The notes beneath the pieces are model-generated. The model was not told where the DNA came from, ran no database searches, and saw nothing but the letters and a program-made list of their open reading frames with translations. 64,000 bases of DNA from Methylophaga nitratireducenticrescens (lineage in GTDB: Bacteria > Pseudomonadota > Gammaproteobacteria > Nitrosococcales > Methylophagaceae). Made by a program: the position numbers and the translations under genes. The first letter of the stretch is position 1; each line of letters starts with the position of its first letter. The stretch is taken from contig NC_017857.3 in assembly GCF_000260985.4 (NCBI RefSeq), positions 1,178,001 to 1,242,000 of the forward strand, read 5' to 3'. Positions 1-64,000 of this stretch are shown one piece after another.

Positions 1-77
1 GGCGGTTGGCAACCTTGCTGCAGTTCGGCTAGTTTCTCAAAAGGATAAGGATGTAAAAGGGCCAGATCTGGATTCAT
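1..77 (-). CDS. dapC: Succinyldiaminopimelate transaminase, N-terminal fragment
   Basis: The first 25 codons of a gene that runs off the left edge. The peptide begins MNPDLALLHPYPFEKLAELQ, which matches the characteristic opening of gammaproteobacterial DapC, a PLP-dependent aminotransferase of the lysine and diaminopimelate pathway. The ATG lies at 77-75 and no stop interrupts the frame to the edge. It is divergent from the DMT exporter at 151, leaving about 70 bases for both promoters. The call rests only on this short N-terminus; the catalytic part is outside the window. Confidence 0.7.
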   Translation of the reverse strand, partial: MNPDLALLHPYPFEKLAELQQGCQP

Positions 78-150
78 TAATACATATCGCCGGATAACAA
101 AAATTCAGCCATTATAACGCTTCCAATGTCTGCCGTGTTATAAGCATCCT

Positions 151-1035
151 ATGCGCTATTTAAATCTTATTGAATCAAAGCTGGCCATCCTCAGTCTGTT
201 ATTTGCTGCCACTATGTGGGGCATTATCTGGTATCCCATGCGTCTGTTTGAACAAGCCGGGATGTCGGTGGTCTGGGTGACGTTGATCATGTACCTCACC
301 GCTGGCATCGCCAGTTTGCCGATTTTCATCAAAAACCGCTATCGATGGGAACATATTCCTGCCGATCTGCTTTGGCTGGCATTGGCGGCGGGTATGACCA
401 ATCTCGCCTTTTTAGTGGCGTTGAATGAAGGTCAGGTGATGCGGGTGATGTTGTTATTTTACTTATCACCTTTATGGTCGGTGATATTAGGTCGCTGGTG
501 GCTAGGTGAAAAGCTGTCTCTGGCCGCCATCATTATGTTTGTGCTGGCGATGGGGGGCACGGTCTTAATGTTATGGCGACCCGAAGTGGGATTTCCATGG
601 CCGCATGGTCTGGCGGATTGGCTGGCCTTGTTTGCCAGTCTGTGTTTTGCGGTGAACAATGTGTTGAGTCGAAAGCTGGCGGCAGTGCCTATGGCTTTAA
701 AAACCACCATCATTTTATGGGGAGTGGTTGCAGTATCAATAGTCGTTTTGTTATTACAGCAGGCTTCCTTACCCTCAGTGGATATATCTGTATGGTTAAG
801 TGCTGTTTTGGTGGGGGGCGGAATTATCATTGCCATGACGATGACAGTTCTATATGGCCTGGCCAGAATGCCGGTCTATCTGGCAGCTGTTATCATGTTG
901 TTTGAATTGATTGTTGCTGCAATTTCGTCAGCTTTACTCACTACAGAAATGATGTCCCTTCAGGAGTGGCTGGGCGGGACATTTATTTTTATTGCTGCAT
1001 TTGGAATTGCTCAGGTGGAAAAGGCCAATCGCTAA
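151..1035 (+). CDS. EamA/DMT-family membrane transporter
   Basis: A 294-residue, very hydrophobic protein with about ten membrane segments arranged as two EamA repeats, the architecture of drug/metabolite transporters that export amino acids, nucleosides or similar small molecules. The first repeat contains MWGIIWYPMRLFEQ and an NLAFLVALNEGQVMRVMLL stretch; the second begins near residue 150 with LFASLCFAVNNVLSRK. The length is normal for the family. The substrate cannot be read from the sequence. It stands alone, divergent from dapC, with a short gap to the next gene. Confidence 0.85.
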   Translation: MRYLNLIESKLAILSLLFAATMWGIIWYPMRLFEQAGMSVVWVTLIMYLTAGIASLPIFIKNRYRWEHIPADLLWLALAAGMTNLAFLVALNEGQVMRVMLLFYLSPLWSVILGRWWLGEKLSLAAIIMFVLAMGGTVLMLWRPEVGFPWPHGLADWLALFASLCFAVNNVLSRKLAAVPMALKTTIILWGVVAVSIVVLLLQQASLPSVDISVWLSAVLVGGGIIIAMTMTVLYGLARMPVYLAAVIMLFELIVAAISSALLTTEMMSLQEWLGGTFIFIAAFGIAQVEKANR

Positions 1036-1236
1036 TCCTGCGGCTAATTTATCATGCGTAAGTAATATTGATTCTAAGCTAAATATTGAGACTGTTTTAC
1101 GCACTATTGTGTTGGAAATGACTTATGTAGAATGGTTACAGCACCCTTTGCCAGGTTGAAACAAATGACTCTGCTCAGTGGTGACTCTAAAAGTGTTGCA
1201 GCCCCTTGGTTTTATTTTAATTTGCAGGAATTGTTT

Positions 1237-1623
1237 ATGATTAAGTCTATAGCGCATGCCAGTTTTCTGGTGGCTGATTTAGCTACGTCGCTGAAGTTTT
1301 ACTGTGATGTCTTGCAAATCCCATTAAATCCCAATCGTCCTAAATTTGCCTACGATGGTGCGTGGCTGGATTTGGATAACAAACAACAACTACATCTGAT
1401 GGTATTACCCAATCCTGATTCGACAAATGGGCGCCCGGAACATGGAGGGCGAGATCGTCATGTAGCATTGCTGGTCGAAAATCTGGAAGCACTTGCCGAA
1501 CGTCTGGAACAAGCAGGTGTTGAATTTTCACGCAGTAAATCTGGACGGGCTGCTTTTTTCTGCCGAGATCCGGATGGTAATGCGCTGGAATTTGCAGAAG
1601 ATTTTACGCCGCCAGTCAAATGA
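1237..1623 (+). CDS. VOC-family (glyoxalase/dioxygenase-like) protein
   Basis: A single vicinal-oxygen-chelate domain of 128 residues starting MIKSIAHASFLVADLATSLKF. The beta-alpha-beta-beta-beta modules are visible: an N-terminal HASFLVADL strand, HLMVLPNPD, DRHVALLVENLEALAERLEQ and the C-terminal FFCRDPDGNALEFAE. His8, His65 (in QLHLMV), His86 and Glu118 are plausible metal ligands. The frame is open from 1132, but the ATG at 1237 is preferred: it has an AGGA box at the right distance and begins where the domain begins. Such proteins range from lyases to resistance proteins, so the substrate is unknown. Confidence 0.8.
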   Translation: MIKSIAHASFLVADLATSLKFYCDVLQIPLNPNRPKFAYDGAWLDLDNKQQLHLMVLPNPDSTNGRPEHGGRDRHVALLVENLEALAERLEQAGVEFSRSKSGRAAFFCRDPDGNALEFAEDFTPPVK

Positions 1624-1628
1624 CTCAG

Positions 1629-1886
1629 GTACTTAAAAACAACAATCAACGGCTTAGCGACTTACTCACAATTTCTGTGGATAAGTCTGTGGTTAACATT
1701 GGTGAAAATCGCTAAGTCGTTAATCTGTAACAGTGCTGTTCAATTTGGTTAAAATTTAACCATTTTTAAAAGAGCATTAAAATCATGAGGTTAGTTAACA
1801 ATTTCGTAAATTCAACAACTTAGCATAAGGTGTTGTAACGACACTGTAACAATTTAGGAAAAAGTGAATAACTTAATGTCTTTGGT
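1629..1886. repeat. DnaA-box-bearing repeat, copy 1
   Basis: AT-rich, non-coding segment that recurs about 833 bases downstream. Its most conserved core (1651-1718) matches copy 2 at 67 of 68 positions. The core is bounded by an inverted repeat, CTTAGCGA and TCGCTAAG, and contains a perfect DnaA box (TGTGGATAA, 1676-1684), a one-mismatch box (TGTGGTTAA, 1688-1696) and a weaker inverted one (TTACTCACA). Further on comes a perfect 8+1+8 palindrome, TGGTTAAAATTTAACCA, at 1746-1762, then a conserved CACTGTAACAAT. No coding capacity is seen. What binds it is inference. Confidence 0.8.
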
Positions 1887-2458
1887 GGGAGTAAAATTCA
1901 AATATTGTGCCAAATGTTTGGATTTACTTGCCCTGATAAGTCAGTCACAACCTGAGGGGCTAAGGCTCTAAAACATCAGCATAATGTAAACATCCATTTT
2001 CAAACAGATCTCATTTCGTGTAAACGCTGCGTAATCGGGTATACCGTGGAAATTAGTCCCGGCCATTAAGTTGAAGCTGAAGTTGTTCGTTAATGGACGG
2101 GCCGTTATTGTTACCGCAGGATTTGGGCATTCTTCGCTGACATCATATGCCAGCGTATGCAGGTTCAGCGAGAGGATCAGCATGCAGAAGCTTTGCTGGT
2201 TGTTTGTTCTAAGTTGCTACAACACGGAACAAGTCATGTTCCAGACATTGCGTTTGCGTACGGTGCACAAAGAAGCATCAGCAGCGTGTGTACAGGGCAA
2301 GGGCGTTCCAGGCTATGGAGATTAAGCTTGTATGAACGTAAGCCTCAAGAGGTGTTCGACTTGGATGTATCTCACAAACTGCACTGTTCACACCTTGATT
2401 GGTACATTGCTTAGTCACCAGAAAGGCGGTGATGAAACATCAACAGATCCCGACAAGT
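1887..2458. other. Non-coding spacer between the two DnaA-box repeats
   Basis: About 570 bases, visibly less AT-rich in its middle (roughly 2020-2420) than the flanking repeat copies. Short open frames of 60-85 codons exist on both strands, but none has a convincing ribosome site, a recognisable domain or protein-like composition. No hairpin followed by a T-run and no transposase remnant was found. It may be unique DNA trapped between duplicated elements. Confidence 0.5.
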
Positions 2459-2717
2459 CAATTAGTTAAAAGTGATGATCAATGGCTTAGCGACTTACTC
2501 ACAATTTCTGTGGATAAGTCTGTGGTTAACATTGTTGAAAATCGCTAAGTCATTATTATTTAACAGGGCCACACCAAATGGTTAAAGTTTAACCATGTTT
2601 TAAATCTAATTAAAATCAATTACTTATAATTGTTTTGTGTGCATTCAATGACTTAGCGAAGTATGTTGTAAGAGCACTGTAACAATCCAACGGAAAGTGC
2701 ATAACTTACTTTGTTGG
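2459..2717. repeat. DnaA-box-bearing repeat, copy 2
   Basis: Second copy of the element at 1629, in the same orientation. The core at 2484-2551 carries the same inverted repeat, DnaA box TGTGGATAA at 2509-2517 and near-box TGTGGTTAA at 2521-2529. The palindrome TGGTTAAAGTTTAACCA at 2579-2595 is preserved with only its central base changed, and CACTGTAACAATC follows near 2675. Outside the core the copies diverge, so the core and palindrome look like the conserved functional parts. It ends just beyond the stop codon of ttcA. Confidence 0.8.
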
Positions 2718-2727
2718 AATTAAGAAA

Positions 2728-3594
2728 TTACACTCGAGCTAATGCAGGAATGATTTGCTCATCAAAGGCCGAATCTTCATGACCGGTTGGTTCAATGCGA
2801 AATTGCTCAAGTCCCTTAAAATCAAATAGTTGTTGATCAGCCAATTGTGATGGAGCAACATTCTGGATACTACGGAAGATGTTCTCGATACGGCCGGGAT
2901 GCTGTTTATCCCAATTTTGCAGCATTTCTTTAATCACTTGGCGTTGCAGATTATCTTGTGAGCCACATAAATTGCACGGGATAATGGGGAAGGCTTTAGC
3001 CTCGGCATAACGTGTAATATCCGACTCTTTAACATAACAAAGTGGCCGGATGACGATATTGGTCTTATCATCGCTCAACAGTTTGGGAGGCATTGCTTTG
3101 GTTTTGCCGCCATAGAACATATTCAAGAACAGCGTTTCAATAATGTCGTCACGGTGATGACCTAACGCGATTTTGGTGATGCCATGTTGTCGTGCATAAC
3201 CATACAAGGAACCCCGACGCAGTCTTGAACACATTGCGCAGGTCGTTTTATTTTCTGGAACAACTTCCTTGACGATGCTATAGGTATCTTTTTCGATAAT
3301 ATGAAATGGCACCCCGATTTTATTTAGATATTCTGGTAATACATGCTCCGGAAAGCCGGGTTGCTTTTGATCCAGATTGACGGCAATCAATTCAAAATTA
3401 ATGGGTGCGTGATCGCGTAAATTCAACAGAATATCGAGCAGGGTATAGCTGTCTTTGCCACCGGAAAGACATACCATAACCTTATCCCCATCCTGAATCA
3501 TATCGTAATCAGCAATCGCCTGTCCGACTTGGCGGCGTAAGCGTTTATGTAACTTATTGAATTCGTGTTGCTGCTTCAACTGATTGTCAAACAT
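2728..3594 (-). CDS. ttcA: tRNA 2-thiocytidine(32) synthetase TtcA
   Basis: Installs the 2-thio group on cytidine 32 of tRNA in an ATP- and Fe-S-dependent reaction in the cytoplasm. The 288-residue protein has the PP-loop SGGKDS at residues 44-49, the CAMC pair (Cys119, Cys122) and a CNLCG motif (Cys207, Cys210), all typical of TtcA; length is normal. Its ATG overlaps the TAA stop of moeA by one base (TAATG), so the two are translationally coupled although functionally unrelated. Confidence 0.96.
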
Positions 3595-4859
3595 TAGATC
3601 AGACCTGCAAAGGGTTGTACGGTGACTGACTGGCCTGCCGCCACACCATCACAATCTTCATCCAGTAAAATAAAACAGTTGGCTTGACTCATTGAACGCA
3701 GAATACCGGAGCCCTGTTCGCCGGTCATCGTGACTTCCAACTGGTTGGCGTTATTATTGCGCAATAATCCTCGCTGAAACTCGAAGCGGCCTGGCCGTTT
3801 GCGAATGTTTTCAGCTGCAATCGCCTGCAGCACTATTGGGGGTTGATATAAAGCTCCCGCCAGCTTGTGTAATGCTGGTTGTACAAACTGATAAAACGTC
3901 ACCATCACCGAAACCGGATTACCGGGCAAACCGAAAAAATGAGCATCGGCGATTTTGCCATAGGCAAGCGGTCTGCCTGGTTTCATCGCTATTTTCCAGA
4001 AATGTATTTCACCGAGTTCTTCCAATAATTGCTTAATATAATCGGCTTCACCGACTGAAACGCCTCCTGAGGTAATAACCACATCTGCTTCTTTGGCGGC
4101 TTGCAGCAAAGCCTCACGTAAAGCCTCCGGATTGTCGGCGACCACGCCCATATCAATGATTTCAGCATCAAGGCGCGTCAGCATGGCATGCAACGTATAA
4201 CGATTACTATCATATATATCGCCAGGATTTAATGTTTCACCAAGCGAACGTAATTCATCACCGGTAGAAAAAAACGCCACACGAAGTCGACGGCGAACCT
4301 TTAATTCAGCAAATCCTAATGATGCCAGTAAGCCTAAATCGGCTGCGGTAATTTGGCGCCCTGCAGTAAGTACCACAGCCCCGGTCTCAATATCTTCGCC
4401 AGCGAGTCGGACATTTTCACCAACATGATGTTCGCCATGCAATGTGATGGTGTCTTCAATGGCTTCAGCCTGTTCCTGCATGATGACCGTATCACAGCCC
4501 ACAGGAATCATTGCCCCTGTCATGATTCTTACGCATTCACCACTGTTTACAGTTTTATCAAAAGGTTGGCCAGCAAACGCACTTCCAACGAGTTTTAATG
4601 TGATGGATTGAGATTGATGTTTTAAATCTTCTCCACGCAAAGCATAGCCATCCATGGCTGAATTTGCATGTGGTGGGACGGATAGTGGAGAAATTACATC
4701 TTCATGTAATATTTGTCCTAACGCATCACGCAATGCGACTTTGCGCCAGCAACGTATTGCAGTTATTTGTTGCAAAATCTGATATTTTGCTTCCTCCACC
4801 CTTAACGTTTTCACCGATTCTTTCGTTGCGCAACTTGTTTGGGGAGTAAAGTCAGTCAT
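3594..4859 (-). CDS. moeA: Molybdopterin molybdotransferase MoeA
   Basis: Inserts molybdate into adenylylated molybdopterin to form molybdenum cofactor. The 421-residue protein shows the family order: an N-terminal region with [14 protein letters not shown], the central [20 protein letters not shown], a [14 protein letters not shown] loop of the MoaB/Mog-like domain, [13 protein letters not shown], and a C-terminal domain IV. It overlaps the end of the MobA-MobB fusion by 8 bases and ttcA by one, so it is the middle gene of a three-gene operon that also makes the guanine-dinucleotide form of the cofactor. Confidence 0.96.
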
Positions 4860-5967
4860 GATGGTATTGCCTAATAAAGTTATTAATAAAGTCTAGGATG
4901 GAGTCCAAATCATTTAAATTCAATACGGGCATCTTAGGCTTGACCAATAGATCCGAGTCCGTGGCAATGGCAATGATATTGGGATCTTCTGGAAACAGCA
5001 GAGGTTTGCCAACGCTGGCACGATGTAACTCCAGTTTTGGTATTGATTCCTGTTTGAAACCTTCAACCAAAATCAAATCCAGCTCATGTAAATTAAGACG
5101 CGTTAAACAATCTGATAAAAGGGGTTCACTTTGTTCAACGTCACTGGTTTGCATCAGTGCCAATAAACGTCTAGACGCCACTATTACCTGATTTGCTCCG
5201 GCTTCACGAATTCGATAACTGTCTTTGCCAGGCTGATCAATATCAAATAAATGATGTGCATGTTTTATGACCGCCAGACGTAATCCCGCAGAGCGGAGTT
5301 TGGGAATCAATTGAGTGAGTAACGTTGTTTTACCGGTACCACTAAAAGCAGCGATCCCCAGTAATGGTACTGAAGATTGTAACGCTGGAAACCGCACATC
5401 TTCGGGGTGATTGAAGTTGGTGAAGCTATCTGATTGGTCTGAAAAATCCACTTCAACCATTGCCTGCTGAGCAAACCAGCGATCAATCTTTCTTTCTCCT
5501 GAAGCAAGATATTTTTGTAAATCCTCTGCCAGTTCACAGTCTAATAGTGCAAAGACTGGTTGAATACGTTTTCCATCAGTCGCCACAGCAACTTTATTGC
5601 CTGTTCTTAGCAATGTTTCCAGCATGCGCTGTCGTAGTTTTGGACTGGGGGCTGGACTGTCACAGGGAACGGTCAGAATATAATCGGTTGTTGCCGCTTG
5701 CATACCGGCCAACATTCCAGCCAATGGTCCTTGAAAACCGGAGAGTGAATCGCTGATGACAGAATAGCCAAATTGTTGATAGCGCTCTATATTACGATTG
5801 GCATTGATCAGCAACTTCTCAACCTGAGGTGCAATATGGTTAATGACGTGTGCGATAAGGGGCTGATGAACGAAGTTTATCAGACCTTTATCATTACCGC
5901 CCATGCGGCGAGCTTCGCCACCGGCGAGAATGACACCAGTCACGGTGGGGTAAGTAGATTTAGTCAT
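4852..5967 (-). CDS. mobA: MobA-MobB fusion, molybdenum cofactor guanylyltransferase plus GTP-binding adaptor
   Basis: One polypeptide of 371 residues joins two normally separate proteins. The first half is MobA: nucleotide motif GVILAGGEARRMGGNDKGL, then GPLAGMLAGM and VPCDSPAPS, which transfers GMP to molybdopterin. The second half, from about residue 205, is MobB: P-loop AAFSGTGKTTLL, VIKHAHH and the ILVEGFKQE motif. The frame continues upstream to a TTG at 6006, but the ATG at 5967 begins exactly at MTKSTYPTVTGVI and keeps clear of the divergent gene. It heads the mobAB-moeA-ttcA operon. Confidence 0.92.
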   Translation of the reverse strand: MTKSTYPTVTGVILAGGEARRMGGNDKGLINFVHQPLIAHVINHIAPQVEKLLINANRNIERYQQFGYSVISDSLSGFQGPLAGMLAGMQAATTDYILTVPCDSPAPSPKLRQRMLETLLRTGNKVAVATDGKRIQPVFALLDCELAEDLQKYLASGERKIDRWFAQQAMVEVDFSDQSDSFTNFNHPEDVRFPALQSSVPLLGIAAFSGTGKTTLLTQLIPKLRSAGLRLAVIKHAHHLFDIDQPGKDSYRIREAGANQVIVASRRLLALMQTSDVEQSEPLLSDCLTRLNLHELDLILVEGFKQESIPKLELHRASVGKPLLFPEDPNIIAIATDSDLLVKPKMPVLNLNDLDSILDFINNFIRQYHHD

Positions 5968-6005
5968 GTTGTTTGTAATTAACGCCTTTTTGTTGAGTAG
6001 ATACA

Positions 6006-6650
6006 ATGCATAAATTAACGATTTCTGTGCTTATTATACTGTGTATTCCACTTAGCGCATGGGCGAAGGATTTACAAATTCTAATCATGGGATTGTCTCG
6101 CGACCATGCCGTTGTGGAAATTAATCAGCAGCAACATTTTTTGACGGTTGGACAACGTACTCCGGAAGGGGTGACTTTAATCAGTGCAAATAGTCATCAG
6201 GCAGTATTGGATATTGCAGGGCAGCATCGTGTTTTTGAGTTAAACAATCGGGTTGGTGGTGTGTATTCTGCACCAGTTACGTTGCCGGTAGTAAGTATCT
6301 GGCCAACCAATGGCATGTATCTGGCCAGTGGTTCAGTCAATGGCTTTACAGTGGATTTCATGGTGGATACGGGCGCTTCGGTTATTGCGATTAACAGTGC
6401 AACGGCCAAACGTTTGGGGGTGGATTATCTTGAAGCAAATCAGATTGAAGTTCGAACAGCTTCCGGTGTAGAACAGGCTTATAGTATTCAACTTAATTCG
6501 GTTCAACTGGGGGATATTTCATTAAACAATGTTGCTGCTGTGGTAATTGATGGTCCAGAGCCTCACCGTGCGTTATTAGGAATGAGTTTTCTTAATGCCT
6601 TTGATATTGAGCGTAAAGGAGAACGACTGGATTTACGCCAGAAATTCTAA
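6006..6650 (+). CDS. Exported retropepsin-like aspartic protease (clan AA)
   Basis: 214 residues: a cleavable signal peptide (MHKLTISVLIILCIPLSAWA), a short N-terminal region with a YSAPVTLPVV link, and a single retropepsin-like domain whose catalytic motif is MVDTGASVIAI near residues 121-131. A hydrophobic VAAVVIDGPEPHRALLGMSFLN follows; it forms the second part of the fold. Such single-domain proteases act as dimers, here presumably in the periplasm. It matches the conserved proteobacterial family annotated as clan AA aspartic protease of the TIGR02281 type. Its substrate is unknown. It is divergent from mobAB and ends before a strong terminator. Confidence 0.85.
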   Translation: MHKLTISVLIILCIPLSAWAKDLQILIMGLSRDHAVVEINQQQHFLTVGQRTPEGVTLISANSHQAVLDIAGQHRVFELNNRVGGVYSAPVTLPVVSIWPTNGMYLASGSVNGFTVDFMVDTGASVIAINSATAKRLGVDYLEANQIEVRTASGVEQAYSIQLNSVQLGDISLNNVAAVVIDGPEPHRALLGMSFLNAFDIERKGERLDLRQKF

Positions 6651-6714
6651 GACTGCTGAGCAACTCGTATTGATGAAACAAGACAAAATGCTGTTGAAAA
6701 AACACACTCCAAAC

Positions 6715-6748
6715 TTAAAAACACCCGGTTAAAACCGGGCGTTTTTAA
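6715..6748. terminator. Bidirectional rho-independent terminator
   Basis: CCCGGTT and AACCGGG form a GC-rich stem with a 2-base loop, flanked by an A-run on the left and T-run on the right. It lies between the convergent protease gene and folE2 and can serve both. Confidence 0.85.
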
Positions 6749-6767
6749 GGGAGGTAATAGGATTAAA

Positions 6768-7577
6768 TCAATCAAAACCCTTTGTGATTAAAGCATAGGC
6801 TGAATGATTATGAATCGATTCAAAGTTTTCTGATTCAACCGTGTAAGCCTTGATGCGATCATCTGCATTCAGACGCGCAGCCACATCACGAACCATATCT
6901 TCGACAAATTTTGGATTATCATAAGCATGTTCGGTAACGTATTTTTCATCGGGACGCTTGAGTAATCCATAAATCTGACATGAAGCTTCATCTTCGACCA
7001 AGTCAATCAAATCTTCAATCCAGATAAAGCTGTCTGTTTTTACGGTTAATGTGACATGCGAACGCTGATTGTGCGCTCCGTAATCCGAAATGTTTTTTGA
7101 GCATGGACACAAACTGGTGACCGGAACAATGACTTTGACGGTCATGCTGGTTTTCTTGTTAACAATTTCACCAATAAAGCTGACTTGATAATCCATCAGG
7201 CTGCGAACTTTTGAAATGGGCGCTTCCTTATTTACGAAATAAGGAAAGTCCATTTCAATGTAACCGGATTCAGCATCCAGTCGTTCTGTCATTTCACCCA
7301 ACATGGTATGAAAAGATTTAACGGTAATCTCACGCTCATGCTGGTTGAGGATCTCAACAAAACGTGACATATGTGTGCCTTTAAACTGATGTGGCAGATT
7401 CACATACATATTGAAATTGGCCACTGTGTGTTGTTCGCCGGTGGTGCGATCACTGACCACAACTGGATGGCGAATATCTTTAATGCCCACTTTATCAATC
7501 GCAATGTGACGTTTATCTTTGATATTTTGAACGTCTTCGATTTCTGCTGCTGCTATTGGCTTATTTTGATCGGTCAT
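6768..7577 (-). CDS. folE2: GTP cyclohydrolase FolE2 (type IB)
   Basis: Converts GTP to 7,8-dihydroneopterin triphosphate, the entry to folate and to the queuosine precursor. The 269-residue protein has the COG1469 hallmark [20 protein letters not shown] around residues 152-171, whose cysteine is the metal ligand in this zinc-independent type, and a C-terminal [13 protein letters not shown] helix. It follows queD by 8 bases, so the pair supplies and uses the same intermediate. FolE2 is often used under zinc limitation, but no Zur site was recognised here. Confidence 0.95.
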
Positions 7578-7585
7578 GATTCGGG

Positions 7586-7966
7586 TTAATCCTCACTATA
7601 TTTGACACAGGCACGGTCTGTTTCCCATACCGTGACACCAGAAACTCTGGCTGTGTCGGTGTTTAGCGTATCGCTAAGGTGCTGGTAAAAAAACTGGGCG
7701 ATATTTTCTGCCGTAGGATTAATCTCATCGAATGGGGGAATCTCATTCAAATAGCGATGATCCAATTTTTTGGCCAACTCACGAGTTGCTATTTTGATGG
7801 TTTTAAAATCCATAGCCATGCCATGCTGATTCAGCGTATTGGCCGTGACTTCGACTTCAAGTTTCCAGTTATGACCATGCATTCGGCGGCAATCCCCAGG
7901 GTAATCCCGCAGAGTATGTGCAGAGGCAAAATCAGCCAGAATTTTTAAGGAATAGGTGGGGTTCAT
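7586..7966 (-). CDS. queD: 6-carboxy-5,6,7,8-tetrahydropterin synthase QueD
   Basis: Converts dihydroneopterin triphosphate to 6-carboxytetrahydropterin on the way to preQ0 and queuosine. The 126-residue protein carries the zinc histidines in [11 protein letters not shown] and CRRMHGHNW, the catalytic cysteine of the GDCRRMHGH motif and the DHRYLN segment. It sits just upstream of folE2 and 47 bases downstream of dxs, so it may be read from the xseB-ispA-dxs transcript. Confidence 0.93.
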
Positions 7967-8013
7967 ATTGTTGACTATTATACTCAGGAATTAGTCTGTC
8001 GAACAGGTCATTA

Positions 8014-9849
8014 TCACGCAAAATAACGATTGATGGTATCGATAATACCACTTGCATCCAGACCACAGGCACTGAGCATTTGGCCATGATCTCCATGATC
8101 AATAAAATAATCAGGCAGCCCCATCATCTGTATATTTGCTGCTCTGCCTTGTTGCTGAAAATATTCATTTACAGCACTGCCGGCTCCGCCCATCACTGCA
8201 TTTTCTTCAATGGTAATAATAAGCTCATGATGGGCTGCAATTTCATCAAGAACCGCAGTATCTAACGGTTTAACAAAACGCATATTCACAACGGTTGCAT
8301 CAATTTGCTCAGCAGCGTCAAGCGCTGCATGTAATAAAGTGCCAAAGGCCAGAATGGCCGTTTTTTGGCCGGACCTGCAGATTTGTGCCTTACAGAGTGG
8401 CAAAGGATCCAGCTGTGGATCAATCGTCGTGCCGTTGCCACTACCACGAGGGTAACGTACTGCAGCAGGACCATTATGATGAAAACCTGTTGTCAGCATT
8501 TGCCGACATTCATTTTCATTACTGGGTGTCATAATCAGCATATTTGGAATACAACGCAGATAACTTAAGTCAAAACTTCCGGCATGCGTGGCCCCATCTG
8601 CTCCCACCAAACCAGCCCGATCAATCGCAAACAACACGGGTAGATTTTGCAGTGCCACATCATGGATCAATTGATCATATGCGCGTTGCAGAAATGTTGA
8701 GTAAATGGCAACGACCGGTTTTTTACCTTCACAGGCCATTCCAGCAGCCAGTGTTACTGCATGCTGTTCAGCGATGCCGACATCAAAATAACGTTCAGGA
8801 AACCGCTTAGCGAAGTCATTCAGGCCAGAGCCTTCACACATGGCGGGTGTAATGGCAATCAGATCTTCGGATGCCGTCCCCATATCGCATAGCCACTGAC
8901 TGAAAACCTGAGTAAACGTTGGGCCGGATTTTTTGCTATTGGCCGGACTGACACCGTGATATTTACATGGCTGCTGTTCCGCAGGCTTAAATCCTTTACC
9001 TTTTTTGGTGACAATGTGCAGAAATTGAGCGCCTTTGCTATTGCGTAAATTGTTCAAAGTGGTAATCAACGTATCCAGATCATGACCATCAATCGGACCA
9101 ATATAATTAAACCCCATCTCTTCAAATAGCGTGCCAGGTACCATCATGCCTTTGACATGTTCTTCTGTACGTCTGGCGAACTCCCAGGCTGGTGGGATTT
9201 TTTCAAGCATTTTTTTGCTGCTTTCACGGGCTGAACGATAGAAACGACCAGAAAGTAATCTGGCCAGATAATTGGCCATACCACCAACATTTTTGGAAAT
9301 CGACATTTCATTGTCATTAAGCACAACCAGCATGTCGGCATTCAGATCACCGGCATGAGCCAGTGCTTCGTATGCTTGGCCTGCAGTGAGGGCACCATCA
9401 CCGATAATAGCCACTGAACGATTTGATGACCCCGTGGCCCGAGCAGCTATTGCCATGCCTAAAGCCGCACTGATTGACGTACTGGAATGACCAACACCAA
9501 AGCTGTCATAGTTACTTTCACTACGTTTGGGAAAACCGGAAAGGCCACCGGGCTGACGCATAGTATGCAGCTGGTCACGACGCCCTGTTAGAATTTTATG
9601 CGTATAACTTTGATGACCGACATCCCATACCAGTCGATCTTCTGGTGTATTGTAGACATAATGCAAAGCCAGAGTGAGTTCAACGACTCCCAGATTTGAA
9701 GAAATATGCCCTCCGGTCTGCTGGATCTGATCGACAATAAGCTCGCGAATCTCGATCGCCAACTGTTCCAATTGTTTACGATCCAGTTTTCGTAACTGGG
9801 CAGGAGAGTCGATTTGTGAAAGTAGACTTGTCATGGTATTCAGCGTCAT
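8014..9849 (-). CDS. dxs: 1-deoxy-D-xylulose-5-phosphate synthase Dxs
   Basis: Thiamine-diphosphate enzyme that joins pyruvate and glyceraldehyde 3-phosphate in the first step of the MEP isoprenoid pathway. 611 residues from the chosen start. Visible features: [13 protein letters not shown], the ThDP-binding [14 protein letters not shown] with NDNEMSIS, and the transketolase domain with [17 protein letters not shown] and [15 protein letters not shown]. The frame extends to 9900, but the ATG at 9849 overlaps the ispA stop (TAATG) and starts at the family position; a second ATG five codons on is also possible. It is the third gene of xseB-ispA-dxs. Confidence 0.96.
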
Positions 9850-10745
9850 TAAAAGCTCCGTTGCACGACAAAGTTTGCCAGTGCCCGCATTGCCAGACAT
9901 TGACTGTCAATATTATCCAAAGCAGCCAAAGCCTCATCAACAAGTGCTTGTGCTTTTTGTTGAGCCGCTTTAAGCCCCATTAAAGCGGGGTAGGTGGGTT
10001 TGTTACGTGCAATATCAGCGCCTTGCTGTTTGCCTAGAGTGACCGTATCTGCAATCACATCCAGTACATCATCCTGCACCTGAAAAGCCAGACCTATAGC
10101 AGCTGCATACTGATCCAAATGACTTAAATCAGCTGGTTTGTAATTTGAGCTGCAATAGACCCCGAGCATTACACTGGCTTTGATTAATGCTCCGGTTTTC
10201 AGTAAATGCATGGCTTCGAGTTCGGACTGGTCCAGTTGTTTACCAACAGAAGCTAAGTCGATGGCTTGACCACCAGCCATACCCATGACACCAGAAGCAT
10301 GTGCTAAATATTTAACCATGGCAATTTGCTGATCGGCTGGTAAATTATTATCAGTTAAACTTTCAAATGCCAGGGTTTGTAAGGCATCACCAACTAATAA
10401 GGCGGTTGCTTCATCATAGGCTTTATGACAGGTGGGTTTGCCACGGCGTAAATCATCATCATCCATCATTGGCATATCATCATGCACTAATGAATACGCA
10501 TGAATCATCTCAACGGCACAAGCTGCTGCATCCAGTGCTTCAGGATCAGCATTAAACGCTTCACCGGTGGCATAGACAAGCATCGCTCGCAAGCGTTTGC
10601 CACCATTCAATGTTGCATAGCGCATAGCTTCAGATAACCGTGCAGCCGCAATGGTATTTTGCTTGGGTAATCGTTGTTGCAGCACCAGGCTGATACGTTG
10701 CTGGTGCGCTGGCATCCAGTCAGAAAGTAAAAACGTTTGTGTCAC
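9849..10745 (-). CDS. ispA: Farnesyl diphosphate synthase IspA
   Basis: Condenses isopentenyl diphosphate with dimethylallyl and geranyl diphosphate to farnesyl diphosphate. 298 residues with the first Asp-rich motif in [17 protein letters not shown], the second in [10 protein letters not shown], and [11 protein letters not shown] near the start. It overlaps xseB by 4 bases and dxs by one, the standard gammaproteobacterial arrangement that couples precursor and prenyl chain synthesis. Confidence 0.95.
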
Positions 10746-10987
10746 GATGCCTCGGAATCAGGATCAAAATCCACTAACTCGGACTGGCCGGATTGTTGTA
10801 ATAACATTTGGACTTTTTGCTCTGCAGCCTGTAATGCTTCCTGACAATCGCGCGTAAGCAGGACGCCGCGCTCGTAAAGTTTTAACGATTCTTCAAGACT
10901 GATATCGCCTTTTTCCAGGCGCTCTACCAATGATTCAAGTTCATTGACAGCCGCCTCATATTCAAGTTTTTTGCGTTTTGCCACCAT
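10742..10987 (-). CDS. xseB: Exodeoxyribonuclease VII small subunit XseB
   Basis: 81 residues, a helical protein that assembles with XseA into the single-strand-specific exonuclease VII. The conserved core is FEXAVNELESLVERLEKG-like here: YEAAVNELESLVERLEKGDI followed by SLEESLKLYERGVLLTRDC. It is the first gene of the xseB-ispA-dxs operon; xseA is elsewhere. Confidence 0.94.
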   Translation of the reverse strand: MVAKRKKLEYEAAVNELESLVERLEKGDISLEESLKLYERGVLLTRDCQEALQAAEQKVQMLLQQSGQSELVDFDPDSEAS

Positions 10988-11112
10988 ATTGGCCTCTGTA
11001 CAAATCTCGCGTTAACGGCACATTATAAGTTAATCGAAGCTGACGTGCCTGCTGGAATGTTTGCTAATTTCCCGTTAGTCTGTTGCGTTTTCCTTTTACG
11101 CTGAACTATGTC

Positions 11113-12054
11113 ATGCCGAAAATCATTCGCGGCCTATACAATTTGCCTGACCCCGTTGAAGGTTGTGTGGCAACAATTGGTAATTTTGATGGTGTGCATT
11201 TAGGGCATCAAGCGGTGCTGACGCAATTGGCCATGAAAGCCGACATACTTAATTTGCCGGCTGTTGTCATTACTTTTGAACCACAACCCTTTGAATTTTT
11301 TGTGCCAGAGAAGGCCCCCGCCAGATTATCGCGATTTCGTGAAAAAGTGGAATCACTGCGCGCCTATTCGATCCAGAAACTATGTGTTTTGCGCTTTAAT
11401 CGTCAATTAGCAGAAATGCGAGCTGAAACCTTTATTCAAAAATTATTGGTTGATGGTTTAAATGTACGCTATCTAGTGGTGGGTGATGATTTTCGTTTTG
11501 GCAAGGGAAGGCACGGTGACTTTGCCTTACTGCAACAAGCTGGAAAGCGGCACGGTTTTCAAGTTGTCAATATGCATACTTTTGCCATTGATGATATGCG
11601 GGTCAGTAGCACTCGGATTCGTAAAGCGTTGCAGGACGGGGACTTGGCCATGGCCGAAAAGCTGCTGGGGCGTCCTTACCGAATGAGTGGCAGAGTGGCG
11701 CATGGTGATAAACGTGGCCGAAAAATGGGATATCCGACAGCGAATATTCATTTACATAGAGCAAAAGTACCACTAAACGGTGTGTATGCAGTGCAACTTT
11801 ACGGTATTGATGAAGAGCCCGTAAATGGTGTGGCCAATATTGGTGTCAGACCAACCATTTCCGGTAGTGATAAAGCTATACTCGAAGTGCATTTATTTGA
11901 CTTTCAGAGTGATATTTACGGGGAGCATGTTCAAGTATATTTTCTCAAGAAACTGCGCGATGAACATAAATTTGCCAGCATCGAACAGCTGATTGAACAG
12001 ATTCATATCGATTCTGCGCAGGCTAGAAATTACTTTGGGATCAGTAGCGAATAG
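11113..12054 (+). CDS. ribF: Bifunctional riboflavin kinase/FAD synthetase RibF
   Basis: Phosphorylates riboflavin to FMN and adenylates FMN to FAD. 313 residues from the ATG at 11113. The N-terminal nucleotidyltransferase domain has ATIGNFDGVHLGHQAVL, VGDDFRFGKGRHGD and the RVSSTRIRKAL motif; the C-terminal flavokinase domain has GDKRGRKMGYPTANI and the NGVANIGVRPT stretch. The frame is also open from a TTG at 11083, but no ribosome site supports it. It is divergent from xseB and convergent with the DUF2007 gene. Confidence 0.95.
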   Translation: MPKIIRGLYNLPDPVEGCVATIGNFDGVHLGHQAVLTQLAMKADILNLPAVVITFEPQPFEFFVPEKAPARLSRFREKVESLRAYSIQKLCVLRFNRQLAEMRAETFIQKLLVDGLNVRYLVVGDDFRFGKGRHGDFALLQQAGKRHGFQVVNMHTFAIDDMRVSSTRIRKALQDGDLAMAEKLLGRPYRMSGRVAHGDKRGRKMGYPTANIHLHRAKVPLNGVYAVQLYGIDEEPVNGVANIGVRPTISGSDKAILEVHLFDFQSDIYGEHVQVYFLKKLRDEHKFASIEQLIEQIHIDSAQARNYFGISSE

Positions 12055-12062
12055 CGGTCGTT

Positions 12063-12287
12063 CTAGTTGCTGGCAAATTCACCTTCTTCATAACTTAAGA
12101 TCAGTTTTTCTGCAGCTTGACCATCCTTATCGTTTACAAACACATGGGCAAAATCGCTCGCGGGTAATTCACCTACCGCACCTTGCAGAAAATGACCTCC
12201 AACATGGGTTTCAATACCATGCGCATTCAGCAAGCCAGACACAATATGGGCTTCCAGAATATTGGTAGCGCGAAAAATTAACTGCAT
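12063..12287 (-). CDS. DUF2007-family small protein
   Basis: 74 residues of the DUF2007 type, called putative signal-transducing proteins: MQLIFRATNILEAHIVSGLL, then GIETHVGGHFLQGAVGELPA and a C-terminal HVFVNDKDGQAAEKLI. The fold resembles GlnB-like domains, but no biochemical function is established. It follows the NlpE/META lipoprotein by 2 bases and is probably cotranscribed with it. Confidence 0.85.
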   Translation of the reverse strand: MQLIFRATNILEAHIVSGLLNAHGIETHVGGHFLQGAVGELPASDFAHVFVNDKDGQAAEKLILSYEEGEFASN

Positions 12288-12289
12288 GA

Positions 12290-13336
12290 CTATTGCAAAT
12301 GCACAGCTTCAAAGCGGGCCATCACGTTTCCATCCACATCGGCCAGTTCAAGATGCTTCCCTTCAATTTGCCAGTAACGTACTTTTTCGAGCATAAAATG
12401 CACTGACTGAGAGGTTTCCATGCCTTGTGGACAGGCCATCATCGTGCTTGCAATACGACTGAATTTGAGCTTGTCTTCACGAAGCTGAAAACTTCCCATA
12501 ATTCGATTACAACCATCTGAGCCAGAAAGGCGGTTTTCTTCTGACGACAAAATAAGTGACGGTTCGCGTTGATTCTGGTAAACCTCAATCGGTTCATCAT
12601 TCAAACGGGTCAGTTTCCAGTAGGTATTGAGCAGATTATCGTTATAACCCAATTGACCACAGGTTTCTCCTGGCCAGATATTGTTGGCTTCAGTGACAAC
12701 CAATACAGGCGCAACTTCACTCGTAGTGGCATTCATGTCGGGTTCCAGAAAGCCATTTACTTCGACTAACAATGACGGATTTTGCTCATCAGCATATTCC
12801 AGATAAAGCGATTCCAGTGCTGTATTCTCTGCTTTCTGAGCAACAGACCAATGCTGACGCGTGAGGCATTCAGTGAACGTACCGGTATCAGCTGCGAAAC
12901 GATACATTCCATGAAATTGTGTGACAGGATACATTGGCCGAAACGTCGCATCACGTTGTAGCTGGTAATTCAATAAACTGTTAATTGGACCCTGTTCCTG
13001 ATCCAGCAAACGAATACTGCCGTCTTTTGCGATTTGAAATGCCGTTTGTTGAGGCTCATCTGAGAGCAGTCTGAGCTGACCAGTATGTTGCTGCCATTGG
13101 CCTAGTTGGTAAAATGTCGAATTATCGCCGGAGCCCTGATAGTGCAGTTGCAGATAATAACTATTATCTGCAAATAAATTGAGATGGTAATCAATACCGG
13201 GGCAATCAGCGCAGGGCAAAGTGCCACTGTAGCTGATAGGAAGCTCCTCAGTAATCAGATGTTGCTGGTCTGATTTTTCATTGCTGCATCCAATAACACA
13301 GAGCACGGACAATAACATCAACCATTTCTTAATCAT
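12290..13336 (-). CDS. Lipoprotein with NlpE-like and META (HslJ-like) domains
   Basis: 348 residues. A lipoprotein signal ends in LSVLCVIGCSNEK, with Cys18 as the lipidated residue. The next region, SYSGTLPCADCPGIDYHLNL, is the CXXC-containing NlpE motif that senses envelope stress and copper in the Enterobacteria. The C-terminal part (about residues 230-340) is a META/HslJ domain with NTYWKLTRLNDEP, SGSDGCNRIMGSF and MACPQGMETS. The frame is open to 13465, but the ATG at 13336 begins the signal peptide. It lies between rnk and the DUF2007 gene. The combination suggests an outer-membrane stress or adhesion sensor; its partner is unknown. Confidence 0.85.
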   Translation of the reverse strand: MIKKWLMLLSVLCVIGCSNEKSDQQHLITEELPISYSGTLPCADCPGIDYHLNLFADNSYYLQLHYQGSGDNSTFYQLGQWQQHTGQLRLLSDEPQQTAFQIAKDGSIRLLDQEQGPINSLLNYQLQRDATFRPMYPVTQFHGMYRFAADTGTFTECLTRQHWSVAQKAENTALESLYLEYADEQNPSLLVEVNGFLEPDMNATTSEVAPVLVVTEANNIWPGETCGQLGYNDNLLNTYWKLTRLNDEPIEVYQNQREPSLILSSEENRLSGSDGCNRIMGSFQLREDKLKFSRIASTMMACPQGMETSQSVHFMLEKVRYWQIEGKHLELADVDGNVMARFEAVHLQ

Positions 13337-13364
13337 ATTGGATTCCAGAGACCTTTGACCAGAA

Positions 13365-13790
13365 TTAGCGATGAAACTCACCGGCCCGCTCTGGTTGATA
13401 TTCAATGGTTTCAATTCGAACTTGTAACATGCCGCCCTGACCATCTGGCCAGTTAATTTCCTCACCTTCTTTCAACCCCAGCATAGCACTGCCAACTGGG
13501 GCCAGAATGGAAATGGTATTACCCGAACTGTCCATATCTTTTGGATAGACCAATTTCAGCGTAAACGTTACCCCGGTGGAGACCACTGAAAATTTTACCT
13601 GAGAGTTCATTGTCACTACATTGGCTGGCATCTGCTCAGGAGCAACCAGATCAGCGCGTTCAAGTTCGGTTAATAAAGCCATTTTGACATTTGCAGGGAT
13701 ACCCGAGGTAGCCTGCAGTAAATTTTCGATACGGCTGTAATCGAGTTCAGAAATAATAATGTCGGGTTGTGAATTCACAATAAACTCCAT
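13365..13790 (-). CDS. rnk: Regulator of nucleoside diphosphate kinase Rnk
   Basis: 141 residues: an N-terminal helical hairpin and a C-terminal FKBP-like domain of the GreA/GreB type, with TLKLVYPKDMDSSGNTISIL and APVGSAMLGLKEGEEINW. Rnk binds RNA polymerase near the secondary channel but lacks the acidic coiled-coil tip of Gre factors. The start ATTATTATTTC-preceded ATG at 13790 gives MEFIVNSQPDIIISELDY, the expected opening. About 30 bases separate it from the downstream lipoprotein gene. Confidence 0.92.
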   Translation of the reverse strand: MEFIVNSQPDIIISELDYSRIENLLQATSGIPANVKMALLTELERADLVAPEQMPANVVTMNSQVKFSVVSTGVTFTLKLVYPKDMDSSGNTISILAPVGSAMLGLKEGEEINWPDGQGGMLQVRIETIEYQPERAGEFHR

Positions 13791-13949
13791 TCAACAAAGT
13801 TATACACGCACAAAAGCTACCAGCATATTCAGACGGCATCAGTTGAGTTATGTTTGAGGGAAAAACAATCGGTACTCAAAGGCATGTTGATGTCTCATCG
13901 CCACCTTTGATAGTGGATTTGAAAAAACAATAATCCATAACAAGCCGCA

Positions 13950-14195
13950 TTATGATGGCACAATTTTTAAGCTGATATAAGGTGCCAGCAAAAACAAAAA
14001 TATGGATAGCTTATAAAACATCATGCCAAGATAATGCAGTTGTGAGAATTGCTCTCGAGTCACGGCGAACCATCGACGGTGTAACGTATAAATTCTGTCA
14101 CTGGCAAAACCATAGACGAGGAACCAAAGCAGCAAAACCAGATAGTTAAGAGCTGCTGTCCACCCCAGAATAAAAGTCATGTTTTCCAGCGTCAT
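13950..14195 (-). CDS. Small membrane protein, DUF6868-like
   Basis: 81 residues with two membrane segments (about 10-30 and 58-78) joined by the polar HRRWFAVTREQFSQLHYLGM. The pattern GW-N-LLLWF, IYxLHxRWF and LHYxGMxFYKL matches a small conserved family I recall as DUF6868; function unknown. It ends about 150 bases beyond rnk, in the same direction, and starts 70 bases after the fusion kinase gene ends. Confidence 0.7.
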   Translation of the reverse strand: MTLENMTFILGWTAALNYLVLLLWFLVYGFASDRIYTLHRRWFAVTREQFSQLHYLGMMFYKLSIFLFLLAPYISLKIVPS

Positions 14196-14264
14196 GGCAG
14201 GGTCTCCTTTTATAAACAGATCCTAATTTACGCTGAGTTACTTCTGAATAAAAGTCATTGGCTT

Positions 14265-16523
14265 TTAACGGTTGCCACGCAGTTTATGGAACAGGCGTTT
14301 AATAGCCTTGCGTCCATATTTTCGTTTGAATTTAACTTTAAAATCATAAAGATAAAAAGGTAAACGGCAACGTAAATTAAATGGCAACTTATATTTGGTA
14401 TGTTGCAAATAATGTCCAACAAGCTTTTCTCGCCCCGACCAGTGAAGTTTATTGCAAATCCGGGTGAGATCGGACAGACGCTCAGAAAGTGTTGCATTAC
14501 GATTGAAAAAGCGGGCACGATTAATATCAATCAGGGTGAAGTCCAGTTTGCTATCAGCTTGCTTTTTAATCAGAATATTGCCACCGGCTAAATCGCGGAA
14601 AAACACACCTCGGCCATGTAAATCCAATAGAAAACTACTGAGCTGCTGATATAAATCCTCTTCATTGACCCCCTGATATTCGGTTGCTCCGTCGTTAAAC
14701 GCCGTTAGAATATCTCTGGTAGAGAAATCATGGTCAACCAAATTACACAGATAATAATTTTCAGTCAGTGTTTTATCATTTGTCTGTTCAAAATAGGCAA
14801 TTGGAAGCGCGGTGGGAATACCACGACGTAATAGTTCAGCAGCAGCATTCCAGCTGCGTTTTGACTTGCAAGGTTTGAATTTATCGAGCAGACGTTTGTG
14901 TGGCGGCATGTGCAATGGTTTTTTGGCGACCACGGTTTCATTCAGCAGATTATCGATTCGCCAGATAATATTACGCGCTTTGCGTAGCGTGTTCGTTTCA
15001 GTTGCTTTAGGTAAATTGGCTGGATGTAGCTTCTGTTTTAATTGTGCAGCCTGATTGGCATTTTCAGCGATCAGCAATCCTTTCCAACCATCCTGTTCAA
15101 ATTCGTACAAATTCTTGCCATGCGCATGACGGTAAACTGACACACGTTTACGGGCGTTTGGACTGGCTTTTAGCTGAATTTTGATATTGGCTGGCCAGCA
15201 AAGGTATATGGGGGATTCCGTTACAAACTCGGGTTTTTCACTGACAAGCTCTCCATCGCGGGCGATGATTTCCACATTATCCAGCTGAGCAGGGGCATAT
15301 AAAGCATGCATTGGCATTGCCTGACCATTGGCAGTCCATAGCACATGGATTAACTTATCCTTATTGCGAAATGCATGAACTTCAATGGTCTCAGCCGTCG
15401 CCAATGGCCCCTCATACAAGCTGCCAGGGATCAATCGGATAAAATTCTGCATCGCATAAAATGATGGACGCAGACGGAAATCCTCGCGTTTTCCCAGTAC
15501 TGAACGGTAATGGGTAATGCGTTCCAGCTCGGGATAAACCTCATAACCGTCATCAATCAGGCCTTCTCGATGACAGATAAACGGTCCCCAATAAGCCTGC
15601 TGCATCGCACCGGAAGCAGCGAGTAAAGTGAAGTAACGGCTTAAATAATCTGCTTGTTTTTCTTCACCGTTGACCAAAACACGACGGATACGTGGCAGTG
15701 TCCAGAACGCAGCGGGTGAAATAAATTCCTTGACGCCAAAGTCGTCAGTGATCTTTTTCAGAATCCGGGCTTTTTTGACCAGATTCACTTTTAATCGCAT
15801 TGCCAGTTTGGTACCGAAAATCCGATGGTCAAAGCGTTCCGGTTCAGTAACCCGTTCACTGAACAGATTATTGGTGTGAATGTCTGGCAATTGCTTAGCA
15901 CGCCGCAAGCGTGCCAGTACCGCAATATTATGCAGGGGTTCAAAATCGGAAATATTCGGTCCGGCAATTTTGATATGTCGGGATTTGATTTCTTCGTAAG
16001 CAATACGCCAGGTATTATAAAAACTTTCCGTGTCATAGCCTGCCCAGCGACGGCGGTTACTGGTTGAACCGACCTCAATCGCCTTTACCCGTGATCCAAA
16101 CCGGCTGGCCGCCGTTTGAACAAACTCACGCCAGCGCAGTTGGGCGCTGCCGGTTTTCATTTGTTGGGCTTCGGTAAAAGGCTGTACCAGATGCAGTAAG
16201 ACTTTAATATCAGTAGAAAGTAAGCGTTCCAGCAACCGGGTTACTGGACCTCCTTCATCACCATAGGTGTAATCGAGACGAACCTGTTTAATCTGCAATT
16301 CAGTCAATTGCTGCAGGATATACTTATCTACTGCAGGATCCTCAGAAGTGGTCACACCCACCCCCACAAAATCGTCCGGAACGATATGTTTGGCTTCTGG
16401 TAAATGTCCATCAGGCAACGCCAGCCGGCCAGCAAACACATAACGCAATGCATTACCCAATGCGTTTGCATCCATTAACGGGCCATTTTCAATTTTGTTT
16501 TGCGATGGATCAGACGAGCTCAT
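14265..16523 (-). CDS. TIM-barrel (glycosidase-like) and LPS-kinase (WaaP/InaA-type) fusion protein
   Basis: 752 residues in two parts. The N-terminal two thirds (about 40-460) read like a glycoside-hydrolase TIM barrel: FVGVGVTTSEDPAVDKYI, QVRLDYTYGDEGG, VLLHLVQPF, AIEVGSTSNRRRW, IKIAGPNISDFEP and a beta-rich tail. The C-terminal third (about 510-740) is a lipopolysaccharide-kinase-like domain with RSWNAAAELLRRGIPTALPIA, the catalytic GVFFRDLAGGNILI near residue 642 and LIDINRARFF as metal site near 664. It is cytoplasmic by appearance, with no signal peptide. Heptose or Kdo kinases usually consist of the kinase part alone, so the fusion is unusual. Substrate unknown. Confidence 0.75.
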   Translation of the reverse strand: MSSSDPSQNKIENGPLMDANALGNALRYVFAGRLALPDGHLPEAKHIVPDDFVGVGVTTSEDPAVDKYILQQLTELQIKQVRLDYTYGDEGGPVTRLLERLLSTDIKVLLHLVQPFTEAQQMKTGSAQLRWREFVQTAASRFGSRVKAIEVGSTSNRRRWAGYDTESFYNTWRIAYEEIKSRHIKIAGPNISDFEPLHNIAVLARLRRAKQLPDIHTNNLFSERVTEPERFDHRIFGTKLAMRLKVNLVKKARILKKITDDFGVKEFISPAAFWTLPRIRRVLVNGEEKQADYLSRYFTLLAASGAMQQAYWGPFICHREGLIDDGYEVYPELERITHYRSVLGKREDFRLRPSFYAMQNFIRLIPGSLYEGPLATAETIEVHAFRNKDKLIHVLWTANGQAMPMHALYAPAQLDNVEIIARDGELVSEKPEFVTESPIYLCWPANIKIQLKASPNARKRVSVYRHAHGKNLYEFEQDGWKGLLIAENANQAAQLKQKLHPANLPKATETNTLRKARNIIWRIDNLLNETVVAKKPLHMPPHKRLLDKFKPCKSKRSWNAAAELLRRGIPTALPIAYFEQTNDKTLTENYYLCNLVDHDFSTRDILTAFNDGATEYQGVNEEDLYQQLSSFLLDLHGRGVFFRDLAGGNILIKKQADSKLDFTLIDINRARFFNRNATLSERLSDLTRICNKLHWSGREKLVGHYLQHTKYKLPFNLRCRLPFYLYDFKVKFKRKYGRKAIKRLFHKLRGNR

Positions 16524-16653
16524 AAAAAATCCGAAAAGTTATGCCCTGCATTGGGCTTTTTTAAAGCAGAAATAATTATCATGCTTGGGTTTGTTTCATA
16601 GCCACCACGGTTGGAAACTTTCTCCTCAAACAAGGCGGACTGACTTGAGGCGT

Positions 16654-16986
16654 TTAATGCGTCAAGCTGCTGGAAAAGACATTTAACACCACTACGCCGC
16701 CTAAAATCATTGAAATGCCAATGATGGCAGGGGTGTCCAGTTTCTGACTAAATACAATCCAACCGATTAAAGCGATTAATACCACCCCAATCCCTGCCCA
16801 GATCGCATAGGCGATACCCACAGGAATGACTTTTAACGATAAAGCTAAAAAGTAAAAAGCGACGATGTAACCTACGATAACAGCTACTGATGGCCAGAAC
16901 CGGGTAAATCCCTCAGAAGCCTTGAGAAAGCTGGTACCGAAAACCTCGGCAAGAATAGCAATACTTAATAATAACCATTTAGACAT
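16654..16986 (-). CDS. emrE: Small multidrug resistance (EmrE-type) transporter
   Basis: 110 residues and four membrane segments. The proton- and drug-binding glutamate is Glu14 in ILAEVFGTSFLKASEGFTR; GIAYAIWAGIGVVLIALIGW and LDTPAIIGISMILGGV complete the family signature. It closely resembles E. coli EmrE, a homodimeric exporter of quaternary cations; related SMR members export osmolytes or guanidinium. The upstream frame to 17052 is open but the ATG at 16986 is the family start. It follows yidH by 10 bases. Confidence 0.92.
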   Translation of the reverse strand: MSKWLLLSIAILAEVFGTSFLKASEGFTRFWPSVAVIVGYIVAFYFLALSLKVIPVGIAYAIWAGIGVVLIALIGWIVFSQKLDTPAIIGISMILGGVVVLNVFSSSLTH

Positions 16987-16996
16987 GTTATGGGAC

Positions 16997-17365
16997 TCAA
17001 TTGTAGGTGAGGAAAAGGCTGATAGCCAACAGGCTACCCAGCAGAGCAACAATTAAACTTACAATGACGCCCCATTGCGTCCGGTATCCTTCTGGAAATT
17101 CGGATTCCCCAAGGGTTTTTAACACCCGCTGAAATTGTCTGGCAGCATACACTGTGGTCACACTGCCAAGCAGAATAAACGCCAGGCCAATGACAAAGGT
17201 CATGGTGGTGTTCAAGCGTTCCTGACCATTTGATAATACTTCAATTAATAAACCAGAACGTTCAATCAAAAAACCGAACATGATAAACGTCAAGCCAGTA
17301 CGATTCCATGCGAGTAATGTGCGCTCTGCAGCGAATAAAACCCGCGGATCCTGGAGATAGGACAT
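16997..17365 (-). CDS. yidH: YidH-family (DUF202) membrane protein
   Basis: 122 residues with three membrane segments. The DUF202 signature is the N-terminal LFAAERTLLAWNRTGLTFIMFGFLIER, followed by AARQFQRVLKTLGE. Function is unknown. It is nested tightly between the 2OG oxygenase (3 bases upstream) and the EmrE-type pump (10 bases downstream), so the three form an operon. Confidence 0.88.
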   Translation of the reverse strand: MSYLQDPRVLFAAERTLLAWNRTGLTFIMFGFLIERSGLLIEVLSNGQERLNTTMTFVIGLAFILLGSVTTVYAARQFQRVLKTLGESEFPEGYRTQWGVIVSLIVALLGSLLAISLFLTYN

Positions 17366-17368
17366 TGA

Positions 17369-18010
17369 TTAAACCGCCTTTATTTTGCGTTTTCTCAACC
17401 AGTTTTTAAGCTTGGCGCTTAATTTGTGAAAAAAACGATGTTTGTTGCCAGCGGCTTCGCTGGTCAGAAAGTTTATCTGAATAGAACGACGCATACCTTC
17501 AAAACTTGGATAACCATGCCAGCAGTTATCCGTCACCTTAAACGCGACTAATGAGCCGGGGCCGGGAATGATTTCATCGACATAATTTTCCATATCCTGT
17601 GCATTATTCAAAATACGCAAGCGTCCCGTGGCAGCATCCCAGCTTTCATTCAGATAAATCAATATGGTGACCAGCTTGGTTTTGGAGTCAGTGTGAATGC
17701 GCCCATCTTTTTGTCGTGAATAGCCCCGCAAGGTCATCATCATCGGCAGTTCCATCACTTTTACATCAAATTTTTCACAAATAACTTGTCGGAATTCTGG
17801 ACTATCGATGGAATCAAGGAAGGCTTTGAAATCAGGATTTACCGGTACATCATCAACGTTGAAACTACCACCATCACCGATGTCAGGGAAATCTCCAATC
17901 ACACGATCCAGCACATCCTGACGGATCGATCGCTCCACCTTGAAAAAAGGGAAAGGTACGGTGTTGACTGTCGCAGTTTTCAAGGCCTGCATATCCAGCA
18001 CTGAATTCAT
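17369..18010 (-). CDS. 2-oxoglutarate/Fe(II)-dependent oxygenase
   Basis: About 213 residues with a double-stranded beta-helix core. The iron triad is visible: His and Asp in GRIHTDSKTKLVTILIYL and the distal His in DNCWHGYPSFEGMRRSIQIN, where the following arginine would bind 2-oxoglutarate. The C-terminus is basic (LKNWLRKRKIKAV). Three in-frame starts exist (18046 GTG-like, 18022, 18010); the ATG at 18010 is chosen only because a weak GAGA precedes it. Members of this family hydroxylate proteins or small molecules, and which one is not evident. Confidence 0.8.
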   Translation of the reverse strand: MNSVLDMQALKTATVNTVPFPFFKVERSIRQDVLDRVIGDFPDIGDGGSFNVDDVPVNPDFKAFLDSIDSPEFRQVICEKFDVKVMELPMMMTLRGYSRQKDGRIHTDSKTKLVTILIYLNESWDAATGRLRILNNAQDMENYVDEIIPGPGSLVAFKVTDNCWHGYPSFEGMRRSIQINFLTSEAAGNKHRFFHKLSAKLKNWLRKRKIKAV

Positions 18011-18220
18011 AGGATTTCTCATTAATGCACGTAAAGTAATTACCACATATGATAGTACAAAATAGTCTTACAATCAGATTACTGATTGGAATACATCAGT
18101 TATTTTACTAACCATAAGTAACGAAGATATTGAACCAATGAATAAATGAATGATTCTATTTTGCAGCAACCCAGCAGAAGTTGATATGGTCATTAACTAA
18201 ACGCTAAACAGGAGATATCC

Positions 18221-18961
18221 ATGTCAAAATGGCACGAAGGTCGGGTTGTAGAAAATAAACAATGGACCTCCACTCTACATTCTCTGAAGGTTGAGGCGCC
18301 CCTGGAAATGTTTGAAGCTGGACAATTTACCCGACTCGCACTGGACATTGACGGTGAAGAAATCAGTCGACCATTTTCGCTGGTGAATGCACCTGGCGAA
18401 CAACCGCTGGATTTTTATTTTATTGAAGTACCTGGCGGAATATTCTCAACAAAGCTGGCAAAGCTTAATCCCGGAGATAGCGTCAAGGTTGCTACCAAGG
18501 CCACAGGGTTATTAACACTTAAACAACTGCCCCCAGCCAAAAAGCTATTTTTACTGGCCACTGGTACCGGTATTGGTCCGTTTTTATCCATTATTAAAAC
18601 AGCCGAGGTGTGGCAACAATTTGAACGGATAACGCTGGTCCATGCTGTGCGATATATGGAAGAGTTGACCTATCAACAAATGATTCGCAACATCGCCGAA
18701 AATCATACGCATCAATTCAGTTATATTCCGATGGTAAGCCGTGAGGCATGTGACTACGCTATTGCTGGTCGGATTCCTGCAGCGATAATGGACTCTAAAC
18801 TTGAGTTACGTGCCGGGGGAAGTATCGATAATGACAGTCATGTCATGCTGTGTGGTAATCCGGATATGGTGCAGGATACGATGAATGTGCTGTTAAAACG
18901 CGGGCTCAGGAAGCATAGTCGACGCGAACCAGGGCATATCAGCATTGAAAAGTATTGGTAG
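18221..18961 (+). CDS. fpr: Ferredoxin-NADP+ reductase Fpr
   Basis: Transfers electrons between NADPH and ferredoxin or flavodoxin. 246 residues: FAD-binding barrel with RPFSLVNAPGE, NADP domain with LATGTGIGPFLSI and MLCGNPDMV, and the C-terminal HISIEKYW like the aromatic end of E. coli Fpr. A strong AGGAG lies 6 bases before the ATG. It is monocistronic, followed by a 236-base gap before the ectoine genes. Confidence 0.93.
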   Translation: MSKWHEGRVVENKQWTSTLHSLKVEAPLEMFEAGQFTRLALDIDGEEISRPFSLVNAPGEQPLDFYFIEVPGGIFSTKLAKLNPGDSVKVATKATGLLTLKQLPPAKKLFLLATGTGIGPFLSIIKTAEVWQQFERITLVHAVRYMEELTYQQMIRNIAENHTHQFSYIPMVSREACDYAIAGRIPAAIMDSKLELRAGGSIDNDSHVMLCGNPDMVQDTMNVLLKRGLRKHSRREPGHISIEKYW

Positions 18962-19157
18962 TAAAATGAAGTAGTTATGATATTCATTTGATCCAGAAAA
19001 CACGTTATTTGAACCAAATATTCTTCAACCAGTCACTAGTGGCATAGCAATTGCTCTTAATTCATGAACGCTGGCTTTGTAACAGAATCATCATATTGCA
19101 TTGCAAATTGTACTAAAAAGTCACATTGTTAACAGACAAGGTTTTATAACGGATCAC

Positions 19158-19177
19158 CCGACAATTTTGTTGTTCGG
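19158..19177. promoter_or_regulatory. Dyad-symmetric candidate operator before the ectoine operon
   Basis: CCGACAA and TTGTTCGG form an imperfect inverted repeat separated by a few T-rich bases, about 20 bases before the start codon of doeB2. The surrounding 18962-19197 gap holds nothing else but AT-rich DNA. Ectoine operons elsewhere use MocR/GntR-type (EnuR) or Lrp-type (DoeX) regulators. No such gene is adjacent here, so the assignment is a guess from position and symmetry. Confidence 0.35.
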
Positions 19178-19197
19178 TCCAAAACAGGGGAGGGCTC

Positions 19198-20376
19198 ATG
19201 TCAGATGTCTGGCAAGACACCATCACCACAGCTGAAACAATCCGCCGTGAACTCCACGCTCATCCGGAAATGGGCTGGCAGGAACATCGCACTGCTGAGC
19301 GCGTACGTGAGATCCTCAGCCATCTGAATATTCCTTGGCGTTGCTGCGCCGGCACCGGAACAGTCGGCATAATTAATCCCAAGGGCACCACAGCACCACA
19401 TATTGCTCTGCGCGGTGATATGGATGCATTGCCGCTTCACGAAGCCACTTTAAAAGTGTGGAGTTCAATGAATGAGGGGTGTATGCATGCCTGTGGTCAT
19501 GATGGTCACACTGCTACCTTATTAGCGACTGCAAAATGGCTTAAGTATCACGAAGCGCAATTGAAAGGACCTGTCAGCCTGGTTTTTCAGCCAGCCGAAG
19601 AAGGGGGGCATGGCGCCAGAGAAATGATCAAAGATGGCGCGCTTGATGGGGTTGACGAAATTTATGGCTGGCACAACTGGCCGGCCATTGCATTTGGTCA
19701 AATGCTTTGTCCCGATGCGTTGGTGATGTGTGGGAATGGCACGTTTAAAATTACCCTGCACGGACAAGGCGGCCATGCCAGCCAGCCGGAACTGTGCCGT
19801 GATCCAGTGTTAGCGGCCAGTGCGATTACCCTTAATTTGCAACAGATTATCAGTCGCCGGCTAGCGCCTCAGCAAGCTGCAGTGATCAGCGTTACTTCAA
19901 TTGAAGCGCCAAGTGCGCCTACCGTTATTCCACAAAATGCTGTTGTCGGCGGCAGTATCCGGGTTCCAGACAGAAAAACCCGTGATGAAATCTATCGATT
20001 GATTACTGAAATTAGCCAGCAAACTGCGGCAAGTTATGGTGTGGTGGCTGAAGTGGAAAATTTTCCGCGCTATGACGCAACCATTAATCATACGCTACAA
20101 GCCACAAACATGCGGCGGTTATGGCAGAACATTAATGGTGCTGATTCACTCGATTTTATTACGCCGACACCGATTATGGCATCCGAAGATTTCAGTTACT
20201 ACCTGCAACATATTCCCGGCGCATTTGCGTTGATTGGCAGTGATGATGGACCCGAGCACCAGGTGCCATGCCACAGCCCTTATTACGACTTTAACGATCG
20301 CCTGATACCGGCGGTCACACGATTGTTTTCGCGCCTGGTCGGAGTTGGCGTACCTGTTCCGGAGGAACTGCCCTAA
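19198..20376 (+). CDS. doeB2: N-acetyl-L-2,4-diaminobutyrate deacetylase, M20-type (DoeB2)
   Basis: 392 residues of the M20D amidohydrolase family. Metal-binding segments are GDMDALPLHE, MHACGHDGHTATLL and FQPAEEGGHGAREMI; the dimerisation-domain histidine is in GQGGHASQPEL and the last metal site in MASEDFSYYLQ. The family also includes hippurate and auxin-conjugate hydrolases, and the specific role here is inferred from being first in a cluster with DoeD, DoeA and DoeC homologues: it removes acetyl from the product of ectoine ring opening. Halomonas uses a different DoeB fold. The ATG follows a GGGGAGGG ribosome site. Confidence 0.85.
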   Translation: MSDVWQDTITTAETIRRELHAHPEMGWQEHRTAERVREILSHLNIPWRCCAGTGTVGIINPKGTTAPHIALRGDMDALPLHEATLKVWSSMNEGCMHACGHDGHTATLLATAKWLKYHEAQLKGPVSLVFQPAEEGGHGAREMIKDGALDGVDEIYGWHNWPAIAFGQMLCPDALVMCGNGTFKITLHGQGGHASQPELCRDPVLAASAITLNLQQIISRRLAPQQAAVISVTSIEAPSAPTVIPQNAVVGGSIRVPDRKTRDEIYRLITEISQQTAASYGVVAEVENFPRYDATINHTLQATNMRRLWQNINGADSLDFITPTPIMASEDFSYYLQHIPGAFALIGSDDGPEHQVPCHSPYYDFNDRLIPAVTRLFSRLVGVGVPVPEELP

Positions 20377-20410
20377 ATCGTCCATGTGACGTGTTCAAGA
20401 GGAGATTTAA

Positions 20411-21691
20411 ATGAGTATATTTGAAGAAAGAGAGTCTGCGATCCGTGCTTATTGCCGAGTATACCCGGTGGTATTCGATAAAGCGGCCAATGCCCGGCAG
20501 ACTGATGAAAACGGCAAGGAATATATTGATTTTTTTGCTGGTGCTGGGGTCTTGAATTTCGGTCATAACAATCAGCGTATGACCAAAGCGGTAGTTGATT
20601 ACATTCAATCCAACGGCGTGACCCACAGCCTTGATATGCATACCACGGCCAAACGGCAGTTTATGCAACACTTTACAGATACCATTCTAAAACCTCGCAA
20701 TATGCCGCATAAAATGCAATTTACGGGGCCGACTGGCACTAATGCAGTGGAAGCAGCGATGAAACTCGCCAGACGGGTGACCGGACGTCAGGATGTCGTG
20801 GCTTTTAGTCATGGCTTTCATGGCATGACACTAGGCGCTTTAAGTGCGACGGCCAATCAGTATTTCCGTAATGCAGCCGGTGTGCCGCTTAATCATGTCA
20901 AACATTTTGCCTTTGGCTGTGACAAAACCTGTCCTGGCTGTGACTTGGGTTGCGGCATGAACAGTATTGATCAGTTAACCGCCATCTATCAGGACAGCTC
21001 CAGTGGTATTGCTCCGCCCGCAGCATTTTTGCTTGAAACGATACAGGCTGAAGGCGGTGTGAAGGTAGCATCAAAAGAATGGTTGCAGGCCCTGGAAAAA
21101 TTAGCCAAAGAAGTAGGGGCATTATTCATCGTTGACGATATTCAGGTCGGCGTTGGCCGAACCGGTTCGTTTTTCAGTTTCGATGATCTGGGTATTGATC
21201 CTGACATTATCTGTCTGGCCAAAGGCATTGGCGGCATGGGCACCCCAATGGCGATGAATCTGGTGAAGCCGGAACTTGATGAACACTGGTCGCCCGGTGA
21301 ACATACCGGTACTTTCAGAGGCCAGGATATTTCCTTTGTCGCGGGTGATCAGGCACTGACTTATTTTGACAATGATGAGTTGATGAAAGAAGTCAAAGCC
21401 AACGGCCAGCAAATGGCTGAAGCTCTGGCCCCATTGGCGCAGCGATACCCAGATGTAAATGTGACCGGTAAAGGCATGATTCTGGGACTGGACGTCGGCA
21501 ATGGAGATAGAGCCAAAGCCATTGTGAATCAATGTTTTGAAGCCGGTTTACTGATTGCCAGCTGTGGTACCGGTGGACGGGTTGTCAAATTGATTCCACC
21601 ATTAACCACACCCCAATCTGACTTAAAGACGGGACTGGATATTCTGGTTGAAGTGACTGATAGAGTCATGCAAATGGAGCGAGCCGCATGA
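20411..21691 (+). CDS. doeD: Diaminobutyrate transaminase DoeD (EctB-like)
   Basis: 426-residue class III aminotransferase that converts L-2,4-diaminobutyrate to aspartate semialdehyde. Motifs: IDFFAGAGVLNFGHNN, FTGPTGTNAVEAAMKLARR, FSHGFHGMTLGALSAT, the cofactor aspartate in FIVDDIQVGVGRTG (242-243) and the PLP lysine Lys271 in CLAKGIGGMG. It resembles EctB, the biosynthetic enzyme running the opposite way, so the direction is inferred from neighbours. Unusual: four cysteines at 170, 174, 177 and 181 (FGCDKTCPGCDLGC), where EctB as I know it has a short MPFDGY-like segment. GAGG precedes the ATG; the stop overlaps doeA. Confidence 0.9.
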   Translation: MSIFEERESAIRAYCRVYPVVFDKAANARQTDENGKEYIDFFAGAGVLNFGHNNQRMTKAVVDYIQSNGVTHSLDMHTTAKRQFMQHFTDTILKPRNMPHKMQFTGPTGTNAVEAAMKLARRVTGRQDVVAFSHGFHGMTLGALSATANQYFRNAAGVPLNHVKHFAFGCDKTCPGCDLGCGMNSIDQLTAIYQDSSSGIAPPAAFLLETIQAEGGVKVASKEWLQALEKLAKEVGALFIVDDIQVGVGRTGSFFSFDDLGIDPDIICLAKGIGGMGTPMAMNLVKPELDEHWSPGEHTGTFRGQDISFVAGDQALTYFDNDELMKEVKANGQQMAEALAPLAQRYPDVNVTGKGMILGLDVGNGDRAKAIVNQCFEAGLLIASCGTGGRVVKLIPPLTTPQSDLKTGLDILVEVTDRVMQMERAA

Positions 21692-22947
21692 GACATCGTG
21701 ATGATATGACTTTTCCGTTTGAAGAATACGAGCGACGACTACGCGAGTTAAGAGAACGTATTGCCGAACGGCATATGGATGCTGTGGTCATTTCCGATCC
21801 TGAAAATATTATGTATCTGACGGATTACCAGACGACTGGCTATTCATTCTTTCAGGCACTGGTTGTTCCGTTGGAAGATGAACCGTTCATGATCACCCGT
21901 AAACTGGAAGAATCCAATGTAATCCATCGAACCTGGTTAGATATTACCCGGCCGTATCCTGATACCGGCGATGCCATTCAGATGCTGGTCGATGCACTGC
22001 GTGAGTTTGGACTGGATAAAAAACGCATTGGTTATGAACGTAACAGCTACTTTTTCCCTGCCTATCATCAGGACTGCATCCATACCACTTTGACCGATGG
22101 CAAATTGCTGGATTGCTTTGGCATCGTAGAGGAAGGACGGGTATGCAAATCACCGATGGAAATAGCATTAATGCAGAATGCTGCCAGAGCGACTGAAGCA
22201 GGTATGCAAGCTGGTATTGATGCAGTGCAGGCAGATGTCACTGAAAATGAAATTGGTGCAGCAATCAGCGCAGCAATGTTTAGAGCTGGCGGTGAGCCGC
22301 CAGCGGTTATGCCGTATGTGACTTCTGGACCACGCACCATGATTGGCCATGCCACTTGGGAAGGCCGCATTGTGCAGCCAAATGAACATGTCTTCCTTGA
22401 AGTGGGGGGGTGTTATCGTCGTTATCACACAGCGATGATGCGTACGATTGTTCTGGGCGCATTAAGTCCATCAATGTACAAGGCTCAGGAAATCATGAAA
22501 ATGGCGCTGGACGCTGTGCATAAGAACTTCCAGCCTGGCATGACCGTATCCGATGCCGACAATATGATTCGCAATATCATTACTAAAAATGATATTGGTG
22601 CTCGACTGGTGACACGTTCTGGCTATTCAATCGGTATTGCTTTTCCACCCAGCTGGGATGAAGGGTATATCGTCAGTCTTAAACAAGGCGAATCCACTGT
22701 ACTTAAACCCGGCATGACGTTTCATATTATCCCGTGGATGTGGGGCGTTGATGGGGATAAAACCTGCGGTATCTCTGACACCATTCATATTACCGAAGAT
22801 GGCTGCGAGTCCTTTTTCACCATGGATAGGGATTTTGTCGTCAAAGCCGATCAGGGCAAGCAAAAACTTATCTCACTTGATAAGGGCAACAAAAACGAAA
22901 CCAAAGCTGATAAACAACCTCAGCAAGCCCAAAAATCTGCCAGTTAA
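21688..22947 (+). CDS. doeA: Ectoine hydrolase DoeA
   Basis: Opens the ectoine ring to N-acetyl-2,4-diaminobutyrate. The 419-residue protein has the M24 (creatinase/Xaa-Pro peptidase-like) fold: N-terminal DAVVISDPENIMYLTDYQTTG, linker helices, and a C-terminal pita-bread domain with GHATWEGRIVQPNEHVFLEV, RSGYSIGIAFPPSWDEG and LKPGMTFHIIPWMW. Typical metal ligands of true M24 peptidases are partly replaced, as expected for ectoine hydrolases. Start codon overlaps the doeD stop (ATGA). The basic, Lys/Gln-rich last 25 residues look like a disordered tail. Confidence 0.92.
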   Translation: MRHRDDMTFPFEEYERRLRELRERIAERHMDAVVISDPENIMYLTDYQTTGYSFFQALVVPLEDEPFMITRKLEESNVIHRTWLDITRPYPDTGDAIQMLVDALREFGLDKKRIGYERNSYFFPAYHQDCIHTTLTDGKLLDCFGIVEEGRVCKSPMEIALMQNAARATEAGMQAGIDAVQADVTENEIGAAISAAMFRAGGEPPAVMPYVTSGPRTMIGHATWEGRIVQPNEHVFLEVGGCYRRYHTAMMRTIVLGALSPSMYKAQEIMKMALDAVHKNFQPGMTVSDADNMIRNIITKNDIGARLVTRSGYSIGIAFPPSWDEGYIVSLKQGESTVLKPGMTFHIIPWMWGVDGDKTCGISDTIHITEDGCESFFTMDRDFVVKADQGKQKLISLDKGNKNETKADKQPQQAQKSAS

Positions 22948-22962
22948 TCTACAGAGGTCAAC

Positions 22963-24324
22963 ATGCTTATAGCAACAAACCCGTACAGCGGAGAAAAAAT
23001 CGATAGTTTCCCCTGTCTCAGTAAACATGAAATGTATGCCCGAATCGGTGAGGCCAGCGCAGCTTTTGCTGACTGGAGTGATCGCAGTTTTGAGGAGCGT
23101 GCTGAGGTGTTACGTGCAGTCGCCAGACAGTTACGTGCAGAAAAACAAGATCTGGCACAACTGATGGCCTTGGAAATGGGTAAGCCAATAAGAGAAGGGG
23201 TACCTGAGGTTGAAAAAGCAGCCTTTTGTGCAGAATTCTATGCTGATAATGCTGAAAAATTCCTGGCCAGGGACACTATCGCATCGGATGCTTCACTGAG
23301 TTATGTCTGTTATCAACCTTTGGGCACATTGCTGGGAATCCTGCCCTGGAATGCACCATTATGGTTGGCATTTCGCTATCTGGCACCCGCACTGATGGCA
23401 GGCAACACCTGTGTGATGAAACACGATCCCCATGTGCCGCAAACGGCCCAGGCTATAGCAAATGCCTTTGTTAAAGCCGGCGCACCGGAAAATATTATGG
23501 TGAATCTGCCCCTGGAAACCCCAGAAGTAGAATTAGCGATTCGGGATCCACGCATAATGGCTGTTTCGTTTACCGGTTCTGGCGGTGCGGGTAGGAAAGT
23601 AGCCGAAATTGCGGGCAGTGAAATTAAACCCTGTGTGCTGGAACTGGGTGGTTCGGATCCCAGTATTATTCTGGCCGATGCTGATCTGGAAACAGCCGCG
23701 GATGTGGTGACACTGTCACGAATCATTAATGCAGGACAGTCCTGTATTGCTGCCAAACGAATTATTGTCGAGGCTGAAATCTACGATCATTTTGTCGAAC
23801 TACTATTAAACCGACTCAAAAAATTGCAAATGGGCGATCCATTACAACCTAGTACCGATATCGGCCCGATTGCTCGCAAGGATTTGCAGCTGAATCTACA
23901 TCGCCAAGTGGAAGATACAGTTGCTGCCGGTGCGAAATGTTTATTAGGGGGCGAATTACCGGATACCGATGGTTTTTTCTACCCGGTCACATTGCTGACC
24001 GAAGTGACTCCCACAATGTGTGCGTTTCGTGAGGAAACCTTTGGGCCAATTATGGCGGTGATTAAAGCAGAAGATCATGAACACGCACTGCAGATGGCCA
24101 ATGATACGGAATACGGTTTAGGTGCCAGCATCTGGACTAAAAATGCCGAACTGGCTTTGCATCTGGCCATGCAGCTTCAATCAGGTCAGGTCGCAATAAA
24201 CGGCATTGTGAAAACCGATCCTCGATTGCCCAGCGGTGGAATCAAGGGATCCGGTTTTGGCCGAGAGCTCGGGCCACACGGAATCCATGAATTTGTGAAC
24301 GCCAAACAGGTTTGGATAAAATAA
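22963..24324 (+). CDS. doeC: Aldehyde dehydrogenase, likely aspartate-semialdehyde dehydrogenase DoeC
   Basis: 453-residue NAD(P)-dependent aldehyde dehydrogenase. The cofactor motif is LLGILPWNAPLW with Lys153, the GSGGAG turn follows VSFTG, catalytic Glu227 lies in CVLELGGSDPS and the nucleophile Cys261 in NAGQSCIAAKR. It is of the succinate-semialdehyde dehydrogenase subgroup. Its place at the end of the ectoine operon points to oxidation of aspartate semialdehyde to aspartate, which feeds central metabolism. 15 bases separate it from doeA, with a GAGGT site in the gap. Confidence 0.87.
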   Translation: MLIATNPYSGEKIDSFPCLSKHEMYARIGEASAAFADWSDRSFEERAEVLRAVARQLRAEKQDLAQLMALEMGKPIREGVPEVEKAAFCAEFYADNAEKFLARDTIASDASLSYVCYQPLGTLLGILPWNAPLWLAFRYLAPALMAGNTCVMKHDPHVPQTAQAIANAFVKAGAPENIMVNLPLETPEVELAIRDPRIMAVSFTGSGGAGRKVAEIAGSEIKPCVLELGGSDPSIILADADLETAADVVTLSRIINAGQSCIAAKRIIVEAEIYDHFVELLLNRLKKLQMGDPLQPSTDIGPIARKDLQLNLHRQVEDTVAAGAKCLLGGELPDTDGFFYPVTLLTEVTPTMCAFREETFGPIMAVIKAEDHEHALQMANDTEYGLGASIWTKNAELALHLAMQLQSGQVAINGIVKTDPRLPSGGIKGSGFGRELGPHGIHEFVNAKQVWIK

Positions 24325-24332
24325 TTTCAAGC

Positions 24333-24355
24333 GGTGAGATCATATTGATCTCACC
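24333..24355. terminator. Stem-loop between doeC and pqiC
   Basis: A perfect 10-base stem, GGTGAGATCA and TGATCTCACC, with a 3-base loop, sits between the convergent ends of doeC and pqiC. Neither side has a clean T-run, so it may be an inefficient terminator or an RNA 3' end protector. Confidence 0.5.
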
Positions 24356-24364
24356 CAATTCAAA

Positions 24365-24952
24365 TCAGAGATTGGTGATTTCAGCCGCTAGTTCTTCAGC
24401 TAATTTATCCAGGTTGTTGCCCAATGCGCGTACCAGAGCAGGATAACCATCAATCGCAAGTGGAGTTTCAATAGTAAATGGCGAAATTAAAAGCATATTT
24501 CCTTTACTGTCCTGCAAACGCCATTGCCCGCTGGTCACTGCTTTGCCAGTAAAATGCCCATGAAACTGCTCAATATCCAACTGTAAATTCCACGCCGTTT
24601 GTTTTAATCCCCGACTATCTGATACTACCAGCAACTCTGGGAGTTGTTTGCTCAATCGGCTACGCAATCCACGGCGTATTTGTTGACCCAGATTTTCTGC
24701 CCAAAGATGCTCATTGGCTTGATGCAGAGTAATGTCATCTATTTGCAATGCAATGCGTTCGCTGTCAAGAAATTCAGCCAGACTAATAGAGCCTATTACT
24801 AAGACTTGTGCATCAGGAGTTGAAGCCTGCTCAGAGGATTGAAAGGTTTCTGGCAGGGTATATCGTTGTGTATTAACTGCTTGATTGGCACAAGCCAATA
24901 AACTCAATACCAGCAATAAGCTAAAAAACAATTTATTGACTTTTATCAACAT
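24365..24952 (-). CDS. pqiC: PqiC-type membrane integrity lipoprotein
   Basis: 195 residues. The signal peptide ends in a lipobox (LVLSLLACANQ), Cys21 being the lipidated residue. The rest is an ABC-type transport auxiliary (YmbA/PqiC) domain with RYTLPETF, NLQLDIEQFHGHFTGKAV and SGQWRLQDSKGN. PqiC is the outer-membrane lipoprotein of the Pqi lipid-transport system. It follows pqiB by 12 bases in the same direction. Confidence 0.87.
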   Translation of the reverse strand: MLIKVNKLFFSLLLVLSLLACANQAVNTQRYTLPETFQSSEQASTPDAQVLVIGSISLAEFLDSERIALQIDDITLHQANEHLWAENLGQQIRRGLRSRLSKQLPELLVVSDSRGLKQTAWNLQLDIEQFHGHFTGKAVTSGQWRLQDSKGNMLLISPFTIETPLAIDGYPALVRALGNNLDKLAEELAAEITNL

Positions 24953-24964
24953 AACTAATCCCGA

Positions 24965-26635
24965 TTATTTTGGCGCTCGTGGTACAGGATCGTCGCTGTC
25001 ACGACGATCAAAAATCAGTGCATTGGGTTGTTCGCCCAGTGTACGTGCAACTGGTTGCAGGTCACGCAGCAGTTTATCCAAACGTTGCAGAGTGCCCGTC
25101 ATTTCTTGATAAGCGGACGAATCAGGCGACAGCCCCTGCAAAGTGGCTCGAATTTCGGTCAGTGTCTGATTAATGTTTTCAGGGATCTGTTGCGTTTCAG
25201 AAGCATTGACCAAGGTTTGAATGCTGGCGGTTAACTCCCTGATTTCGCTCAACATGGTTTCGGAGCTTTCCAGATTACGATCCATGCCGGTTAGAATCGG
25301 TTCAACTTCCAGTTGATTGAGTTTATCCAGCAAATTCGACACTTTCAGTTCGATTTGCGCCAAGCCTGTTGAACTGGTTGGCAGAACCTGATGCCCTTCA
25401 AACGTTCTGGCCACAAATTCAACTGATTCATCACGCTGAAAATTAAGATCAACAAATAATGAACCGGTCAAAAGGTTACCGGATTTAAGTGAGGCTCTTA
25501 ATCCGGCATTCAACATGCGGTCGAAGCGGGCTGCCCAGTCTTTGATATCAACTTTTTCACTACCGCCTAAGCGTTGTGGTTCCAAGCGGATTAACACGGG
25601 AATAGCAAAGCCGCTCTGCGCATTGCGTTCGGGTGAGGTAAATTTCCAGGGCACACTCGAAACCGTACCAATACGAATACCACGGAATTCAACCGGCGCC
25701 CCCTTGGAAAGCCCGCGAACGGTATCTTCGATTAACAGTACATATTCAAGATATTGAGTATAAGCTTCCTGACGCGCACTCTCCTCATCACCGTAAAGGG
25801 TAAAAATGCTGTCGGGCTGGGCGCGAGAACCGACCGGTAAATCCTCAAGTACGCCAAATGTCACACCACCGCCTAATAATGCTTCCAATGAGGCAATATT
25901 GACTTTGAACCCCTCAGAATCCAGTTTTAAATCGACGCCATTGGCAGACCAGAAACGGGTGCCTTCGGTGACCAGAACATCGTAAGGGCTCTCAATAAAT
26001 AACTGGTGACGCATTTCACGCTTTTCGCTATCAAATTCAGCGCTTTCAACCCGACCCACATTGAACCCTTGATAGGTGACGGGATCACCAACACGCAGAG
26101 AGTTACCCAGTTGACTGATAAGGTTGATACGTAAGCCTTGCACGCCCAGAGTTGAAATAGGCGGTTGTTCCAACACCTCAAATTCACGTTGTTCGATATT
26201 ACTTTCACCAGGTTGTAATTGAATATAGGCGCCGGATAGTACGGTATTAAGGCCGCTGATCCCTTCTCGGCCTATACGTGGTTTCACGACCCAGAAGCGG
26301 GAGTCATCGACCAGCATCGGTTCGGCCTCTGGATTAATTCGTGCAATGATTAGTGTGTGGGTTAAATCATCTGATAGCCGCACCTGTTCCACCTGACCAA
26401 TATCCACATTGCGCGTTTTGATCATGGTTTTGCCAGCTTCTATCCCCTCGGCATTTGCCATCGTTAAGGTAATTCTAGGGCCTATACGACTGTAGTTGTC
26501 ATATATCAGCCATAGGCCAATCATGACCGCGACAATCGGCACAATCCAGATGGGGGAAAGACGAGATTGTCTGCCCGCTTTTGCTCGATGCTGGTCGTTC
26601 ACATTGTCTTCATTAGAGACAGGGGAATCACTCAT
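24965..26635 (-). CDS. pqiB: Intermembrane lipid transport MCE protein PqiB
   Basis: 556 residues: one N-terminal membrane segment (LSPIWIVPIVAVMIGLWLI, about 25-44), then three MCE domains (IGPRITLTMANAEGIEAGKTMIK; GLRINLISQLGNSLRVGDPVTYQGFNVG; YVLLIEDTVRGLSKGAPVEFRG) and a long coiled-coil C-terminal part (LSNLLDKLNQLEVEPILTGM onwards) that forms the needle spanning the periplasm. Length and order match E. coli PqiB. It overlaps pqiA by 8 bases. Confidence 0.93.
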   Translation of the reverse strand: MSDSPVSNEDNVNDQHRAKAGRQSRLSPIWIVPIVAVMIGLWLIYDNYSRIGPRITLTMANAEGIEAGKTMIKTRNVDIGQVEQVRLSDDLTHTLIIARINPEAEPMLVDDSRFWVVKPRIGREGISGLNTVLSGAYIQLQPGESNIEQREFEVLEQPPISTLGVQGLRINLISQLGNSLRVGDPVTYQGFNVGRVESAEFDSEKREMRHQLFIESPYDVLVTEGTRFWSANGVDLKLDSEGFKVNIASLEALLGGGVTFGVLEDLPVGSRAQPDSIFTLYGDEESARQEAYTQYLEYVLLIEDTVRGLSKGAPVEFRGIRIGTVSSVPWKFTSPERNAQSGFAIPVLIRLEPQRLGGSEKVDIKDWAARFDRMLNAGLRASLKSGNLLTGSLFVDLNFQRDESVEFVARTFEGHQVLPTSSTGLAQIELKVSNLLDKLNQLEVEPILTGMDRNLESSETMLSEIRELTASIQTLVNASETQQIPENINQTLTEIRATLQGLSPDSSAYQEMTGTLQRLDKLLRDLQPVARTLGEQPNALIFDRRDSDDPVPRAPK

Positions 26636-27968
26636 TCACGGTTTCCTTGGAGTGCGTTTTTTTGGTTGTGTCGGGCGTATCCCATATCAGCCGTGGATCA
26701 AATGTCATCGCCGCTAACATGGTTAAAATAACGACAGCCCCAAATGCTAGTGCTGCCGGACCGGGGGTTATCGACATTAAGTTACCAGCCCTGATTAATG
26801 CCACCAGTATAGCCACTACAAATAAATCTACCATGGACCAGCGACCGATAAATTCGGTAATCCGATATAAATTGGTTCGGTTATTGGCGCTGAGTTCACT
26901 GCTTTTACGTACGACAAATGACAGCCAGATCAACGCCAGCATCTTGCCGACAGGAACCAGAATACTGGCAAAAAAGATCACTGCTGCAATTGGCCAGGAG
27001 CCTTTTTGCCATAAATCAATGATGCCTCCAATAATGGTTGCCGGCTGACTCTGGCCCAGCACTGTTGTTGTCATAATAGGATAGGCATTTGCTGGAATGT
27101 ACATCACAATTGCTGCCGCCAAAAGTGCCCACGTACGTTGCAGGCTATGTGGTAAACGTAGATGCAGGGGTTCGCCACAGCGGCGACAATGTCCATGACC
27201 GGAATCGGACAGTTCGTTTATCAAACCACAGGTTGAGCATCCTGCCAAACCTTGTGAAGCCGCCGTTTCGCCTGTGCGAATGCCCTTTGGGGCCTGAGGT
27301 TCACCCGCAAGTGAAAACCACATCCAGTCGGCATCAATAGAGCGCGTGGTCATTAACAGTAAAATTGCAAAGGCACAAAAAGCCCAAAACGATGCACCTA
27401 ATTCAATCTGTGCCATGCCAGCGATTTTTATCAAACTGACTAGCGCGGCAATGATAAATACATCCGCCATCATCCACGGATGCATATGTGATAACGAACG
27501 AGCAATACCGCGACTAAATGGAAAGGGAGCTGCCCTGAGCAAACCAAATTGCAGCCAAATGACCCCTAATAGATAAACTGCCGGCAATACAATAATAGTC
27601 AGTGCCACAATGAGGGCGACCAAGGGCTGATGAAAACTAATCATGCTGGTCGCGGTTTGAGTCAGCTCAATATTATTGCTGATGCCTCTTGCTTCAAAAC
27701 TGACAAAGGGAAATGAGATCGCCAATATCAACGCAATTAATGCACTAATAGCAAATGCCATGCTGCGCTGAGCTGGACGAAAATGTCGTCTAACTAAGAT
27801 ATGCCCGCAACGTGGACAGGTAGCATGCTCACCCGGACGTAATGCAGGTAACACCACCACCCAATCACACTCATGACAAGCACGCATTCTTCTCAAAGAA
27901 ATACGGCTCTCCGGTGACGCTGGTGCAATGTCAACTGACACTTTATTGAGCGTGATGATTGGTTTCAA
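26628..27968 (-). CDS. pqiA: Inner-membrane protein PqiA
   Basis: 446 residues with eight membrane segments in two repeats, each introduced by a zinc-ribbon-like cysteine set: CHECDWVVVLPAL then CPRCG (residues about 32-58) and CSTCG then CRRCG (about 243-265). This is the PqiA architecture, the membrane platform for PqiB in lipid traffic between inner and outer membranes. It is first in pqiABC; no paraquat or SoxRS control site was recognised upstream. Confidence 0.93.
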   Translation of the reverse strand: MKPIITLNKVSVDIAPASPESRISLRRMRACHECDWVVVLPALRPGEHATCPRCGHILVRRHFRPAQRSMAFAISALIALILAISFPFVSFEARGISNNIELTQTATSMISFHQPLVALIVALTIIVLPAVYLLGVIWLQFGLLRAAPFPFSRGIARSLSHMHPWMMADVFIIAALVSLIKIAGMAQIELGASFWAFCAFAILLLMTTRSIDADWMWFSLAGEPQAPKGIRTGETAASQGLAGCSTCGLINELSDSGHGHCRRCGEPLHLRLPHSLQRTWALLAAAIVMYIPANAYPIMTTTVLGQSQPATIIGGIIDLWQKGSWPIAAVIFFASILVPVGKMLALIWLSFVVRKSSELSANNRTNLYRITEFIGRWSMVDLFVVAILVALIRAGNLMSITPGPAALAFGAVVILTMLAAMTFDPRLIWDTPDTTKKTHSKETVNE

Positions 27969-28153
27969 TTCGATTTTCCGTGACAGCGGTCAAGAAATAC
28001 TATGGGTAAAAGGGCATTATACGCATTGGCAATAGATATGTTTGGCATCAATAGACAGATGGTGAATACAGTTCTACTGATAAGACCTTCAATTAAAAAC
28101 GATGTTCATTTATTGCCATAATGTAAAAAAACTGAAATGGATGTTAGTGAACT

Positions 28154-28211
28154 GGGCTTGTTTATCTTTCATCTCCGCTAGCAGTGGTGGATATGAAAGA
28201 TAAACAAGCCC
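28154..28211. repeat. Perfect 19-base inverted repeat, dispersed-repeat copy A
   Basis: GGGCTTGTTTATCTTTCAT at 28154-28172 is followed 20 bases later by its exact reverse complement at 28193-28211. The loop contains AGCAGTGGTGG, also present in the copy at 41092. It occupies the 27969-28250 gap between divergent pqiA and the DUF4282 gene; nothing else was seen there except AT-rich DNA likely to hold both promoters. Confidence 0.85.
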
Positions 28212-28250
28212 TGATACTGCCATCCACTGATTAATCTAGGAGAGAAAGAA

Positions 28251-28493
28251 GTGAGAGATATCCTGTTTTTTGATTCGATGTTAACTCCGAAAATCATTAC
28301 GCTGGTTTACTGGTTGTTATTAGGTGCTGCACTGGTTTCTGGCCTGGGCATGATGTTCGCTGGTGGTATTAGTAGTTTTCTTATAGGAATTTTTACCATG
28401 CTGGCTGGTGCCGTCGGCGCGCGTATCTGGTGTGAATTATTGATAGTGCTATTTAAAATTAATGAAAATATGAAAAAACTAGCAGACAAATAA
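28251..28493 (+). CDS. DUF4282-family small membrane protein
   Basis: 80 residues starting at a GTG, preceded by AGGAGAGA. It begins with a short FFDSMLTPKII segment followed by two membrane segments (about 16-38 and 42-66) and a charged tail, the DUF4282 layout. Function unknown. It lies right behind the perfect inverted repeat at 28154 and ends before a terminator. Confidence 0.75.
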   Translation: MRDILFFDSMLTPKIITLVYWLLLGAALVSGLGMMFAGGISSFLIGIFTMLAGAVGARIWCELLIVLFKINENMKKLADK

Positions 28494-28503
28494 ATTACCC
28501 ACA

Positions 28504-28532
28504 AAAAAGGGCTCGTATTAGAGCCCTTTTAG
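28504..28532. terminator. Bidirectional rho-independent terminator
   Basis: AAAAGGGCTC and GAGCCCTTTT form a stem with a 6-base loop between the convergent DUF4282 and yjdM genes, with A- and T-runs on either side. Confidence 0.85.
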
Positions 28533-28553
28533 TACCTCAGATGCTGTGAAGCG

Positions 28554-28895
28554 TCAGACTTTTTTCACAAATTGCGATTTAAGTTTCATTGCCCCAATAC
28601 CATCAATCTTGCAGTCAATATCGTGATCGCCCTCTACTAGACGGATATTTTTGACCTTGGTGCCGACTTTTACTACCAGTGAAGAACCTTTTACTTTCAG
28701 ATCCTTAATAACCGTTACAGTATCACCATCCTGCAAAACATTGCCATTGGCATCGAGAATACCATCTGAGCTTTCACTATTATCAGTCACCGTATCAGCC
28801 GACCATTCATAAGAGCATTCCGGACAAATCAGAATATGGTCATCTTGATAGACATATTCGGAATCACACTTTGGACAATTGGGTAAATCGCTCAT
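28554..28895 (-). CDS. yjdM: YjdM/PhnA zinc-ribbon protein
   Basis: 113 residues. The N-terminal zinc ribbon is [10 protein letters not shown] then CPECSYEW; the C-terminal PhnA domain contains [25 protein letters not shown] and ends in LKSQFVKKV. This is the conserved protein once linked to phosphonate use by name only; its role is not settled. The frame opens at a TTG at 28907, but the ATG at 28895 begins [10 protein letters not shown], as in the family, after a GAGG site. Confidence 0.9.
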
Positions 28896-29022
28896 TTCAA
28901 ACCTCAATCAAAAAGCCAGCTCTGTGTTGGCATAGCGCGATATAGTACGCCAGCAGACAGTATTTTGCCCAATGATCAAAACCAGCGAGATAAATCGTTG
29001 GTTAATTTTGTTTAAAAATGCG

Positions 29023-29346
29023 TTAGCAATCACATGAGTTTGTTTCGGTATCTGGTGGTTGATGTCCCTCGCAACACTCTTCTTTCAGATAGGCCATCAG
29101 ATTTTCCAGATGAGGAAAGTTTGGTTTGCAGCAAATGCTGCGGCCTTTTTTATCCTGAATAATCAGATCGGCATGGGCCATTTTGGTTAGATGATGCGAG
29201 AGTGTAGAGCCTGGTATGGCTAAATTACGCTGTATTTCTCCCACCGCTACACCTTCATGTCCGGCTTTAACCAGATATCTGAAAATAGCTAGACGACTAC
29301 TGTTACCTAACTCTGCCAAACTGATTGCCGCCTCGTCATGCGTCAT
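29023..29346 (-). CDS. ArsR-family transcriptional repressor
   Basis: 107-residue winged helix protein: ELGNSSRLAIFRYLVKAG, then the recognition region IPGSTLSHHLTKMAHADLI and the wing IIQDKKGRSICCKPN. Cysteine pairs at SICC, EECCEG and the tail NSCDC may bind a metal or metalloid; these are not the CVCDL motif of classical ArsR. It is divergent from the DUF318 permease and two ATTTC-N10-GAAAT operators lie in the 89-base space between, so it very likely represses both. Confidence 0.88.
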   Translation of the reverse strand: MTHDEAAISLAELGNSSRLAIFRYLVKAGHEGVAVGEIQRNLAIPGSTLSHHLTKMAHADLIIQDKKGRSICCKPNFPHLENLMAYLKEECCEGHQPPDTETNSCDC

Positions 29347-29359
29347 GGCTTTTCCTTTT

Positions 29360-29379
29360 ATTTCGATATTTATAGAAAT
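29360..29379. promoter_or_regulatory. ArsR-type operator 1
   Basis: ATTTCGATATTTATAGAAAT, an inverted repeat ATTTC-N10-GAAAT, 14 bases upstream of the repressor start. Its twin at 29416 matches it at 17 of 20 positions, which argues for one protein binding both. Confidence 0.7.
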
Positions 29380-29383
29380 TTAG

Positions 29384-29412
29384 TTGACAGGCTTAAAACA
29401 AGCAAGTTATTT
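29384..29412 (+). promoter_or_regulatory. Sigma70-type promoter of the DUF318 permease
   Basis: TTGACA at 29384-29389 and TTATTT at 29407-29412, 17 bases apart. The -35 is consensus, the -10 weak. The promoter is sandwiched by the two ArsR-type operators, with the second covering the likely transcription start. Confidence 0.55.
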
Positions 29413-29415
29413 TAT

Positions 29416-29435
29416 ATTTCTATTTTTCTAGAAAT
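29416..29435. promoter_or_regulatory. ArsR-type operator 2
   Basis: ATTTCTATTTTTCTAGAAAT, same ATTTC-N10-GAAAT pattern as operator 1. It ends directly against the ATG at 29436, which is one reason to prefer the next ATG at 29448 as the permease start. Confidence 0.7.
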
Positions 29436-29447
29436 ATGGATTTAATT

Positions 29448-30434
29448 ATGAGTCAGAATCTTAACGATACACTAGCAATGTTTGCTTTTTTAGCCGTTGA
29501 ACTTTCAATACTGTTTCTTGTTGTTAGTTTTCTGGTCGGTTTGGTGCAATGGAAAATTCCCGCTGAAAAAATTCAGAATTTACTTGGCGAAAGTCAGCGA
29601 CGTGGATATTTAATAGCAGCAGGATTAGGGGCGATAACCCCTTTTTGCAGTTGTTCAACTATTCCGATTTTGAAAGGGCTTATAAAAGCGAGAGCAGGTT
29701 TTGGGCCTATGATGGTATTCCTGTTTGCTTCACCAATATTAAACCCCATTATTGTCGTACTTTTATTCGCCACATTTGGACTAAACCTGACATTGATATA
29801 TGTCATATCGGCTTTCGTCGTTTCCCTAGTCGGGGGCTGGTTATTAAATCAAATGGGTTTTGAACGATACATTCGAGATGAACATTATTCCACGGCTAAA
29901 ACTGTTCAATCTTGTTGTAATACATCAGAAGAATCTAGTACAAGTCATGCTGAAAAGGATAATCCTGCTTGCTGTGCCATTGAAAGCCAACCAGCGGATT
30001 GCTGTGATGCCCAACCAGTTGCCAAAACACCGTTCCAACGGATTAGTAAACAAGCCTGGTCAGATTTTATTGATGTTTTACCATATTTATTGGTCGGTAT
30101 TGCGATCGGCAGTGTAATTTATGGTTTTGTGCCGACCGATTTCCTGCAGCAGTATGCTGGTGGTGATAATCCTTTTGCCATTCCTTTGGCGGCAGTTATT
30201 GGAGTGCCTTTGTATATTCGTGCAGAAGCTGTTATTCCTCTAGCTTATTCCTTATTGGCAAAAGGAGTTGGTGCAGGTACCGTCATGGCATTGATAATTG
30301 GTAGTGCCGGTGCCAGCTTGACGGAATTAATTTTGTTACGCTCATTGTTTAAAACGCGTTTATTAATCGCCTTTGTTGTGGTGGTAATGACAATGGCGAT
30401 TGCTGCAGGATATTTGACTTATCTGCTGTTCTGA
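29448..30434 (+). CDS. DUF318/ArsP-type permease
   Basis: 328 residues and about eight membrane segments. The family signature GAITPFCSCSTIPILKGLIKA, with two cysteines in a membrane helix, lies near residue 65, and FLFASPILNPIIVVLLFATFG follows. The second half repeats the fold with GVPLYIRAEAVIPLAYSLL. Between them is a cysteine-rich cytoplasmic loop (SCCNTSEESS, NPACCAIES, ADCCDAQ). Related permeases export organoarsenicals or unknown thiol compounds. Divergent ArsR-type gene and operators suggest induction by a metalloid or thiol-reactive compound. The ATG at 29436 is a possible earlier start. Confidence 0.87.
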   Translation: MSQNLNDTLAMFAFLAVELSILFLVVSFLVGLVQWKIPAEKIQNLLGESQRRGYLIAAGLGAITPFCSCSTIPILKGLIKARAGFGPMMVFLFASPILNPIIVVLLFATFGLNLTLIYVISAFVVSLVGGWLLNQMGFERYIRDEHYSTAKTVQSCCNTSEESSTSHAEKDNPACCAIESQPADCCDAQPVAKTPFQRISKQAWSDFIDVLPYLLVGIAIGSVIYGFVPTDFLQQYAGGDNPFAIPLAAVIGVPLYIRAEAVIPLAYSLLAKGVGAGTVMALIIGSAGASLTELILLRSLFKTRLLIAFVVVVMTMAIAAGYLTYLLF

Positions 30435-30892
30435 TAAGCGGCTTCTAATTGTGGGATATTCAGCTTGTTCATGGAGAGTAATGCCGTCATTACTGCCGGA
30501 GCACGCTGTTTATCCTGCAACATTTTATCCAGCATATTGGGCACAATCTGCCAGCACACACCAAACTGATCCTGAACCCAGCCGCATTGCAATGTCCTGC
30601 CGCCATTGACCAGTAACTTATCCCAAAGCAGGTCGATTTCGGTTTGATTCTCGCAGCGGACTAACAATGACATCGCATGATTAAATGCCACATCCGTGCC
30701 ACCATTGAGAGCGATCAGTTGCTGGCCATAAATTTCAAATGTGATAGACAGCACTGAACCCTCTGGTCCAGGGCCTGCATTGTTGTAATAGAGCCGATCA
30801 ATTTCGTGGCCACCGAATACCGACAGATAAAAATTCACCGCAGGTTCGGCGTTGCTGTTAAACCACAGACAGGTTTGCAGTTTTTGCGTCAT
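30419..30892 (-). CDS. PhnB-like VOC protein
   Basis: 157 residues of the PhnB/3-demethylubiquinone methyltransferase-like VOC type: MTQKLQTCLWFNSNAEPAVNFYLSVFGGHEI, FEIYGQQLIALNGG, and GWVQDQFGVCWQIVPN near the end. It is last in the DGPF operon: its start overlaps the YciI gene by 4 bases. Its end overlaps the convergent permease gene by 16 bases. Function unknown, but such proteins recur next to ECF42-type sigma factors. Confidence 0.85.
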   Translation of the reverse strand: MTQKLQTCLWFNSNAEPAVNFYLSVFGGHEIDRLYYNNAGPGPEGSVLSITFEIYGQQLIALNGGTDVAFNHAMSLLVRCENQTEIDLLWDKLLVNGGRTLQCGWVQDQFGVCWQIVPNMLDKMLQDKQRAPAVMTALLSMNKLNIPQLEAAYQNSR

Positions 30893-31281
30893 GGTGATGA
30901 GTTTCTTTTACCACCGCTGCTATTCTGTTCAGTCTGCAATTCACGCACGGGGCGAATTTCAATACTGCCGTATCTGGCGGGGGGAATATTGCCGGCCAAT
31001 TGAATGGCTTCGTTAATATCCCGTGCTTCCAGCAGATAAAAACCGGCCAGTTGTTCTTTGGTTTCAGCAAAAGGACCATCGGTCATCGTCACTTTGCCGT
31101 TGCGGACGCGAACAGTAGTAGCCGTCTCGACCGATTGCAACGCTGAACCATCCAGCATATGGCCACTGCTTTGCAGTTTTTCACCACAGGCCATGCATTC
31201 CTGATTCAGGCTGTCCCATTCCTGCTGGGACATTTGATTCATGATTTGTTCCTGGTAATACACCAAAGCCAGATATTTCAT
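30889..31281 (-). CDS. YciI-like DGPF-domain protein
   Basis: 130 residues: MKYLALVYYQEQIMNQM, then the conserved TMTDGPFAETKEQLAGFYLLEARDINEAI with the DGPF motif and the C-terminal YGSIEIRPV. DGPF proteins of the YCII superfamily have no proven activity; they are the most frequent neighbours of ECF42 sigma factors. It lies between the YciI-VOC fusion (48 bases upstream) and the VOC gene. Confidence 0.85.
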   Translation of the reverse strand: MKYLALVYYQEQIMNQMSQQEWDSLNQECMACGEKLQSSGHMLDGSALQSVETATTVRVRNGKVTMTDGPFAETKEQLAGFYLLEARDINEAIQLAGNIPPARYGSIEIRPVRELQTEQNSSGGKRNSSP

Positions 31282-31328
31282 TTAAGTCTCCCGATGGTTT
31301 TTTGATTGTTACTTAGTCTGAAAGATAA

Positions 31329-32159
31329 TCAGAGCGTACATTGACCACAATTAATCATCCATGGCGTACCAAACCGATCCACCAGCATGCCAAACCGCTT
31401 GGCCCAAAATGTGGGTTCGAACGGCATCTGTACACAGCCACCTTCGGCTAGTTGATTAAAAGTGGTTTCAGCCTGTTGCTCATCTTCAAAAGCAATCTGT
31501 ACATGAAAACCTTGTGGTTTTTCAAACATGCCGGGTGGGCAATCTGATCCCATTAACATCCAATTGCCGACCTGAAGAGAGACATGCATGATCTTGTCAG
31601 CGAACTCGGCAGGCATTTCATTTGCCATCGGGGATTCGCTTCCGTTTAATATCATTACGATATCGCCACCAAACACCTGTGCATAGAACTCAAAAGCCTG
31701 GCGGCAGTTGCCATCAAATAATAGATAAGAGCTGGTGGAAAGCGGTTGTTTGTGAAGTTTATGCTCAAGTTCGATATGTTTTTGCAAACCCTGCCCATCA
31801 ACAAAATCACTCATTTCATAAAGTTGTCTGAGTTCCAGTTCAACGTTGCCATCGGCATCTTCAGCTGGCCAGCGTTTGGCCCAATCCAGTGCTTCCTGTT
31901 TGGAGTTGACCTCAATAACCGTGTAACCGGCGAGTAATTCTTTGGTTTCAGTAAACGGACCATCAGTGATTATCGGCTTACCCTGCTGAAATTTAATGCG
32001 GGCCCCATCACGGGTTGGTTTCAAGCCTTCACCGGTTCTTAATATTCCGGCCTGATCCATTTGCATGTTGTAGTTGCCCATGGCCGATAATAATTGTTCA
32101 CTGGGCATTACACCTTTTTCAGTATCGGAATCGGCTTTACGTAAAATCATGAATTTCAT
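31329..32159 (-). CDS. YciI(DGPF)-VOC fusion protein
   Basis: 276 residues. The first 120 are a DGPF/YCII domain (MKFMILRKADSDTEKG, ITDGPFTETKELLAGYTVIEVNSKQEAL); the rest is a PhnB-like VOC domain (SSYLLFDGNCRQAFEFYAQVFGG, GFHVQIAFEDEQQAETTFNQL, WAKRFGMLVDRFGTPWMINC). So the same two domains that occur as separate genes just downstream are joined here. The frame extends to 32252, but the ATG at 32159 begins the domain and follows a GGAG site. It is 10 bases downstream of the SnoaL-like gene. Confidence 0.87.
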   Translation of the reverse strand: MKFMILRKADSDTEKGVMPSEQLLSAMGNYNMQMDQAGILRTGEGLKPTRDGARIKFQQGKPIITDGPFTETKELLAGYTVIEVNSKQEALDWAKRWPAEDADGNVELELRQLYEMSDFVDGQGLQKHIELEHKLHKQPLSTSSYLLFDGNCRQAFEFYAQVFGGDIVMILNGSESPMANEMPAEFADKIMHVSLQVGNWMLMGSDCPPGMFEKPQGFHVQIAFEDEQQAETTFNQLAEGGCVQMPFEPTFWAKRFGMLVDRFGTPWMINCGQCTL

Positions 32160-32169
32160 TGTGTGCTCC

Positions 32170-32613
32170 TTACCAGGCAGATTCAGTTTCAGGGGTAAGC
32201 TGAAACAACGCTGAGCCTGTTGCCATATCAAACGGCAAAGAAAAGTGCTCATGAATAATCAACCATTTTCCGTGAATTTTTTCATACACCTGAGTGCCTC
32301 GAACCCAGCCGACCTGTTCTTCACCGGTTTTTTCATCAATTCCGCCACATTGATTAAGGAAAAAACATACCGCCAGATTTCCATCAACCTTGATATCAAG
32401 CTGGCCGATTTCAAACTGAGTCATTTTGCACATCTGCAGGCAACGTTGCCAATGTGCCTCATATTGTTTGCGACCTTTAAACTGCAACTCGGAAATCGCA
32501 TCAAATGACCGAATATCTTCAGCATAAAACGGCATGATTTGTTCGATGTTCTGGCTTATTACAGCCTGTTTCCAGTTTTCCACTTGTTGTTCAACTTCAG
32601 TTTTCATGTTCAT
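32170..32613 (-). CDS. SnoaL/NTF2-like protein, first gene of the DGPF operon
   Basis: 147 residues with the cone-shaped NTF2-like fold: EQQVENWKQAVISQNIEQIMPFYAEDIRSFDA, GRKQYEAHWQRCL and VGWVRGTQVYEKIHGKWLIIHEHFSLP. Such domains bind small molecules or act in detoxification. The frame stays open to 32673, but a start there would lie at or before the predicted promoter. The ATG at 32613 has a GGAG nine bases ahead. Confidence 0.82.
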   Translation of the reverse strand: MNMKTEVEQQVENWKQAVISQNIEQIMPFYAEDIRSFDAISELQFKGRKQYEAHWQRCLQMCKMTQFEIGQLDIKVDGNLAVCFFLNQCGGIDEKTGEEQVGWVRGTQVYEKIHGKWLIIHEHFSLPFDMATGSALFQLTPETESAW

Positions 32614-32660
32614 AAATATTTCTCCATATTGAAGGCTAAAAAGATTGGCCTTATCAACTA

Positions 32661-32687
32661 GTCGAATAAGCAACCGTGAAATCGACA
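32661..32687 (-). promoter_or_regulatory. Predicted ECF42-type sigma promoter of the DGPF operon
   Basis: On the minus strand, TGTCGA (32687-32682) is followed after exactly 17 bases by CGAC (32664-32661). This matches the TGTCGA/CGA pattern I recall for ECF42 target promoters. It lies about 45 bases before the first gene of the DGPF operon, and the same window encodes an ECF42-like sigma factor. The rest of the 32614-32935 gap is AT-rich with nothing else recognised. Confidence 0.6.
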
Positions 32688-32935
32688 GTCAGAAAAAATA
32701 CAGATTTCTTTTTTTTAGCCGATAACTATCAAGCTCGCCAATCAATTAGAAGAACGTTAATTCAGGTTATGGAGGTATCTTTTAAACTCCATAAGATGTT
32801 TGTGCTAATAAGTGTGGCCAGAAGGAATTTGTGAACCACTACCTTATCGAAAACAGCCCTCGTGCTAGCATTTAATAAAATCTATCAGGGATGGTAAATC
32901 GATAAATACTACGAAAATCTAAAGAAGGGTTTCCT

Positions 32936-33433
32936 GTGCGGTTTACTAAGTTGAACATCACTTCACAAAAAGCAATGACGTTAATCGAACTCATGCTAGT
33001 TATCGCTGTACTTGGTGTCATAGTGACTATCGCGGTACCCAGTTATCGCAGCTATATTGATAAAACTCATAACGCTTTGGCTATCTCTCAACTTGTGACA
33101 ATCAAATCGGTGATTGAACGTTACTACCTTGAAAATCACCGTTATCCACCTGATTCTGAGGCTGAATGGAAAGCTTTTACTTCCAATCTTCCCAATAATG
33201 GTAAAGATCCCTGGGATAACCCTTATGTTTATACAAATATTGCAAATGCTGGTCCGGGAATTATGGGGCGAGTAAGAGCAGATAAAAAATTGAATCCCAT
33301 CAACACTCAATACGATCTTTACAGTAAAGGGAAAGATGGTGTAACCAAAAGACAAGTATCAAACAAATATAGTCTGGATGACATTATTCTGGCTCGAGAT
33401 GGACGTTTTATAGGCCTCGCGGCTGATTTTTAG
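32936..33433 (+). CDS. GspG-like pseudopilin
   Basis: 165 residues starting at a GTG after GAAGGG. A class III signal is present: short basic leader, then QKAMTLIELMLVIAVLGVIVTIAVPSYRSY, cleavable before Met/Thr with the conserved Glu5 of the mature protein. The soluble part resembles GspG, the major type II pseudopilin: DPWDNPYVY and YDLYSKGKDGV, the latter matching the calcium-binding end of GspG. No other type II secretion gene is near; instead a GGDEF-EAL gene begins 15 bases downstream, so the two are probably cotranscribed. Confidence 0.82.
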   Translation: MRFTKLNITSQKAMTLIELMLVIAVLGVIVTIAVPSYRSYIDKTHNALAISQLVTIKSVIERYYLENHRYPPDSEAEWKAFTSNLPNNGKDPWDNPYVYTNIANAGPGIMGRVRADKKLNPINTQYDLYSKGKDGVTKRQVSNKYSLDDIILARDGRFIGLAADF

Positions 33434-33448
33434 GTTGATAATTCCTTA

Positions 33449-36298
33449 ATGATAGAAAAATCGCCCCACAACCGAAATAAAGTCGCTCGAAGGATATTGC
33501 TCTCCTTTGTTGTTGCATCCTTAATACCAGTATTGGTTTTGGGGGTATTGTCTTTTCATCAAGTCAGTCAGCAGCTATACCAACAATCCTATGATGTGCT
33601 ACAGAAAAGCAGTAAAGATTATGGTTTGCGATTTATCGACCGGCTCGTATTGGCTGAAAGCGCTTTACGATTATTGGCAAACCGGATTGAACGTTCAAGC
33701 AGAGGATTACGGGATCAGAATTTATTCCGGGATCAGAAGTTACAAAAACAGTTTAGCGATTTAGCAATAATTACCAATAATGGTCAAAGAGCCTCTTTGT
33801 TAGGTGATACCCGTATGGTGCCATATCTCACAGAACAGGAGATTGAATCCGTTCGTTCCGGATTAACACTTATTAAACCGATTGAGAGCAATGAGATTGG
33901 CGTTAAACAGATTTGGATCGCCTTAAATTTTAATGAAAACAGCCCTGATGCTGGCATTTTAATGGCTGAGTTACACCCCGAAGCTTTGTGGGAAGTCGAT
34001 AATCTAGGTGTCAATCAGCTTATGGTAATGACAGATGTCGGCGAATCCTGGTTCAGCTCATTACCAAGCACGTCATTACCCAACCAATTATTGACCAATC
34101 TACTCGACAACTACAGCGGCAGTTTTAATCACAATCTTGGAAACAATGCTTATCTGGGCGGCTTCTGGCAAGCACCTATAGCCAATATGTTTGCCTCCCC
34201 CGATCTTATTATTGTGCATGCCCAACCGAGATCAATGGCGCTAAGTGCTATCGACTATTTCACCAAGGTTTATCCGCCACTGATTTTGTTGACTGTATTA
34301 ATTGTGGCGTTCCTCAGTACCAAATTAATTGCCAAATATCTCTCACCACTGACCGCACTTAGAATTGCTACCGAACGTATTGCAGAAGGGCAGTTTGATT
34401 ATCAGGTCGACATACACAGCAAAGATGAATTTGAAATTCTAGGTGATTCATTTAATGAAATGACCCGACGCTTGCGCAGTCAGTTTGAAATTCAATCCAC
34501 CATGGCTGAAATAGATCGACAGATCCTTTCTGTGCTGAATGCGGATGAAATCGTTGAAACCGCTTTAACTCGATTGCCCGGCATATTTTTTAGTGACCTG
34601 ATTTCGATTGCCAAATTTGATGCTGAAAAACAACTTATTGTGGAGGTCCATACTCGTCGTGATGGTCAACATTTTGATTTATTGGACCAATCATTCCCTA
34701 TAAACGATGAAGAACTGACTGATTTGCAAAAAAATCAGGGGAGTGTGGTGGAAATCAACAATCAGCCGCGTTTACCGGCTTATCTGGAAGTATTAAAACT
34801 GACTGGTAACTGGCATTTTTTGGTCATTCCGGTGGTGGTGAATGGCTCTATTTCTGCCACTATCAGTTTTGCTTATCAACAGACTAAGATCATTAGTAAT
34901 GACCTCAAAGCTATTGCCAGAAGCTTTGGTGATCGTATTGCAGTAGCTTTATCAAACGCAGCTTGGGAGGAGAAGCTTTTTCATCAGGCGCATTTTGATG
35001 GATTAACCGGCTTAGCTAACCGGTTAGTGTTAAATGAGAGATTGCATCAGGAAATTGCTCGGGCAAATCGTGATTCAAAACAGTTGGCGGTTTTTTTTCT
35101 GGATCTGGACCGCTTTAAAAACGTCAACGATTCTTTGGGTCATGCTGCTGGTGATGAGCTTTTGATCCAGATAGCAGAACATTTATCCAACAGTATTCGA
35201 ACCACCGACCTGGTGGTCCGAATGAGTGGCGATGAGTTTGTCGTGTTGATTACTGACATTGATAATCCGGCACTTATCAGCATGATTGCCGAAAAAGTAT
35301 TAAAAGCAGTAGATACAACCTCAATAGTGGCAGGACAGTCGGTTAAATCCACCGCCAGTATGGGTATTGCCATGTATCCAACAGATGCCGAAACGCCTGA
35401 AGATCTGCTGAAATTTGCGGATTCGGCCATGTATTATGCGAAAAATGACGGTCGCGCTAATTTCCGTTTCTATTCAGCAGAAATGACCGCAAAGGCGCTG
35501 GAAAATATCAAGCTTGAACATGATTTACGAGAAGCTATTAGTAAAGATGAAATTATTATTTATTACCAGCCAAAATTTGATAGTGAAAAACAGGTCATCG
35601 GTGCGGAAGCGCTAATTCGCTGGAATCATTCCGAGTTGGGCATGATTTCACCTGCCAAATTTATTCCGATAGCTGAACAATCAATGCTGATTGTGGAAAT
35701 TGGGCGCTGGGTGCTTGAACAAACATGTGAGTTTATAAAATCATTCACTAACCTGGGTATTGAACCGGTGCCAATTTCAGTGAATATTTCAGGCGTGGAA
35801 TTTGATCGTCCAGACATTGTGAACAAAACGGCTGAGATCCTTAAACGTACACGAGTTAATCCGGATTTTATTGAACTGGAATTAACCGAGAATGTTGCGA
35901 TAGGTAATCGTGAGGCCTGCATTGAGAGAATGCATCAGTTGAAAGCATTGGGCCTAAGGCTGGCGATGGATGATTTTGGTACCGGTTTCTCATCATTATC
36001 CTATCTGCAGGATTTGCCATTGGATGTACTGAAAATTGATCAGCATTTTATTCGTGAGCTGGAAACCGGTATCAATAGTCAGGCAATTGTAAGAGCCATA
36101 CTTGCTTTAGCGGATGGTTTGCATATGCAGGTGATCGCTGAAGGGGTGGAGACAGAGTCACAACTGAAATTTCTGCAGGATCATCAATGTAAATTGTTCC
36201 AGGGCTTTTTGTTCAGCAGGCCAATTCCGGCAAACGAATTCGTCAAACTGCTGCTTGGTAAAGAGCAAAAAAATCATCTCGGCTTAGGCAACGTTTAA
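33449..36298 (+). CDS. Membrane-bound GGDEF-EAL c-di-GMP protein with HAMP and GAF-like regions
   Basis: 949 residues: membrane segment about 17-37, periplasmic sensor of about 230 residues, second membrane segment (YPPLILLTVLIVAFLSTKL), HAMP around 300-350, a GAF-like region about 370-510, GGDEF about 515-670 and EAL about 690-940. The cyclase motif is SGDEF near residue 592, with an inhibitory RTTD site five residues before it. EAL catalytic motifs look complete: EALIRW, NISGVEF, ELTENVAI, DDFGTGFSSLSYL, KIDQHF and EGVET. Both activities are therefore possible. Its stop overlaps the convergent sigma factor gene by 4 bases. Confidence 0.93.
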   Translation: MIEKSPHNRNKVARRILLSFVVASLIPVLVLGVLSFHQVSQQLYQQSYDVLQKSSKDYGLRFIDRLVLAESALRLLANRIERSSRGLRDQNLFRDQKLQKQFSDLAIITNNGQRASLLGDTRMVPYLTEQEIESVRSGLTLIKPIESNEIGVKQIWIALNFNENSPDAGILMAELHPEALWEVDNLGVNQLMVMTDVGESWFSSLPSTSLPNQLLTNLLDNYSGSFNHNLGNNAYLGGFWQAPIANMFASPDLIIVHAQPRSMALSAIDYFTKVYPPLILLTVLIVAFLSTKLIAKYLSPLTALRIATERIAEGQFDYQVDIHSKDEFEILGDSFNEMTRRLRSQFEIQSTMAEIDRQILSVLNADEIVETALTRLPGIFFSDLISIAKFDAEKQLIVEVHTRRDGQHFDLLDQSFPINDEELTDLQKNQGSVVEINNQPRLPAYLEVLKLTGNWHFLVIPVVVNGSISATISFAYQQTKIISNDLKAIARSFGDRIAVALSNAAWEEKLFHQAHFDGLTGLANRLVLNERLHQEIARANRDSKQLAVFFLDLDRFKNVNDSLGHAAGDELLIQIAEHLSNSIRTTDLVVRMSGDEFVVLITDIDNPALISMIAEKVLKAVDTTSIVAGQSVKSTASMGIAMYPTDAETPEDLLKFADSAMYYAKNDGRANFRFYSAEMTAKALENIKLEHDLREAISKDEIIIYYQPKFDSEKQVIGAEALIRWNHSELGMISPAKFIPIAEQSMLIVEIGRWVLEQTCEFIKSFTNLGIEPVPISVNISGVEFDRPDIVNKTAEILKRTRVNPDFIELELTENVAIGNREACIERMHQLKALGLRLAMDDFGTGFSSLSYLQDLPLDVLKIDQHFIRELETGINSQAIVRAILALADGLHMQVIAEGVETESQLKFLQDHQCKLFQGFLFSRPIPANEFVKLLLGKEQKNHLGLGNV

Positions 36299-37518
36299 AT
36301 CGGTAATTCGGCGAGGCGACGTTGCAGAAAACGTTGTTCAGGCCCTTGCTGGGTTAAATCAAGTGCCTGCTGGTACGCCAGTTTGGCAGTTGAAAACTGC
36401 TGCAAACGGCGACATAGATCCGCCTTGGCTGCATAAATCAGGTGATAGTTATTCAGTTCGCCCTGAACCCGTAATTGCTCAATTATCACTAAGCCTGCTT
36501 CGGGGCCCTGCAGCATTGCGATTGCCACCGCCTGATTTAATCTGACAACAGGGGAATCAGTAAACTGCATAAGCGCATCATATAGCCCCACGATTTGTTG
36601 CCAATCCGTTTGGTCGAAAGACAAGGCTTCCGCATGAACTGCTGCGATGGCGGCTTGTAGAGTAAAGGGACCAAAATGCTGAGTTTGTAATGTCTGAATA
36701 ACCAGCTCACAACCTTGCTGAATCTGTTGCTGATCCCACAAACGCCGATCCTGATCTTCCAGTGTAATCAACTCGCCGTTACTATCTACCCGGGCATGAC
36801 GTCGTGAGTCCTGAAGTAGCATTAATGCTAATAACCCGTTTACTTCAGCTTCGGGCAATAGCTGTGTTAATAATCGGCCAAGACGAATCGCTTCACTGGC
36901 TAAATCATGTTTGACCAATAATTCGCCATTGCTGGCAGAATAACCTTCATTAAAGATCAGATAGATGACCTGTAGCACGGACTGCAGACGTTCTGCTAAT
37001 TGATCTGCATCAGGGACTTCATAAGGAATACCTGCTTCGCGAATTTTGTTTTTGGCGCGGACAATTCGTTGGGCAATGGTGGTTGGTTTTTGCAGAAAGG
37101 CCCGGGCGACTTCCTCGGTGGTTATGCCACAGATTTCCCGTAATGTCAGTGCCAGCCGTGCTTCTTCGGCTAATGCTGGGTGGCAGCAAGTGAATATCAG
37201 TCGTAATTGATCATCTTCTATCTGCTGCTCATCCAGCAAGGTCTCTTCTGCGGCCTGTTCATCAGTGATGGTATCTAAAGAATAATCAAAACGTGCCTGT
37301 CGGCGTATTTGATCAATGGCTTTAAAGCGGGCAGTGGATATCAACCAGGCACGCGGATTCTCTGGAACGCCATCCAGCTCCCATTTTTTCATGGCAATCG
37401 CAAAAGCCTCATGCATGGCTTCTTCAGCTAAATCAAAATCACCTAACAAGCGGATTAATGTGGAAAGGATCTGCCTGGATTCACTTTTATATATCTGATT
37501 AAAAAAATCTGGTTTCAT
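36295..37518 (-). CDS. ECF42-type RNA polymerase sigma factor with C-terminal TPR-like extension
   Basis: 407 residues. Region 2 is RLLGDFDLAEEAMHEAFAIAMKKW with NPRAWLISTARFKAIDQIRR; region 4 contains LTLREICGITTEEVARAFLQKPTTIAQRIVRAKNKIRE. A long helical extension (about 190-407, with FNEGYSASNGE and repeats such as YHLIYAAKADLCRRL) is typical of the ECF42 group, where it is needed for activity. The group is usually encoded beside DGPF proteins; here those genes lie 4 kb away at 30419-32613. No anti-sigma factor is adjacent. Confidence 0.88.
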   Translation of the reverse strand: MKPDFFNQIYKSESRQILSTLIRLLGDFDLAEEAMHEAFAIAMKKWELDGVPENPRAWLISTARFKAIDQIRRQARFDYSLDTITDEQAAEETLLDEQQIEDDQLRLIFTCCHPALAEEARLALTLREICGITTEEVARAFLQKPTTIAQRIVRAKNKIREAGIPYEVPDADQLAERLQSVLQVIYLIFNEGYSASNGELLVKHDLASEAIRLGRLLTQLLPEAEVNGLLALMLLQDSRRHARVDSNGELITLEDQDRRLWDQQQIQQGCELVIQTLQTQHFGPFTLQAAIAAVHAEALSFDQTDWQQIVGLYDALMQFTDSPVVRLNQAVAIAMLQGPEAGLVIIEQLRVQGELNNYHLIYAAKADLCRRLQQFSTAKLAYQQALDLTQQGPEQRFLQRRLAELPI

Positions 37519-37527
37519 TAATGATAA

Positions 37528-38106
37528 TTAATCAGTTTCAGGAATCGAGTTGTCCACGTCAGTTGGGACTATTTCATTTTTGAGCGTGATTAGGCTCTGG
37601 TTTATTTGGTTATTAACATGAATTAATTCATTAATTAAATTGAGGCTTTCAGTGTTTTGTTGGATCGAAATTTGAATAGTTTCTACGTGCTTATGTAATT
37701 CCGAGTCTGAGTAGGTTAGCCCCGCAATAAGAGTATCTAGTTGTTTTGATGAGCTATTATTAAAATAGATAGCACTTGCTGAACCTATAAATGAAATCAT
37801 CAATGCAGCTACAGCAAAAAGGGTTGCATTTTTAGATGCTTTTCTTGCTTCTTTCAGTTCTTCATACTGAATTAATCGAAACTTGTCTTTTACACTGAAA
37901 TAAACAGATGGATATGGCGGCTTTTTATTATAAACAGTATAGAAATTAACCGTATTGTTATAGAAAATTTCATTATGGTGGGTTTGAAGTGCAAATTCTT
38001 TTAATTTCTCATTTGTAAGATTTAATTCAAGTTGAAGCTCTTGAAGAGTAAATTTCCTTTTTTTTTCAGCAAACTTTAACGCCTTTATATAAACATCTTC
38101 TTCCAT
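37528..38106 (-). CDS. Unknown AT-rich protein with one membrane segment
   Basis: 192 residues, not recognised. Residues 1-65 read like a winged-helix or similar small domain (AEKKRKFTLQELQLELNLTNEKLKEF), followed by a tyrosine-rich stretch. One membrane segment, ATLFAVAALMISFIGSASAIYF, lies about 94-115, then a coiled-coil tail rich in Asn, Ile and Gln. The gene is visibly more AT-rich than its neighbours, suggesting transfer. AGGAA precedes the ATG. It starts 32 bases beyond the SDR gene's end and ends 10 bases before the sigma factor start. Confidence 0.7.
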   Translation of the reverse strand: MEEDVYIKALKFAEKKRKFTLQELQLELNLTNEKLKEFALQTHHNEIFYNNTVNFYTVYNKKPPYPSVYFSVKDKFRLIQYEELKEARKASKNATLFAVAALMISFIGSASAIYFNNSSSKQLDTLIAGLTYSDSELHKHVETIQISIQQNTESLNLINELIHVNNQINQSLITLKNEIVPTDVDNSIPETD

Positions 38107-38137
38107 AAGATAATTCCTTATCTATTCACGCGTTGTT

Positions 38138-38800
38138 TTAGCCCAACCGACCTTTTACCGATTTTATAAAAGCTTGCTGAATTGGCATTTCACCCTGATA
38201 TAACTCTTCAATCTGATTTACTGTTTCGGAATGATCCAGGCATTGCAAAATGCAGGCTGCTACATCAGCACGGGAAATAGTTTGTTGTTCTTGATCGGTT
38301 GGGCGAGTGGTGGTGATTTTACCGGTTAATGGACCATTAATTAATCGGCCGGGGCGCAAAATAGTATAAGGCAGGTGGCTTTCTATGAGGTGTTTATCGG
38401 CAAAATGTTTGCAGACGTTGTAATGCTTGATAGCCGTGGAGCCGTGTTCGGGATCACCAGCATCACGCGAGCTGACCATGACAAATTGTTTGATATCGTG
38501 TTGTTTGGCTTTATCTATAGCTTTGCAGGCGCCCCATAAATCCACCAGGATGGTTTTATCAGCACTGGTTTTACCACCTGAACCGGCTGTAAATACAACC
38601 TTGTCACAATCTGCAAATGCTTGATCTGGTATATCGGCTTCTAGATCAGCTATCACTATTTCAGCGCCCATTTTTTCAAATTCGGTGGCTTGATCTGCTT
38701 TGCGAATCATGGCTTTGACTGGCATTTTCTGCTCAGCCATCATTTGAATCAATAATTTGCCAATTTGACCGTTGGCGCCGATGACGAGTGTCTTATCCAT
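38138..38800 (-). CDS. NAD(P)-binding atypical SDR oxidoreductase
   Basis: 220 residues with the Rossmann motif LVIGANGQIGKLLIQMM, then ADLEADIPDQAFADCDKVVFTAGSGG and YTILRPGRLINGPLTGKI. It belongs to the NmrA/YwnB-like atypical SDRs, which lack the YxxxK catalytic pair in its usual place and often bind NAD(P) without known reaction. The ATG at 38800 follows GGAG and begins MDKTLVIGANGQ; the frame upstream to 38860 is probably not translated. Confidence 0.85.
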   Translation of the reverse strand: MDKTLVIGANGQIGKLLIQMMAEQKMPVKAMIRKADQATEFEKMGAEIVIADLEADIPDQAFADCDKVVFTAGSGGKTSADKTILVDLWGACKAIDKAKQHDIKQFVMVSSRDAGDPEHGSTAIKHYNVCKHFADKHLIESHLPYTILRPGRLINGPLTGKITTTRPTDQEQQTISRADVAACILQCLDHSETVNQIEELYQGEMPIQQAFIKSVKGRLG

Positions 38801-38945
38801 GCTGCTCTCCTGTAGCTGAGTCACTGGATGATTCGAGGACATGCGCAATCCCGAATGCATATTAAAACAGAGTATGGCGAGTATCAGCTAGAACTCAAGG
38901 GGGGAGGGAGAAATCAGGATAGAAATAGTTAACATTACACACAAA

Positions 38946-38975
38946 TAAATCGCCACCCGAACGGGTGGCGAAAAA
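38946..38975 (-). terminator. Terminator hairpin after the DUF5610 gene
   Basis: CGCCACCC and GGGTGGCG form an 8-base GC-rich stem with a 4-base loop at 38951-38970; on the minus strand it is followed by ATTTATTT. It lies 14 bases beyond the stop of the gene at 38984. Confidence 0.7.
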
Positions 38976-38983
38976 GCATTATT

Positions 38984-39574
38984 TTAAGCTTCTTGAGAAG
39001 CTTGATAATTTTGTAGGAAGGACTGTAAACCTTGCTGAACTAGATCGTAGGTTTTGTCGATATTGCTGGCAATGTCACCTTCCAGTACGTTCAATCCACC
39101 AAGAATATCGCGGGCTTCTTTAAATCCCTGCTCAATTCCACCACCAATCACTTTCACAAATGATTCAAGTGCTTCATCTAGTGGCATATCCTGACGGGTA
39201 CTGTAATAGGCATCAAAAAAAGCAGTGCTCATTTGCACGATCCGTTCTGAAGTGGCTTCAGGTGAAACATCAATACCTTGGTCGTAGGCTTTTTGAATAG
39301 CGTTATCACCAAACTCAGCTTTTAAAGAATCATTGATACCTTCCAAAGCCGTTTTGTAAAGCAATGCCATCGCACCATCGCCATTACCTTCGCTGATGTT
39401 GAACGACACTTTTAAAATCGACAGATTCAGTTGGCTATTGGAATCAGCAACAGAAAACTTTTTTTCCTGTGCCATGACAGAAATTTGTTGGCCAAAGGGG
39501 GCATCCTGTTTATTGACGGGATCCTTTGCCATCGAGCTTACGGTTTGCCCAAACGGGGCAGTATTAATAGCCAT
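38984..39574 (-). CDS. DUF5610-domain protein
   Basis: 196 residues starting MAINTAPFGQTVSSMA. The conserved part is FNISEGNGDGAMALLYKTALEGINDSLKAEFG and GIDVSPEATSERIVQMSTAFFDAYYS, typical of DUF5610. No membrane segment. A short repeat, NTAPFGQTVSSMA and DAPFGQQISVMA, occurs at the N-terminus. Function unknown. The frame is open upstream to 39673, overlapping the MFS gene, but the ATG at 39574 fits family starts. Confidence 0.75.
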   Translation of the reverse strand: MAINTAPFGQTVSSMAKDPVNKQDAPFGQQISVMAQEKKFSVADSNSQLNLSILKVSFNISEGNGDGAMALLYKTALEGINDSLKAEFGDNAIQKAYDQGIDVSPEATSERIVQMSTAFFDAYYSTRQDMPLDEALESFVKVIGGGIEQGFKEARDILGGLNVLEGDIASNIDKTYDLVQQGLQSFLQNYQASQEA

Positions 39575-39635
39575 ATTCTTGTCCTTAATTAGAACTACGC
39601 TAAGGTTAGCGGCCCATTGAATACTGACTTTAATT

Positions 39636-40880
39636 TTAATTTTCAGCGTCGCTAAAAGCTTTCTCTGCTTCACGAATTGGTGCCAATGCCAGGCACCAGC
39701 CTATAGCCATAAATACCAGCATTCCCATTAGGATGGCTTCAAATTGGACCCCACCATCAATCAGGAAACCTAATACCGCGGGTGCCAGACCGGTTGAAAA
39801 CACCATAAAAGCTGATTTGACACTTCGCACGTGGCCTAAATGTTCACGACCCCAAAGTACGACTAATAAACTATCTACCACCGGCGATGACATGCCAAGT
39901 GAAATACCTGCACCAATCATTAGAATCAAAACACCCGCATTGCCCCCCATTAATACAGCCAAAATAATAGCTAATGCAAAAGGTGCCAGGTACAAGCGAG
40001 CTAGAAGCGATACTCCTAATTCATCTATCCAGCGGCCTCCAAGTAATGCTCCCGGAAAACGAGCAATGCCCATTGCCGTTAAACCTAATGCATATGCGGT
40101 GGTGGTGGCATTTAAGTCTATGGTCATTTGAGACTGAAAAATAAAAATGCCGGTTAAAGTGACTGGCAAAGCCATGGTTAATGGAATAATCAGCCAGAAA
40201 CGTTTTTCCAGCATCGGATTGGGGCCTTTGATTTTGTTACCACTGCTATCACGTTTGATTTCAGGAGCTTCAGGCCATTTAGCCAAAAGCAGTAACATCA
40301 ACCAAATGAGAAAAATGACGACGGCCACCGCCCACCAGATTTGCTGCCAGCTCAGCCAACCAATAAATAATGCGATAACTGGCGCCAGAATAATTTCACC
40401 CAGTGGCATGCCAAGACTCACTACCCCCAGAGCCCGACCACGATTAATGGTAAATTCGCGGCCTGCTAAGGTACTGCCAAAATGGGTCATCAACCCTTGA
40501 CCACATAACCGTACCAAGCCCAGACCAAATAAGGCTGGAATCAGCCATGGTGAAGTGGTCAGTAAAATCACGCCCGCCAATAATGCTGTCAGCACTAACA
40601 AGGCATATCGCCGGGGGGCAATCCAATCCAGCTTTTGGCCGAAATATAACACCAGAAATCCGCTTGCCATGGTCAGTGCGGCATAAACAGCCCCAAACTC
40701 ACCTGCTGATAAGTTTAATGAGTTGGCGATATCAGACTGAAACAAACCAATGAAAAAGCTTTGTCCAAGATTGCCAGTGAAAAGCGCAATAAAACCAATA
40801 GCCAGTAAACCAAACTGGCTGCGGATCAAACTGAAATAACTGTTAGCTTGAGGAGAAGTCATAAATTCCGATGATTGCAT
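39636..40880 (-). CDS. Major facilitator superfamily transporter
   Basis: 414 residues with twelve predicted membrane segments. Family signs: the GQKLDWIAPRR loop after helix 2 and the GGRWIDELG loop after helix 8, plus a hydrophilic centre (KWPEAPEIKRDSSGNKIKG). Substrate not evident; similar proteins export small organic molecules or carry organic acids. It starts at MQSSEFMTSPQ; the internal MTSPQ is an alternative. 247 bases upstream (40881-41127) are free of genes and carry repeat copy B. Confidence 0.87.
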   Translation of the reverse strand: MQSSEFMTSPQANSYFSLIRSQFGLLAIGFIALFTGNLGQSFFIGLFQSDIANSLNLSAGEFGAVYAALTMASGFLVLYFGQKLDWIAPRRYALLVLTALLAGVILLTTSPWLIPALFGLGLVRLCGQGLMTHFGSTLAGREFTINRGRALGVVSLGMPLGEIILAPVIALFIGWLSWQQIWWAVAVVIFLIWLMLLLLAKWPEAPEIKRDSSGNKIKGPNPMLEKRFWLIIPLTMALPVTLTGIFIFQSQMTIDLNATTTAYALGLTAMGIARFPGALLGGRWIDELGVSLLARLYLAPFALAIILAVLMGGNAGVLILMIGAGISLGMSSPVVDSLLVVLWGREHLGHVRSVKSAFMVFSTGLAPAVLGFLIDGGVQFEAILMGMLVFMAIGWCLALAPIREAEKAFSDAEN

Positions 40881-41091
40881 AAACAGGATGGCTCTTTCCC
40901 GACAGAGAAAAAGTATATGCTTGGAAATTATAGAGCAGAGATCTTTATCAGGCGAGTTTACTCAAAAGATCAGTGTCCTCTTTTCAACCGCAATCGCAGG
41001 GCTAGGACGATTTTATTCTTCAAACGGCGTTAGAAATGACTGATGCAGAACATCTACATCACATCATTTCCGCCTTGTTGGAAAAAATGAG

Positions 41092-41130
41092 CCTCCAGCA
41101 GTGGTGGCTCTGAAAAATAAACAGACCCTA
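41092..41130. repeat. Dispersed repeat, copy B
   Basis: CCAGCAGTGGTGG followed by GAAAAATAAACAGACCCT. The 35-base stretch aligns closely with the loop and right arm of copy A at 28180-28211. A left arm is only faintly visible near 40998 (AGGGCTAGG then TTTTATTCTTCA). The right end runs into the stop codon of the lipoprotein gene at 41128. Confidence 0.65.
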
Positions 41131-41619
41131 AAGCCTTAACAGGTTTTGAATGATTTCGTCTTCAGTTTTACCCTGAGTGCGAAGGTTGTAATAGTACTGG
41201 CAAAGCGCCGAAAAGCTATGTGGAGTCTGTAATGTCGGAAGTTTAGTAAACCATTCCAACCGGTTTACCGCCGTTTCTTTAATGTTATGTTCGAACAGCA
41301 TATCTTCCAGCTGGGCGGCACGATTGGCAATCATCCGATGACTTTCATCAAACCGGTTGGCAGCGGTGATGAGTAGTTCTGCTGTACGTTCAATTTCAGC
41401 TGTTTCATCGTTTATTTCTGCACGACTGCGTTTTACCAGCCACTCCTGGGGCGACATTTCCACTTGTCCATCAAGCCATAGGGGGATTTCGTTTTCATCG
41501 ATTATTGGTGCAGCTTCCATTTGCGGGGTGTCATCATTGTTTTGATCGCAAGCGATTAACGAAAACATCAACAGTAAGCATAAGAATAATGATGTTAAAA
41601 CCTTGGGCCAATTGTACAT
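41128..41619 (-). CDS. Small lipoprotein of unknown function
   Basis: 163 residues. A lipoprotein signal ends in LLMFSLIACDQNND, the cysteine being the acylated residue; Asp after it could favour inner-membrane retention by the E. coli rule. The mature part is acidic, then helical with RTAELLITAANRFDESHRMIANRAAQLEDML. No recognised domain. The ATG at 41619 begins the signal; the frame continues to 41664 without need. The repeat at 41092 touches its stop codon. Confidence 0.75.
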   Translation of the reverse strand: MYNWPKVLTSLFLCLLLMFSLIACDQNNDDTPQMEAAPIIDENEIPLWLDGQVEMSPQEWLVKRSRAEINDETAEIERTAELLITAANRFDESHRMIANRAAQLEDMLFEHNIKETAVNRLEWFTKLPTLQTPHSFSALCQYYYNLRTQGKTEDEIIQNLLRL

Positions 41620-41743
41620 ATACACTCCAGAAAAACTTGCTGATGAACAGCAATCTAACGGCATACTAGAGTGCTATGGATGAAAGCGCATCAGAGATAA
41701 TCCTGATATGTTAAGGAAGATATCACAAGGTGCTTTCCAGTCA

Positions 41744-42442
41744 TTAATCCGGGAGATTGGATTTAGTCGGTGCCGTTTTTCTTTTTTTGATAAATAGTCG
41801 TGGATTTTTGACGATAAATGACCAGATCCAGCGTTCAAGAAACGATTTGGCTTGAGCTTTTTTCAAGTAGCCGTAGCCAAGTACTGAAATAAACAAAGCG
41901 CCTATTGCATCCACAATCAGGTCATACATGGTGTCAGTTAAGCCTGAGTAATCACCGAACATGGGTTTTTGCATATTCATCCCAAAAATTTTATCCATGG
42001 AAAATTCAAATATCTCCCACAAGGCCCCCATCCCCAAAGCAAACATAAAAGCAAAAAATGCTATAAACCCCGGCATCATCTGTAAATGGATAAATTCATT
42101 TTCATTAAGCAGATAAACCAGCAGGAAGCCAATAATACCTAACAGAAAACCTGAGCCAGCGTGCAAAGCAATATCCCACCACCAGAACTTGGTGTAATAG
42201 CCATGTACTTCACCCAGAAATACCGATGCAAAGACAAAGGCAATTGCCAGAAGTTGAAATACAGCTGGCACATGAACATTGAATTTTCTGGCCAGTAACA
42301 CAGGAAATAAGCTGATGATAATAATGCCGAAAGTCACTATCGCATTAAGCCATTGTTGTTCCCAAATTGACCCGCAGAATCCGGCGAACAGAATAAACTG
42401 CAACAGTAGTGTCAATTTTTTAGGCATGGATTGAGGTGTCAT
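41744..42442 (-). CDS. DUF2238 (YjdF-like) membrane protein
   Basis: 232 residues, six membrane segments and a basic tail. The DUF2238 signature is FWWWDIALHAGSGFLLG, GMGALWEIFEFSMDKIFG and DTMYDLIVDAIGALFISVLGY. Charged residues inside the membrane (Asp, His, Glu) are conserved, hinting at a transport or enzymatic role that is not established. It is divergent from the histidine phosphatase gene. Confidence 0.87.
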   Translation of the reverse strand: MTPQSMPKKLTLLLQFILFAGFCGSIWEQQWLNAIVTFGIIIISLFPVLLARKFNVHVPAVFQLLAIAFVFASVFLGEVHGYYTKFWWWDIALHAGSGFLLGIIGFLLVYLLNENEFIHLQMMPGFIAFFAFMFALGMGALWEIFEFSMDKIFGMNMQKPMFGDYSGLTDTMYDLIVDAIGALFISVLGYGYLKKAQAKSFLERWIWSFIVKNPRLFIKKRKTAPTKSNLPD

Positions 42443-42600
42443 TTATGCTCCAGTTGCGCTATTTCTATCAAACATTTGTCACGTGCAGAACTGTTTTCTG
42501 TTTGATGCATCAATATCCGTATTAGTGTGATTCAGTAAATTAACGTTCATTGTTAATGGTAACTAAATTAATTTACTTTAGATTACACCGAGAGGTTTAC

Positions 42601-43137
42601 ATGGATAACTTGCTTACACTGTTGCGATACGGCCTGTTTTTATCGCTGTTTTATTCAACGACCAGTATGGCAGACCAAGTGATTATTTTGCGCCATGCGC
42701 TAGCCCCTGGCGTCGGTGATCCCGAAGGGTTTGATTTGGCAGAATGCCAGACTCAGCGGGTATTGTCTTCTGAAGGACATCAACAAGCGCTTGAAATAGG
42801 CCAAAAACTTCGCAAATCAGGTATTAATGAGGCAGAGGTTTTCTCCAGTGAATGGTGTCGTTGTCTGGAAACTGCAGAGTTACTGGGATTTGGTCCACCG
42901 CAAAAGCTGAAAGCGCTGAATTCATTTTTTCACGTATCAAATCGCCATCTAAAACAACAGTTCCTGCAAGATTGGAAAGCGCATATCAGTGAAGCGAAAA
43001 CCATTAAAACCAAGGTTTATATCACGCATCAGGTCAATATTTCCGGGCTTCTCGATAAGTTTGTGTTATCGGGAGAGGGCGTAGTGGTGGAAGTGAATGA
43101 ACAGGGACAACTGAAAATTGTATCGGTTTTGCAATGA
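42601..43137 (+). CDS. Exported histidine phosphatase (SixA-like)
   Basis: 178 residues. A signal peptide (MDNLLTLLRYGLFLSLFYSTTSMA) directs it to the periplasm. The phosphatase core has the catalytic histidine in VIILRHALAPG, RVLSSEGHQQALEIGQKLR, EVFSSEWCRCLETAELLG and the second histidine in KVYITHQVNISGL. RHA replaces the usual RHG. The substrate is unknown. The ATG at 42601 follows GAGAGG; the earlier in-frame ATG at 42550 is not needed. Confidence 0.85.
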   Translation: MDNLLTLLRYGLFLSLFYSTTSMADQVIILRHALAPGVGDPEGFDLAECQTQRVLSSEGHQQALEIGQKLRKSGINEAEVFSSEWCRCLETAELLGFGPPQKLKALNSFFHVSNRHLKQQFLQDWKAHISEAKTIKTKVYITHQVNISGLLDKFVLSGEGVVVEVNEQGQLKIVSVLQ

Positions 43138-43153
43138 ACCCTTTCGCCTCGAT

Positions 43154-43216
43154 AGGGTCACAGGGACGTGGCTCTTTCATAGGGCCTCTGTTGTGAATGA
43201 AAGATAAACAGACCCT
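43154..43216. repeat. Dispersed repeat, copy C
   Basis: Right arm ATGAAAGATAAACAGACCCT at 43197-43216, nearly identical to copies A and B. The left side (43154-43180) retains only its two ends, AGGGTC and CTTTCAT, around an unrelated 14-base middle. It lies in the 43138-43350 gap behind the histidine phosphatase; the rest of the gap is AT-rich and presumably holds the mscS promoter. Confidence 0.7.
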
Positions 43217-43350
43217 ACATTTGTTAAGCTGTCGATAGCAATCAAATTGACAGCTTGAATCAATCATTGATCGCTACCTTCGCATCAATCTAAAGCCCTC
43301 TGGGCAAATAATAAATTCAAAAAAATCAAACAAAAGGAGATCACAGTATC

Positions 43351-45672
43351 GTGTGGATTTTTGATATGAAATGGAAGTTAACTTCAGCTCTGCTGGTGAC
43401 GTTGTTGTTAACATTCAGTTTGATAACCGAAGCGGCTTGGGCCGAACCTGCAACTCCTCCCAATAACGAAAAACATTACTCAGCGCTTGCTGACACACTC
43501 GAAAATGAACAGTCCCGTGAAAAACTTATCGCAGAATTACGCGAATTGGCACAGGCAGCTGAAGCAATGGATGAAGAAGCCACTTCAGAAGAAGTGGTTG
43601 ATGAACCAACGTTTGCCAGACAGATTGCCAATACGACTCAATCCGTTGCGCAGCAGATTGTCTCAACAGTCGGGGTGGGTTTTTCTGCTGTAGCCGCAAT
43701 AGGTTCTGATGAAGCAGGCACATTTGACGGGCAGAACATGCTGGATGAAAGCTTCTTTTTACTGGTGGTGATTGCCAGTACGTTATTAATGTTTTATGTG
43801 CTGCGAAGTCTGGCGCGCCATGTTTTTCGTCGTGCCAATGATTGGGCTGAAGCGGAGGGTGACTATCCGGAAATTCGTAAATTCAGCACGATTTTACTGG
43901 CAGCCATAGTAGACTTACTCACAGTAGCCTTAGCATGGGTAGCTGGTTATGCCGTTGCCTTGTTTGCCGTTGGCAGCAATGGGGAAATGAATGTCAGTCA
44001 ATCGCTATTCCTCAATGCGTTTTTGGCGATTGAAATATTTAAGGTGATTCTCCGTACGGTATTTGCTGGACGTGATGATGCACTGCGTTTATTACCAATA
44101 TCTGCCGAAAGTGCCACTTACTGGCATATCTGGTTAGCACGTTTAACCAACTATATCGGTTATGGCATGTTGCTGATTGTGCCATTGGTCAATCTGAATA
44201 TTAATCCGGTAGCCGGCCAGTTGGTCAGTGTACTGGTGGTGTTAAGTGCATTTATCTATGCAGTTGTTGTGATCATGCAAAACCGTGTATCGGTTAAACA
44301 GCGTTTGCTCTTTCATGCACAACAATCCTCATTCAGCTTTTCAAGAGTCAGTTTGGGGATCCTGGCACGAAGCTGGCACATTCTGGGAATAGTGTATTTT
44401 GCAGTGTTAGCCGTAGCTTTATTACTGCGTCCGGAGGAAGCCCTGCCAATGATGCTAAAGGCCACTTTCCAGACGATTCTCGCGCTGGTGGTTGGTGGAT
44501 TGCTGGCGAAGTTCCTGGCGAAAACCATTGGTCGTCCGGTACATGTTTCAGAAGATTTGCGTTCACGTTTTCCGATGCTGGAACAACGGGTAAACGGGTT
44601 TGTACCAAATATCTATAAAACCTTACGAATTTTGCTGGTGGTTGTTGTTGCCGCCGTCATTTTGGATGCCTGGGGAATATTCAGTCTTACGGCATGGATG
44701 GCCTCAGAGGCGGGTATACACACTATCGGTACATTGATTAGTGTGGCTGCAATTCTGGTTGGAGCGATGGCAATATGGATTGTTTTGGCAAGCTGGATTG
44801 AGCACCGGCTTAATCCTGGTGATGAAACGCATTTGCCAACGGCAAGAGCCAAAACATTACTGACCATATTCCGTAATGCAGCGGCTATTGCACTTATCAT
44901 AATGACCGTGATGATTGTTCTGGCTGAAATTGGTGTCAATATTGGACCATTACTGGCTGGTGCAGGTGTGCTTGGTTTAGCCATTGGTTTTGGTGCTCAG
45001 AAACTGGTGCAAGATATTATTACCGGGATTTTTATCCAAATGGAAAATGCCATTAATGCAGGTGATATTGTTACTGCAGCAGGCATCACTGGTACGGCGG
45101 AGAAATTGACAATCCGTTCTTTAGGGCTGCGGGACCTTTCAGGAACCTATCATCTGATTCCATTTTCATCGGTAGATACTGTGTCTAACTTTATGCGCGA
45201 GTTTGCCTATCATGTAGGTGAATATGGTGTGGCATATCGTGAAGATACCGATCAGGTGATTGTGCATCTGCGTGAAGCCTTTGCCGAGTTAATGGCAGAT
45301 GCCGAGCAGCGTGAGAAAATTCTGGTCGATGAGCTGGAAGTTCATGGTATTACTGCTCTGGCAGATAGTTCAGTCAATATTCGGGTACGGATTAAAACCC
45401 TGCCGGGTACGCAGTGGGGTGTAGGCCGGGCTTATAATCGTCTGGTGAAACAGCATCTCGATGCAGCAGGGATTGAGATTCCATTCCCGCATATGACCAT
45501 TTACTTCGGTCAGGATAAAGATGGATCGGCTCCACCTGCGCCGCTGAAAATGATCGGAGATTCGGAGTCAAATTCTGCCATTCAGTTAGAGCAAAAACCT
45601 GAAAAAACAGAAAGTTCAAAATCATTGAAATCCAACCCCAAGGATAAGCAGGATTTTGATGAAGAACATTAG
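43351..45672 (+). CDS. Large MscS-family mechanosensitive channel
   Basis: 773 residues: signal peptide (ALLVTLLLTFSLITEAAWAEP), periplasmic region with a coiled-coil, about ten membrane segments, the pore helix GPLLAGAGVLGLAIGFGAQKLVQDIITG near residue 530, the beta domain FIQMENAINAGDIVTAAGITGTAEKL, and an acidic-basic disordered tail. Size and order resemble YbiO-type channels rather than the small MscS. It releases solutes on hypo-osmotic shock, in keeping with the ectoine genes. Start is a GTG 11 bases after AGGAG; an ATG lies five codons further on. Confidence 0.92.
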   Translation: MWIFDMKWKLTSALLVTLLLTFSLITEAAWAEPATPPNNEKHYSALADTLENEQSREKLIAELRELAQAAEAMDEEATSEEVVDEPTFARQIANTTQSVAQQIVSTVGVGFSAVAAIGSDEAGTFDGQNMLDESFFLLVVIASTLLMFYVLRSLARHVFRRANDWAEAEGDYPEIRKFSTILLAAIVDLLTVALAWVAGYAVALFAVGSNGEMNVSQSLFLNAFLAIEIFKVILRTVFAGRDDALRLLPISAESATYWHIWLARLTNYIGYGMLLIVPLVNLNINPVAGQLVSVLVVLSAFIYAVVVIMQNRVSVKQRLLFHAQQSSFSFSRVSLGILARSWHILGIVYFAVLAVALLLRPEEALPMMLKATFQTILALVVGGLLAKFLAKTIGRPVHVSEDLRSRFPMLEQRVNGFVPNIYKTLRILLVVVVAAVILDAWGIFSLTAWMASEAGIHTIGTLISVAAILVGAMAIWIVLASWIEHRLNPGDETHLPTARAKTLLTIFRNAAAIALIIMTVMIVLAEIGVNIGPLLAGAGVLGLAIGFGAQKLVQDIITGIFIQMENAINAGDIVTAAGITGTAEKLTIRSLGLRDLSGTYHLIPFSSVDTVSNFMREFAYHVGEYGVAYREDTDQVIVHLREAFAELMADAEQREKILVDELEVHGITALADSSVNIRVRIKTLPGTQWGVGRAYNRLVKQHLDAAGIEIPFPHMTIYFGQDKDGSAPPAPLKMIGDSESNSAIQLEQKPEKTESSKSLKSNPKDKQDFDEEH

Positions 45673-45691
45673 GGCTAAATTGGCTAGTACT

Positions 45692-45727
45692 ACAAAACAC
45701 CCTGTTAATTTCAACAGGGTGTTTTGT
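45692..45727. terminator. Bidirectional rho-independent terminator
   Basis: AAAACACCCTGTT and the reverse-complementary AACAGGGTGTTTT form a long stem with a 6-base loop, between the convergent mscS gene and the interrupted gene at 45733. Confidence 0.9.
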
Positions 45728-45732
45728 TATGG

Positions 45733-46590
45733 CTAACCGTTCAGACGTTGCTGTATAAATCGCCGCATATTCCGGGTGCTGGTGCAGTTATCGCATTCAT
45801 CAAGTGTGGTTTGTATTGTTGATTGTGCTGAGAGGTAATCCTGTTTCAAATAAAGCAAGATAACGGTCATCAGTGTTTTATTCTGATAATTGGCCAGTAA
45901 ATCATCAACGACCAACCGCAGACCTGAATCAGCACTGAAATATCGCAGATCACTGGTATCGGCAATCAACGCCAGATTTAACGCCCAGAATGCTTTATCA
46001 GACTCACCTTGCAAAGCTGTTGCCAGAGCAAAACCAATTTTGGGCAAAGAAGCTTTGGGATCTTTTTGGGAGTGTGCTTTAAAAGCATTTATCGCTGTTG
46101 TCGACTCATAGCGTGATAACGCTTCCCAGCCATCAATATTGGAATAATTGGAAATAGACGAAGTGGATGGAGAAGCAGGCCGTGCTGCATTGGTTGTATA
46201 GCGTTTTACCGGCTCCGCATCTCGATAACCCTGAGAATAAATAACCGGTGCAATCAGGGTGATACTGTTACTTCGAAAACCATAATAGCCTGATCGATGA
46301 CGAGGCCGGGTAGTATCGTAATGTCAATAATACGGTTTATAACGAGGTTGTTTAAAGTGGTTCAGTCTGGGATCCAGTCCAAATGAACGGTGACCGGTGA
46401 TGCCGATTGATGGATGGCGGTAATGCCGGTTGCCAGAATAGCCATGGTGAGGTCAATTATGCAGATTCTGACCAAGTTGCACGTTCACCGACACATCGGC
46501 ATAACTGTTTTGACTGGGCACAAGCAGCATAAGCCCGCTAAGCAGGCTGGCGCTGAAAACGGAAACAAATAGGGTTTTACTGAATGACAT
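45733..46590 (-). pseudogene. Exported protein gene interrupted by two in-frame TGA codons
   Basis: The 286-codon frame from the ATG at 46590 to the TAG at 45733 is continuous except for TGA at 46455-46453 (codon 46) and TGA at 46326-46324 (codon 89). It begins with a good signal peptide (MSFSKTLFVSVFSASLLSGL, ending near SYADVSV), continues with His/Tyr/Arg-rich sequence on both sides of each TGA, and ends in helical repeats (GWEALSRYESTTAINAFKAH, KIGFALATALQGESDKAFWAL). Both TGAs lie in aromatic-rich surroundings where Trp (TGG) would fit. GAGG precedes the ATG. Most simply a decaying gene; readthrough cannot be excluded. Confidence 0.75.
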
Positions 46591-46739
46591 AGCCATTACC
46601 TCACAGTTGACTGGCTGATAATCATCAGACTGGTAACCGTGTTGATGGTTCGTTGCCCTGAATGTGAATTCAGGTAAAGCAATGTTTCAGCGAGCTTTTT
46701 GGTATCATGCGCGCTATCTTTTCTTCTTTAAAGTTCCTC

Positions 46740-48122
46740 ATGTCTGCTACTGATTTTTCATCGTTAAATTTACCTGCCGAGCAATTGGCTGTTCTTGATT
46801 CTCTTGGTTATAAGCAAATGACCGCTGTTCAGGCACAAAGCCTGCCGTTAATTCTGCAAGGCAAGGATTTGATTGCCCAGGCCAAAACCGGCAGTGGTAA
46901 AACCGCCGCCTTTGGTATTGGCTTATTACAAACTATTCAACCGGATTTCTTTGCTGTTCAGGCGCTGATTATTTGTCCTACTCGTGAATTAGCCGATCAG
47001 GTCGGTAAAGAGTTGCGCCGTTTGGGGCGTGGCATACCCAATCTGAAACTGGTGATGTTATGCGGCGGTAAACCGTTAGGACCACAAATTGCCTCATTGG
47101 AATATGGTGCACATATTGTGGTTGGTACACCTGGACGGATTCAGGATCATCTTAAAAAAGCCACCCTGAAACTCAATAAAGTCAAAACCGTGGTGCTGGA
47201 TGAAGCCGATCGCATGCTGGATATGGGCTTTGTTGATGCGATGCAGGAAATCATTGGTCAGACGCCAAGTTCCAGACAGACCTTGTTATTTTCAGCGACG
47301 TTTCCCGACAGCATCAAACAGATTAGTCGCAGCATACAACGCGATCCGGCACGGGTAACGGTTGAATCACAACATCAACAGGCTGTAATTGATCAGTTGT
47401 TTTATGAGATCAAAAAACATGAACGTAACAATGCCTTGTTAATGTTATTCCAGCACTATCAACCCAAAAACGCCATTGTGTTCTGCCACACCAAAATACA
47501 GTGCGATGAAGTCGCTGAGATGCTAAGAAATAAAAAAATCGATGCTCAGCCAATTCATGGTGATTTGGAACAGCGTGAACGAGATCAGGTGTTGGTGCGT
47601 TTTGCCAACCAGAGCTGCCCGGTTTTAGTTGCCACCGACGTGGCCGCACGCGGGCTGGATATCAAAGCAATTGAAATGGTGATCAATTATGAATTGCCCC
47701 GCGATCCCGAAGTATATATTCACCGCATTGGACGTACTGGTCGGGCGGGGGAGTCTGGTCTGGCAATGAGTCTGGTGGCTGAAGCTGAAGTACCACGCAT
47801 GCTAGCGATTGAGAAATATCAGAAAAAACCGTGTCGCTGTGATGTGCCGGCTTCATTGGATCGTGATGACAGTTATACGCTTGAAGCCGATATGGTAACT
47901 ATTCAGTTGGATGCGGGGCGTAAAAATAAACTCCGTCCTGGCGATATTCTGGGCGCTTTAACCGGTGATGCCGGGCTTGATGGCGCTGATATCGGCAAAA
48001 TTGATATTTTTGATATGTCGAGTTATGTCGCGGTGAGTAAATCTGCATTGCGACAGGCAATGAATTACTTGGCTGATGGCAAGGTTAAAGGTCGCGCTAT
48101 TCGCACCAGAAAAATTCGTTAA
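46740..48122 (+). CDS. dbpA: ATP-dependent RNA helicase DbpA
   Basis: Acts in 50S ribosome assembly, recruited by hairpin 92 of 23S rRNA. 460 residues with the Q motif MTAVQAQSLPLILQGKDLI, Walker A AKTGSGKTAAFG, VLDEADRMLDMGF, SATFP and HRIGRTGRAG; the C-terminal DbpA RNA-binding domain (about 385-458) has TIQLDAGRKNKLRPGDILGAL and IGKIDIFDMSSYVAVSK. The frame is open from 46707, but the ATG at 46740 gives the family start MSATDFSSLNLP. Confidence 0.95.
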   Translation: MSATDFSSLNLPAEQLAVLDSLGYKQMTAVQAQSLPLILQGKDLIAQAKTGSGKTAAFGIGLLQTIQPDFFAVQALIICPTRELADQVGKELRRLGRGIPNLKLVMLCGGKPLGPQIASLEYGAHIVVGTPGRIQDHLKKATLKLNKVKTVVLDEADRMLDMGFVDAMQEIIGQTPSSRQTLLFSATFPDSIKQISRSIQRDPARVTVESQHQQAVIDQLFYEIKKHERNNALLMLFQHYQPKNAIVFCHTKIQCDEVAEMLRNKKIDAQPIHGDLEQRERDQVLVRFANQSCPVLVATDVAARGLDIKAIEMVINYELPRDPEVYIHRIGRTGRAGESGLAMSLVAEAEVPRMLAIEKYQKKPCRCDVPASLDRDDSYTLEADMVTIQLDAGRKNKLRPGDILGALTGDAGLDGADIGKIDIFDMSSYVAVSKSALRQAMNYLADGKVKGRAIRTRKIR

Positions 48123-48189
48123 AACGCGTCATAATGATCCCAAATTATGGAAATAAGTTCTCTTTGCTTAAGTTTTTGCGAGTGCTGCC

Positions 48190-49128
48190 ATGACCGACTT
48201 GATCAATGATGTTTCAACTGAAAACGATGTTTATAAAACCCTGCTGGAATCGACGAAAGCCATTCCCTGGAAAATAGACTGGGCCACCCTGCAATTTGTA
48301 TATATAGGCCCTCAAATTGAAGCGTTGTTAGGTTGGGAACCATCAAGTTGGAAGTCTGTTGAGGATTGGGCAGCACGGATGCATGCAGATGATCGGCAAT
48401 GGGTGGTGGATTTTTGTGTTTCCCAATCTAAGTCAGGAATCGATCATGAAGCGGATTATCGCGCACTGACAAAAGAGGGTAACTATGTCTGGATCCGTGA
48501 TGTCGTGCATGTGGTCCGCAAAGAAAGTGGTGAGGTCGACTCCTTAGTTGGTTTTATGTTTGATATCAGCGAGCGCAAAAAAACCGAGCAGGAACTGATA
48601 AAGCTGCAAAAAGAACTGGAAGAGCTTTCCTTTAAAGATGGGCTGACCGGTGTGGCCAACCGCCGGATGTTTGATGCTGTTATTGAAACGGAATGGCTTA
48701 AAGCCCGACAAAATAAACAGCCATTGTCGTTGATCATTATTGATATTGACTTTTTCAAAGAATATAACGATTTTTACGGGCATTTACAGGGTGATGACTG
48801 TCTGAAGCAGGTGGCAACAACCTTAAATAATATCGCCACCCGATCAAGAGATTTCTTCGGCAGATTTGGTGGTGAAGAATTTGTAATGTTATTACCTGAA
48901 ACGGATGAAAACGCTGCCTGGGCGTTGGCAGAACGTTGCCGACAATCTTTGTTTAAAAAACAGATTCCGCATGAAAATTCAAAAGTCAGTCAATTGCTCA
49001 CCATCAGCCTTGGAGTCAGCACAATGATTCCATCGCAAGATGATGAGCATAATGAATTAATCAGCAGAGCAGACAAACAGCTTTATCAAGCCAAGCAGAA
49101 AGGGCGTAACTGCATTCAATCGGCTTAA
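48190..49128 (+). CDS. PAS-GGDEF diguanylate cyclase
   Basis: 312 residues, soluble. A PAS_3-type sensor domain (about 20-130: FVYIGPQIEALLGWEPSSW, EADYRALTKEGNYVWIRDVV, GFMFDISERKKTEQEL) is joined by a short coiled coil to a GGDEF domain (about 150-312). The active site is FGRFGGEEFVML near residue 226 with an RSRD inhibitory site before it, so synthesis of c-di-GMP with product feedback is expected. The PAS ligand is unknown. It begins 67 bases after dbpA and its stop overlaps the convergent dioxygenase gene by 4 bases. Confidence 0.93.
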   Translation: MTDLINDVSTENDVYKTLLESTKAIPWKIDWATLQFVYIGPQIEALLGWEPSSWKSVEDWAARMHADDRQWVVDFCVSQSKSGIDHEADYRALTKEGNYVWIRDVVHVVRKESGEVDSLVGFMFDISERKKTEQELIKLQKELEELSFKDGLTGVANRRMFDAVIETEWLKARQNKQPLSLIIIDIDFFKEYNDFYGHLQGDDCLKQVATTLNNIATRSRDFFGRFGGEEFVMLLPETDENAAWALAERCRQSLFKKQIPHENSKVSQLLTISLGVSTMIPSQDDEHNELISRADKQLYQAKQKGRNCIQSA

Positions 49129-49823
49129 ACTAGATTACCGCATGCGCGATTAGCCGGTACGGCAACATCCATCATTTTAGGATTGGGCAAGTTCAGATTG
49201 TCCATAATGTTCTTATATTCAATAACATCCTTCACTTGCAAGCGAGGATTATGATCGCGTTCTTCACCAATCGTGCTGACCATCCACCCCTTATAATCAT
49301 GTGCCGGATAGACCCAGGTGTCTTCTGGAAAATTCAATAACTTGTCGAACAGGCTGCTGTATTGGTCGATGGCACTGCCATTTTGAAAATCAGTACGACC
49401 TGTACCGCGAATCAATAAGGTGTCGCCAGTGAACAAATAGGGTTGTCCTTCATGCTCCAACAGAAAGCTGTATGAGTCATCGGTATGTCCTGGAGTATGT
49501 AAGGCAGTGAGCTTGATATTGCCGACCACAATTTTACTTCCATCATGGAAACTATCATTGGCACAGGAAGCGTTTGCTTGTTGTCCCATGTAAGTTTCAC
49601 ACCCTGTGAGTTCTCGCAGCTTGCCAAGTGCCGTAATGTGATCAGCATGGGTATGGGTATCCATTGCTACTTTCAGTGTTAAACCAAGTTCGTTTAATAA
49701 ACGAATATAGCCTTCCGTTTCGTCAATCACCGGATCAATTAATAACGCTTGTTTACTATCTGTATCGGCAATCAAATAACTGTAGGTAGATGAATTTTTT
49801 TCAAATAATTGTCTGAATAACAT
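49125..49823 (-). CDS. Persulfide dioxygenase (ETHE1/Blh-like MBL-fold enzyme)
   Basis: Oxidises glutathione persulfide to sulfite. 232 residues with MDTHTHADHITALGKLRELTG, LHTPGHTDDSYSFLL and FTGDTLLIRGTGRTDFQNG, the metal site and the signature of the ETHE1 subgroup rather than glyoxalase II, plus VYPAHDYKGWMVSTIGEE. It is the last gene of the BigR operon, 11 bases after the TauE-type exporter. Confidence 0.92.
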   Translation of the reverse strand: MLFRQLFEKNSSTYSYLIADTDSKQALLIDPVIDETEGYIRLLNELGLTLKVAMDTHTHADHITALGKLRELTGCETYMGQQANASCANDSFHDGSKIVVGNIKLTALHTPGHTDDSYSFLLEHEGQPYLFTGDTLLIRGTGRTDFQNGSAIDQYSSLFDKLLNFPEDTWVYPAHDYKGWMVSTIGEERDHNPRLQVKDVIEYKNIMDNLNLPNPKMMDVAVPANRACGNLV

Positions 49824-49834
49824 AGTGATTCTTC

Positions 49835-50659
49835 CTATTTTGTTTGCAGATAAAACAGTGTTATTGCCACCAGAAAAAGACCAATGGAAAAGACTTTCTG
49901 CAGATGCGCATTGGCAATTCTGTGACTGATCAGTTGTCCTGCATACATCCCTGTCAGTCCTCCGGCAATGAGCCAGGCCAATGACATAAAAGGTAAATAA
50001 TTGATTTCACCGAATGTGAGATGTGAAATAAAGCCGATACTGCTAATCAGCGTGATAACCACTAAAGACGTACTGACAGCCTGTACCATGCTGACCTGGC
50101 TCAGTAACAGCAGTAGGGGAATGATTAAAAAACCGCCGCCCACGCCGAATAATCCGGATAATATGCCGACCAAAAATCCACCCAGCAATAACCCCCCCAT
50201 GCATCTTGGACGCAGCTGAAATTCACCGTTGGGACTGAATTTACACAGAACACCCTTTGCATTATCCAGCGATAAATGACTGCTTCGCACCACCTTGCTG
50301 GCTTCCGGCATCGTTGTGGCTGTTAACCACATACGAAGAGCGATGATGACTGCCAGCAGGCTAAACCCTGTCACCAGCATCATTTCACTTAACCTTGAGG
50401 CGAATATTTGGCCTAATGGCGCACCTAACATTCCGCTACCGGCTAATAACGCTGCAGGTTTCCACAAAATAGTGTGATTATTGAAATTTCGGGCACTGCC
50501 ATACAAAGTAATCGCGGCGACTGCGGCTAACGATAAAGTCACAGCTTGATGAATTGAAACACCACCCAGCATTATCAGTAATGGCACCGCAAACACCGAG
50601 CCACCGGCTCCAGTAAGGCCAAGCAGCAGGCCAATTACAATGCCAATTAGTAGCAACAT
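49835..50659 (-). CDS. TauE/SafE-family sulfur-compound exporter
   Basis: 274 residues with about eight membrane segments. The two halves each begin with the family motif: IGLLLGLTGAGGSVFAVPLLIMLGG near residue 10 and FLVGILSGLFGVGGGFLIIPLL near 160. Members export sulfite, sulfoacetate or related anions. Set between a rhodanese and a persulfide dioxygenase, it most likely removes sulfite or thiosulfate formed during sulfide detoxification. It follows the rhodanese gene by 5 bases. Confidence 0.9.
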   Translation of the reverse strand: MLLLIGIVIGLLLGLTGAGGSVFAVPLLIMLGGVSIHQAVTLSLAAVAAITLYGSARNFNNHTILWKPAALLAGSGMLGAPLGQIFASRLSEMMLVTGFSLLAVIIALRMWLTATTMPEASKVVRSSHLSLDNAKGVLCKFSPNGEFQLRPRCMGGLLLGGFLVGILSGLFGVGGGFLIIPLLLLLSQVSMVQAVSTSLVVITLISSIGFISHLTFGEINYLPFMSLAWLIAGGLTGMYAGQLISHRIANAHLQKVFSIGLFLVAITLFYLQTK

Positions 50660-50664
50660 CGAGG

Positions 50665-51192
50665 TTATTTATTCCATGGCATTTTTGCGAGGATCAGACC
50701 CATCGCACAGCTATCGGTGATCCCTGAAAACATCAGTCCTGCGCCGACAAAACCTGATAAGGCAAACCAGGCTGAATGTACAAATAAACCAGCAAGCACG
50801 CCGGACAACACCAAAGTACCTGCAGCAATACGCACTTGGCGTTCGATAGAAACCGTTTTACCTTGTGTCACTACCCAGTTTGGATTCATCTTCTCAATGG
50901 CCTGGATTCCACCTTCGATAACCACTATCGAGGATGGGATTTGTCCCTCTAATTGTTTGGCAGCCATTTCTGCGCGTCGCCCCGAGTGGCACAATAAGAA
51001 AATTTTTTCTGGTTTTTGTTCATTTATGGCTTGTTGCAGAGTATTAACCGAAAATGTTTGTAATGGTATATGAACGGCACTAGGCAAAAATTTTGCCTTA
51101 ACTTCGGCCGTTGTCCTGACATCGACAATACATACGTCGGCAGGCGTATGGTTTAAAAACACCTGGTCAGGCTTTTCAATAGAATAATTCAT
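50665..51192 (-). CDS. Membrane-anchored rhodanese (YgaP-like)
   Basis: 175 residues: a rhodanese domain (about 1-105) with DVRTTAEVKAKFLPSAVHIP and the active-site loop LLCHSGRRAEMAA, then SIERQVRIAAGTLVLSG and two membrane segments of the DUF2892 type. This is the plan of E. coli YgaP, which handles sulfane sulfur at the membrane. The ATG at 51192 overlaps the regulator stop by 4 bases; the open frame to 51207 is not required. Confidence 0.9.
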   Translation of the reverse strand: MNYSIEKPDQVFLNHTPADVCIVDVRTTAEVKAKFLPSAVHIPLQTFSVNTLQQAINEQKPEKIFLLCHSGRRAEMAAKQLEGQIPSSIVVIEGGIQAIEKMNPNWVVTQGKTVSIERQVRIAAGTLVLSGVLAGLFVHSAWFALSGFVGAGLMFSGITDSCAMGLILAKMPWNK

Positions 51193-51539
51193 AATTTTTC
51201 TCCGCATTGAGTTGTTTGATATTCAGGACAATAAAGTGATTGCAGTACAGCAATGATACGAATCGCGGCATCACCTTTAAGGCGATAAAAGACGGTTTGT
51301 GAAGCTTTTCGCGTTTCGACTAATTCGGCATGACGCAGGCTGGCAAGGTGTTGTGATAAGGCTGACTGGCTAAGCGGTATCAGATGATTGAGTTCACTGA
51401 CAGCCAACTCTTGATTGCCCAAAGCACATAAAATCATTAAGCGGTGTTCATTACTCATTTGCTTGAGTAAATCAGCGGCTGCTTTGGCATGAGTTTGCAT
51501 TTCGTTCAAGTCAGAAAAAGACGGAGATGGCTTGCTCAT
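51189..51539 (-). CDS. bigR: BigR/SqrR/YgaV-type persulfide-responsive repressor
   Basis: 116-residue ArsR-fold protein: MSNEHRLMILCALGNQELAVSELN, recognition helix LSQSALSQHLASLRHAELV and TVFYRLKGDAAIRIIAVLQSLYCPE. The two cysteines in RLMILC and LYCPE occupy the places that form a polysulfide bridge in BigR and SqrR, releasing DNA when reactive sulfur rises. It is first in the operon bigR, rhodanese, TauE, persulfide dioxygenase, with tandem palindromes upstream. Confidence 0.9.
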   Translation of the reverse strand: MSKPSPSFSDLNEMQTHAKAAADLLKQMSNEHRLMILCALGNQELAVSELNHLIPLSQSALSQHLASLRHAELVETRKASQTVFYRLKGDAAIRIIAVLQSLYCPEYQTTQCGEKL

Positions 51540-51579
51540 GGACAGTCCTTACAAAAATACGTCCACAAACAATATCAGC

Positions 51580-51610
51580 ATTTACTAAATTAGTAAATTC
51601 TAAATTAGAA
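51580..51610. promoter_or_regulatory. Tandem palindromic operators of the BigR operon
   Basis: Two dyads centred on CTAA-A-TTAG: ATTTACTAAATTAGTAAAT (51580-51598, perfect 9+1+9) and TTCTAAATTAGAA (51598-51610, perfect 6+1+6). They lie 40-70 bases before the repressor start, where the promoter must be. AT-rich dyads of this kind are known for the BigR family; the exact match to a described site was not checked. Confidence 0.65.
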
Positions 51611-51651
51611 AATGCTGTTTAATAAGCAAAGAGCAGATTATTTGGGATTTA

Positions 51652-51692
51652 ATAAGAAAAAGCTGGCGAGTACCCAAGCAGCTCGCCAGCTG
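51652..51692 (-). terminator. Rho-independent terminator after ybaK
   Basis: AGCTGGCGAG and CTCGCCAGCT form a 10-base stem with a 10-base loop; on the minus strand TTTTTCTTATT follows. It lies just beyond the YbaK-like gene. Confidence 0.85.
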
Positions 51693-51704
51693 AAAAGCGT
51701 TAAT

Positions 51705-52199
51705 TTATAGTTTGACGAATTCGCCGACCGGCACGTCCGACATAACTTTTTGTAGATTATTGGCGCTCAATGCCAGCGCATAACCTAAAACGCCACTGCC
51801 TATAATCACCTGATCAAATTGAAATGCGCTGTTATCGGCCAATACCGTAACTGTTTCAGGCAAAGCGATGGGAGGCACTGCACCAACGACATAGCCTGTT
51901 GCTTCTGAGACTTCATCAAACTCGGCCATGCGTAGTTTTTTCTCACCAAGCTGTTTGCGAAGCGCTGCCCAATCTGCTCGTCCGCCGCCGGCTACGGCTA
52001 ACAGCACAAATTTATCCGAGCCAGTCTTAAATAATAAGCTGCGCACCACAGAGTTGGGATCTCGTCCCTGACCACTGAGTAATTCTTCCAGATTGCGGAT
52101 AGGTTTTTTATCCTCACTGAGCGGAATTTCAATCACGTCATAATGAATGGCGTTGTTTGCCAATAACTCAGTGACCGGAGAGCTGATAGTCTGGCTCAT
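51705..52199 (-). CDS. YbaK/EbsC-family aminoacyl-tRNA deacylase
   Basis: 164 residues forming one YbaK/ProRS-editing domain: SVVRSLLFKTGSDKFVLLAVAGGGRADWAAL, AEFDEVSEATGYVVGAVPPIALP and a glycine-rich IIGSGVLGYALALS. The family clears mischarged tRNAs, such as Cys-tRNA(Pro) or Ala-tRNA(Pro). The catalytic lysine equivalent is in LLFKTG. Which tRNA is served cannot be told. It is followed by a strong terminator; 58 bases separate it from the upstream Mn exporter gene in the same direction. Confidence 0.87.
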   Translation of the reverse strand: MSQTISSPVTELLANNAIHYDVIEIPLSEDKKPIRNLEELLSGQGRDPNSVVRSLLFKTGSDKFVLLAVAGGGRADWAALRKQLGEKKLRMAEFDEVSEATGYVVGAVPPIALPETVTVLADNSAFQFDQVIIGSGVLGYALALSANNLQKVMSDVPVGEFVKL

Positions 52200-52256
52200 G
52201 GATTCTCCATAGATGGTGTTAAAAGTAGCTACTTTATGAATTAATCACTCAAACTG

Positions 52257-52811
52257 TCAAAGCAACAATGTCATTATCCCCAGCAACATAAACACAATTG
52301 ACGCCGTATAACGTGCAGCATTCAATGGTAGTTTCTGCATCAAGCGATGTCCGAAAAGAACGATTGGAACGTTAGCCAACATCATGCCAGTAGTGGTACC
52401 GAGGGTTACCAGCAGGAGTTGCTGATATTGTGCTGCAAGAATGACTGTTGCGATTTGGGTTTTGTCACCGATTTCAGCCAGAAAAAATAATACCACCGTT
52501 GAAATAAAAGCCCCATAACGATTGAGATTTGAAGAAGCATCATCTTCTTTATCGGGAATTAATATCCATAAGGCGACGGCAATAAAACTGATACCAATCA
52601 GTAACCGGCCCGTTTGCGGGGAGATAAATTCAGTGACCCACACCCCCAGCCAGGCAGATAGGCCATGGTTAAGCAGGGTAGCGACTAAAATACCAAAAAT
52701 AATGGGAATGGGAGAACGGAAACGGGCTGCGAGAAATAACGAAAGAAGTTGGGTTTTATCGCCGATCTCCGCCAATGCGACGGTTGAAGTTGAAACCAGA
52801 AAAGCTTCCAT
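52257..52811 (-). CDS. UPF0016/GDT1-family manganese exporter (MneA-like)
   Basis: 184 residues and six membrane segments in two repeats. Each carries the cation-site signature: AEIGDKTQLLSLFLAARF near residue 14 and AEIGDKTQIATVILAAQY near 112. UPF0016 proteins (TMEM165 in humans, Gdt1 in yeast, MneA in Vibrio) move Mn2+ or Ca2+ against protons. The long leader upstream has the features of a yybP-ykoY riboswitch, which senses manganese, and this strongly supports Mn export. Confidence 0.93.
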   Translation of the reverse strand: MEAFLVSTSTVALAEIGDKTQLLSLFLAARFRSPIPIIFGILVATLLNHGLSAWLGVWVTEFISPQTGRLLIGISFIAVALWILIPDKEDDASSNLNRYGAFISTVVLFFLAEIGDKTQIATVILAAQYQQLLLVTLGTTTGMMLANVPIVLFGHRLMQKLPLNAARYTASIVFMLLGIMTLLL

Positions 52812-52832
52812 GATTTAGTTACTCAGGCGGGA

Positions 52833-52884
52833 TAAAAAACCAAAGGCAAATAGCAGCTACCCGCCTATGGAGCTGTTATTTGCC
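52833..52884 (-). terminator. Attenuator hairpin between riboswitch and UPF0016 gene
   Basis: On the minus strand GGCAAATAACAGCT and AGCTGCTATTTGCC form a 14-base stem with one mismatch, followed by TTTGGTTTTTT, only about 20 bases before the ATG. The left arm begins right after the last conserved riboswitch stretch (CCTGAG), so Mn binding can decide whether it forms. Confidence 0.85.
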
Positions 52885-53029
52885 TCAGGTCTTGCCAATG
52901 CCACTCGTCAGAATGACACGAATCTGCCATGTGTCTTGAGGACACAAGTATGTTGACAGATTCACGCACTAGGACCTGTTTATTCTTAGAAATAAACAGG
53001 CCTTAAGATGGGTAGACTACTCCCCTAAG
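52884..53029 (-). promoter_or_regulatory. yybP-ykoY manganese riboswitch
   Basis: Leader RNA read on the minus strand. The 5' part has GGGGAGTAG (53025-53017), the hallmark first-loop motif; the second conserved loop is GTCAACATACTTG near 52955. Ends pair as P1: CTTAGG (53029-53024) with CCTGAG (52889-52884). An intrinsic terminator follows at once. These motifs in this order, ahead of a UPF0016 gene, define the class. A variable stem between the two loops is filled by dispersed repeat copy D. Confidence 0.88.
52971..53004. repeat. Dispersed repeat, copy D, inside the Mn riboswitch
   Basis: CCTGTTTATT and AATAAACAGG form a perfect 10-base stem with a short CTTAGA loop, extended by imperfect pairs outside. 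The right arm GAAATAAACAGGCCTT resembles that of copies A-C. It sits between the two conserved riboswitch loops and would extend a helix without touching them. Confidence 0.7.
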
Positions 53030-53038
53030 ACAGTGGGC

Positions 53039-53067
53039 ATTATAAGCACCTCTGCCAGGCACTGCAA
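53039..53067 (-). promoter_or_regulatory. Sigma70 promoter of the riboswitch and UPF0016 gene
   Basis: On the minus strand TTGCAG (53067-53062) and TATAAT (53044-53039) are separated by exactly 17 bases. Transcription would start about 7 bases on, directly ahead of the riboswitch P1 stem. Confidence 0.8.
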
Positions 53068-53075
53068 TGAAAGGT

Positions 53076-53585
53076 TTAGACTCTGAGTTGCCAGGTAGGC
53101 TGATTGTTGTCATCAATAATCTGATGCTTGATTAACCATTGCTGTGCATCTTCCGCATCCTGTTCAAACCAGGCTTTGGCACTGCCGAGGCGGAAACTGT
53201 AGCCCCAGCTGTCCATATCCAGCATCATGCGTTGTTTACCCATTTCAGGCAGAAAATCACTGAGCAGGATCTGCAGATAACATACGCCATTTTCTTCATC
53301 ATAATCACCAGCGGCATCGGTATTTAACGTTATGCGACGTTGATTATCCATACAGATATAATGGCCAGCTTCATGTAACGCCGAATGCACTGGTGTATCA
53401 AGCCGCAGCAATAATTGATTGCCTAGCAGACCGGCTTCACGTTCGCCAAAAAAACTACCGGGAATAGTCTCATTTTCTTCAACCTGTCTGATTTCAATCC
53501 CGTAAGGTTTAAGCAGTTTTTGCAGTTGTTGTTGATAGAACGCTGTGCAGTTCACTACGTTTTGTGGATCAGACACGTCTGGCAT
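53076..53585 (-). CDS. Conserved protein with HExxH motif
   Basis: 169 residues, not assigned to a named family. The centre contains HSALHEAGHYICMD, an HExxH zinc-peptidase motif (near residue 94), and downstream GDYDEENGVCYLQILLSDFLPEM holds acidic residues that could give the third ligand. No signal peptide or membrane segment. TTG, GTG and ATG starts are stacked (53591, 53588, 53585); the ATG is chosen and overlaps the tcdA stop by 17 bases, so translation is coupled. Protease activity is not shown; a structural or binding role is possible. Confidence 0.7.
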   Translation of the reverse strand: MPDVSDPQNVVNCTAFYQQQLQKLLKPYGIEIRQVEENETIPGSFFGEREAGLLGNQLLLRLDTPVHSALHEAGHYICMDNQRRITLNTDAAGDYDEENGVCYLQILLSDFLPEMGKQRMMLDMDSWGYSFRLGSAKAWFEQDAEDAQQWLIKHQIIDDNNQPTWQLRV

Positions 53586-54306
53586 CACCAATAATATGAT
53601 TAATCACCAGGCCTGCCAGGGTTAAGCCGAATATTGAAGGCATATAACTTACCGTGCCATTAACAGCTCGTGCCCGACCACGACTGACCGGCTCCGGTGG
53701 CAGCGGCGGTAAAGGGTACTCCAGTGAATAAACAGTTTGGATTCCTTTGCCAACACCACGTTTACGTAAATGTGAACGCAATTGTTTGGCGAGTTTGCAA
53801 ATGGAGGTATTCATTAAATCGCCAGTACGTACTTGAGTGGGATCAAGCTTGCCACCAGCCCCCATACTGGAGAATACCGGTAACTGATTACACCACGCGG
53901 TTTCCAATAGAGTTGTTTTACTGCTCATGCTGTCAATGGCATCAATGATCACGTCAAAGCCTTGATTGAGGGTGTCGGGAATCGTTTCCGGGGTTAAGAA
54001 GTCAGTGATAAGGTTGAGTTCGCATTGTGGATTAATATCTGCGATACGCTCTGCCATCACTTCAACTTTCAATTTACCGACAGTAGAGTTCAGTGCCACC
54101 AGCTGACGATTCAGGTTGGACGCCGAAACCACATCATGATCCACCAGTGTCATTTTACCCACGCCCATCCGCGCCAGCGCTTCAGCGGTAAATGAACCGA
54201 CACCGCCCATACCCGCCAGAAAAACATGACTGTTTTGAAGACGCTCTAAACCGGTGTCACCCAGCAGGATATGGGTGCGTTCAAATAATGGATTGCTATG
54301 CGCCAT
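53569..54306 (-). CDS. tcdA: tRNA threonylcarbamoyladenosine dehydratase TcdA
   Basis: Forms cyclic t6A at position 37 of ANN-reading tRNAs. 245 residues of the E1-like (ThiF/MoeB) fold: FLAGMGGVGSFTAEALARMGVG binds ATP, LVDHDVVSASNLNRQL follows, and VIDAIDSMSSKTTLLETAW and SSMGAGGKLDPTQVRTGDL are as in TcdA/CsdL; the last domain has SLEYPLPPLPPEPVSRGRARAVNG and GSVSYMPSIFG-like end. A membrane-like C-terminal helix is present. Start at 54306, MAHSNPLFERTHIL, after GAGGG. Confidence 0.94.
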   Translation of the reverse strand: MAHSNPLFERTHILLGDTGLERLQNSHVFLAGMGGVGSFTAEALARMGVGKMTLVDHDVVSASNLNRQLVALNSTVGKLKVEVMAERIADINPQCELNLITDFLTPETIPDTLNQGFDVIIDAIDSMSSKTTLLETAWCNQLPVFSSMGAGGKLDPTQVRTGDLMNTSICKLAKQLRSHLRKRGVGKGIQTVYSLEYPLPPLPPEPVSRGRARAVNGTVSYMPSIFGLTLAGLVINHIIGDARRV

Positions 54307-54426
54307 CCGCTTCCCTCTAAACATTACCTAAAATTAACTATTTTCCGATAACGGTCAGCTAATGGCAAAAGTGCTTGAGCTATATGCAACTATCAGGATG
54401 CAATTTGCAGAGGTGGACAAAGCCAT

Positions 54427-56475
54427 TTATCGGTGTGGACGGAAATTTTTGACCGACTCGATAAAATCATCTTCCAGGGCTTCTCCGCGATAACGCAGAT
54501 GCATATAACAATAACTGATCATGGCAATCTGTTGCTGATGCTGCGGAAGCGCCAGTTGAGCGCGACGGGAAAAATCTTCCGGACCTTCATGGGCCTGACG
54601 CACAACGCCATGCCGTGCAAGTTTAAAGCAGAATTTCTGATAAAAACGCTGTACTCGATCCTGAGGTATGGATTTTACTCTCAAAGTTGTCCAGGCAATC
54701 CAGCCAAATATCAGCGCAATACCAATGGCCAGCCAGCGAATCATTTTTTCCCAGTCCGGCTGATGCATGCCGAGTTTTTCCAGCAACTGCATTTGACGAT
54801 CCGGACCATAGCTGACAACCCACATTTCCCAGGCACTGTTCAGAGCATCCCAGTTATTCTTTGCTGATTGCCAAAGCTCTACCAAGCGATCATTATTGGC
54901 TATTGCGGCAGGTGAACGCCGTTCAGCCGGTAATAAATCACGGATCCCAAAGTCGACACGCTCACTGGAAACGGCAGCAGTGGGATCAATTCTGATCCAT
55001 CCCTGTTGTGGCAGCCAGACTTCTGTCCAGGCGTGAGCATCGCGCTGTCGTACCGTAAGCACCTGATCTACCGGATTGATTTCTCCGCCTTGATAACCCG
55101 TCACAATGCGCGCCGGAATACCTGCGGCGCGCATTAACACGGTAAAACTGGCAGCATAGTGCTCACAAAACCCCTGACGACTCTCGAAAAGGAACTGATC
55201 AATGGTATCGCCGCGTAATGCTGGTGGCGTCAGACTATAACTGAAATCCTGCTGACGAAAATAATTCAGTACGGCTTCAATATAGGCCTGCTCAGTTGGA
55301 TTTTGTTCGACAAGATTCTGTGCCAGCTGCAGACTTCTTGGATGACGATCTTCCGGCAGGTTTAATCCATATCTCACATAAGGATCATTTTGCGGGTTAA
55401 ATAAATAGTCAGTATGAGAGCTCAACTGATATTGAGTGCGCTGTTTGATTGGGTCACTGCTATTTAACTCTCCATCTGCACTGAGACGGGTCTGCATGGT
55501 TTGCGGATAGGCTGTTGGGAAATCCAGGGCAAATAACCAGCGCCTGTCATGGGGTTCCAGGGTCATGCTGTAGGAAAAAGCATCTCCGGCGACATGAATT
55601 GTTGAGCCGTTTTCGTAACGTTTTTGATTGTCAGTTAATGGCAGCCAGCGTTTGCCATCGGTATGCCATAACACTGGGCCACGCCAATATAAGTCCTGAC
55701 GTTCAGGAAACTGGTTGTTGTCGAATTTTACCCGAAAGGCTATGGCATCGGATTGAATTAACTGGCTGATATTGCCGATCGTAATATTGTCTGCCATGCC
55801 GGTCACTGCACTGTTTTGCGGTGGTACTTCGCCTAACGTCATACTATCGGGGAGACTATCCGGGATATCCATTGCGTCATTTGGTAAGCCCCAGATAGGA
55901 CCTGAAATCCTGGGAAACAGCACAAACAATAACAGCATCAGAGGCATGGCCTGTAAAACCATCACAGTTGATTGTTTAAGCCGATGTTTGATGGAGCTGT
56001 CTGATTCATTGGCAGTAATCAGACAGCTGGTCAGCAGGATCACATTGACCAGCATTAAAATGACGATTGGAATGCTCTGATTGAAGAAAAAATGGGTAAT
56101 AATCAGGAAAAAACCCATGAAGCAACTCAGATAAACATCACGCAGATTTTTTACTTCCACCATTTTGAAGGCCGCCATGGTGGTCAGTAACGCCACCCCT
56201 GCATCGCGGCCAATGGTAATTCCATAACTGTAAAATACCAGCACAATGGTCAATATCGCGCCAATGGAATGCAGCACTTTTAACAGGCGTTTATCCGCAG
56301 GTAGTGGCCATCCATACCAGCTATTCATTAACCTCCAGCCCATCATCAACAGAAATATCGCCGCAACCCACAGCGGTTGATAGAAAAAATGCGGAATGGC
56401 GATAATCGTCAATGTCACCATTAACCAGTGAATGGAGGATTTCGAAGGGATTTCAGCTGAACGTTTATTGGCCAT
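54427..56475 (-). CDS. TgpA-type transglutaminase-like membrane protein (DUF3488)
   Basis: 682 residues: six N-terminal membrane segments (DUF3488, about 15-200), a large periplasmic transglutaminase core (about 370-520) and one further membrane segment near 590 with a cytoplasmic DUF4129-like tail. Catalytic triad elements: Cys in SRQGFCEHYAASFTVLMRAAG (near 438), His in RQRDAHAWTEVWLP and Asp in WIRIDPTA. TgpA is essential in Pseudomonas aeruginosa, though the substrate is not established. It overlaps the DUF58 gene by 11 bases in a MoxR-DUF58-TgpA operon. Confidence 0.9.
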   Translation of the reverse strand: MANKRSAEIPSKSSIHWLMVTLTIIAIPHFFYQPLWVAAIFLLMMGWRLMNSWYGWPLPADKRLLKVLHSIGAILTIVLVFYSYGITIGRDAGVALLTTMAAFKMVEVKNLRDVYLSCFMGFFLIITHFFFNQSIPIVILMLVNVILLTSCLITANESDSSIKHRLKQSTVMVLQAMPLMLLLFVLFPRISGPIWGLPNDAMDIPDSLPDSMTLGEVPPQNSAVTGMADNITIGNISQLIQSDAIAFRVKFDNNQFPERQDLYWRGPVLWHTDGKRWLPLTDNQKRYENGSTIHVAGDAFSYSMTLEPHDRRWLFALDFPTAYPQTMQTRLSADGELNSSDPIKQRTQYQLSSHTDYLFNPQNDPYVRYGLNLPEDRHPRSLQLAQNLVEQNPTEQAYIEAVLNYFRQQDFSYSLTPPALRGDTIDQFLFESRQGFCEHYAASFTVLMRAAGIPARIVTGYQGGEINPVDQVLTVRQRDAHAWTEVWLPQQGWIRIDPTAAVSSERVDFGIRDLLPAERRSPAAIANNDRLVELWQSAKNNWDALNSAWEMWVVSYGPDRQMQLLEKLGMHQPDWEKMIRWLAIGIALIFGWIAWTTLRVKSIPQDRVQRFYQKFCFKLARHGVVRQAHEGPEDFSRRAQLALPQHQQQIAMISYCYMHLRYRGEALEDDFIESVKNFRPHR

Positions 56476-57427
56476 AAAGCGCCAGACTTTGCAGACAAAA
56501 ATGACGATGCTGGTCGCCTGAATCTATCGTTATTGTTTGTTTTGGCAGGATTAAACCGTATTGCATACCAGCGGTATCTGCAGTCAGAATCCACTGACAT
56601 AGTTGTGATAATTTCGCTTCGGTATCAGGTAAATCAGCCACATCATCCCATTTGAACAACATTTTTTGTCCGGAAGGACTGCTAAATTGTTTAGTCCGTA
56701 AAATGCCATCCCGAGCCAGGGCTTTCCAGGCTATATGTTGCCTGGCATCACCCACGCGATAGCGATGAAAACCGGCAAAATCATCGAGTCCTTGTTGATG
56801 CTGCAAAGCTGCGGAATCATCCATAGTAGAAGGTGGTGGTAATGGTTTGTTGCCCATTGGCCTGGGATAAATCAGCACCCGTTGCTGGATATCAATAAAA
56901 AACCAGCTCAGCAATAATCCAATAGGGTAGACACTGGAAAGCCTCAACCGCCCTAAATCCTGCCAACCTCTTTTATGGGTCGGTATGGGAATCAGATGCA
57001 GGCTGGTTTGTTCTGCAGCAAGCTGAGGAGCTTTATACACAGGAAGATACCGGGAAAATTGTTTTAGCGGCCACCAGCCTGAACGTGATATTGATGGCAG
57101 ATAAGCGATATCCAATTGTCGGATAGGTCGTGGACTTTGATTGGTCAGGTTCAGTGGCAACAAAACAGGTTGCTGGCAAAAAACCGGTTCAGCCCGGCCA
57201 AGCTGATAATCCAGCTGGCGGACATTACGATAACTGTGATGCATGGCTACATGGCCGACGCTAACCAACAGGAAACATAGTAGGTGACCCAGACTGTTGT
57301 TGTAGTTAATGGCACCCAGCAACATCACCACAATCAATAGCGAATAACTCAATCCATAGCGGCTGGGCAAAATAAATACCCGGTAGCGTTGCTGTTGACG
57401 CCAGCGCTGCCAATATTGACGGAGCAT
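56465..57427 (-). CDS. DUF58-domain membrane protein
   Basis: 320 residues. Two membrane segments near the N-terminus (YSLLIVVMLLGAINYNN and LLCFLLVSVGHVAM), then a beta-rich part and the DUF58 segment DFAGFHRYRVGDARQHIAWKALARDGILRTKQFS (around 215-250). DUF58 proteins are regularly coded with MoxR ATPases and are thought to be acted on by them. It begins at the stop codon of the MoxR gene, sharing one base. Confidence 0.88.
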   Translation of the reverse strand: MLRQYWQRWRQQQRYRVFILPSRYGLSYSLLIVVMLLGAINYNNSLGHLLCFLLVSVGHVAMHHSYRNVRQLDYQLGRAEPVFCQQPVLLPLNLTNQSPRPIRQLDIAYLPSISRSGWWPLKQFSRYLPVYKAPQLAAEQTSLHLIPIPTHKRGWQDLGRLRLSSVYPIGLLLSWFFIDIQQRVLIYPRPMGNKPLPPPSTMDDSAALQHQQGLDDFAGFHRYRVGDARQHIAWKALARDGILRTKQFSSPSGQKMLFKWDDVADLPDTEAKLSQLCQWILTADTAGMQYGLILPKQTITIDSGDQHRHFCLQSLALYGQ

Positions 57428-58338
57428 CAGGGAAGCGCTACCTGCTTCAGGATCTCGGCAGCCCAGTCTGCAGATTGCAGATGTTCACGCGCCTGTAGTC
57501 GATGTTGAACAATACTGGGAAAAACCGCTTGTACATCTTCTGGAATAACAAAATCCCGACCATTGATCATGGCCCAGGCCCGAGCGGCCTGAATCAGACC
57601 CAGTCCGGCGCGTGGGGACAGACCATTATAAAATTGACCGCTGTTTCGGGTGTAAGCCAATAAAGCCTGCACATAATCAATCAACGCATCACTTAATGAA
57701 ATTTTACTGGCTGCCTGCTGAAGCTGGATTAATTGGGTTGGCGTAATTTCAGCTTGCAATTGCTTGAGCATTTGACGTCTGTCTTCCCCGGTCAGCAAGG
57801 CACGTTCAGCCTGTTTATCCGGATAGCCGATTTGAATGCGCATCAGAAATCGATCCAGCTGTGATTCGGGCAGAGGAAAGGTACCAATCTGATGAGCGGG
57901 ATTTTGGGTCGCAATAACGAAAAAGGGATCTTCCAGAGGATGGCTGTCTCCTTCAATCGTAACCTGTTGCTCTTCCATTGCTTCAAGTAACGCACTTTGT
58001 GTGCGGGGAGAGGCCCGATTAATCTCGTCGGCTAATAGAAGTTGCGTAAAAATGGGGCCACGATGAAAACTGAACTGATGTTTTTCGGGGTCATAAATGG
58101 ATACCCCAAGAATATCTGCCGGCAACATATCACTGGTAAATTGCACCCGTTGAAAACGGAGTCCCAACGTTGTGGCAAGAGTATGCGCCAGAGTGGTTTT
58201 GCCAACACCCGGCAGGTCTTCAATTAATAGATGTCCCCGCGCCAGAAGGCATGCTAAGGCGAGTTTGACCGGTTGCTGTTTACCAAGAATGACTGAGTTA
58301 ATAGCGTAGAGTATGCGTTCAGTGCTGCCTTGCGTCAT
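57427..58338 (-). CDS. MoxR-family AAA+ ATPase
   Basis: 303 residues: Walker A LIEDLPGVGKTTLAHTLA, LLADEINRASPRTQSALLEAMEE as Walker B with the MoxR-typical helix, FVIATQNPAHQIGTFPLPESQLDRF as sensor 1 and the C-terminal GLSPRAGLGLIQAARAWAMI. MoxR proteins act as chaperones for metal insertion or assembly of membrane complexes. It is first in the three-gene operon with DUF58 and TgpA. Confidence 0.92.
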   Translation of the reverse strand: MTQGSTERILYAINSVILGKQQPVKLALACLLARGHLLIEDLPGVGKTTLAHTLATTLGLRFQRVQFTSDMLPADILGVSIYDPEKHQFSFHRGPIFTQLLLADEINRASPRTQSALLEAMEEQQVTIEGDSHPLEDPFFVIATQNPAHQIGTFPLPESQLDRFLMRIQIGYPDKQAERALLTGEDRRQMLKQLQAEITPTQLIQLQQAASKISLSDALIDYVQALLAYTRNSGQFYNGLSPRAGLGLIQAARAWAMINGRDFVIPEDVQAVFPSIVQHRLQAREHLQSADWAAEILKQVALP

Positions 58339-58432
58339 GGAAAGTCCTGTATTGATCTAGGTTATTGTTGTTATCTGAATAGACATGCTATTTTTCGTCA
58401 GGTTCTATTCATTTTTTTTCAAGGAATTGTAT

Positions 58433-58726
58433 ATGTCAAACGAAGGTTATCACGAGCCGTTTAGTGAATTATCAGACGAAACCAAGGATATGCACCGCGC
58501 CTTAATATCGCTAATGGAAGAACTTGAAGCGGTCGACTGGTATAACCAACGCGTTGATGCCTGTAAAGATCCTGAGTTGAGGAAAATTCTTGAACATAAT
58601 CGTGACGAAGAGAAAGAGCATGCTGCGATGACGTTGGAATGGATTCGCCGACGGGATAAAAAAATGGATGAAGAGCTGCGTGATTATCTGTTTACCGAAG
58701 GTGAAATCGGTGAACATCACGATTGA
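58433..58726 (+). CDS. Encapsulated-ferritin (EncFtn) family protein
   Basis: 97 residues, two long helices. The sequence matches the EncFtn family closely: LSDETKDMHRALISLMEELEAVDWYNQR and HNRDEEKEHAAMTLEWIRRRD. The ferroxidase ligands are the Glu in MEELEAVDWY, and the Glu and His of EEKEH; the annular decamer forms the metal site between subunits. Encapsulin-targeted members usually end in a short cargo tag; here the tail is EGEIGEHHD, and no shell protein gene is in the window. The ATG at 58433 follows AAGGAA; the upstream frame to 58385 is not needed. Confidence 0.88.
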   Translation: MSNEGYHEPFSELSDETKDMHRALISLMEELEAVDWYNQRVDACKDPELRKILEHNRDEEKEHAAMTLEWIRRRDKKMDEELRDYLFTEGEIGEHHD

Positions 58727-59491
58727 TCAGATATTGAACAGCTGACGACAATTTCTCGTGGTGATTTCAGCAATATACTCCGCTGATTCATCACGCAATT
58801 GGCTCAGTTTTTCCAGGATAGCCTGGAGGTGTTCTGGGGTGTTACGTTCACCCTGATGACCACAAAGTGGCATATCTGGCGCATCTGTTTCCAACGCGAT
58901 TTGCGAGAGCGGTAATTCAGTAAACAGACGTTGTAATCTCTGCGCACGTGGATAGGTTAATGCGCCCCCGATCCCCAATAAAAAGTTAAGTTTGCGATAT
59001 TGTTCTGCCTGTTGGGCACTGCCGCTGAAAGCATGCACGATGCCGCCGGATAATTTTTTCTGACGGAGTACTTTTAAAACGTCATCATGGGCTTTGCGCA
59101 CATGCAGGATAACCGGCAAAGCAAACTGAACAGCAATATCAATCTGTGCTTCAAATAAGATGAGTTGCGATGTGATATCGGCATCAGCTACATAAAGATC
59201 CAAACCAATTTCACCAATGGCAATAGGCTGATATTGCTTAACGGCTTGCTCAAGAAGTTGGGCAGCATTATCGGGATGATCAGCCATAAACATCGGATGG
59301 CAGCCCAGGGCCAGCGATAGCATCGGATGACTGCTACATAACTCGACTTGTTTGGGCCAGCTGTTCACCGTCACGCCGGGGATGACGATTTTTTCGATAC
59401 CTGACCTGGCGCAGTTTTGCAGAATGTCTGTTCGATCTTTGTCGAAATCGTTGAAGTCGAGATGGCAATGACTGTCAATCAGGTGCACCAT
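58727..59491 (-). CDS. TatD-family metal-dependent hydrolase
   Basis: 254 residues with the TIM-barrel metal sites: IDSHCHLDFNDFDKDR, AIGEIGLDLYVADADI, LPVILHVRKAHDDVLKVLRQ, GGIVHAFSGSAQQAEQY and ALETDAPDMPLCGHQGERNTP. TatD enzymes are nucleases or D-aminoacyl-tRNA deacylase-like proteins. Its stop abuts the convergent ferritin gene, with no space between. Confidence 0.92.
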   Translation of the reverse strand: MVHLIDSHCHLDFNDFDKDRTDILQNCARSGIEKIVIPGVTVNSWPKQVELCSSHPMLSLALGCHPMFMADHPDNAAQLLEQAVKQYQPIAIGEIGLDLYVADADITSQLILFEAQIDIAVQFALPVILHVRKAHDDVLKVLRQKKLSGGIVHAFSGSAQQAEQYRKLNFLLGIGGALTYPRAQRLQRLFTELPLSQIALETDAPDMPLCGHQGERNTPEHLQAILEKLSQLRDESAEYIAEITTRNCRQLFNI

Positions 59492-59525
59492 GTCAAAATG
59501 GCCTATATAAACAGAGGAATAGTCT

Positions 59526-59987
59526 ATGTCTGAAGTCTATCATGAAGCCAGTAAGCCACATGAGCGGTTAATGTTCAACGTCGCAATATTTCATTTTCTG
59601 GTTCCGGCGATTCTGTTTGCTACCGAAAACCTGTGGCTGATTTTCTCATTATCGCTGTTGGGTTCGTTGATTATGATTGGCTCCATAGCTTACAAAGCCT
59701 ATAACTCGCAACACCAGACAGCACTGGTTCAGGCCCACTGGAAACTGGCCTGGAAGCGCAGTATGTACTTATTAGGTGCTTATCTGGTGGCGGCAGTGAT
59801 TTTTGGAATCGGCTCATTTTTATTGATGGCTCAAGCAGATGAAAGCATGCGCTTTATTCAACGCTCAGTACTGGGGTGGTTTGCATTAGTGCCCATTTCA
59901 CTGACGTTGATTGCGTTGATTGTGCTGGAGGGTAGTGCGTTGGTTCAATCCAGAAAAGGCATCATGCCATCTGAGATGAAACTGTAA
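59526..59987 (+). CDS. Conserved membrane protein
   Basis: 153 residues with four membrane segments (about 18-34, 37-55, 80-103, 115-140). There are no charged motifs in the membrane and no recognised family, though ALVQAHWKLAWKRSMYLL resembles a linker seen in small uncharacterised proteobacterial membrane proteins. It is divergent from tatD, with a 34-base gap, and convergent with ggt. Confidence 0.7.
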   Translation: MSEVYHEASKPHERLMFNVAIFHFLVPAILFATENLWLIFSLSLLGSLIMIGSIAYKAYNSQHQTALVQAHWKLAWKRSMYLLGAYLVAAVIFGIGSFLLMAQADESMRFIQRSVLGWFALVPISLTLIALIVLEGSALVQSRKGIMPSEMKL

Positions 59988-59991
59988 TCAT

Positions 59992-61662
59992 TCAGTCTTT
60001 ATCGATAATCTGCTCAGTCTTTGCCATACCCTCACCACGAGGGTCACTGGCGGCACTAAGTTTGCCGGTCTTCTTATCGGCCACAATGACCTGCATATTG
60101 CCAAATTGACGGTTTAACACATCCAGTTGATGACCTCGGTCTGTTAAATCCTGTTGCTCCGCCTCACTCAGACCGGGGGTTTCCATTTGAACCCGGTCTG
60201 GCAGATATTGATGGTGCAATCGCGGCGCAGCCACAATTTCTTCGGCATCGTGGCCTTCAATAAAATGTAATATGCCTTGCATCACCATGGTAATAATTCT
60301 GCTACCTCCGGGTGTGCCGATGACCAGCAATCGCTGTTCATTTTCGACAAAGCTTGGCGTCATACTGGACAGTGGACGTTTGCCCGGTTCAATGGCATTG
60401 GCGGACTCACTTACTAAATCATAGGCGTTGGGGCTACCGCTTAACGCAGAAAAGTCATCCATTTCATCATTCAGCAAAACACCGGTATTTCCAGCCACAA
60501 AGCCACTGCCAAATGGGTAGTTGATACTCAGCGTGGCAGATACCCGGTTGCCATCTTGATCAACAATTGAAAAATGTGTGGTGTCCTGGCCTTTGTTGCT
60601 GAATTCATCAGTTAATTCATCACTTTTACTGGCGCTTTCGGGATCAATGTCCTCAGCTATTTGGGCAGCATAACCGGGATCCAGTAAATAATCCGGAACC
60701 TTAATAAAATCACTATCACCAAGATGTAGAGTGCGTTCTCGATAGGCCCGACGCATGGACTCGATTAGCAAATGCCGCTTTTGTAGCTTGTCAGCTTGCC
60801 AGTAATCCAGTGTATTCAATTGATTCAGCATCAAAGTTATCAATTGACCGCCTGCCGAGGGCAATGCAGCAGTGGTAATGGTGTAACCAGCAAGTTGAGC
60901 CTTTACTGGCTGGCGGATTTTCAGTTGATAATTCGCCAGATCCTGTTCTGTCCAGATACCGCCCGCGGCTTGAACTGATTTGACCATCTGTTCGGCAATT
61001 TCACCCTGATAAAAAGCATCCCGACCTCTTAAGGCAATAGCTTCCAGCGTTTTGGCTAATTCCTGCTGGATGATCATGGAGCCTAAAGCGGGAATTTCTT
61101 CGCCATCCAAAAATATCGCTTTAGCTTCGGCATTTAACACCTGTTTTCTAAAGCCCATATAGCGTTGAAAACGAGGTGTAACGACAAAACCTTCTCTGGC
61201 ATATCGAATTGCAGGGGCGAGGGTGATAGATAATGGCAAAGTACCATAATGCTCAGTTAAATAATCCAATGCGGCCGGGGTTCCCGGAATAGCGGCCGCC
61301 AGTGGTCCGTTTAATGATAAATCACGAACCACTTCACCATTGTTATCCAGATACATATCACGGTGTGCCTGGGAGGGGGCTGTTTCACGACTGTCCAGCA
61401 TAATCTGTTGTTGGTCGGTTTCACGATGTAATAACCAGAACCCACCACCTCCAAGACCAGAACCGGCAGGCTCAACGACAGCCAGTGCAGCGCTTACTGC
61501 AATCGCTGCGTCAAAGGCGTTGCCACCTTGTTGCAGAATTTCAAACCCTGCCTGGGTGGCTAAAGGATGTGCTGAAGCAATCGCCGCTTGTCCGTTTTGC
61601 GTTTGAGCAAAACCAAGCGGAATGATCAGTACATAAACAAGCAGGGCAGTGAATAATCTCAT
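59992..61662 (-). CDS. ggt: Gamma-glutamyltranspeptidase
   Basis: 556 residues, periplasmic: signal peptide [21 protein letters not shown]. The enzyme cleaves gamma-glutamyl bonds, for example of glutathione, and processes itself at a threonine. The processing site is [17 protein letters not shown] (about residue 360), and the small subunit holds [16 protein letters not shown] and [27 protein letters not shown]. The N-terminal part has [12 protein letters not shown] and [18 protein letters not shown]. It overlaps trhO by 4 bases. Confidence 0.94.
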
Positions 61663-62657
61663 CGATGGTGTTTTTTCATGGCAGCGAGTCGATCCTGCTC
61701 TTTACGGCGAATTTTCTCCAGACGATGTAATTCAGCAGCTTCGTTGGATTCCATGCCGATATGTGCTTCACCTCGTTGCAAGGCCAGCTGGATCTGTTTT
61801 TCACGTTCTGCGTAGCGGGCTTTCTGATCATCCGTGGTTTTATCAAAACAATGTGGGCAGGACACACCGCGTTGATATTTTTCACTTTGCTTGTCTTCTT
61901 CGGTGATCGGTAACCGACAGGCATGACATTGGTCGTATTCACCTTTTTCGAGGCTATGGTTCACGGTGACCCGTTCATCGAATACAAAACATTCACCTTC
62001 CCATAGCGACTCTTGTTCGGGCACATCTTCCAAATATTTGAGAATGCCACCTTCCAGATGATAAACCTCCTCAAACCCCTGTTCCTTCAGATAAGCGGTG
62101 GATTTTTCACAGCGAATTCCGCCAGTACAGTACATCGCAACTTTTTTATGTTTTTGTGGATCCAGATGCTGTTTAACATAGTCAGGAAATTCACGAAAAC
62201 TCTCTGTGTGAGGGTTAACCGCGTTTTTGAAGGTGCCTACTTCAACCTCGTAATCATTTCGGGTATCGACCAGTAAGACTTCAGGATCACTTATCAATTT
62301 GTTCCAGTCTTTGGGCTTGATATAGGTGCCGACTGACTGTTTCGGATCGATGCCTTCGACACCCATAGTGACGATTTCACGTTTTAATTTCACCCGGCTT
62401 CGCAGAAAGGGCGGATTATCGGTATACGACTCTTTGAAACTTAAATCCTTTAATCTGGCATCGGCGCGTAAATAATCCAGCAATGCATCAATAGATTGTC
62501 GCGAGCCGGCGACGGTACCATTTATCCCTTCCTGGGCCAGCAATAAGGTGCCACGCACTTCATGATCCAGCATGAATTTGAGTAGCGATGGTTTAATCGC
62601 AGCATAATCATCTAAAGTGACAAATTCATATAATGCGCAGACCACAGTTTGAGCCAT
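61659..62657 (-). CDS. trhO: tRNA uridine-34 hydroxylase TrhO (YceA)
   Basis: Oxygen-dependent formation of 5-hydroxyuridine at tRNA position 34. 332 residues: an acylphosphatase-like first part ([19 protein letters not shown]), central rhodanese domain with active-site [18 protein letters not shown] and zinc-type cysteines in [13 protein letters not shown] and GVSCPHCFD. The frame is open to 62765, but the ATG at 62657 begins [15 protein letters not shown], the family start. Coupled to ggt only by overlap. Confidence 0.93.
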
Positions 62658-62785
62658 AGAAATATTCCGTAAAGATTTTAAAGCCCTATATTTTACAGGG
62701 ATATTGTCAGGTCGTGTATGCTTACTTGATAGCAAGCCTTCACAAGCAATGACTGATTTTACCAATCAACACAGTGAGGTGTGAA

Positions 62786-63199
62786 ATGGATGAATTGCAA
62801 CAACTCAAACAAGAAAGTGAACAGTGGCGGGCTGATCATCTTCGCTGGTTGGCCGATGCAGATTCCTGGACGCATCATACTCAGAGATTAATAGCCGTTC
62901 TGCACAAACTGGAAAGAAGTTTACCCGAACACACTGCCAAGCTGGATCAACATGTTGAATTAATTATGCAGCATGAAGAAACCATTAACCGCTACGAATG
63001 CGGGCTTGACCCTAATTGTATGACCAGCTGTGACAGTTATATCAATCTTGAGAAGCAAAGGGCGTTTCATGATAGATTGCGAAAACTGCATCTTAAAATG
63101 CAACTGCATCATCAACAATTCAGTGAGCAATATAAAAATCAGATGACTATTTTTTATCAACAAGCGCAGCAGCTGATGCAGGAAATTACCGAGCTTTAA
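62786..63199 (+). CDS. Hypothetical coiled-coil protein
   Basis: 137 residues, soluble and nearly all helical; not recognised. It is rich in His and Gln: SWTHHTQRLIAVLHKLERSLPEHT, LDQHVELIMQHEE, then a cysteine cluster YECGLDPNCMTSCDSY (three Cys, about residues 72-82), then KLHLKMQLHHQQFSEQYKNQ. A metal-binding role is a guess. GAGGTG lies before the ATG. It is divergent from trhO and convergent with the peptidase gene. Confidence 0.65.
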   Translation: MDELQQLKQESEQWRADHLRWLADADSWTHHTQRLIAVLHKLERSLPEHTAKLDQHVELIMQHEETINRYECGLDPNCMTSCDSYINLEKQRAFHDRLRKLHLKMQLHHQQFSEQYKNQMTIFYQQAQQLMQEITEL

Positions 63200-63200
63200 T

Positions 63201-63779
63201 TTACCACCGGCGGACTCGCCCGGTATCAATGTGAATAAAGTCAGATTTTGGATAAAAACCGACGCCACCACCTTGCAGATTTATCGCCATATCACGCAAT
63301 TCTTCGAGGTTGGTGCCTGGCAACCGTAAATCTACCGCCATGCCAAGTGTGTGGAGACTTTTCTGAGCGACGCCAGTGCTGCTCTTGCGTAGCATTTCAT
63401 TGCTGGCAGGGGAGCGATAACCGGAAATAATATGAAACGCTTGTTTACTTTGTGCTTTCTGCTGTAACAGAAACATTAAATTCAACAATTGCCGATCCAT
63501 ATCTGTGTGTTCACCGCTACGATGATCACGTAACAGGTAATCAATTTCTGCCAGTGCATTCGGCTGATATTCGCCTTGCGCCCAATAAGTCGCTTTGAGC
63601 TTTTCTTCAGTATGCAGGTTATACAGCGACAGCTGACGAGGTGCTTCTTTAGGCAAGTTCGCCAATGCTGCGGGCATCATTAACATGGCACCGCTGGCAG
63701 CCAGATAACGTAATATTTGGCGTCTGTTAAAGGTTTTTTGCATCACTGTGGCAGTTAAACGGTTATCAGAATCAGTCAT
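63201..63779 (-). CDS. Tat-exported MepK-like DUF882/M15 peptidase
   Basis: 192 residues. A twin-arginine signal (FNRRQILRYLAASGAMLMM) points to export in folded form. The domain is DUF882/peptidase M15: HIISGYRSPASNEMLRKSS, the zinc ligands in KSLHTLGMAVDLRL and FIHIDTGRVRRW. It matches E. coli MepK (YcbK), an endopeptidase for crosslinked peptidoglycan. The start is the ATG at 63779; a second ATG at 63743, closer to the RR motif, is possible. Confidence 0.9.
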   Translation of the reverse strand: MTDSDNRLTATVMQKTFNRRQILRYLAASGAMLMMPAALANLPKEAPRQLSLYNLHTEEKLKATYWAQGEYQPNALAEIDYLLRDHRSGEHTDMDRQLLNLMFLLQQKAQSKQAFHIISGYRSPASNEMLRKSSTGVAQKSLHTLGMAVDLRLPGTNLEELRDMAINLQGGGVGFYPKSDFIHIDTGRVRRW

Positions 63780-63849
63780 ATAAATACCCGCCAGAGAAAT
63801 GTTGCAGCAAAAATCGCGAATGACAGCAGCAGTTAACGATTTCGCTATA

Positions 63850-64000
63850 TTAATGCTGCGATTTATATCGCATCAAAAGCCACAGGAAAAACGGTCCGCC
63901 CAATAACGTGGTAATAACACCCACAGGTAATTCTGCAGGGGCAATGACTAGTCTGGCAAGCGTATCGCAAATCACCAGAAAGCTACCTCCAAAAAGCAAT
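63850..64000 (-). CDS. FecCD-type ABC permease, C-terminal fragment
   Basis: The last 50 codons of a gene that continues past the right edge. The peptide [20 protein letters not shown] and [20 protein letters not shown] is the unmistakable end of the FecCD/BtuC permease family, which carries siderophores, heme or cobalamin. The substrate cannot be read. The 70 bases between its stop and the MepK-like gene show nothing notable. Confidence 0.85.

Follow-up and report, generated by a model that had tools for sequence, protein, structure and literature searches.

Introduction

Unitary nonsense pseudogenes of bacteria are of the kind flagged by annotation pipelines: their stops occur in one lineage, relatives carry the intact gene at the same place, and dN/dS is near 1. 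The locus described here resembles them in each of these respects and differs from them in nothing notable, being a young example that has no frameshift. It lies in a window of 64,000 nucleotides (the whole stretch of DNA analyzed; contig NC_017857.3, positions 1,178,001 to 1,242,000) from a genome of Methylophaga nitratireducenticrescens, very probably that of strain JAM1. A sequence-only reading of this window had pointed to a frame interrupted by two TGA codons and had considered recent loss, UGA readthrough or, with less conviction, selenocysteine.

The most similar copies were found in two Methylophaga metagenome-assembled genomes, UBA2689 (DELT01000052.1) and EAC20 (NZSL01000012.1), each with 92% identity over 285 residues and the same neighbors. 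Unlike the window's gene, both copies (alignment rows G021 and G017, respectively) are free of stops and have Arg at codons 46 and 89. With regard to the encoded protein, the closest described class is that of the TPR-domain proteins: its C-terminal part is predicted as helical hairpins, while no profile match reached significance. Taken together, the data presented below make it very likely that what remains here is a unitary pseudogene: the sole copy, inactivated recently, of a gene for a secreted Methylophaga protein.

Results

The interrupted frame and its neighborhood

The frame occupies positions 45733 to 46590 of the window on the minus strand, beginning with an ATG at 46590 and comprising 285 codons and a TAG that ends at 45733. 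The coordinates given earlier were therefore correct; the strand had been left unstated, and the same interval on the plus strand contains many stops. The in-frame interruptions are TGA at codon 46 (46455-46453) and TGA at codon 89 (46326-46324), with no other stop in the frame. The reported lack of frameshifts was borne out by alignment with relatives. The gene might instead start at another in-frame ATG, located two codons further upstream at 46596, and GAGGT was seen by eye 5' of the start codon.

Codons 1 to 45 (46456-46590, minus strand) are still translatable and, as judged by eye, encode a signal peptide with a cleavage site close to SYA/DV, followed by some 14 more residues. Behind both stops lies the former C-terminal TPR-like helical domain with its CxxC motif (45736-46149, minus strand), as delimited by the alignment and the predicted structure. 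No in-frame ATG, GTG or TTG was found from the second stop to codon 182. Also behind the stops, a TTG-started ORF of 104 residues occupies window positions 45733-46047 on the minus strand; it is probably the tail of the dead gene rather than a gene of its own.

On one side of the gene lies an MscS-type gene in convergent orientation (43351-45672) and on the other a DEAD-box helicase gene in divergent orientation (46707-48122), both named from a reading of their translations. Between the two convergent genes, an inverted repeat at 45693-45726 was noted by eye, and similar repeats were present at this place in five of the homologous loci (L002-L006). Its position and recurrence suggest a probable terminator common to the MscS-type gene and the pseudogene.

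Arginine at both stop positions in relatives

A protein match was obtained in 14 of 38 genomes searched. The stops were present in the window's genome alone; the other 13 copies were open, among them one (L014) that ends at a contig end. Five relatives had open full-length frames with identities of 92, 92, 80, 66 and 65%. In all five, codon 46 was CGA, and codon 89 was CGA in three and CGG in two; hence, arginine was found at both places throughout. The Tyr/His-rich surroundings of the TGA codons had been taken to suggest Trp, a proposal that this alignment rejects. In eight more distant relatives, where the alignment is loose, codon 46 corresponded to Arg, Gln, His, Lys or a gap and codon 89 to Lys, Arg or His, with no Trp, Cys or stop at either. 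Since the three closest relatives have CGA at both positions, the two stops are most simply explained as CGA-to-TGA transitions on the window's own branch.

The surroundings were conserved as well. The two relatives compared in long stretches (G017 and G016) were collinear with the window around the gene. Both the MscS-type and the helicase genes were found within 1.5 kb on either side in seven loci (L001-L007), and the MscS-type gene alone in three (L009-L011), while neither was seen within that distance in L008 and L012-L014, some of whose sequences end early. Full-length frames in relatives, shared neighbors and collinearity together argue that the frame is more than a chance open one. In the window's own genome (G000), a single match was obtained by protein and by profile, with no intact copy elsewhere. 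Thus, relatives retain at this place an undamaged version of the frame that is disabled here.

Distribution in the genus and class

A profile match was found in 14 of 24 genomes of the genus, or 10 of the 17 of good quality, and none in the remaining 10 (7 of the good ones). Therefore, the full-length gene is dispensable. The MscS-type gene was present in 8 of the 10 genomes without a profile match. In six of these (L100-L105), it had beside it, within 1.5 kb, a gene which we take to be YbaK-like, and inspection by eye of the 1.5 kb around the MscS-type gene in these six revealed no ORF of at least 90 residues resembling the secreted protein.

At the gene's place in the other two of these eight genomes, a short secreted protein of 117 residues was encoded on the plus strand (L098:1098-1481 in G019 and L099:1101-1478 in G011). 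It has a signal peptide, the GIxGHRSFG motif and a His/Arg-rich composition, without the TPR-like domain. Comparison of the two short forms by three methods gave a dN of 0.035 to 0.040, a dS of 0.19 to 0.30 and a dN/dS of 0.11 to 0.20. The short form thus looks to be under constraint, and the N-terminal part may work by itself.

Of 369 genomes drawn from the class, 12 matched the profile: two Methylophaga, three others that matched well (E values of 5e-25 to 6e-21) and seven that matched weakly, over 45 to 77 positions. The three good matches, at G275:C4:21911-22540, G169:C15:32783-33676 and G149:C1:19925-20365, belong to other families of the class; the domain therefore also occurs outside Methylophaga.

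The intact protein

In relatives, the protein consists of a signal peptide (recognized by eye), a His/Tyr/Arg-rich stretch that includes the GIxGHRSFG motif in most rows of the alignment, and the C-terminal domain; the CxxC motif was invariant in a 13-row alignment (A1). Searches of Pfam and NCBIfam gave nothing better than an E value of 0.02, and the best PDB profile match had an E value of 0.055. Structure prediction for the C-terminal domain, with three sequences, returned helical hairpins with a mean pLDDT of 66, a moderate model, and many of its top Foldseek matches were TPR domains, weak matches of which the best had an E value of 0.23. The C-terminal repeats described in the sequence-only reading were therefore roughly right, being predicted here as TPR-type hairpins with weak scores. 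For the full-length protein, the predicted structure was of low quality (mean pLDDT, 38). A literature search for the family in Methylophaga returned nothing naming Methylophaga. At a guess from its parts, the intact protein might have been an envelope-associated scaffold.

Selection on the gene since the stops

The dN/dS comparison proposed with the earlier reading was carried out with codon models in which the two stops were treated as missing data. With six sequences, the own-branch omega of the whole gene was 0.61, compared with 0.14 elsewhere (p = 0.0095), and did not differ from 1 (p = 0.52). For the C-terminal domain (last 136 codons) of the same six sequences, the values were 0.93 and 0.11 (p = 0.003; against 1, p = 0.94). 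A four-genome model gave 0.67 and 0.15 (p = 0.019; against 1, p = 0.63). In a three-genome model, the own-branch dN/dS of the gene was 0.93 with a 95% interval from about 0.2 (0.21) to over 3; omega values of 0.2 or less were rejected, and 0.25 and 3 were not. The order of the three closest sequences was weakly supported, by 2 to 3 log units.

For comparison, 34 control genes of the window were run in the three-genome model and had a median omega of 0.08 and a maximum of 0.26, the latter falling inside the wide interval of the focal gene. The same gene in two relatives had values of 0.10 and 0.16. The control set excluded ORFs of less than 150 residues, ORFs overlapping the focal gene and ORFs for which G017 or G016 lacked a match spanning more than 80% of the ORF. 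Because G016 covered about 15.7 to 63.2 kb of the window, the controls start at 17.4 kb, and 2 of 36 genes were dropped as having an own branch of less than 0.02 and an omega at the bound (54.6). For 6 of the 34 controls, omega = 1 was not rejected either; that test alone is therefore not telling, and the information lies in the point estimate, which was 0.61 to 0.93 in three models against 0.26 or less in the controls, with an interval of about 0.21 to over 3.

The own/background contrast of the four-genome model was also raised in two of six neighboring genes (39636-40880, p = 3e-5; 43366-45672, p = 0.02) and is thus partly a property of the method or of the branch. In both of these neighbors, however, the own-branch omega was below 1 (0.25, p = 0.01, and 0.17, p = 0.0002, respectively), which was not so for the focal gene. 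For two of the six neighbors, the own branch was too short for a judgment.

The window differed at 27 nucleotides from both nearest relatives where these agreed, and 15 of the differences were non-synonymous, including the two stops, while 12 were synonymous. At a few of the synonymous places (e.g., codons 16 and 122), the outgroups sided with the window, so the change there was in the relatives. For 28 neutral substitutions, 1.1 to 1.4 nonsense changes are expected, which makes two stops unremarkable. Codons 1 to 45 showed no own-specific non-synonymous difference; a count of 0 among 14 changed codons was not significant (P = 0.09). The lack of indels, and of any amino acid change among the first 45 residues, would be expected of a very young pseudogene but is no proof of inactivity. 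Overall, relaxed selection since the stops is supported, with a wide error.

The sequence context of the changes was also considered. On the window's own branch, C-to-T changes occurred at 5 of 24 ATCGA sites, compared with 95 of 1,970 CG sites. Codon 46 is among the five; codon 89 is outside the count, as the context in G016 differs there. Without codon 46, the count was 4 of 23 (p = 0.02). Because this context was picked after many had been viewed, the result is no more than a faint suggestion of a mutation hot spot, which might be a methylated site.

Sequencing error and wider decay

An intact gene with sequencing or assembly errors at both stops would be a trivial explanation, and internal stops in assemblies are commonly artefacts (PMC11017572). 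However, JAM1 has been through pyrosequencing and a second round with PacBio at over 260x, with its pseudogenes inspected manually (PMC5918138). Sequencing twice by these means makes an error unlikely, and two faulty places would leave the other amino acid differences of the gene unexplained. The assignment of the genome to JAM1 is based on published qPCR amplicons of M. nitratireducenticrescens. That of narG1 (JAM1/GP59) was recovered exactly, at its published length of 149 bases, in 1 of 21 genomes searched; in the window's own genome, that of JAM1 tagH was likewise exact, at 119 bases, and that of GP59 nirK was missing. The JAM1 paper places nirK of strain GP59 in a stretch between two prophages and gives JAM1 as being without prophage (PMC5918138).

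Nor did any other conserved ORF of the window turn up with stops well inside it. Matches in the window were obtained for 66 of 86 ORFs of G017 and 48 of 67 ORFs of G016, and other stops, seen in flagged rows with more than 55% identity, lay before the probable start or, in one case, three codons before the end. An error at the stops, named in the sequence-only reading as something that would overturn it, is accordingly very improbable. Wider decay of the window was likewise considered and rejected, as a second conserved ORF with stops well inside was not found.

Readthrough and other ways of reading UGA

Translational readthrough would require that UGA, the leakiest stop, be decoded, in many cases as Trp, with an efficiency that still yields enough full-length protein. 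In a study of Escherichia coli, UGA is the most error-prone stop, is most often read as Trp and reaches up to 80% readthrough at certain positions under stress (PMC11126739). At the locus itself, there is no frameshift behind the stops, and both stops are followed by C. A C after the stop codon is a weak termination context. These points have to be set against several others: the gene is free of internal stops in all 13 other genomes that carry it, readthrough rates would multiply over two stops, Trp would stand in for an ancestral Arg, the own-branch omega behind the stops was 0.61 to 0.93, and no tRNA with anticodon UCA was present among the 39 tRNA hits listed (Aragorn; 150 of 173 candidates were scored at first). 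Anticodons CUA and UUA were also absent from these hits, so that they contain no suppressor tRNA of the sort that the earlier reading had proposed to look for. As for programmed readthrough, a single genome of the 14 that carry the gene has the stop, and the analysis detected no constraint downstream of it. Positive evidence for the readthrough suggested earlier was thus not obtained, and we regard it as highly unlikely. A milder version, in which UGA readthrough sustains low, condition-dependent expression of the frame, Arg is replaced by Trp or some different residue in a tolerant His/Tyr/Arg-rich stretch, and the gene is switched down rather than lost, seems equally doubtful.

Even with the full-length gene inactivated, the 45-codon remnant might still be translated and exported, yielding a short peptide that has its own function. 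The absence of own-specific non-synonymous differences in this part would agree with such a role, as would the natural short form without the TPR-like domain in G011 and G019, with its seemingly constrained dN/dS of 0.11 to 0.20. Nevertheless, the 0 of 14 changed codons did not reach significance (P = 0.09), and the remnant stops short of the GIxGHRSFG motif, which the short form retains. We regard a functional remnant as very unlikely.

Insertion of selenocysteine at one or both UGA codons has the codon itself in its favor and nothing more. In the window's own genome, the best match to SelB scored 191 bits against a cut-off of 242, and the best match to tRNA-Sec scored 44.9 against a cut-off of 47 and coincided with the tRNA-Ser with anticodon TGA identified by Aragorn. 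The five closest relatives have Arg at these places, and Cys was not seen there in any of the 13 other genomes that carry the gene. This option of the sequence-only reading is hence exceedingly improbable.

Least credible of all is a reassignment of UGA to Trp in this genome, for which the two codons are the sole argument, since TGA ends 11 of 37 window genes matched in both compared genomes (a count of the window genes' own ends, not those of their relatives, and including the focal gene, which ends in TAG), the gene's own Trp codons 155 and 202 are TGG, the tRNA-Trp seen has anticodon CCA, and relatives have Arg.

TadA-type A-to-I editing of the UGA codons was also rejected. Neither stop has the editing motif, TACG, and the residue before the change was Arg rather than Trp.

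Discussion

Recent loss, one of the options raised at the outset, is the reading that agrees with the data: at two places an Arg codon was converted to TGA, in both cases exclusively on the window's own branch, no frameshift followed, and the gene's own dN/dS is near 1. The proposed course is that a C-to-T transition in each of two arginine codons created the TGA stops, after which ribosomes would stop after 45 codons and the remaining frame would drift, not yet hit by a frameshift. Presumably, then, no functional product is made. Most likely, this is ordinary gene loss rather than a stop codon that has been reassigned or is decoded in a special way, and in particular the recent nonsense inactivation of a dispensable gene. 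It is the ancestral residue, the control set and the selection test that tell decay from recoding here; otherwise, the locus would add little beyond its annotation.

The family to which the gene belongs encodes secreted proteins, has a patchy distribution within Methylophaga and frequently lies next to an MscS-type channel gene; it is uncharacterized by the family and literature searches. Given the short form or the absence of the gene in other genomes of the genus, the full-length gene has been shortened or is absent elsewhere in Methylophaga too. Strain JAM1 would represent a natural strain without the protein of this gene family.
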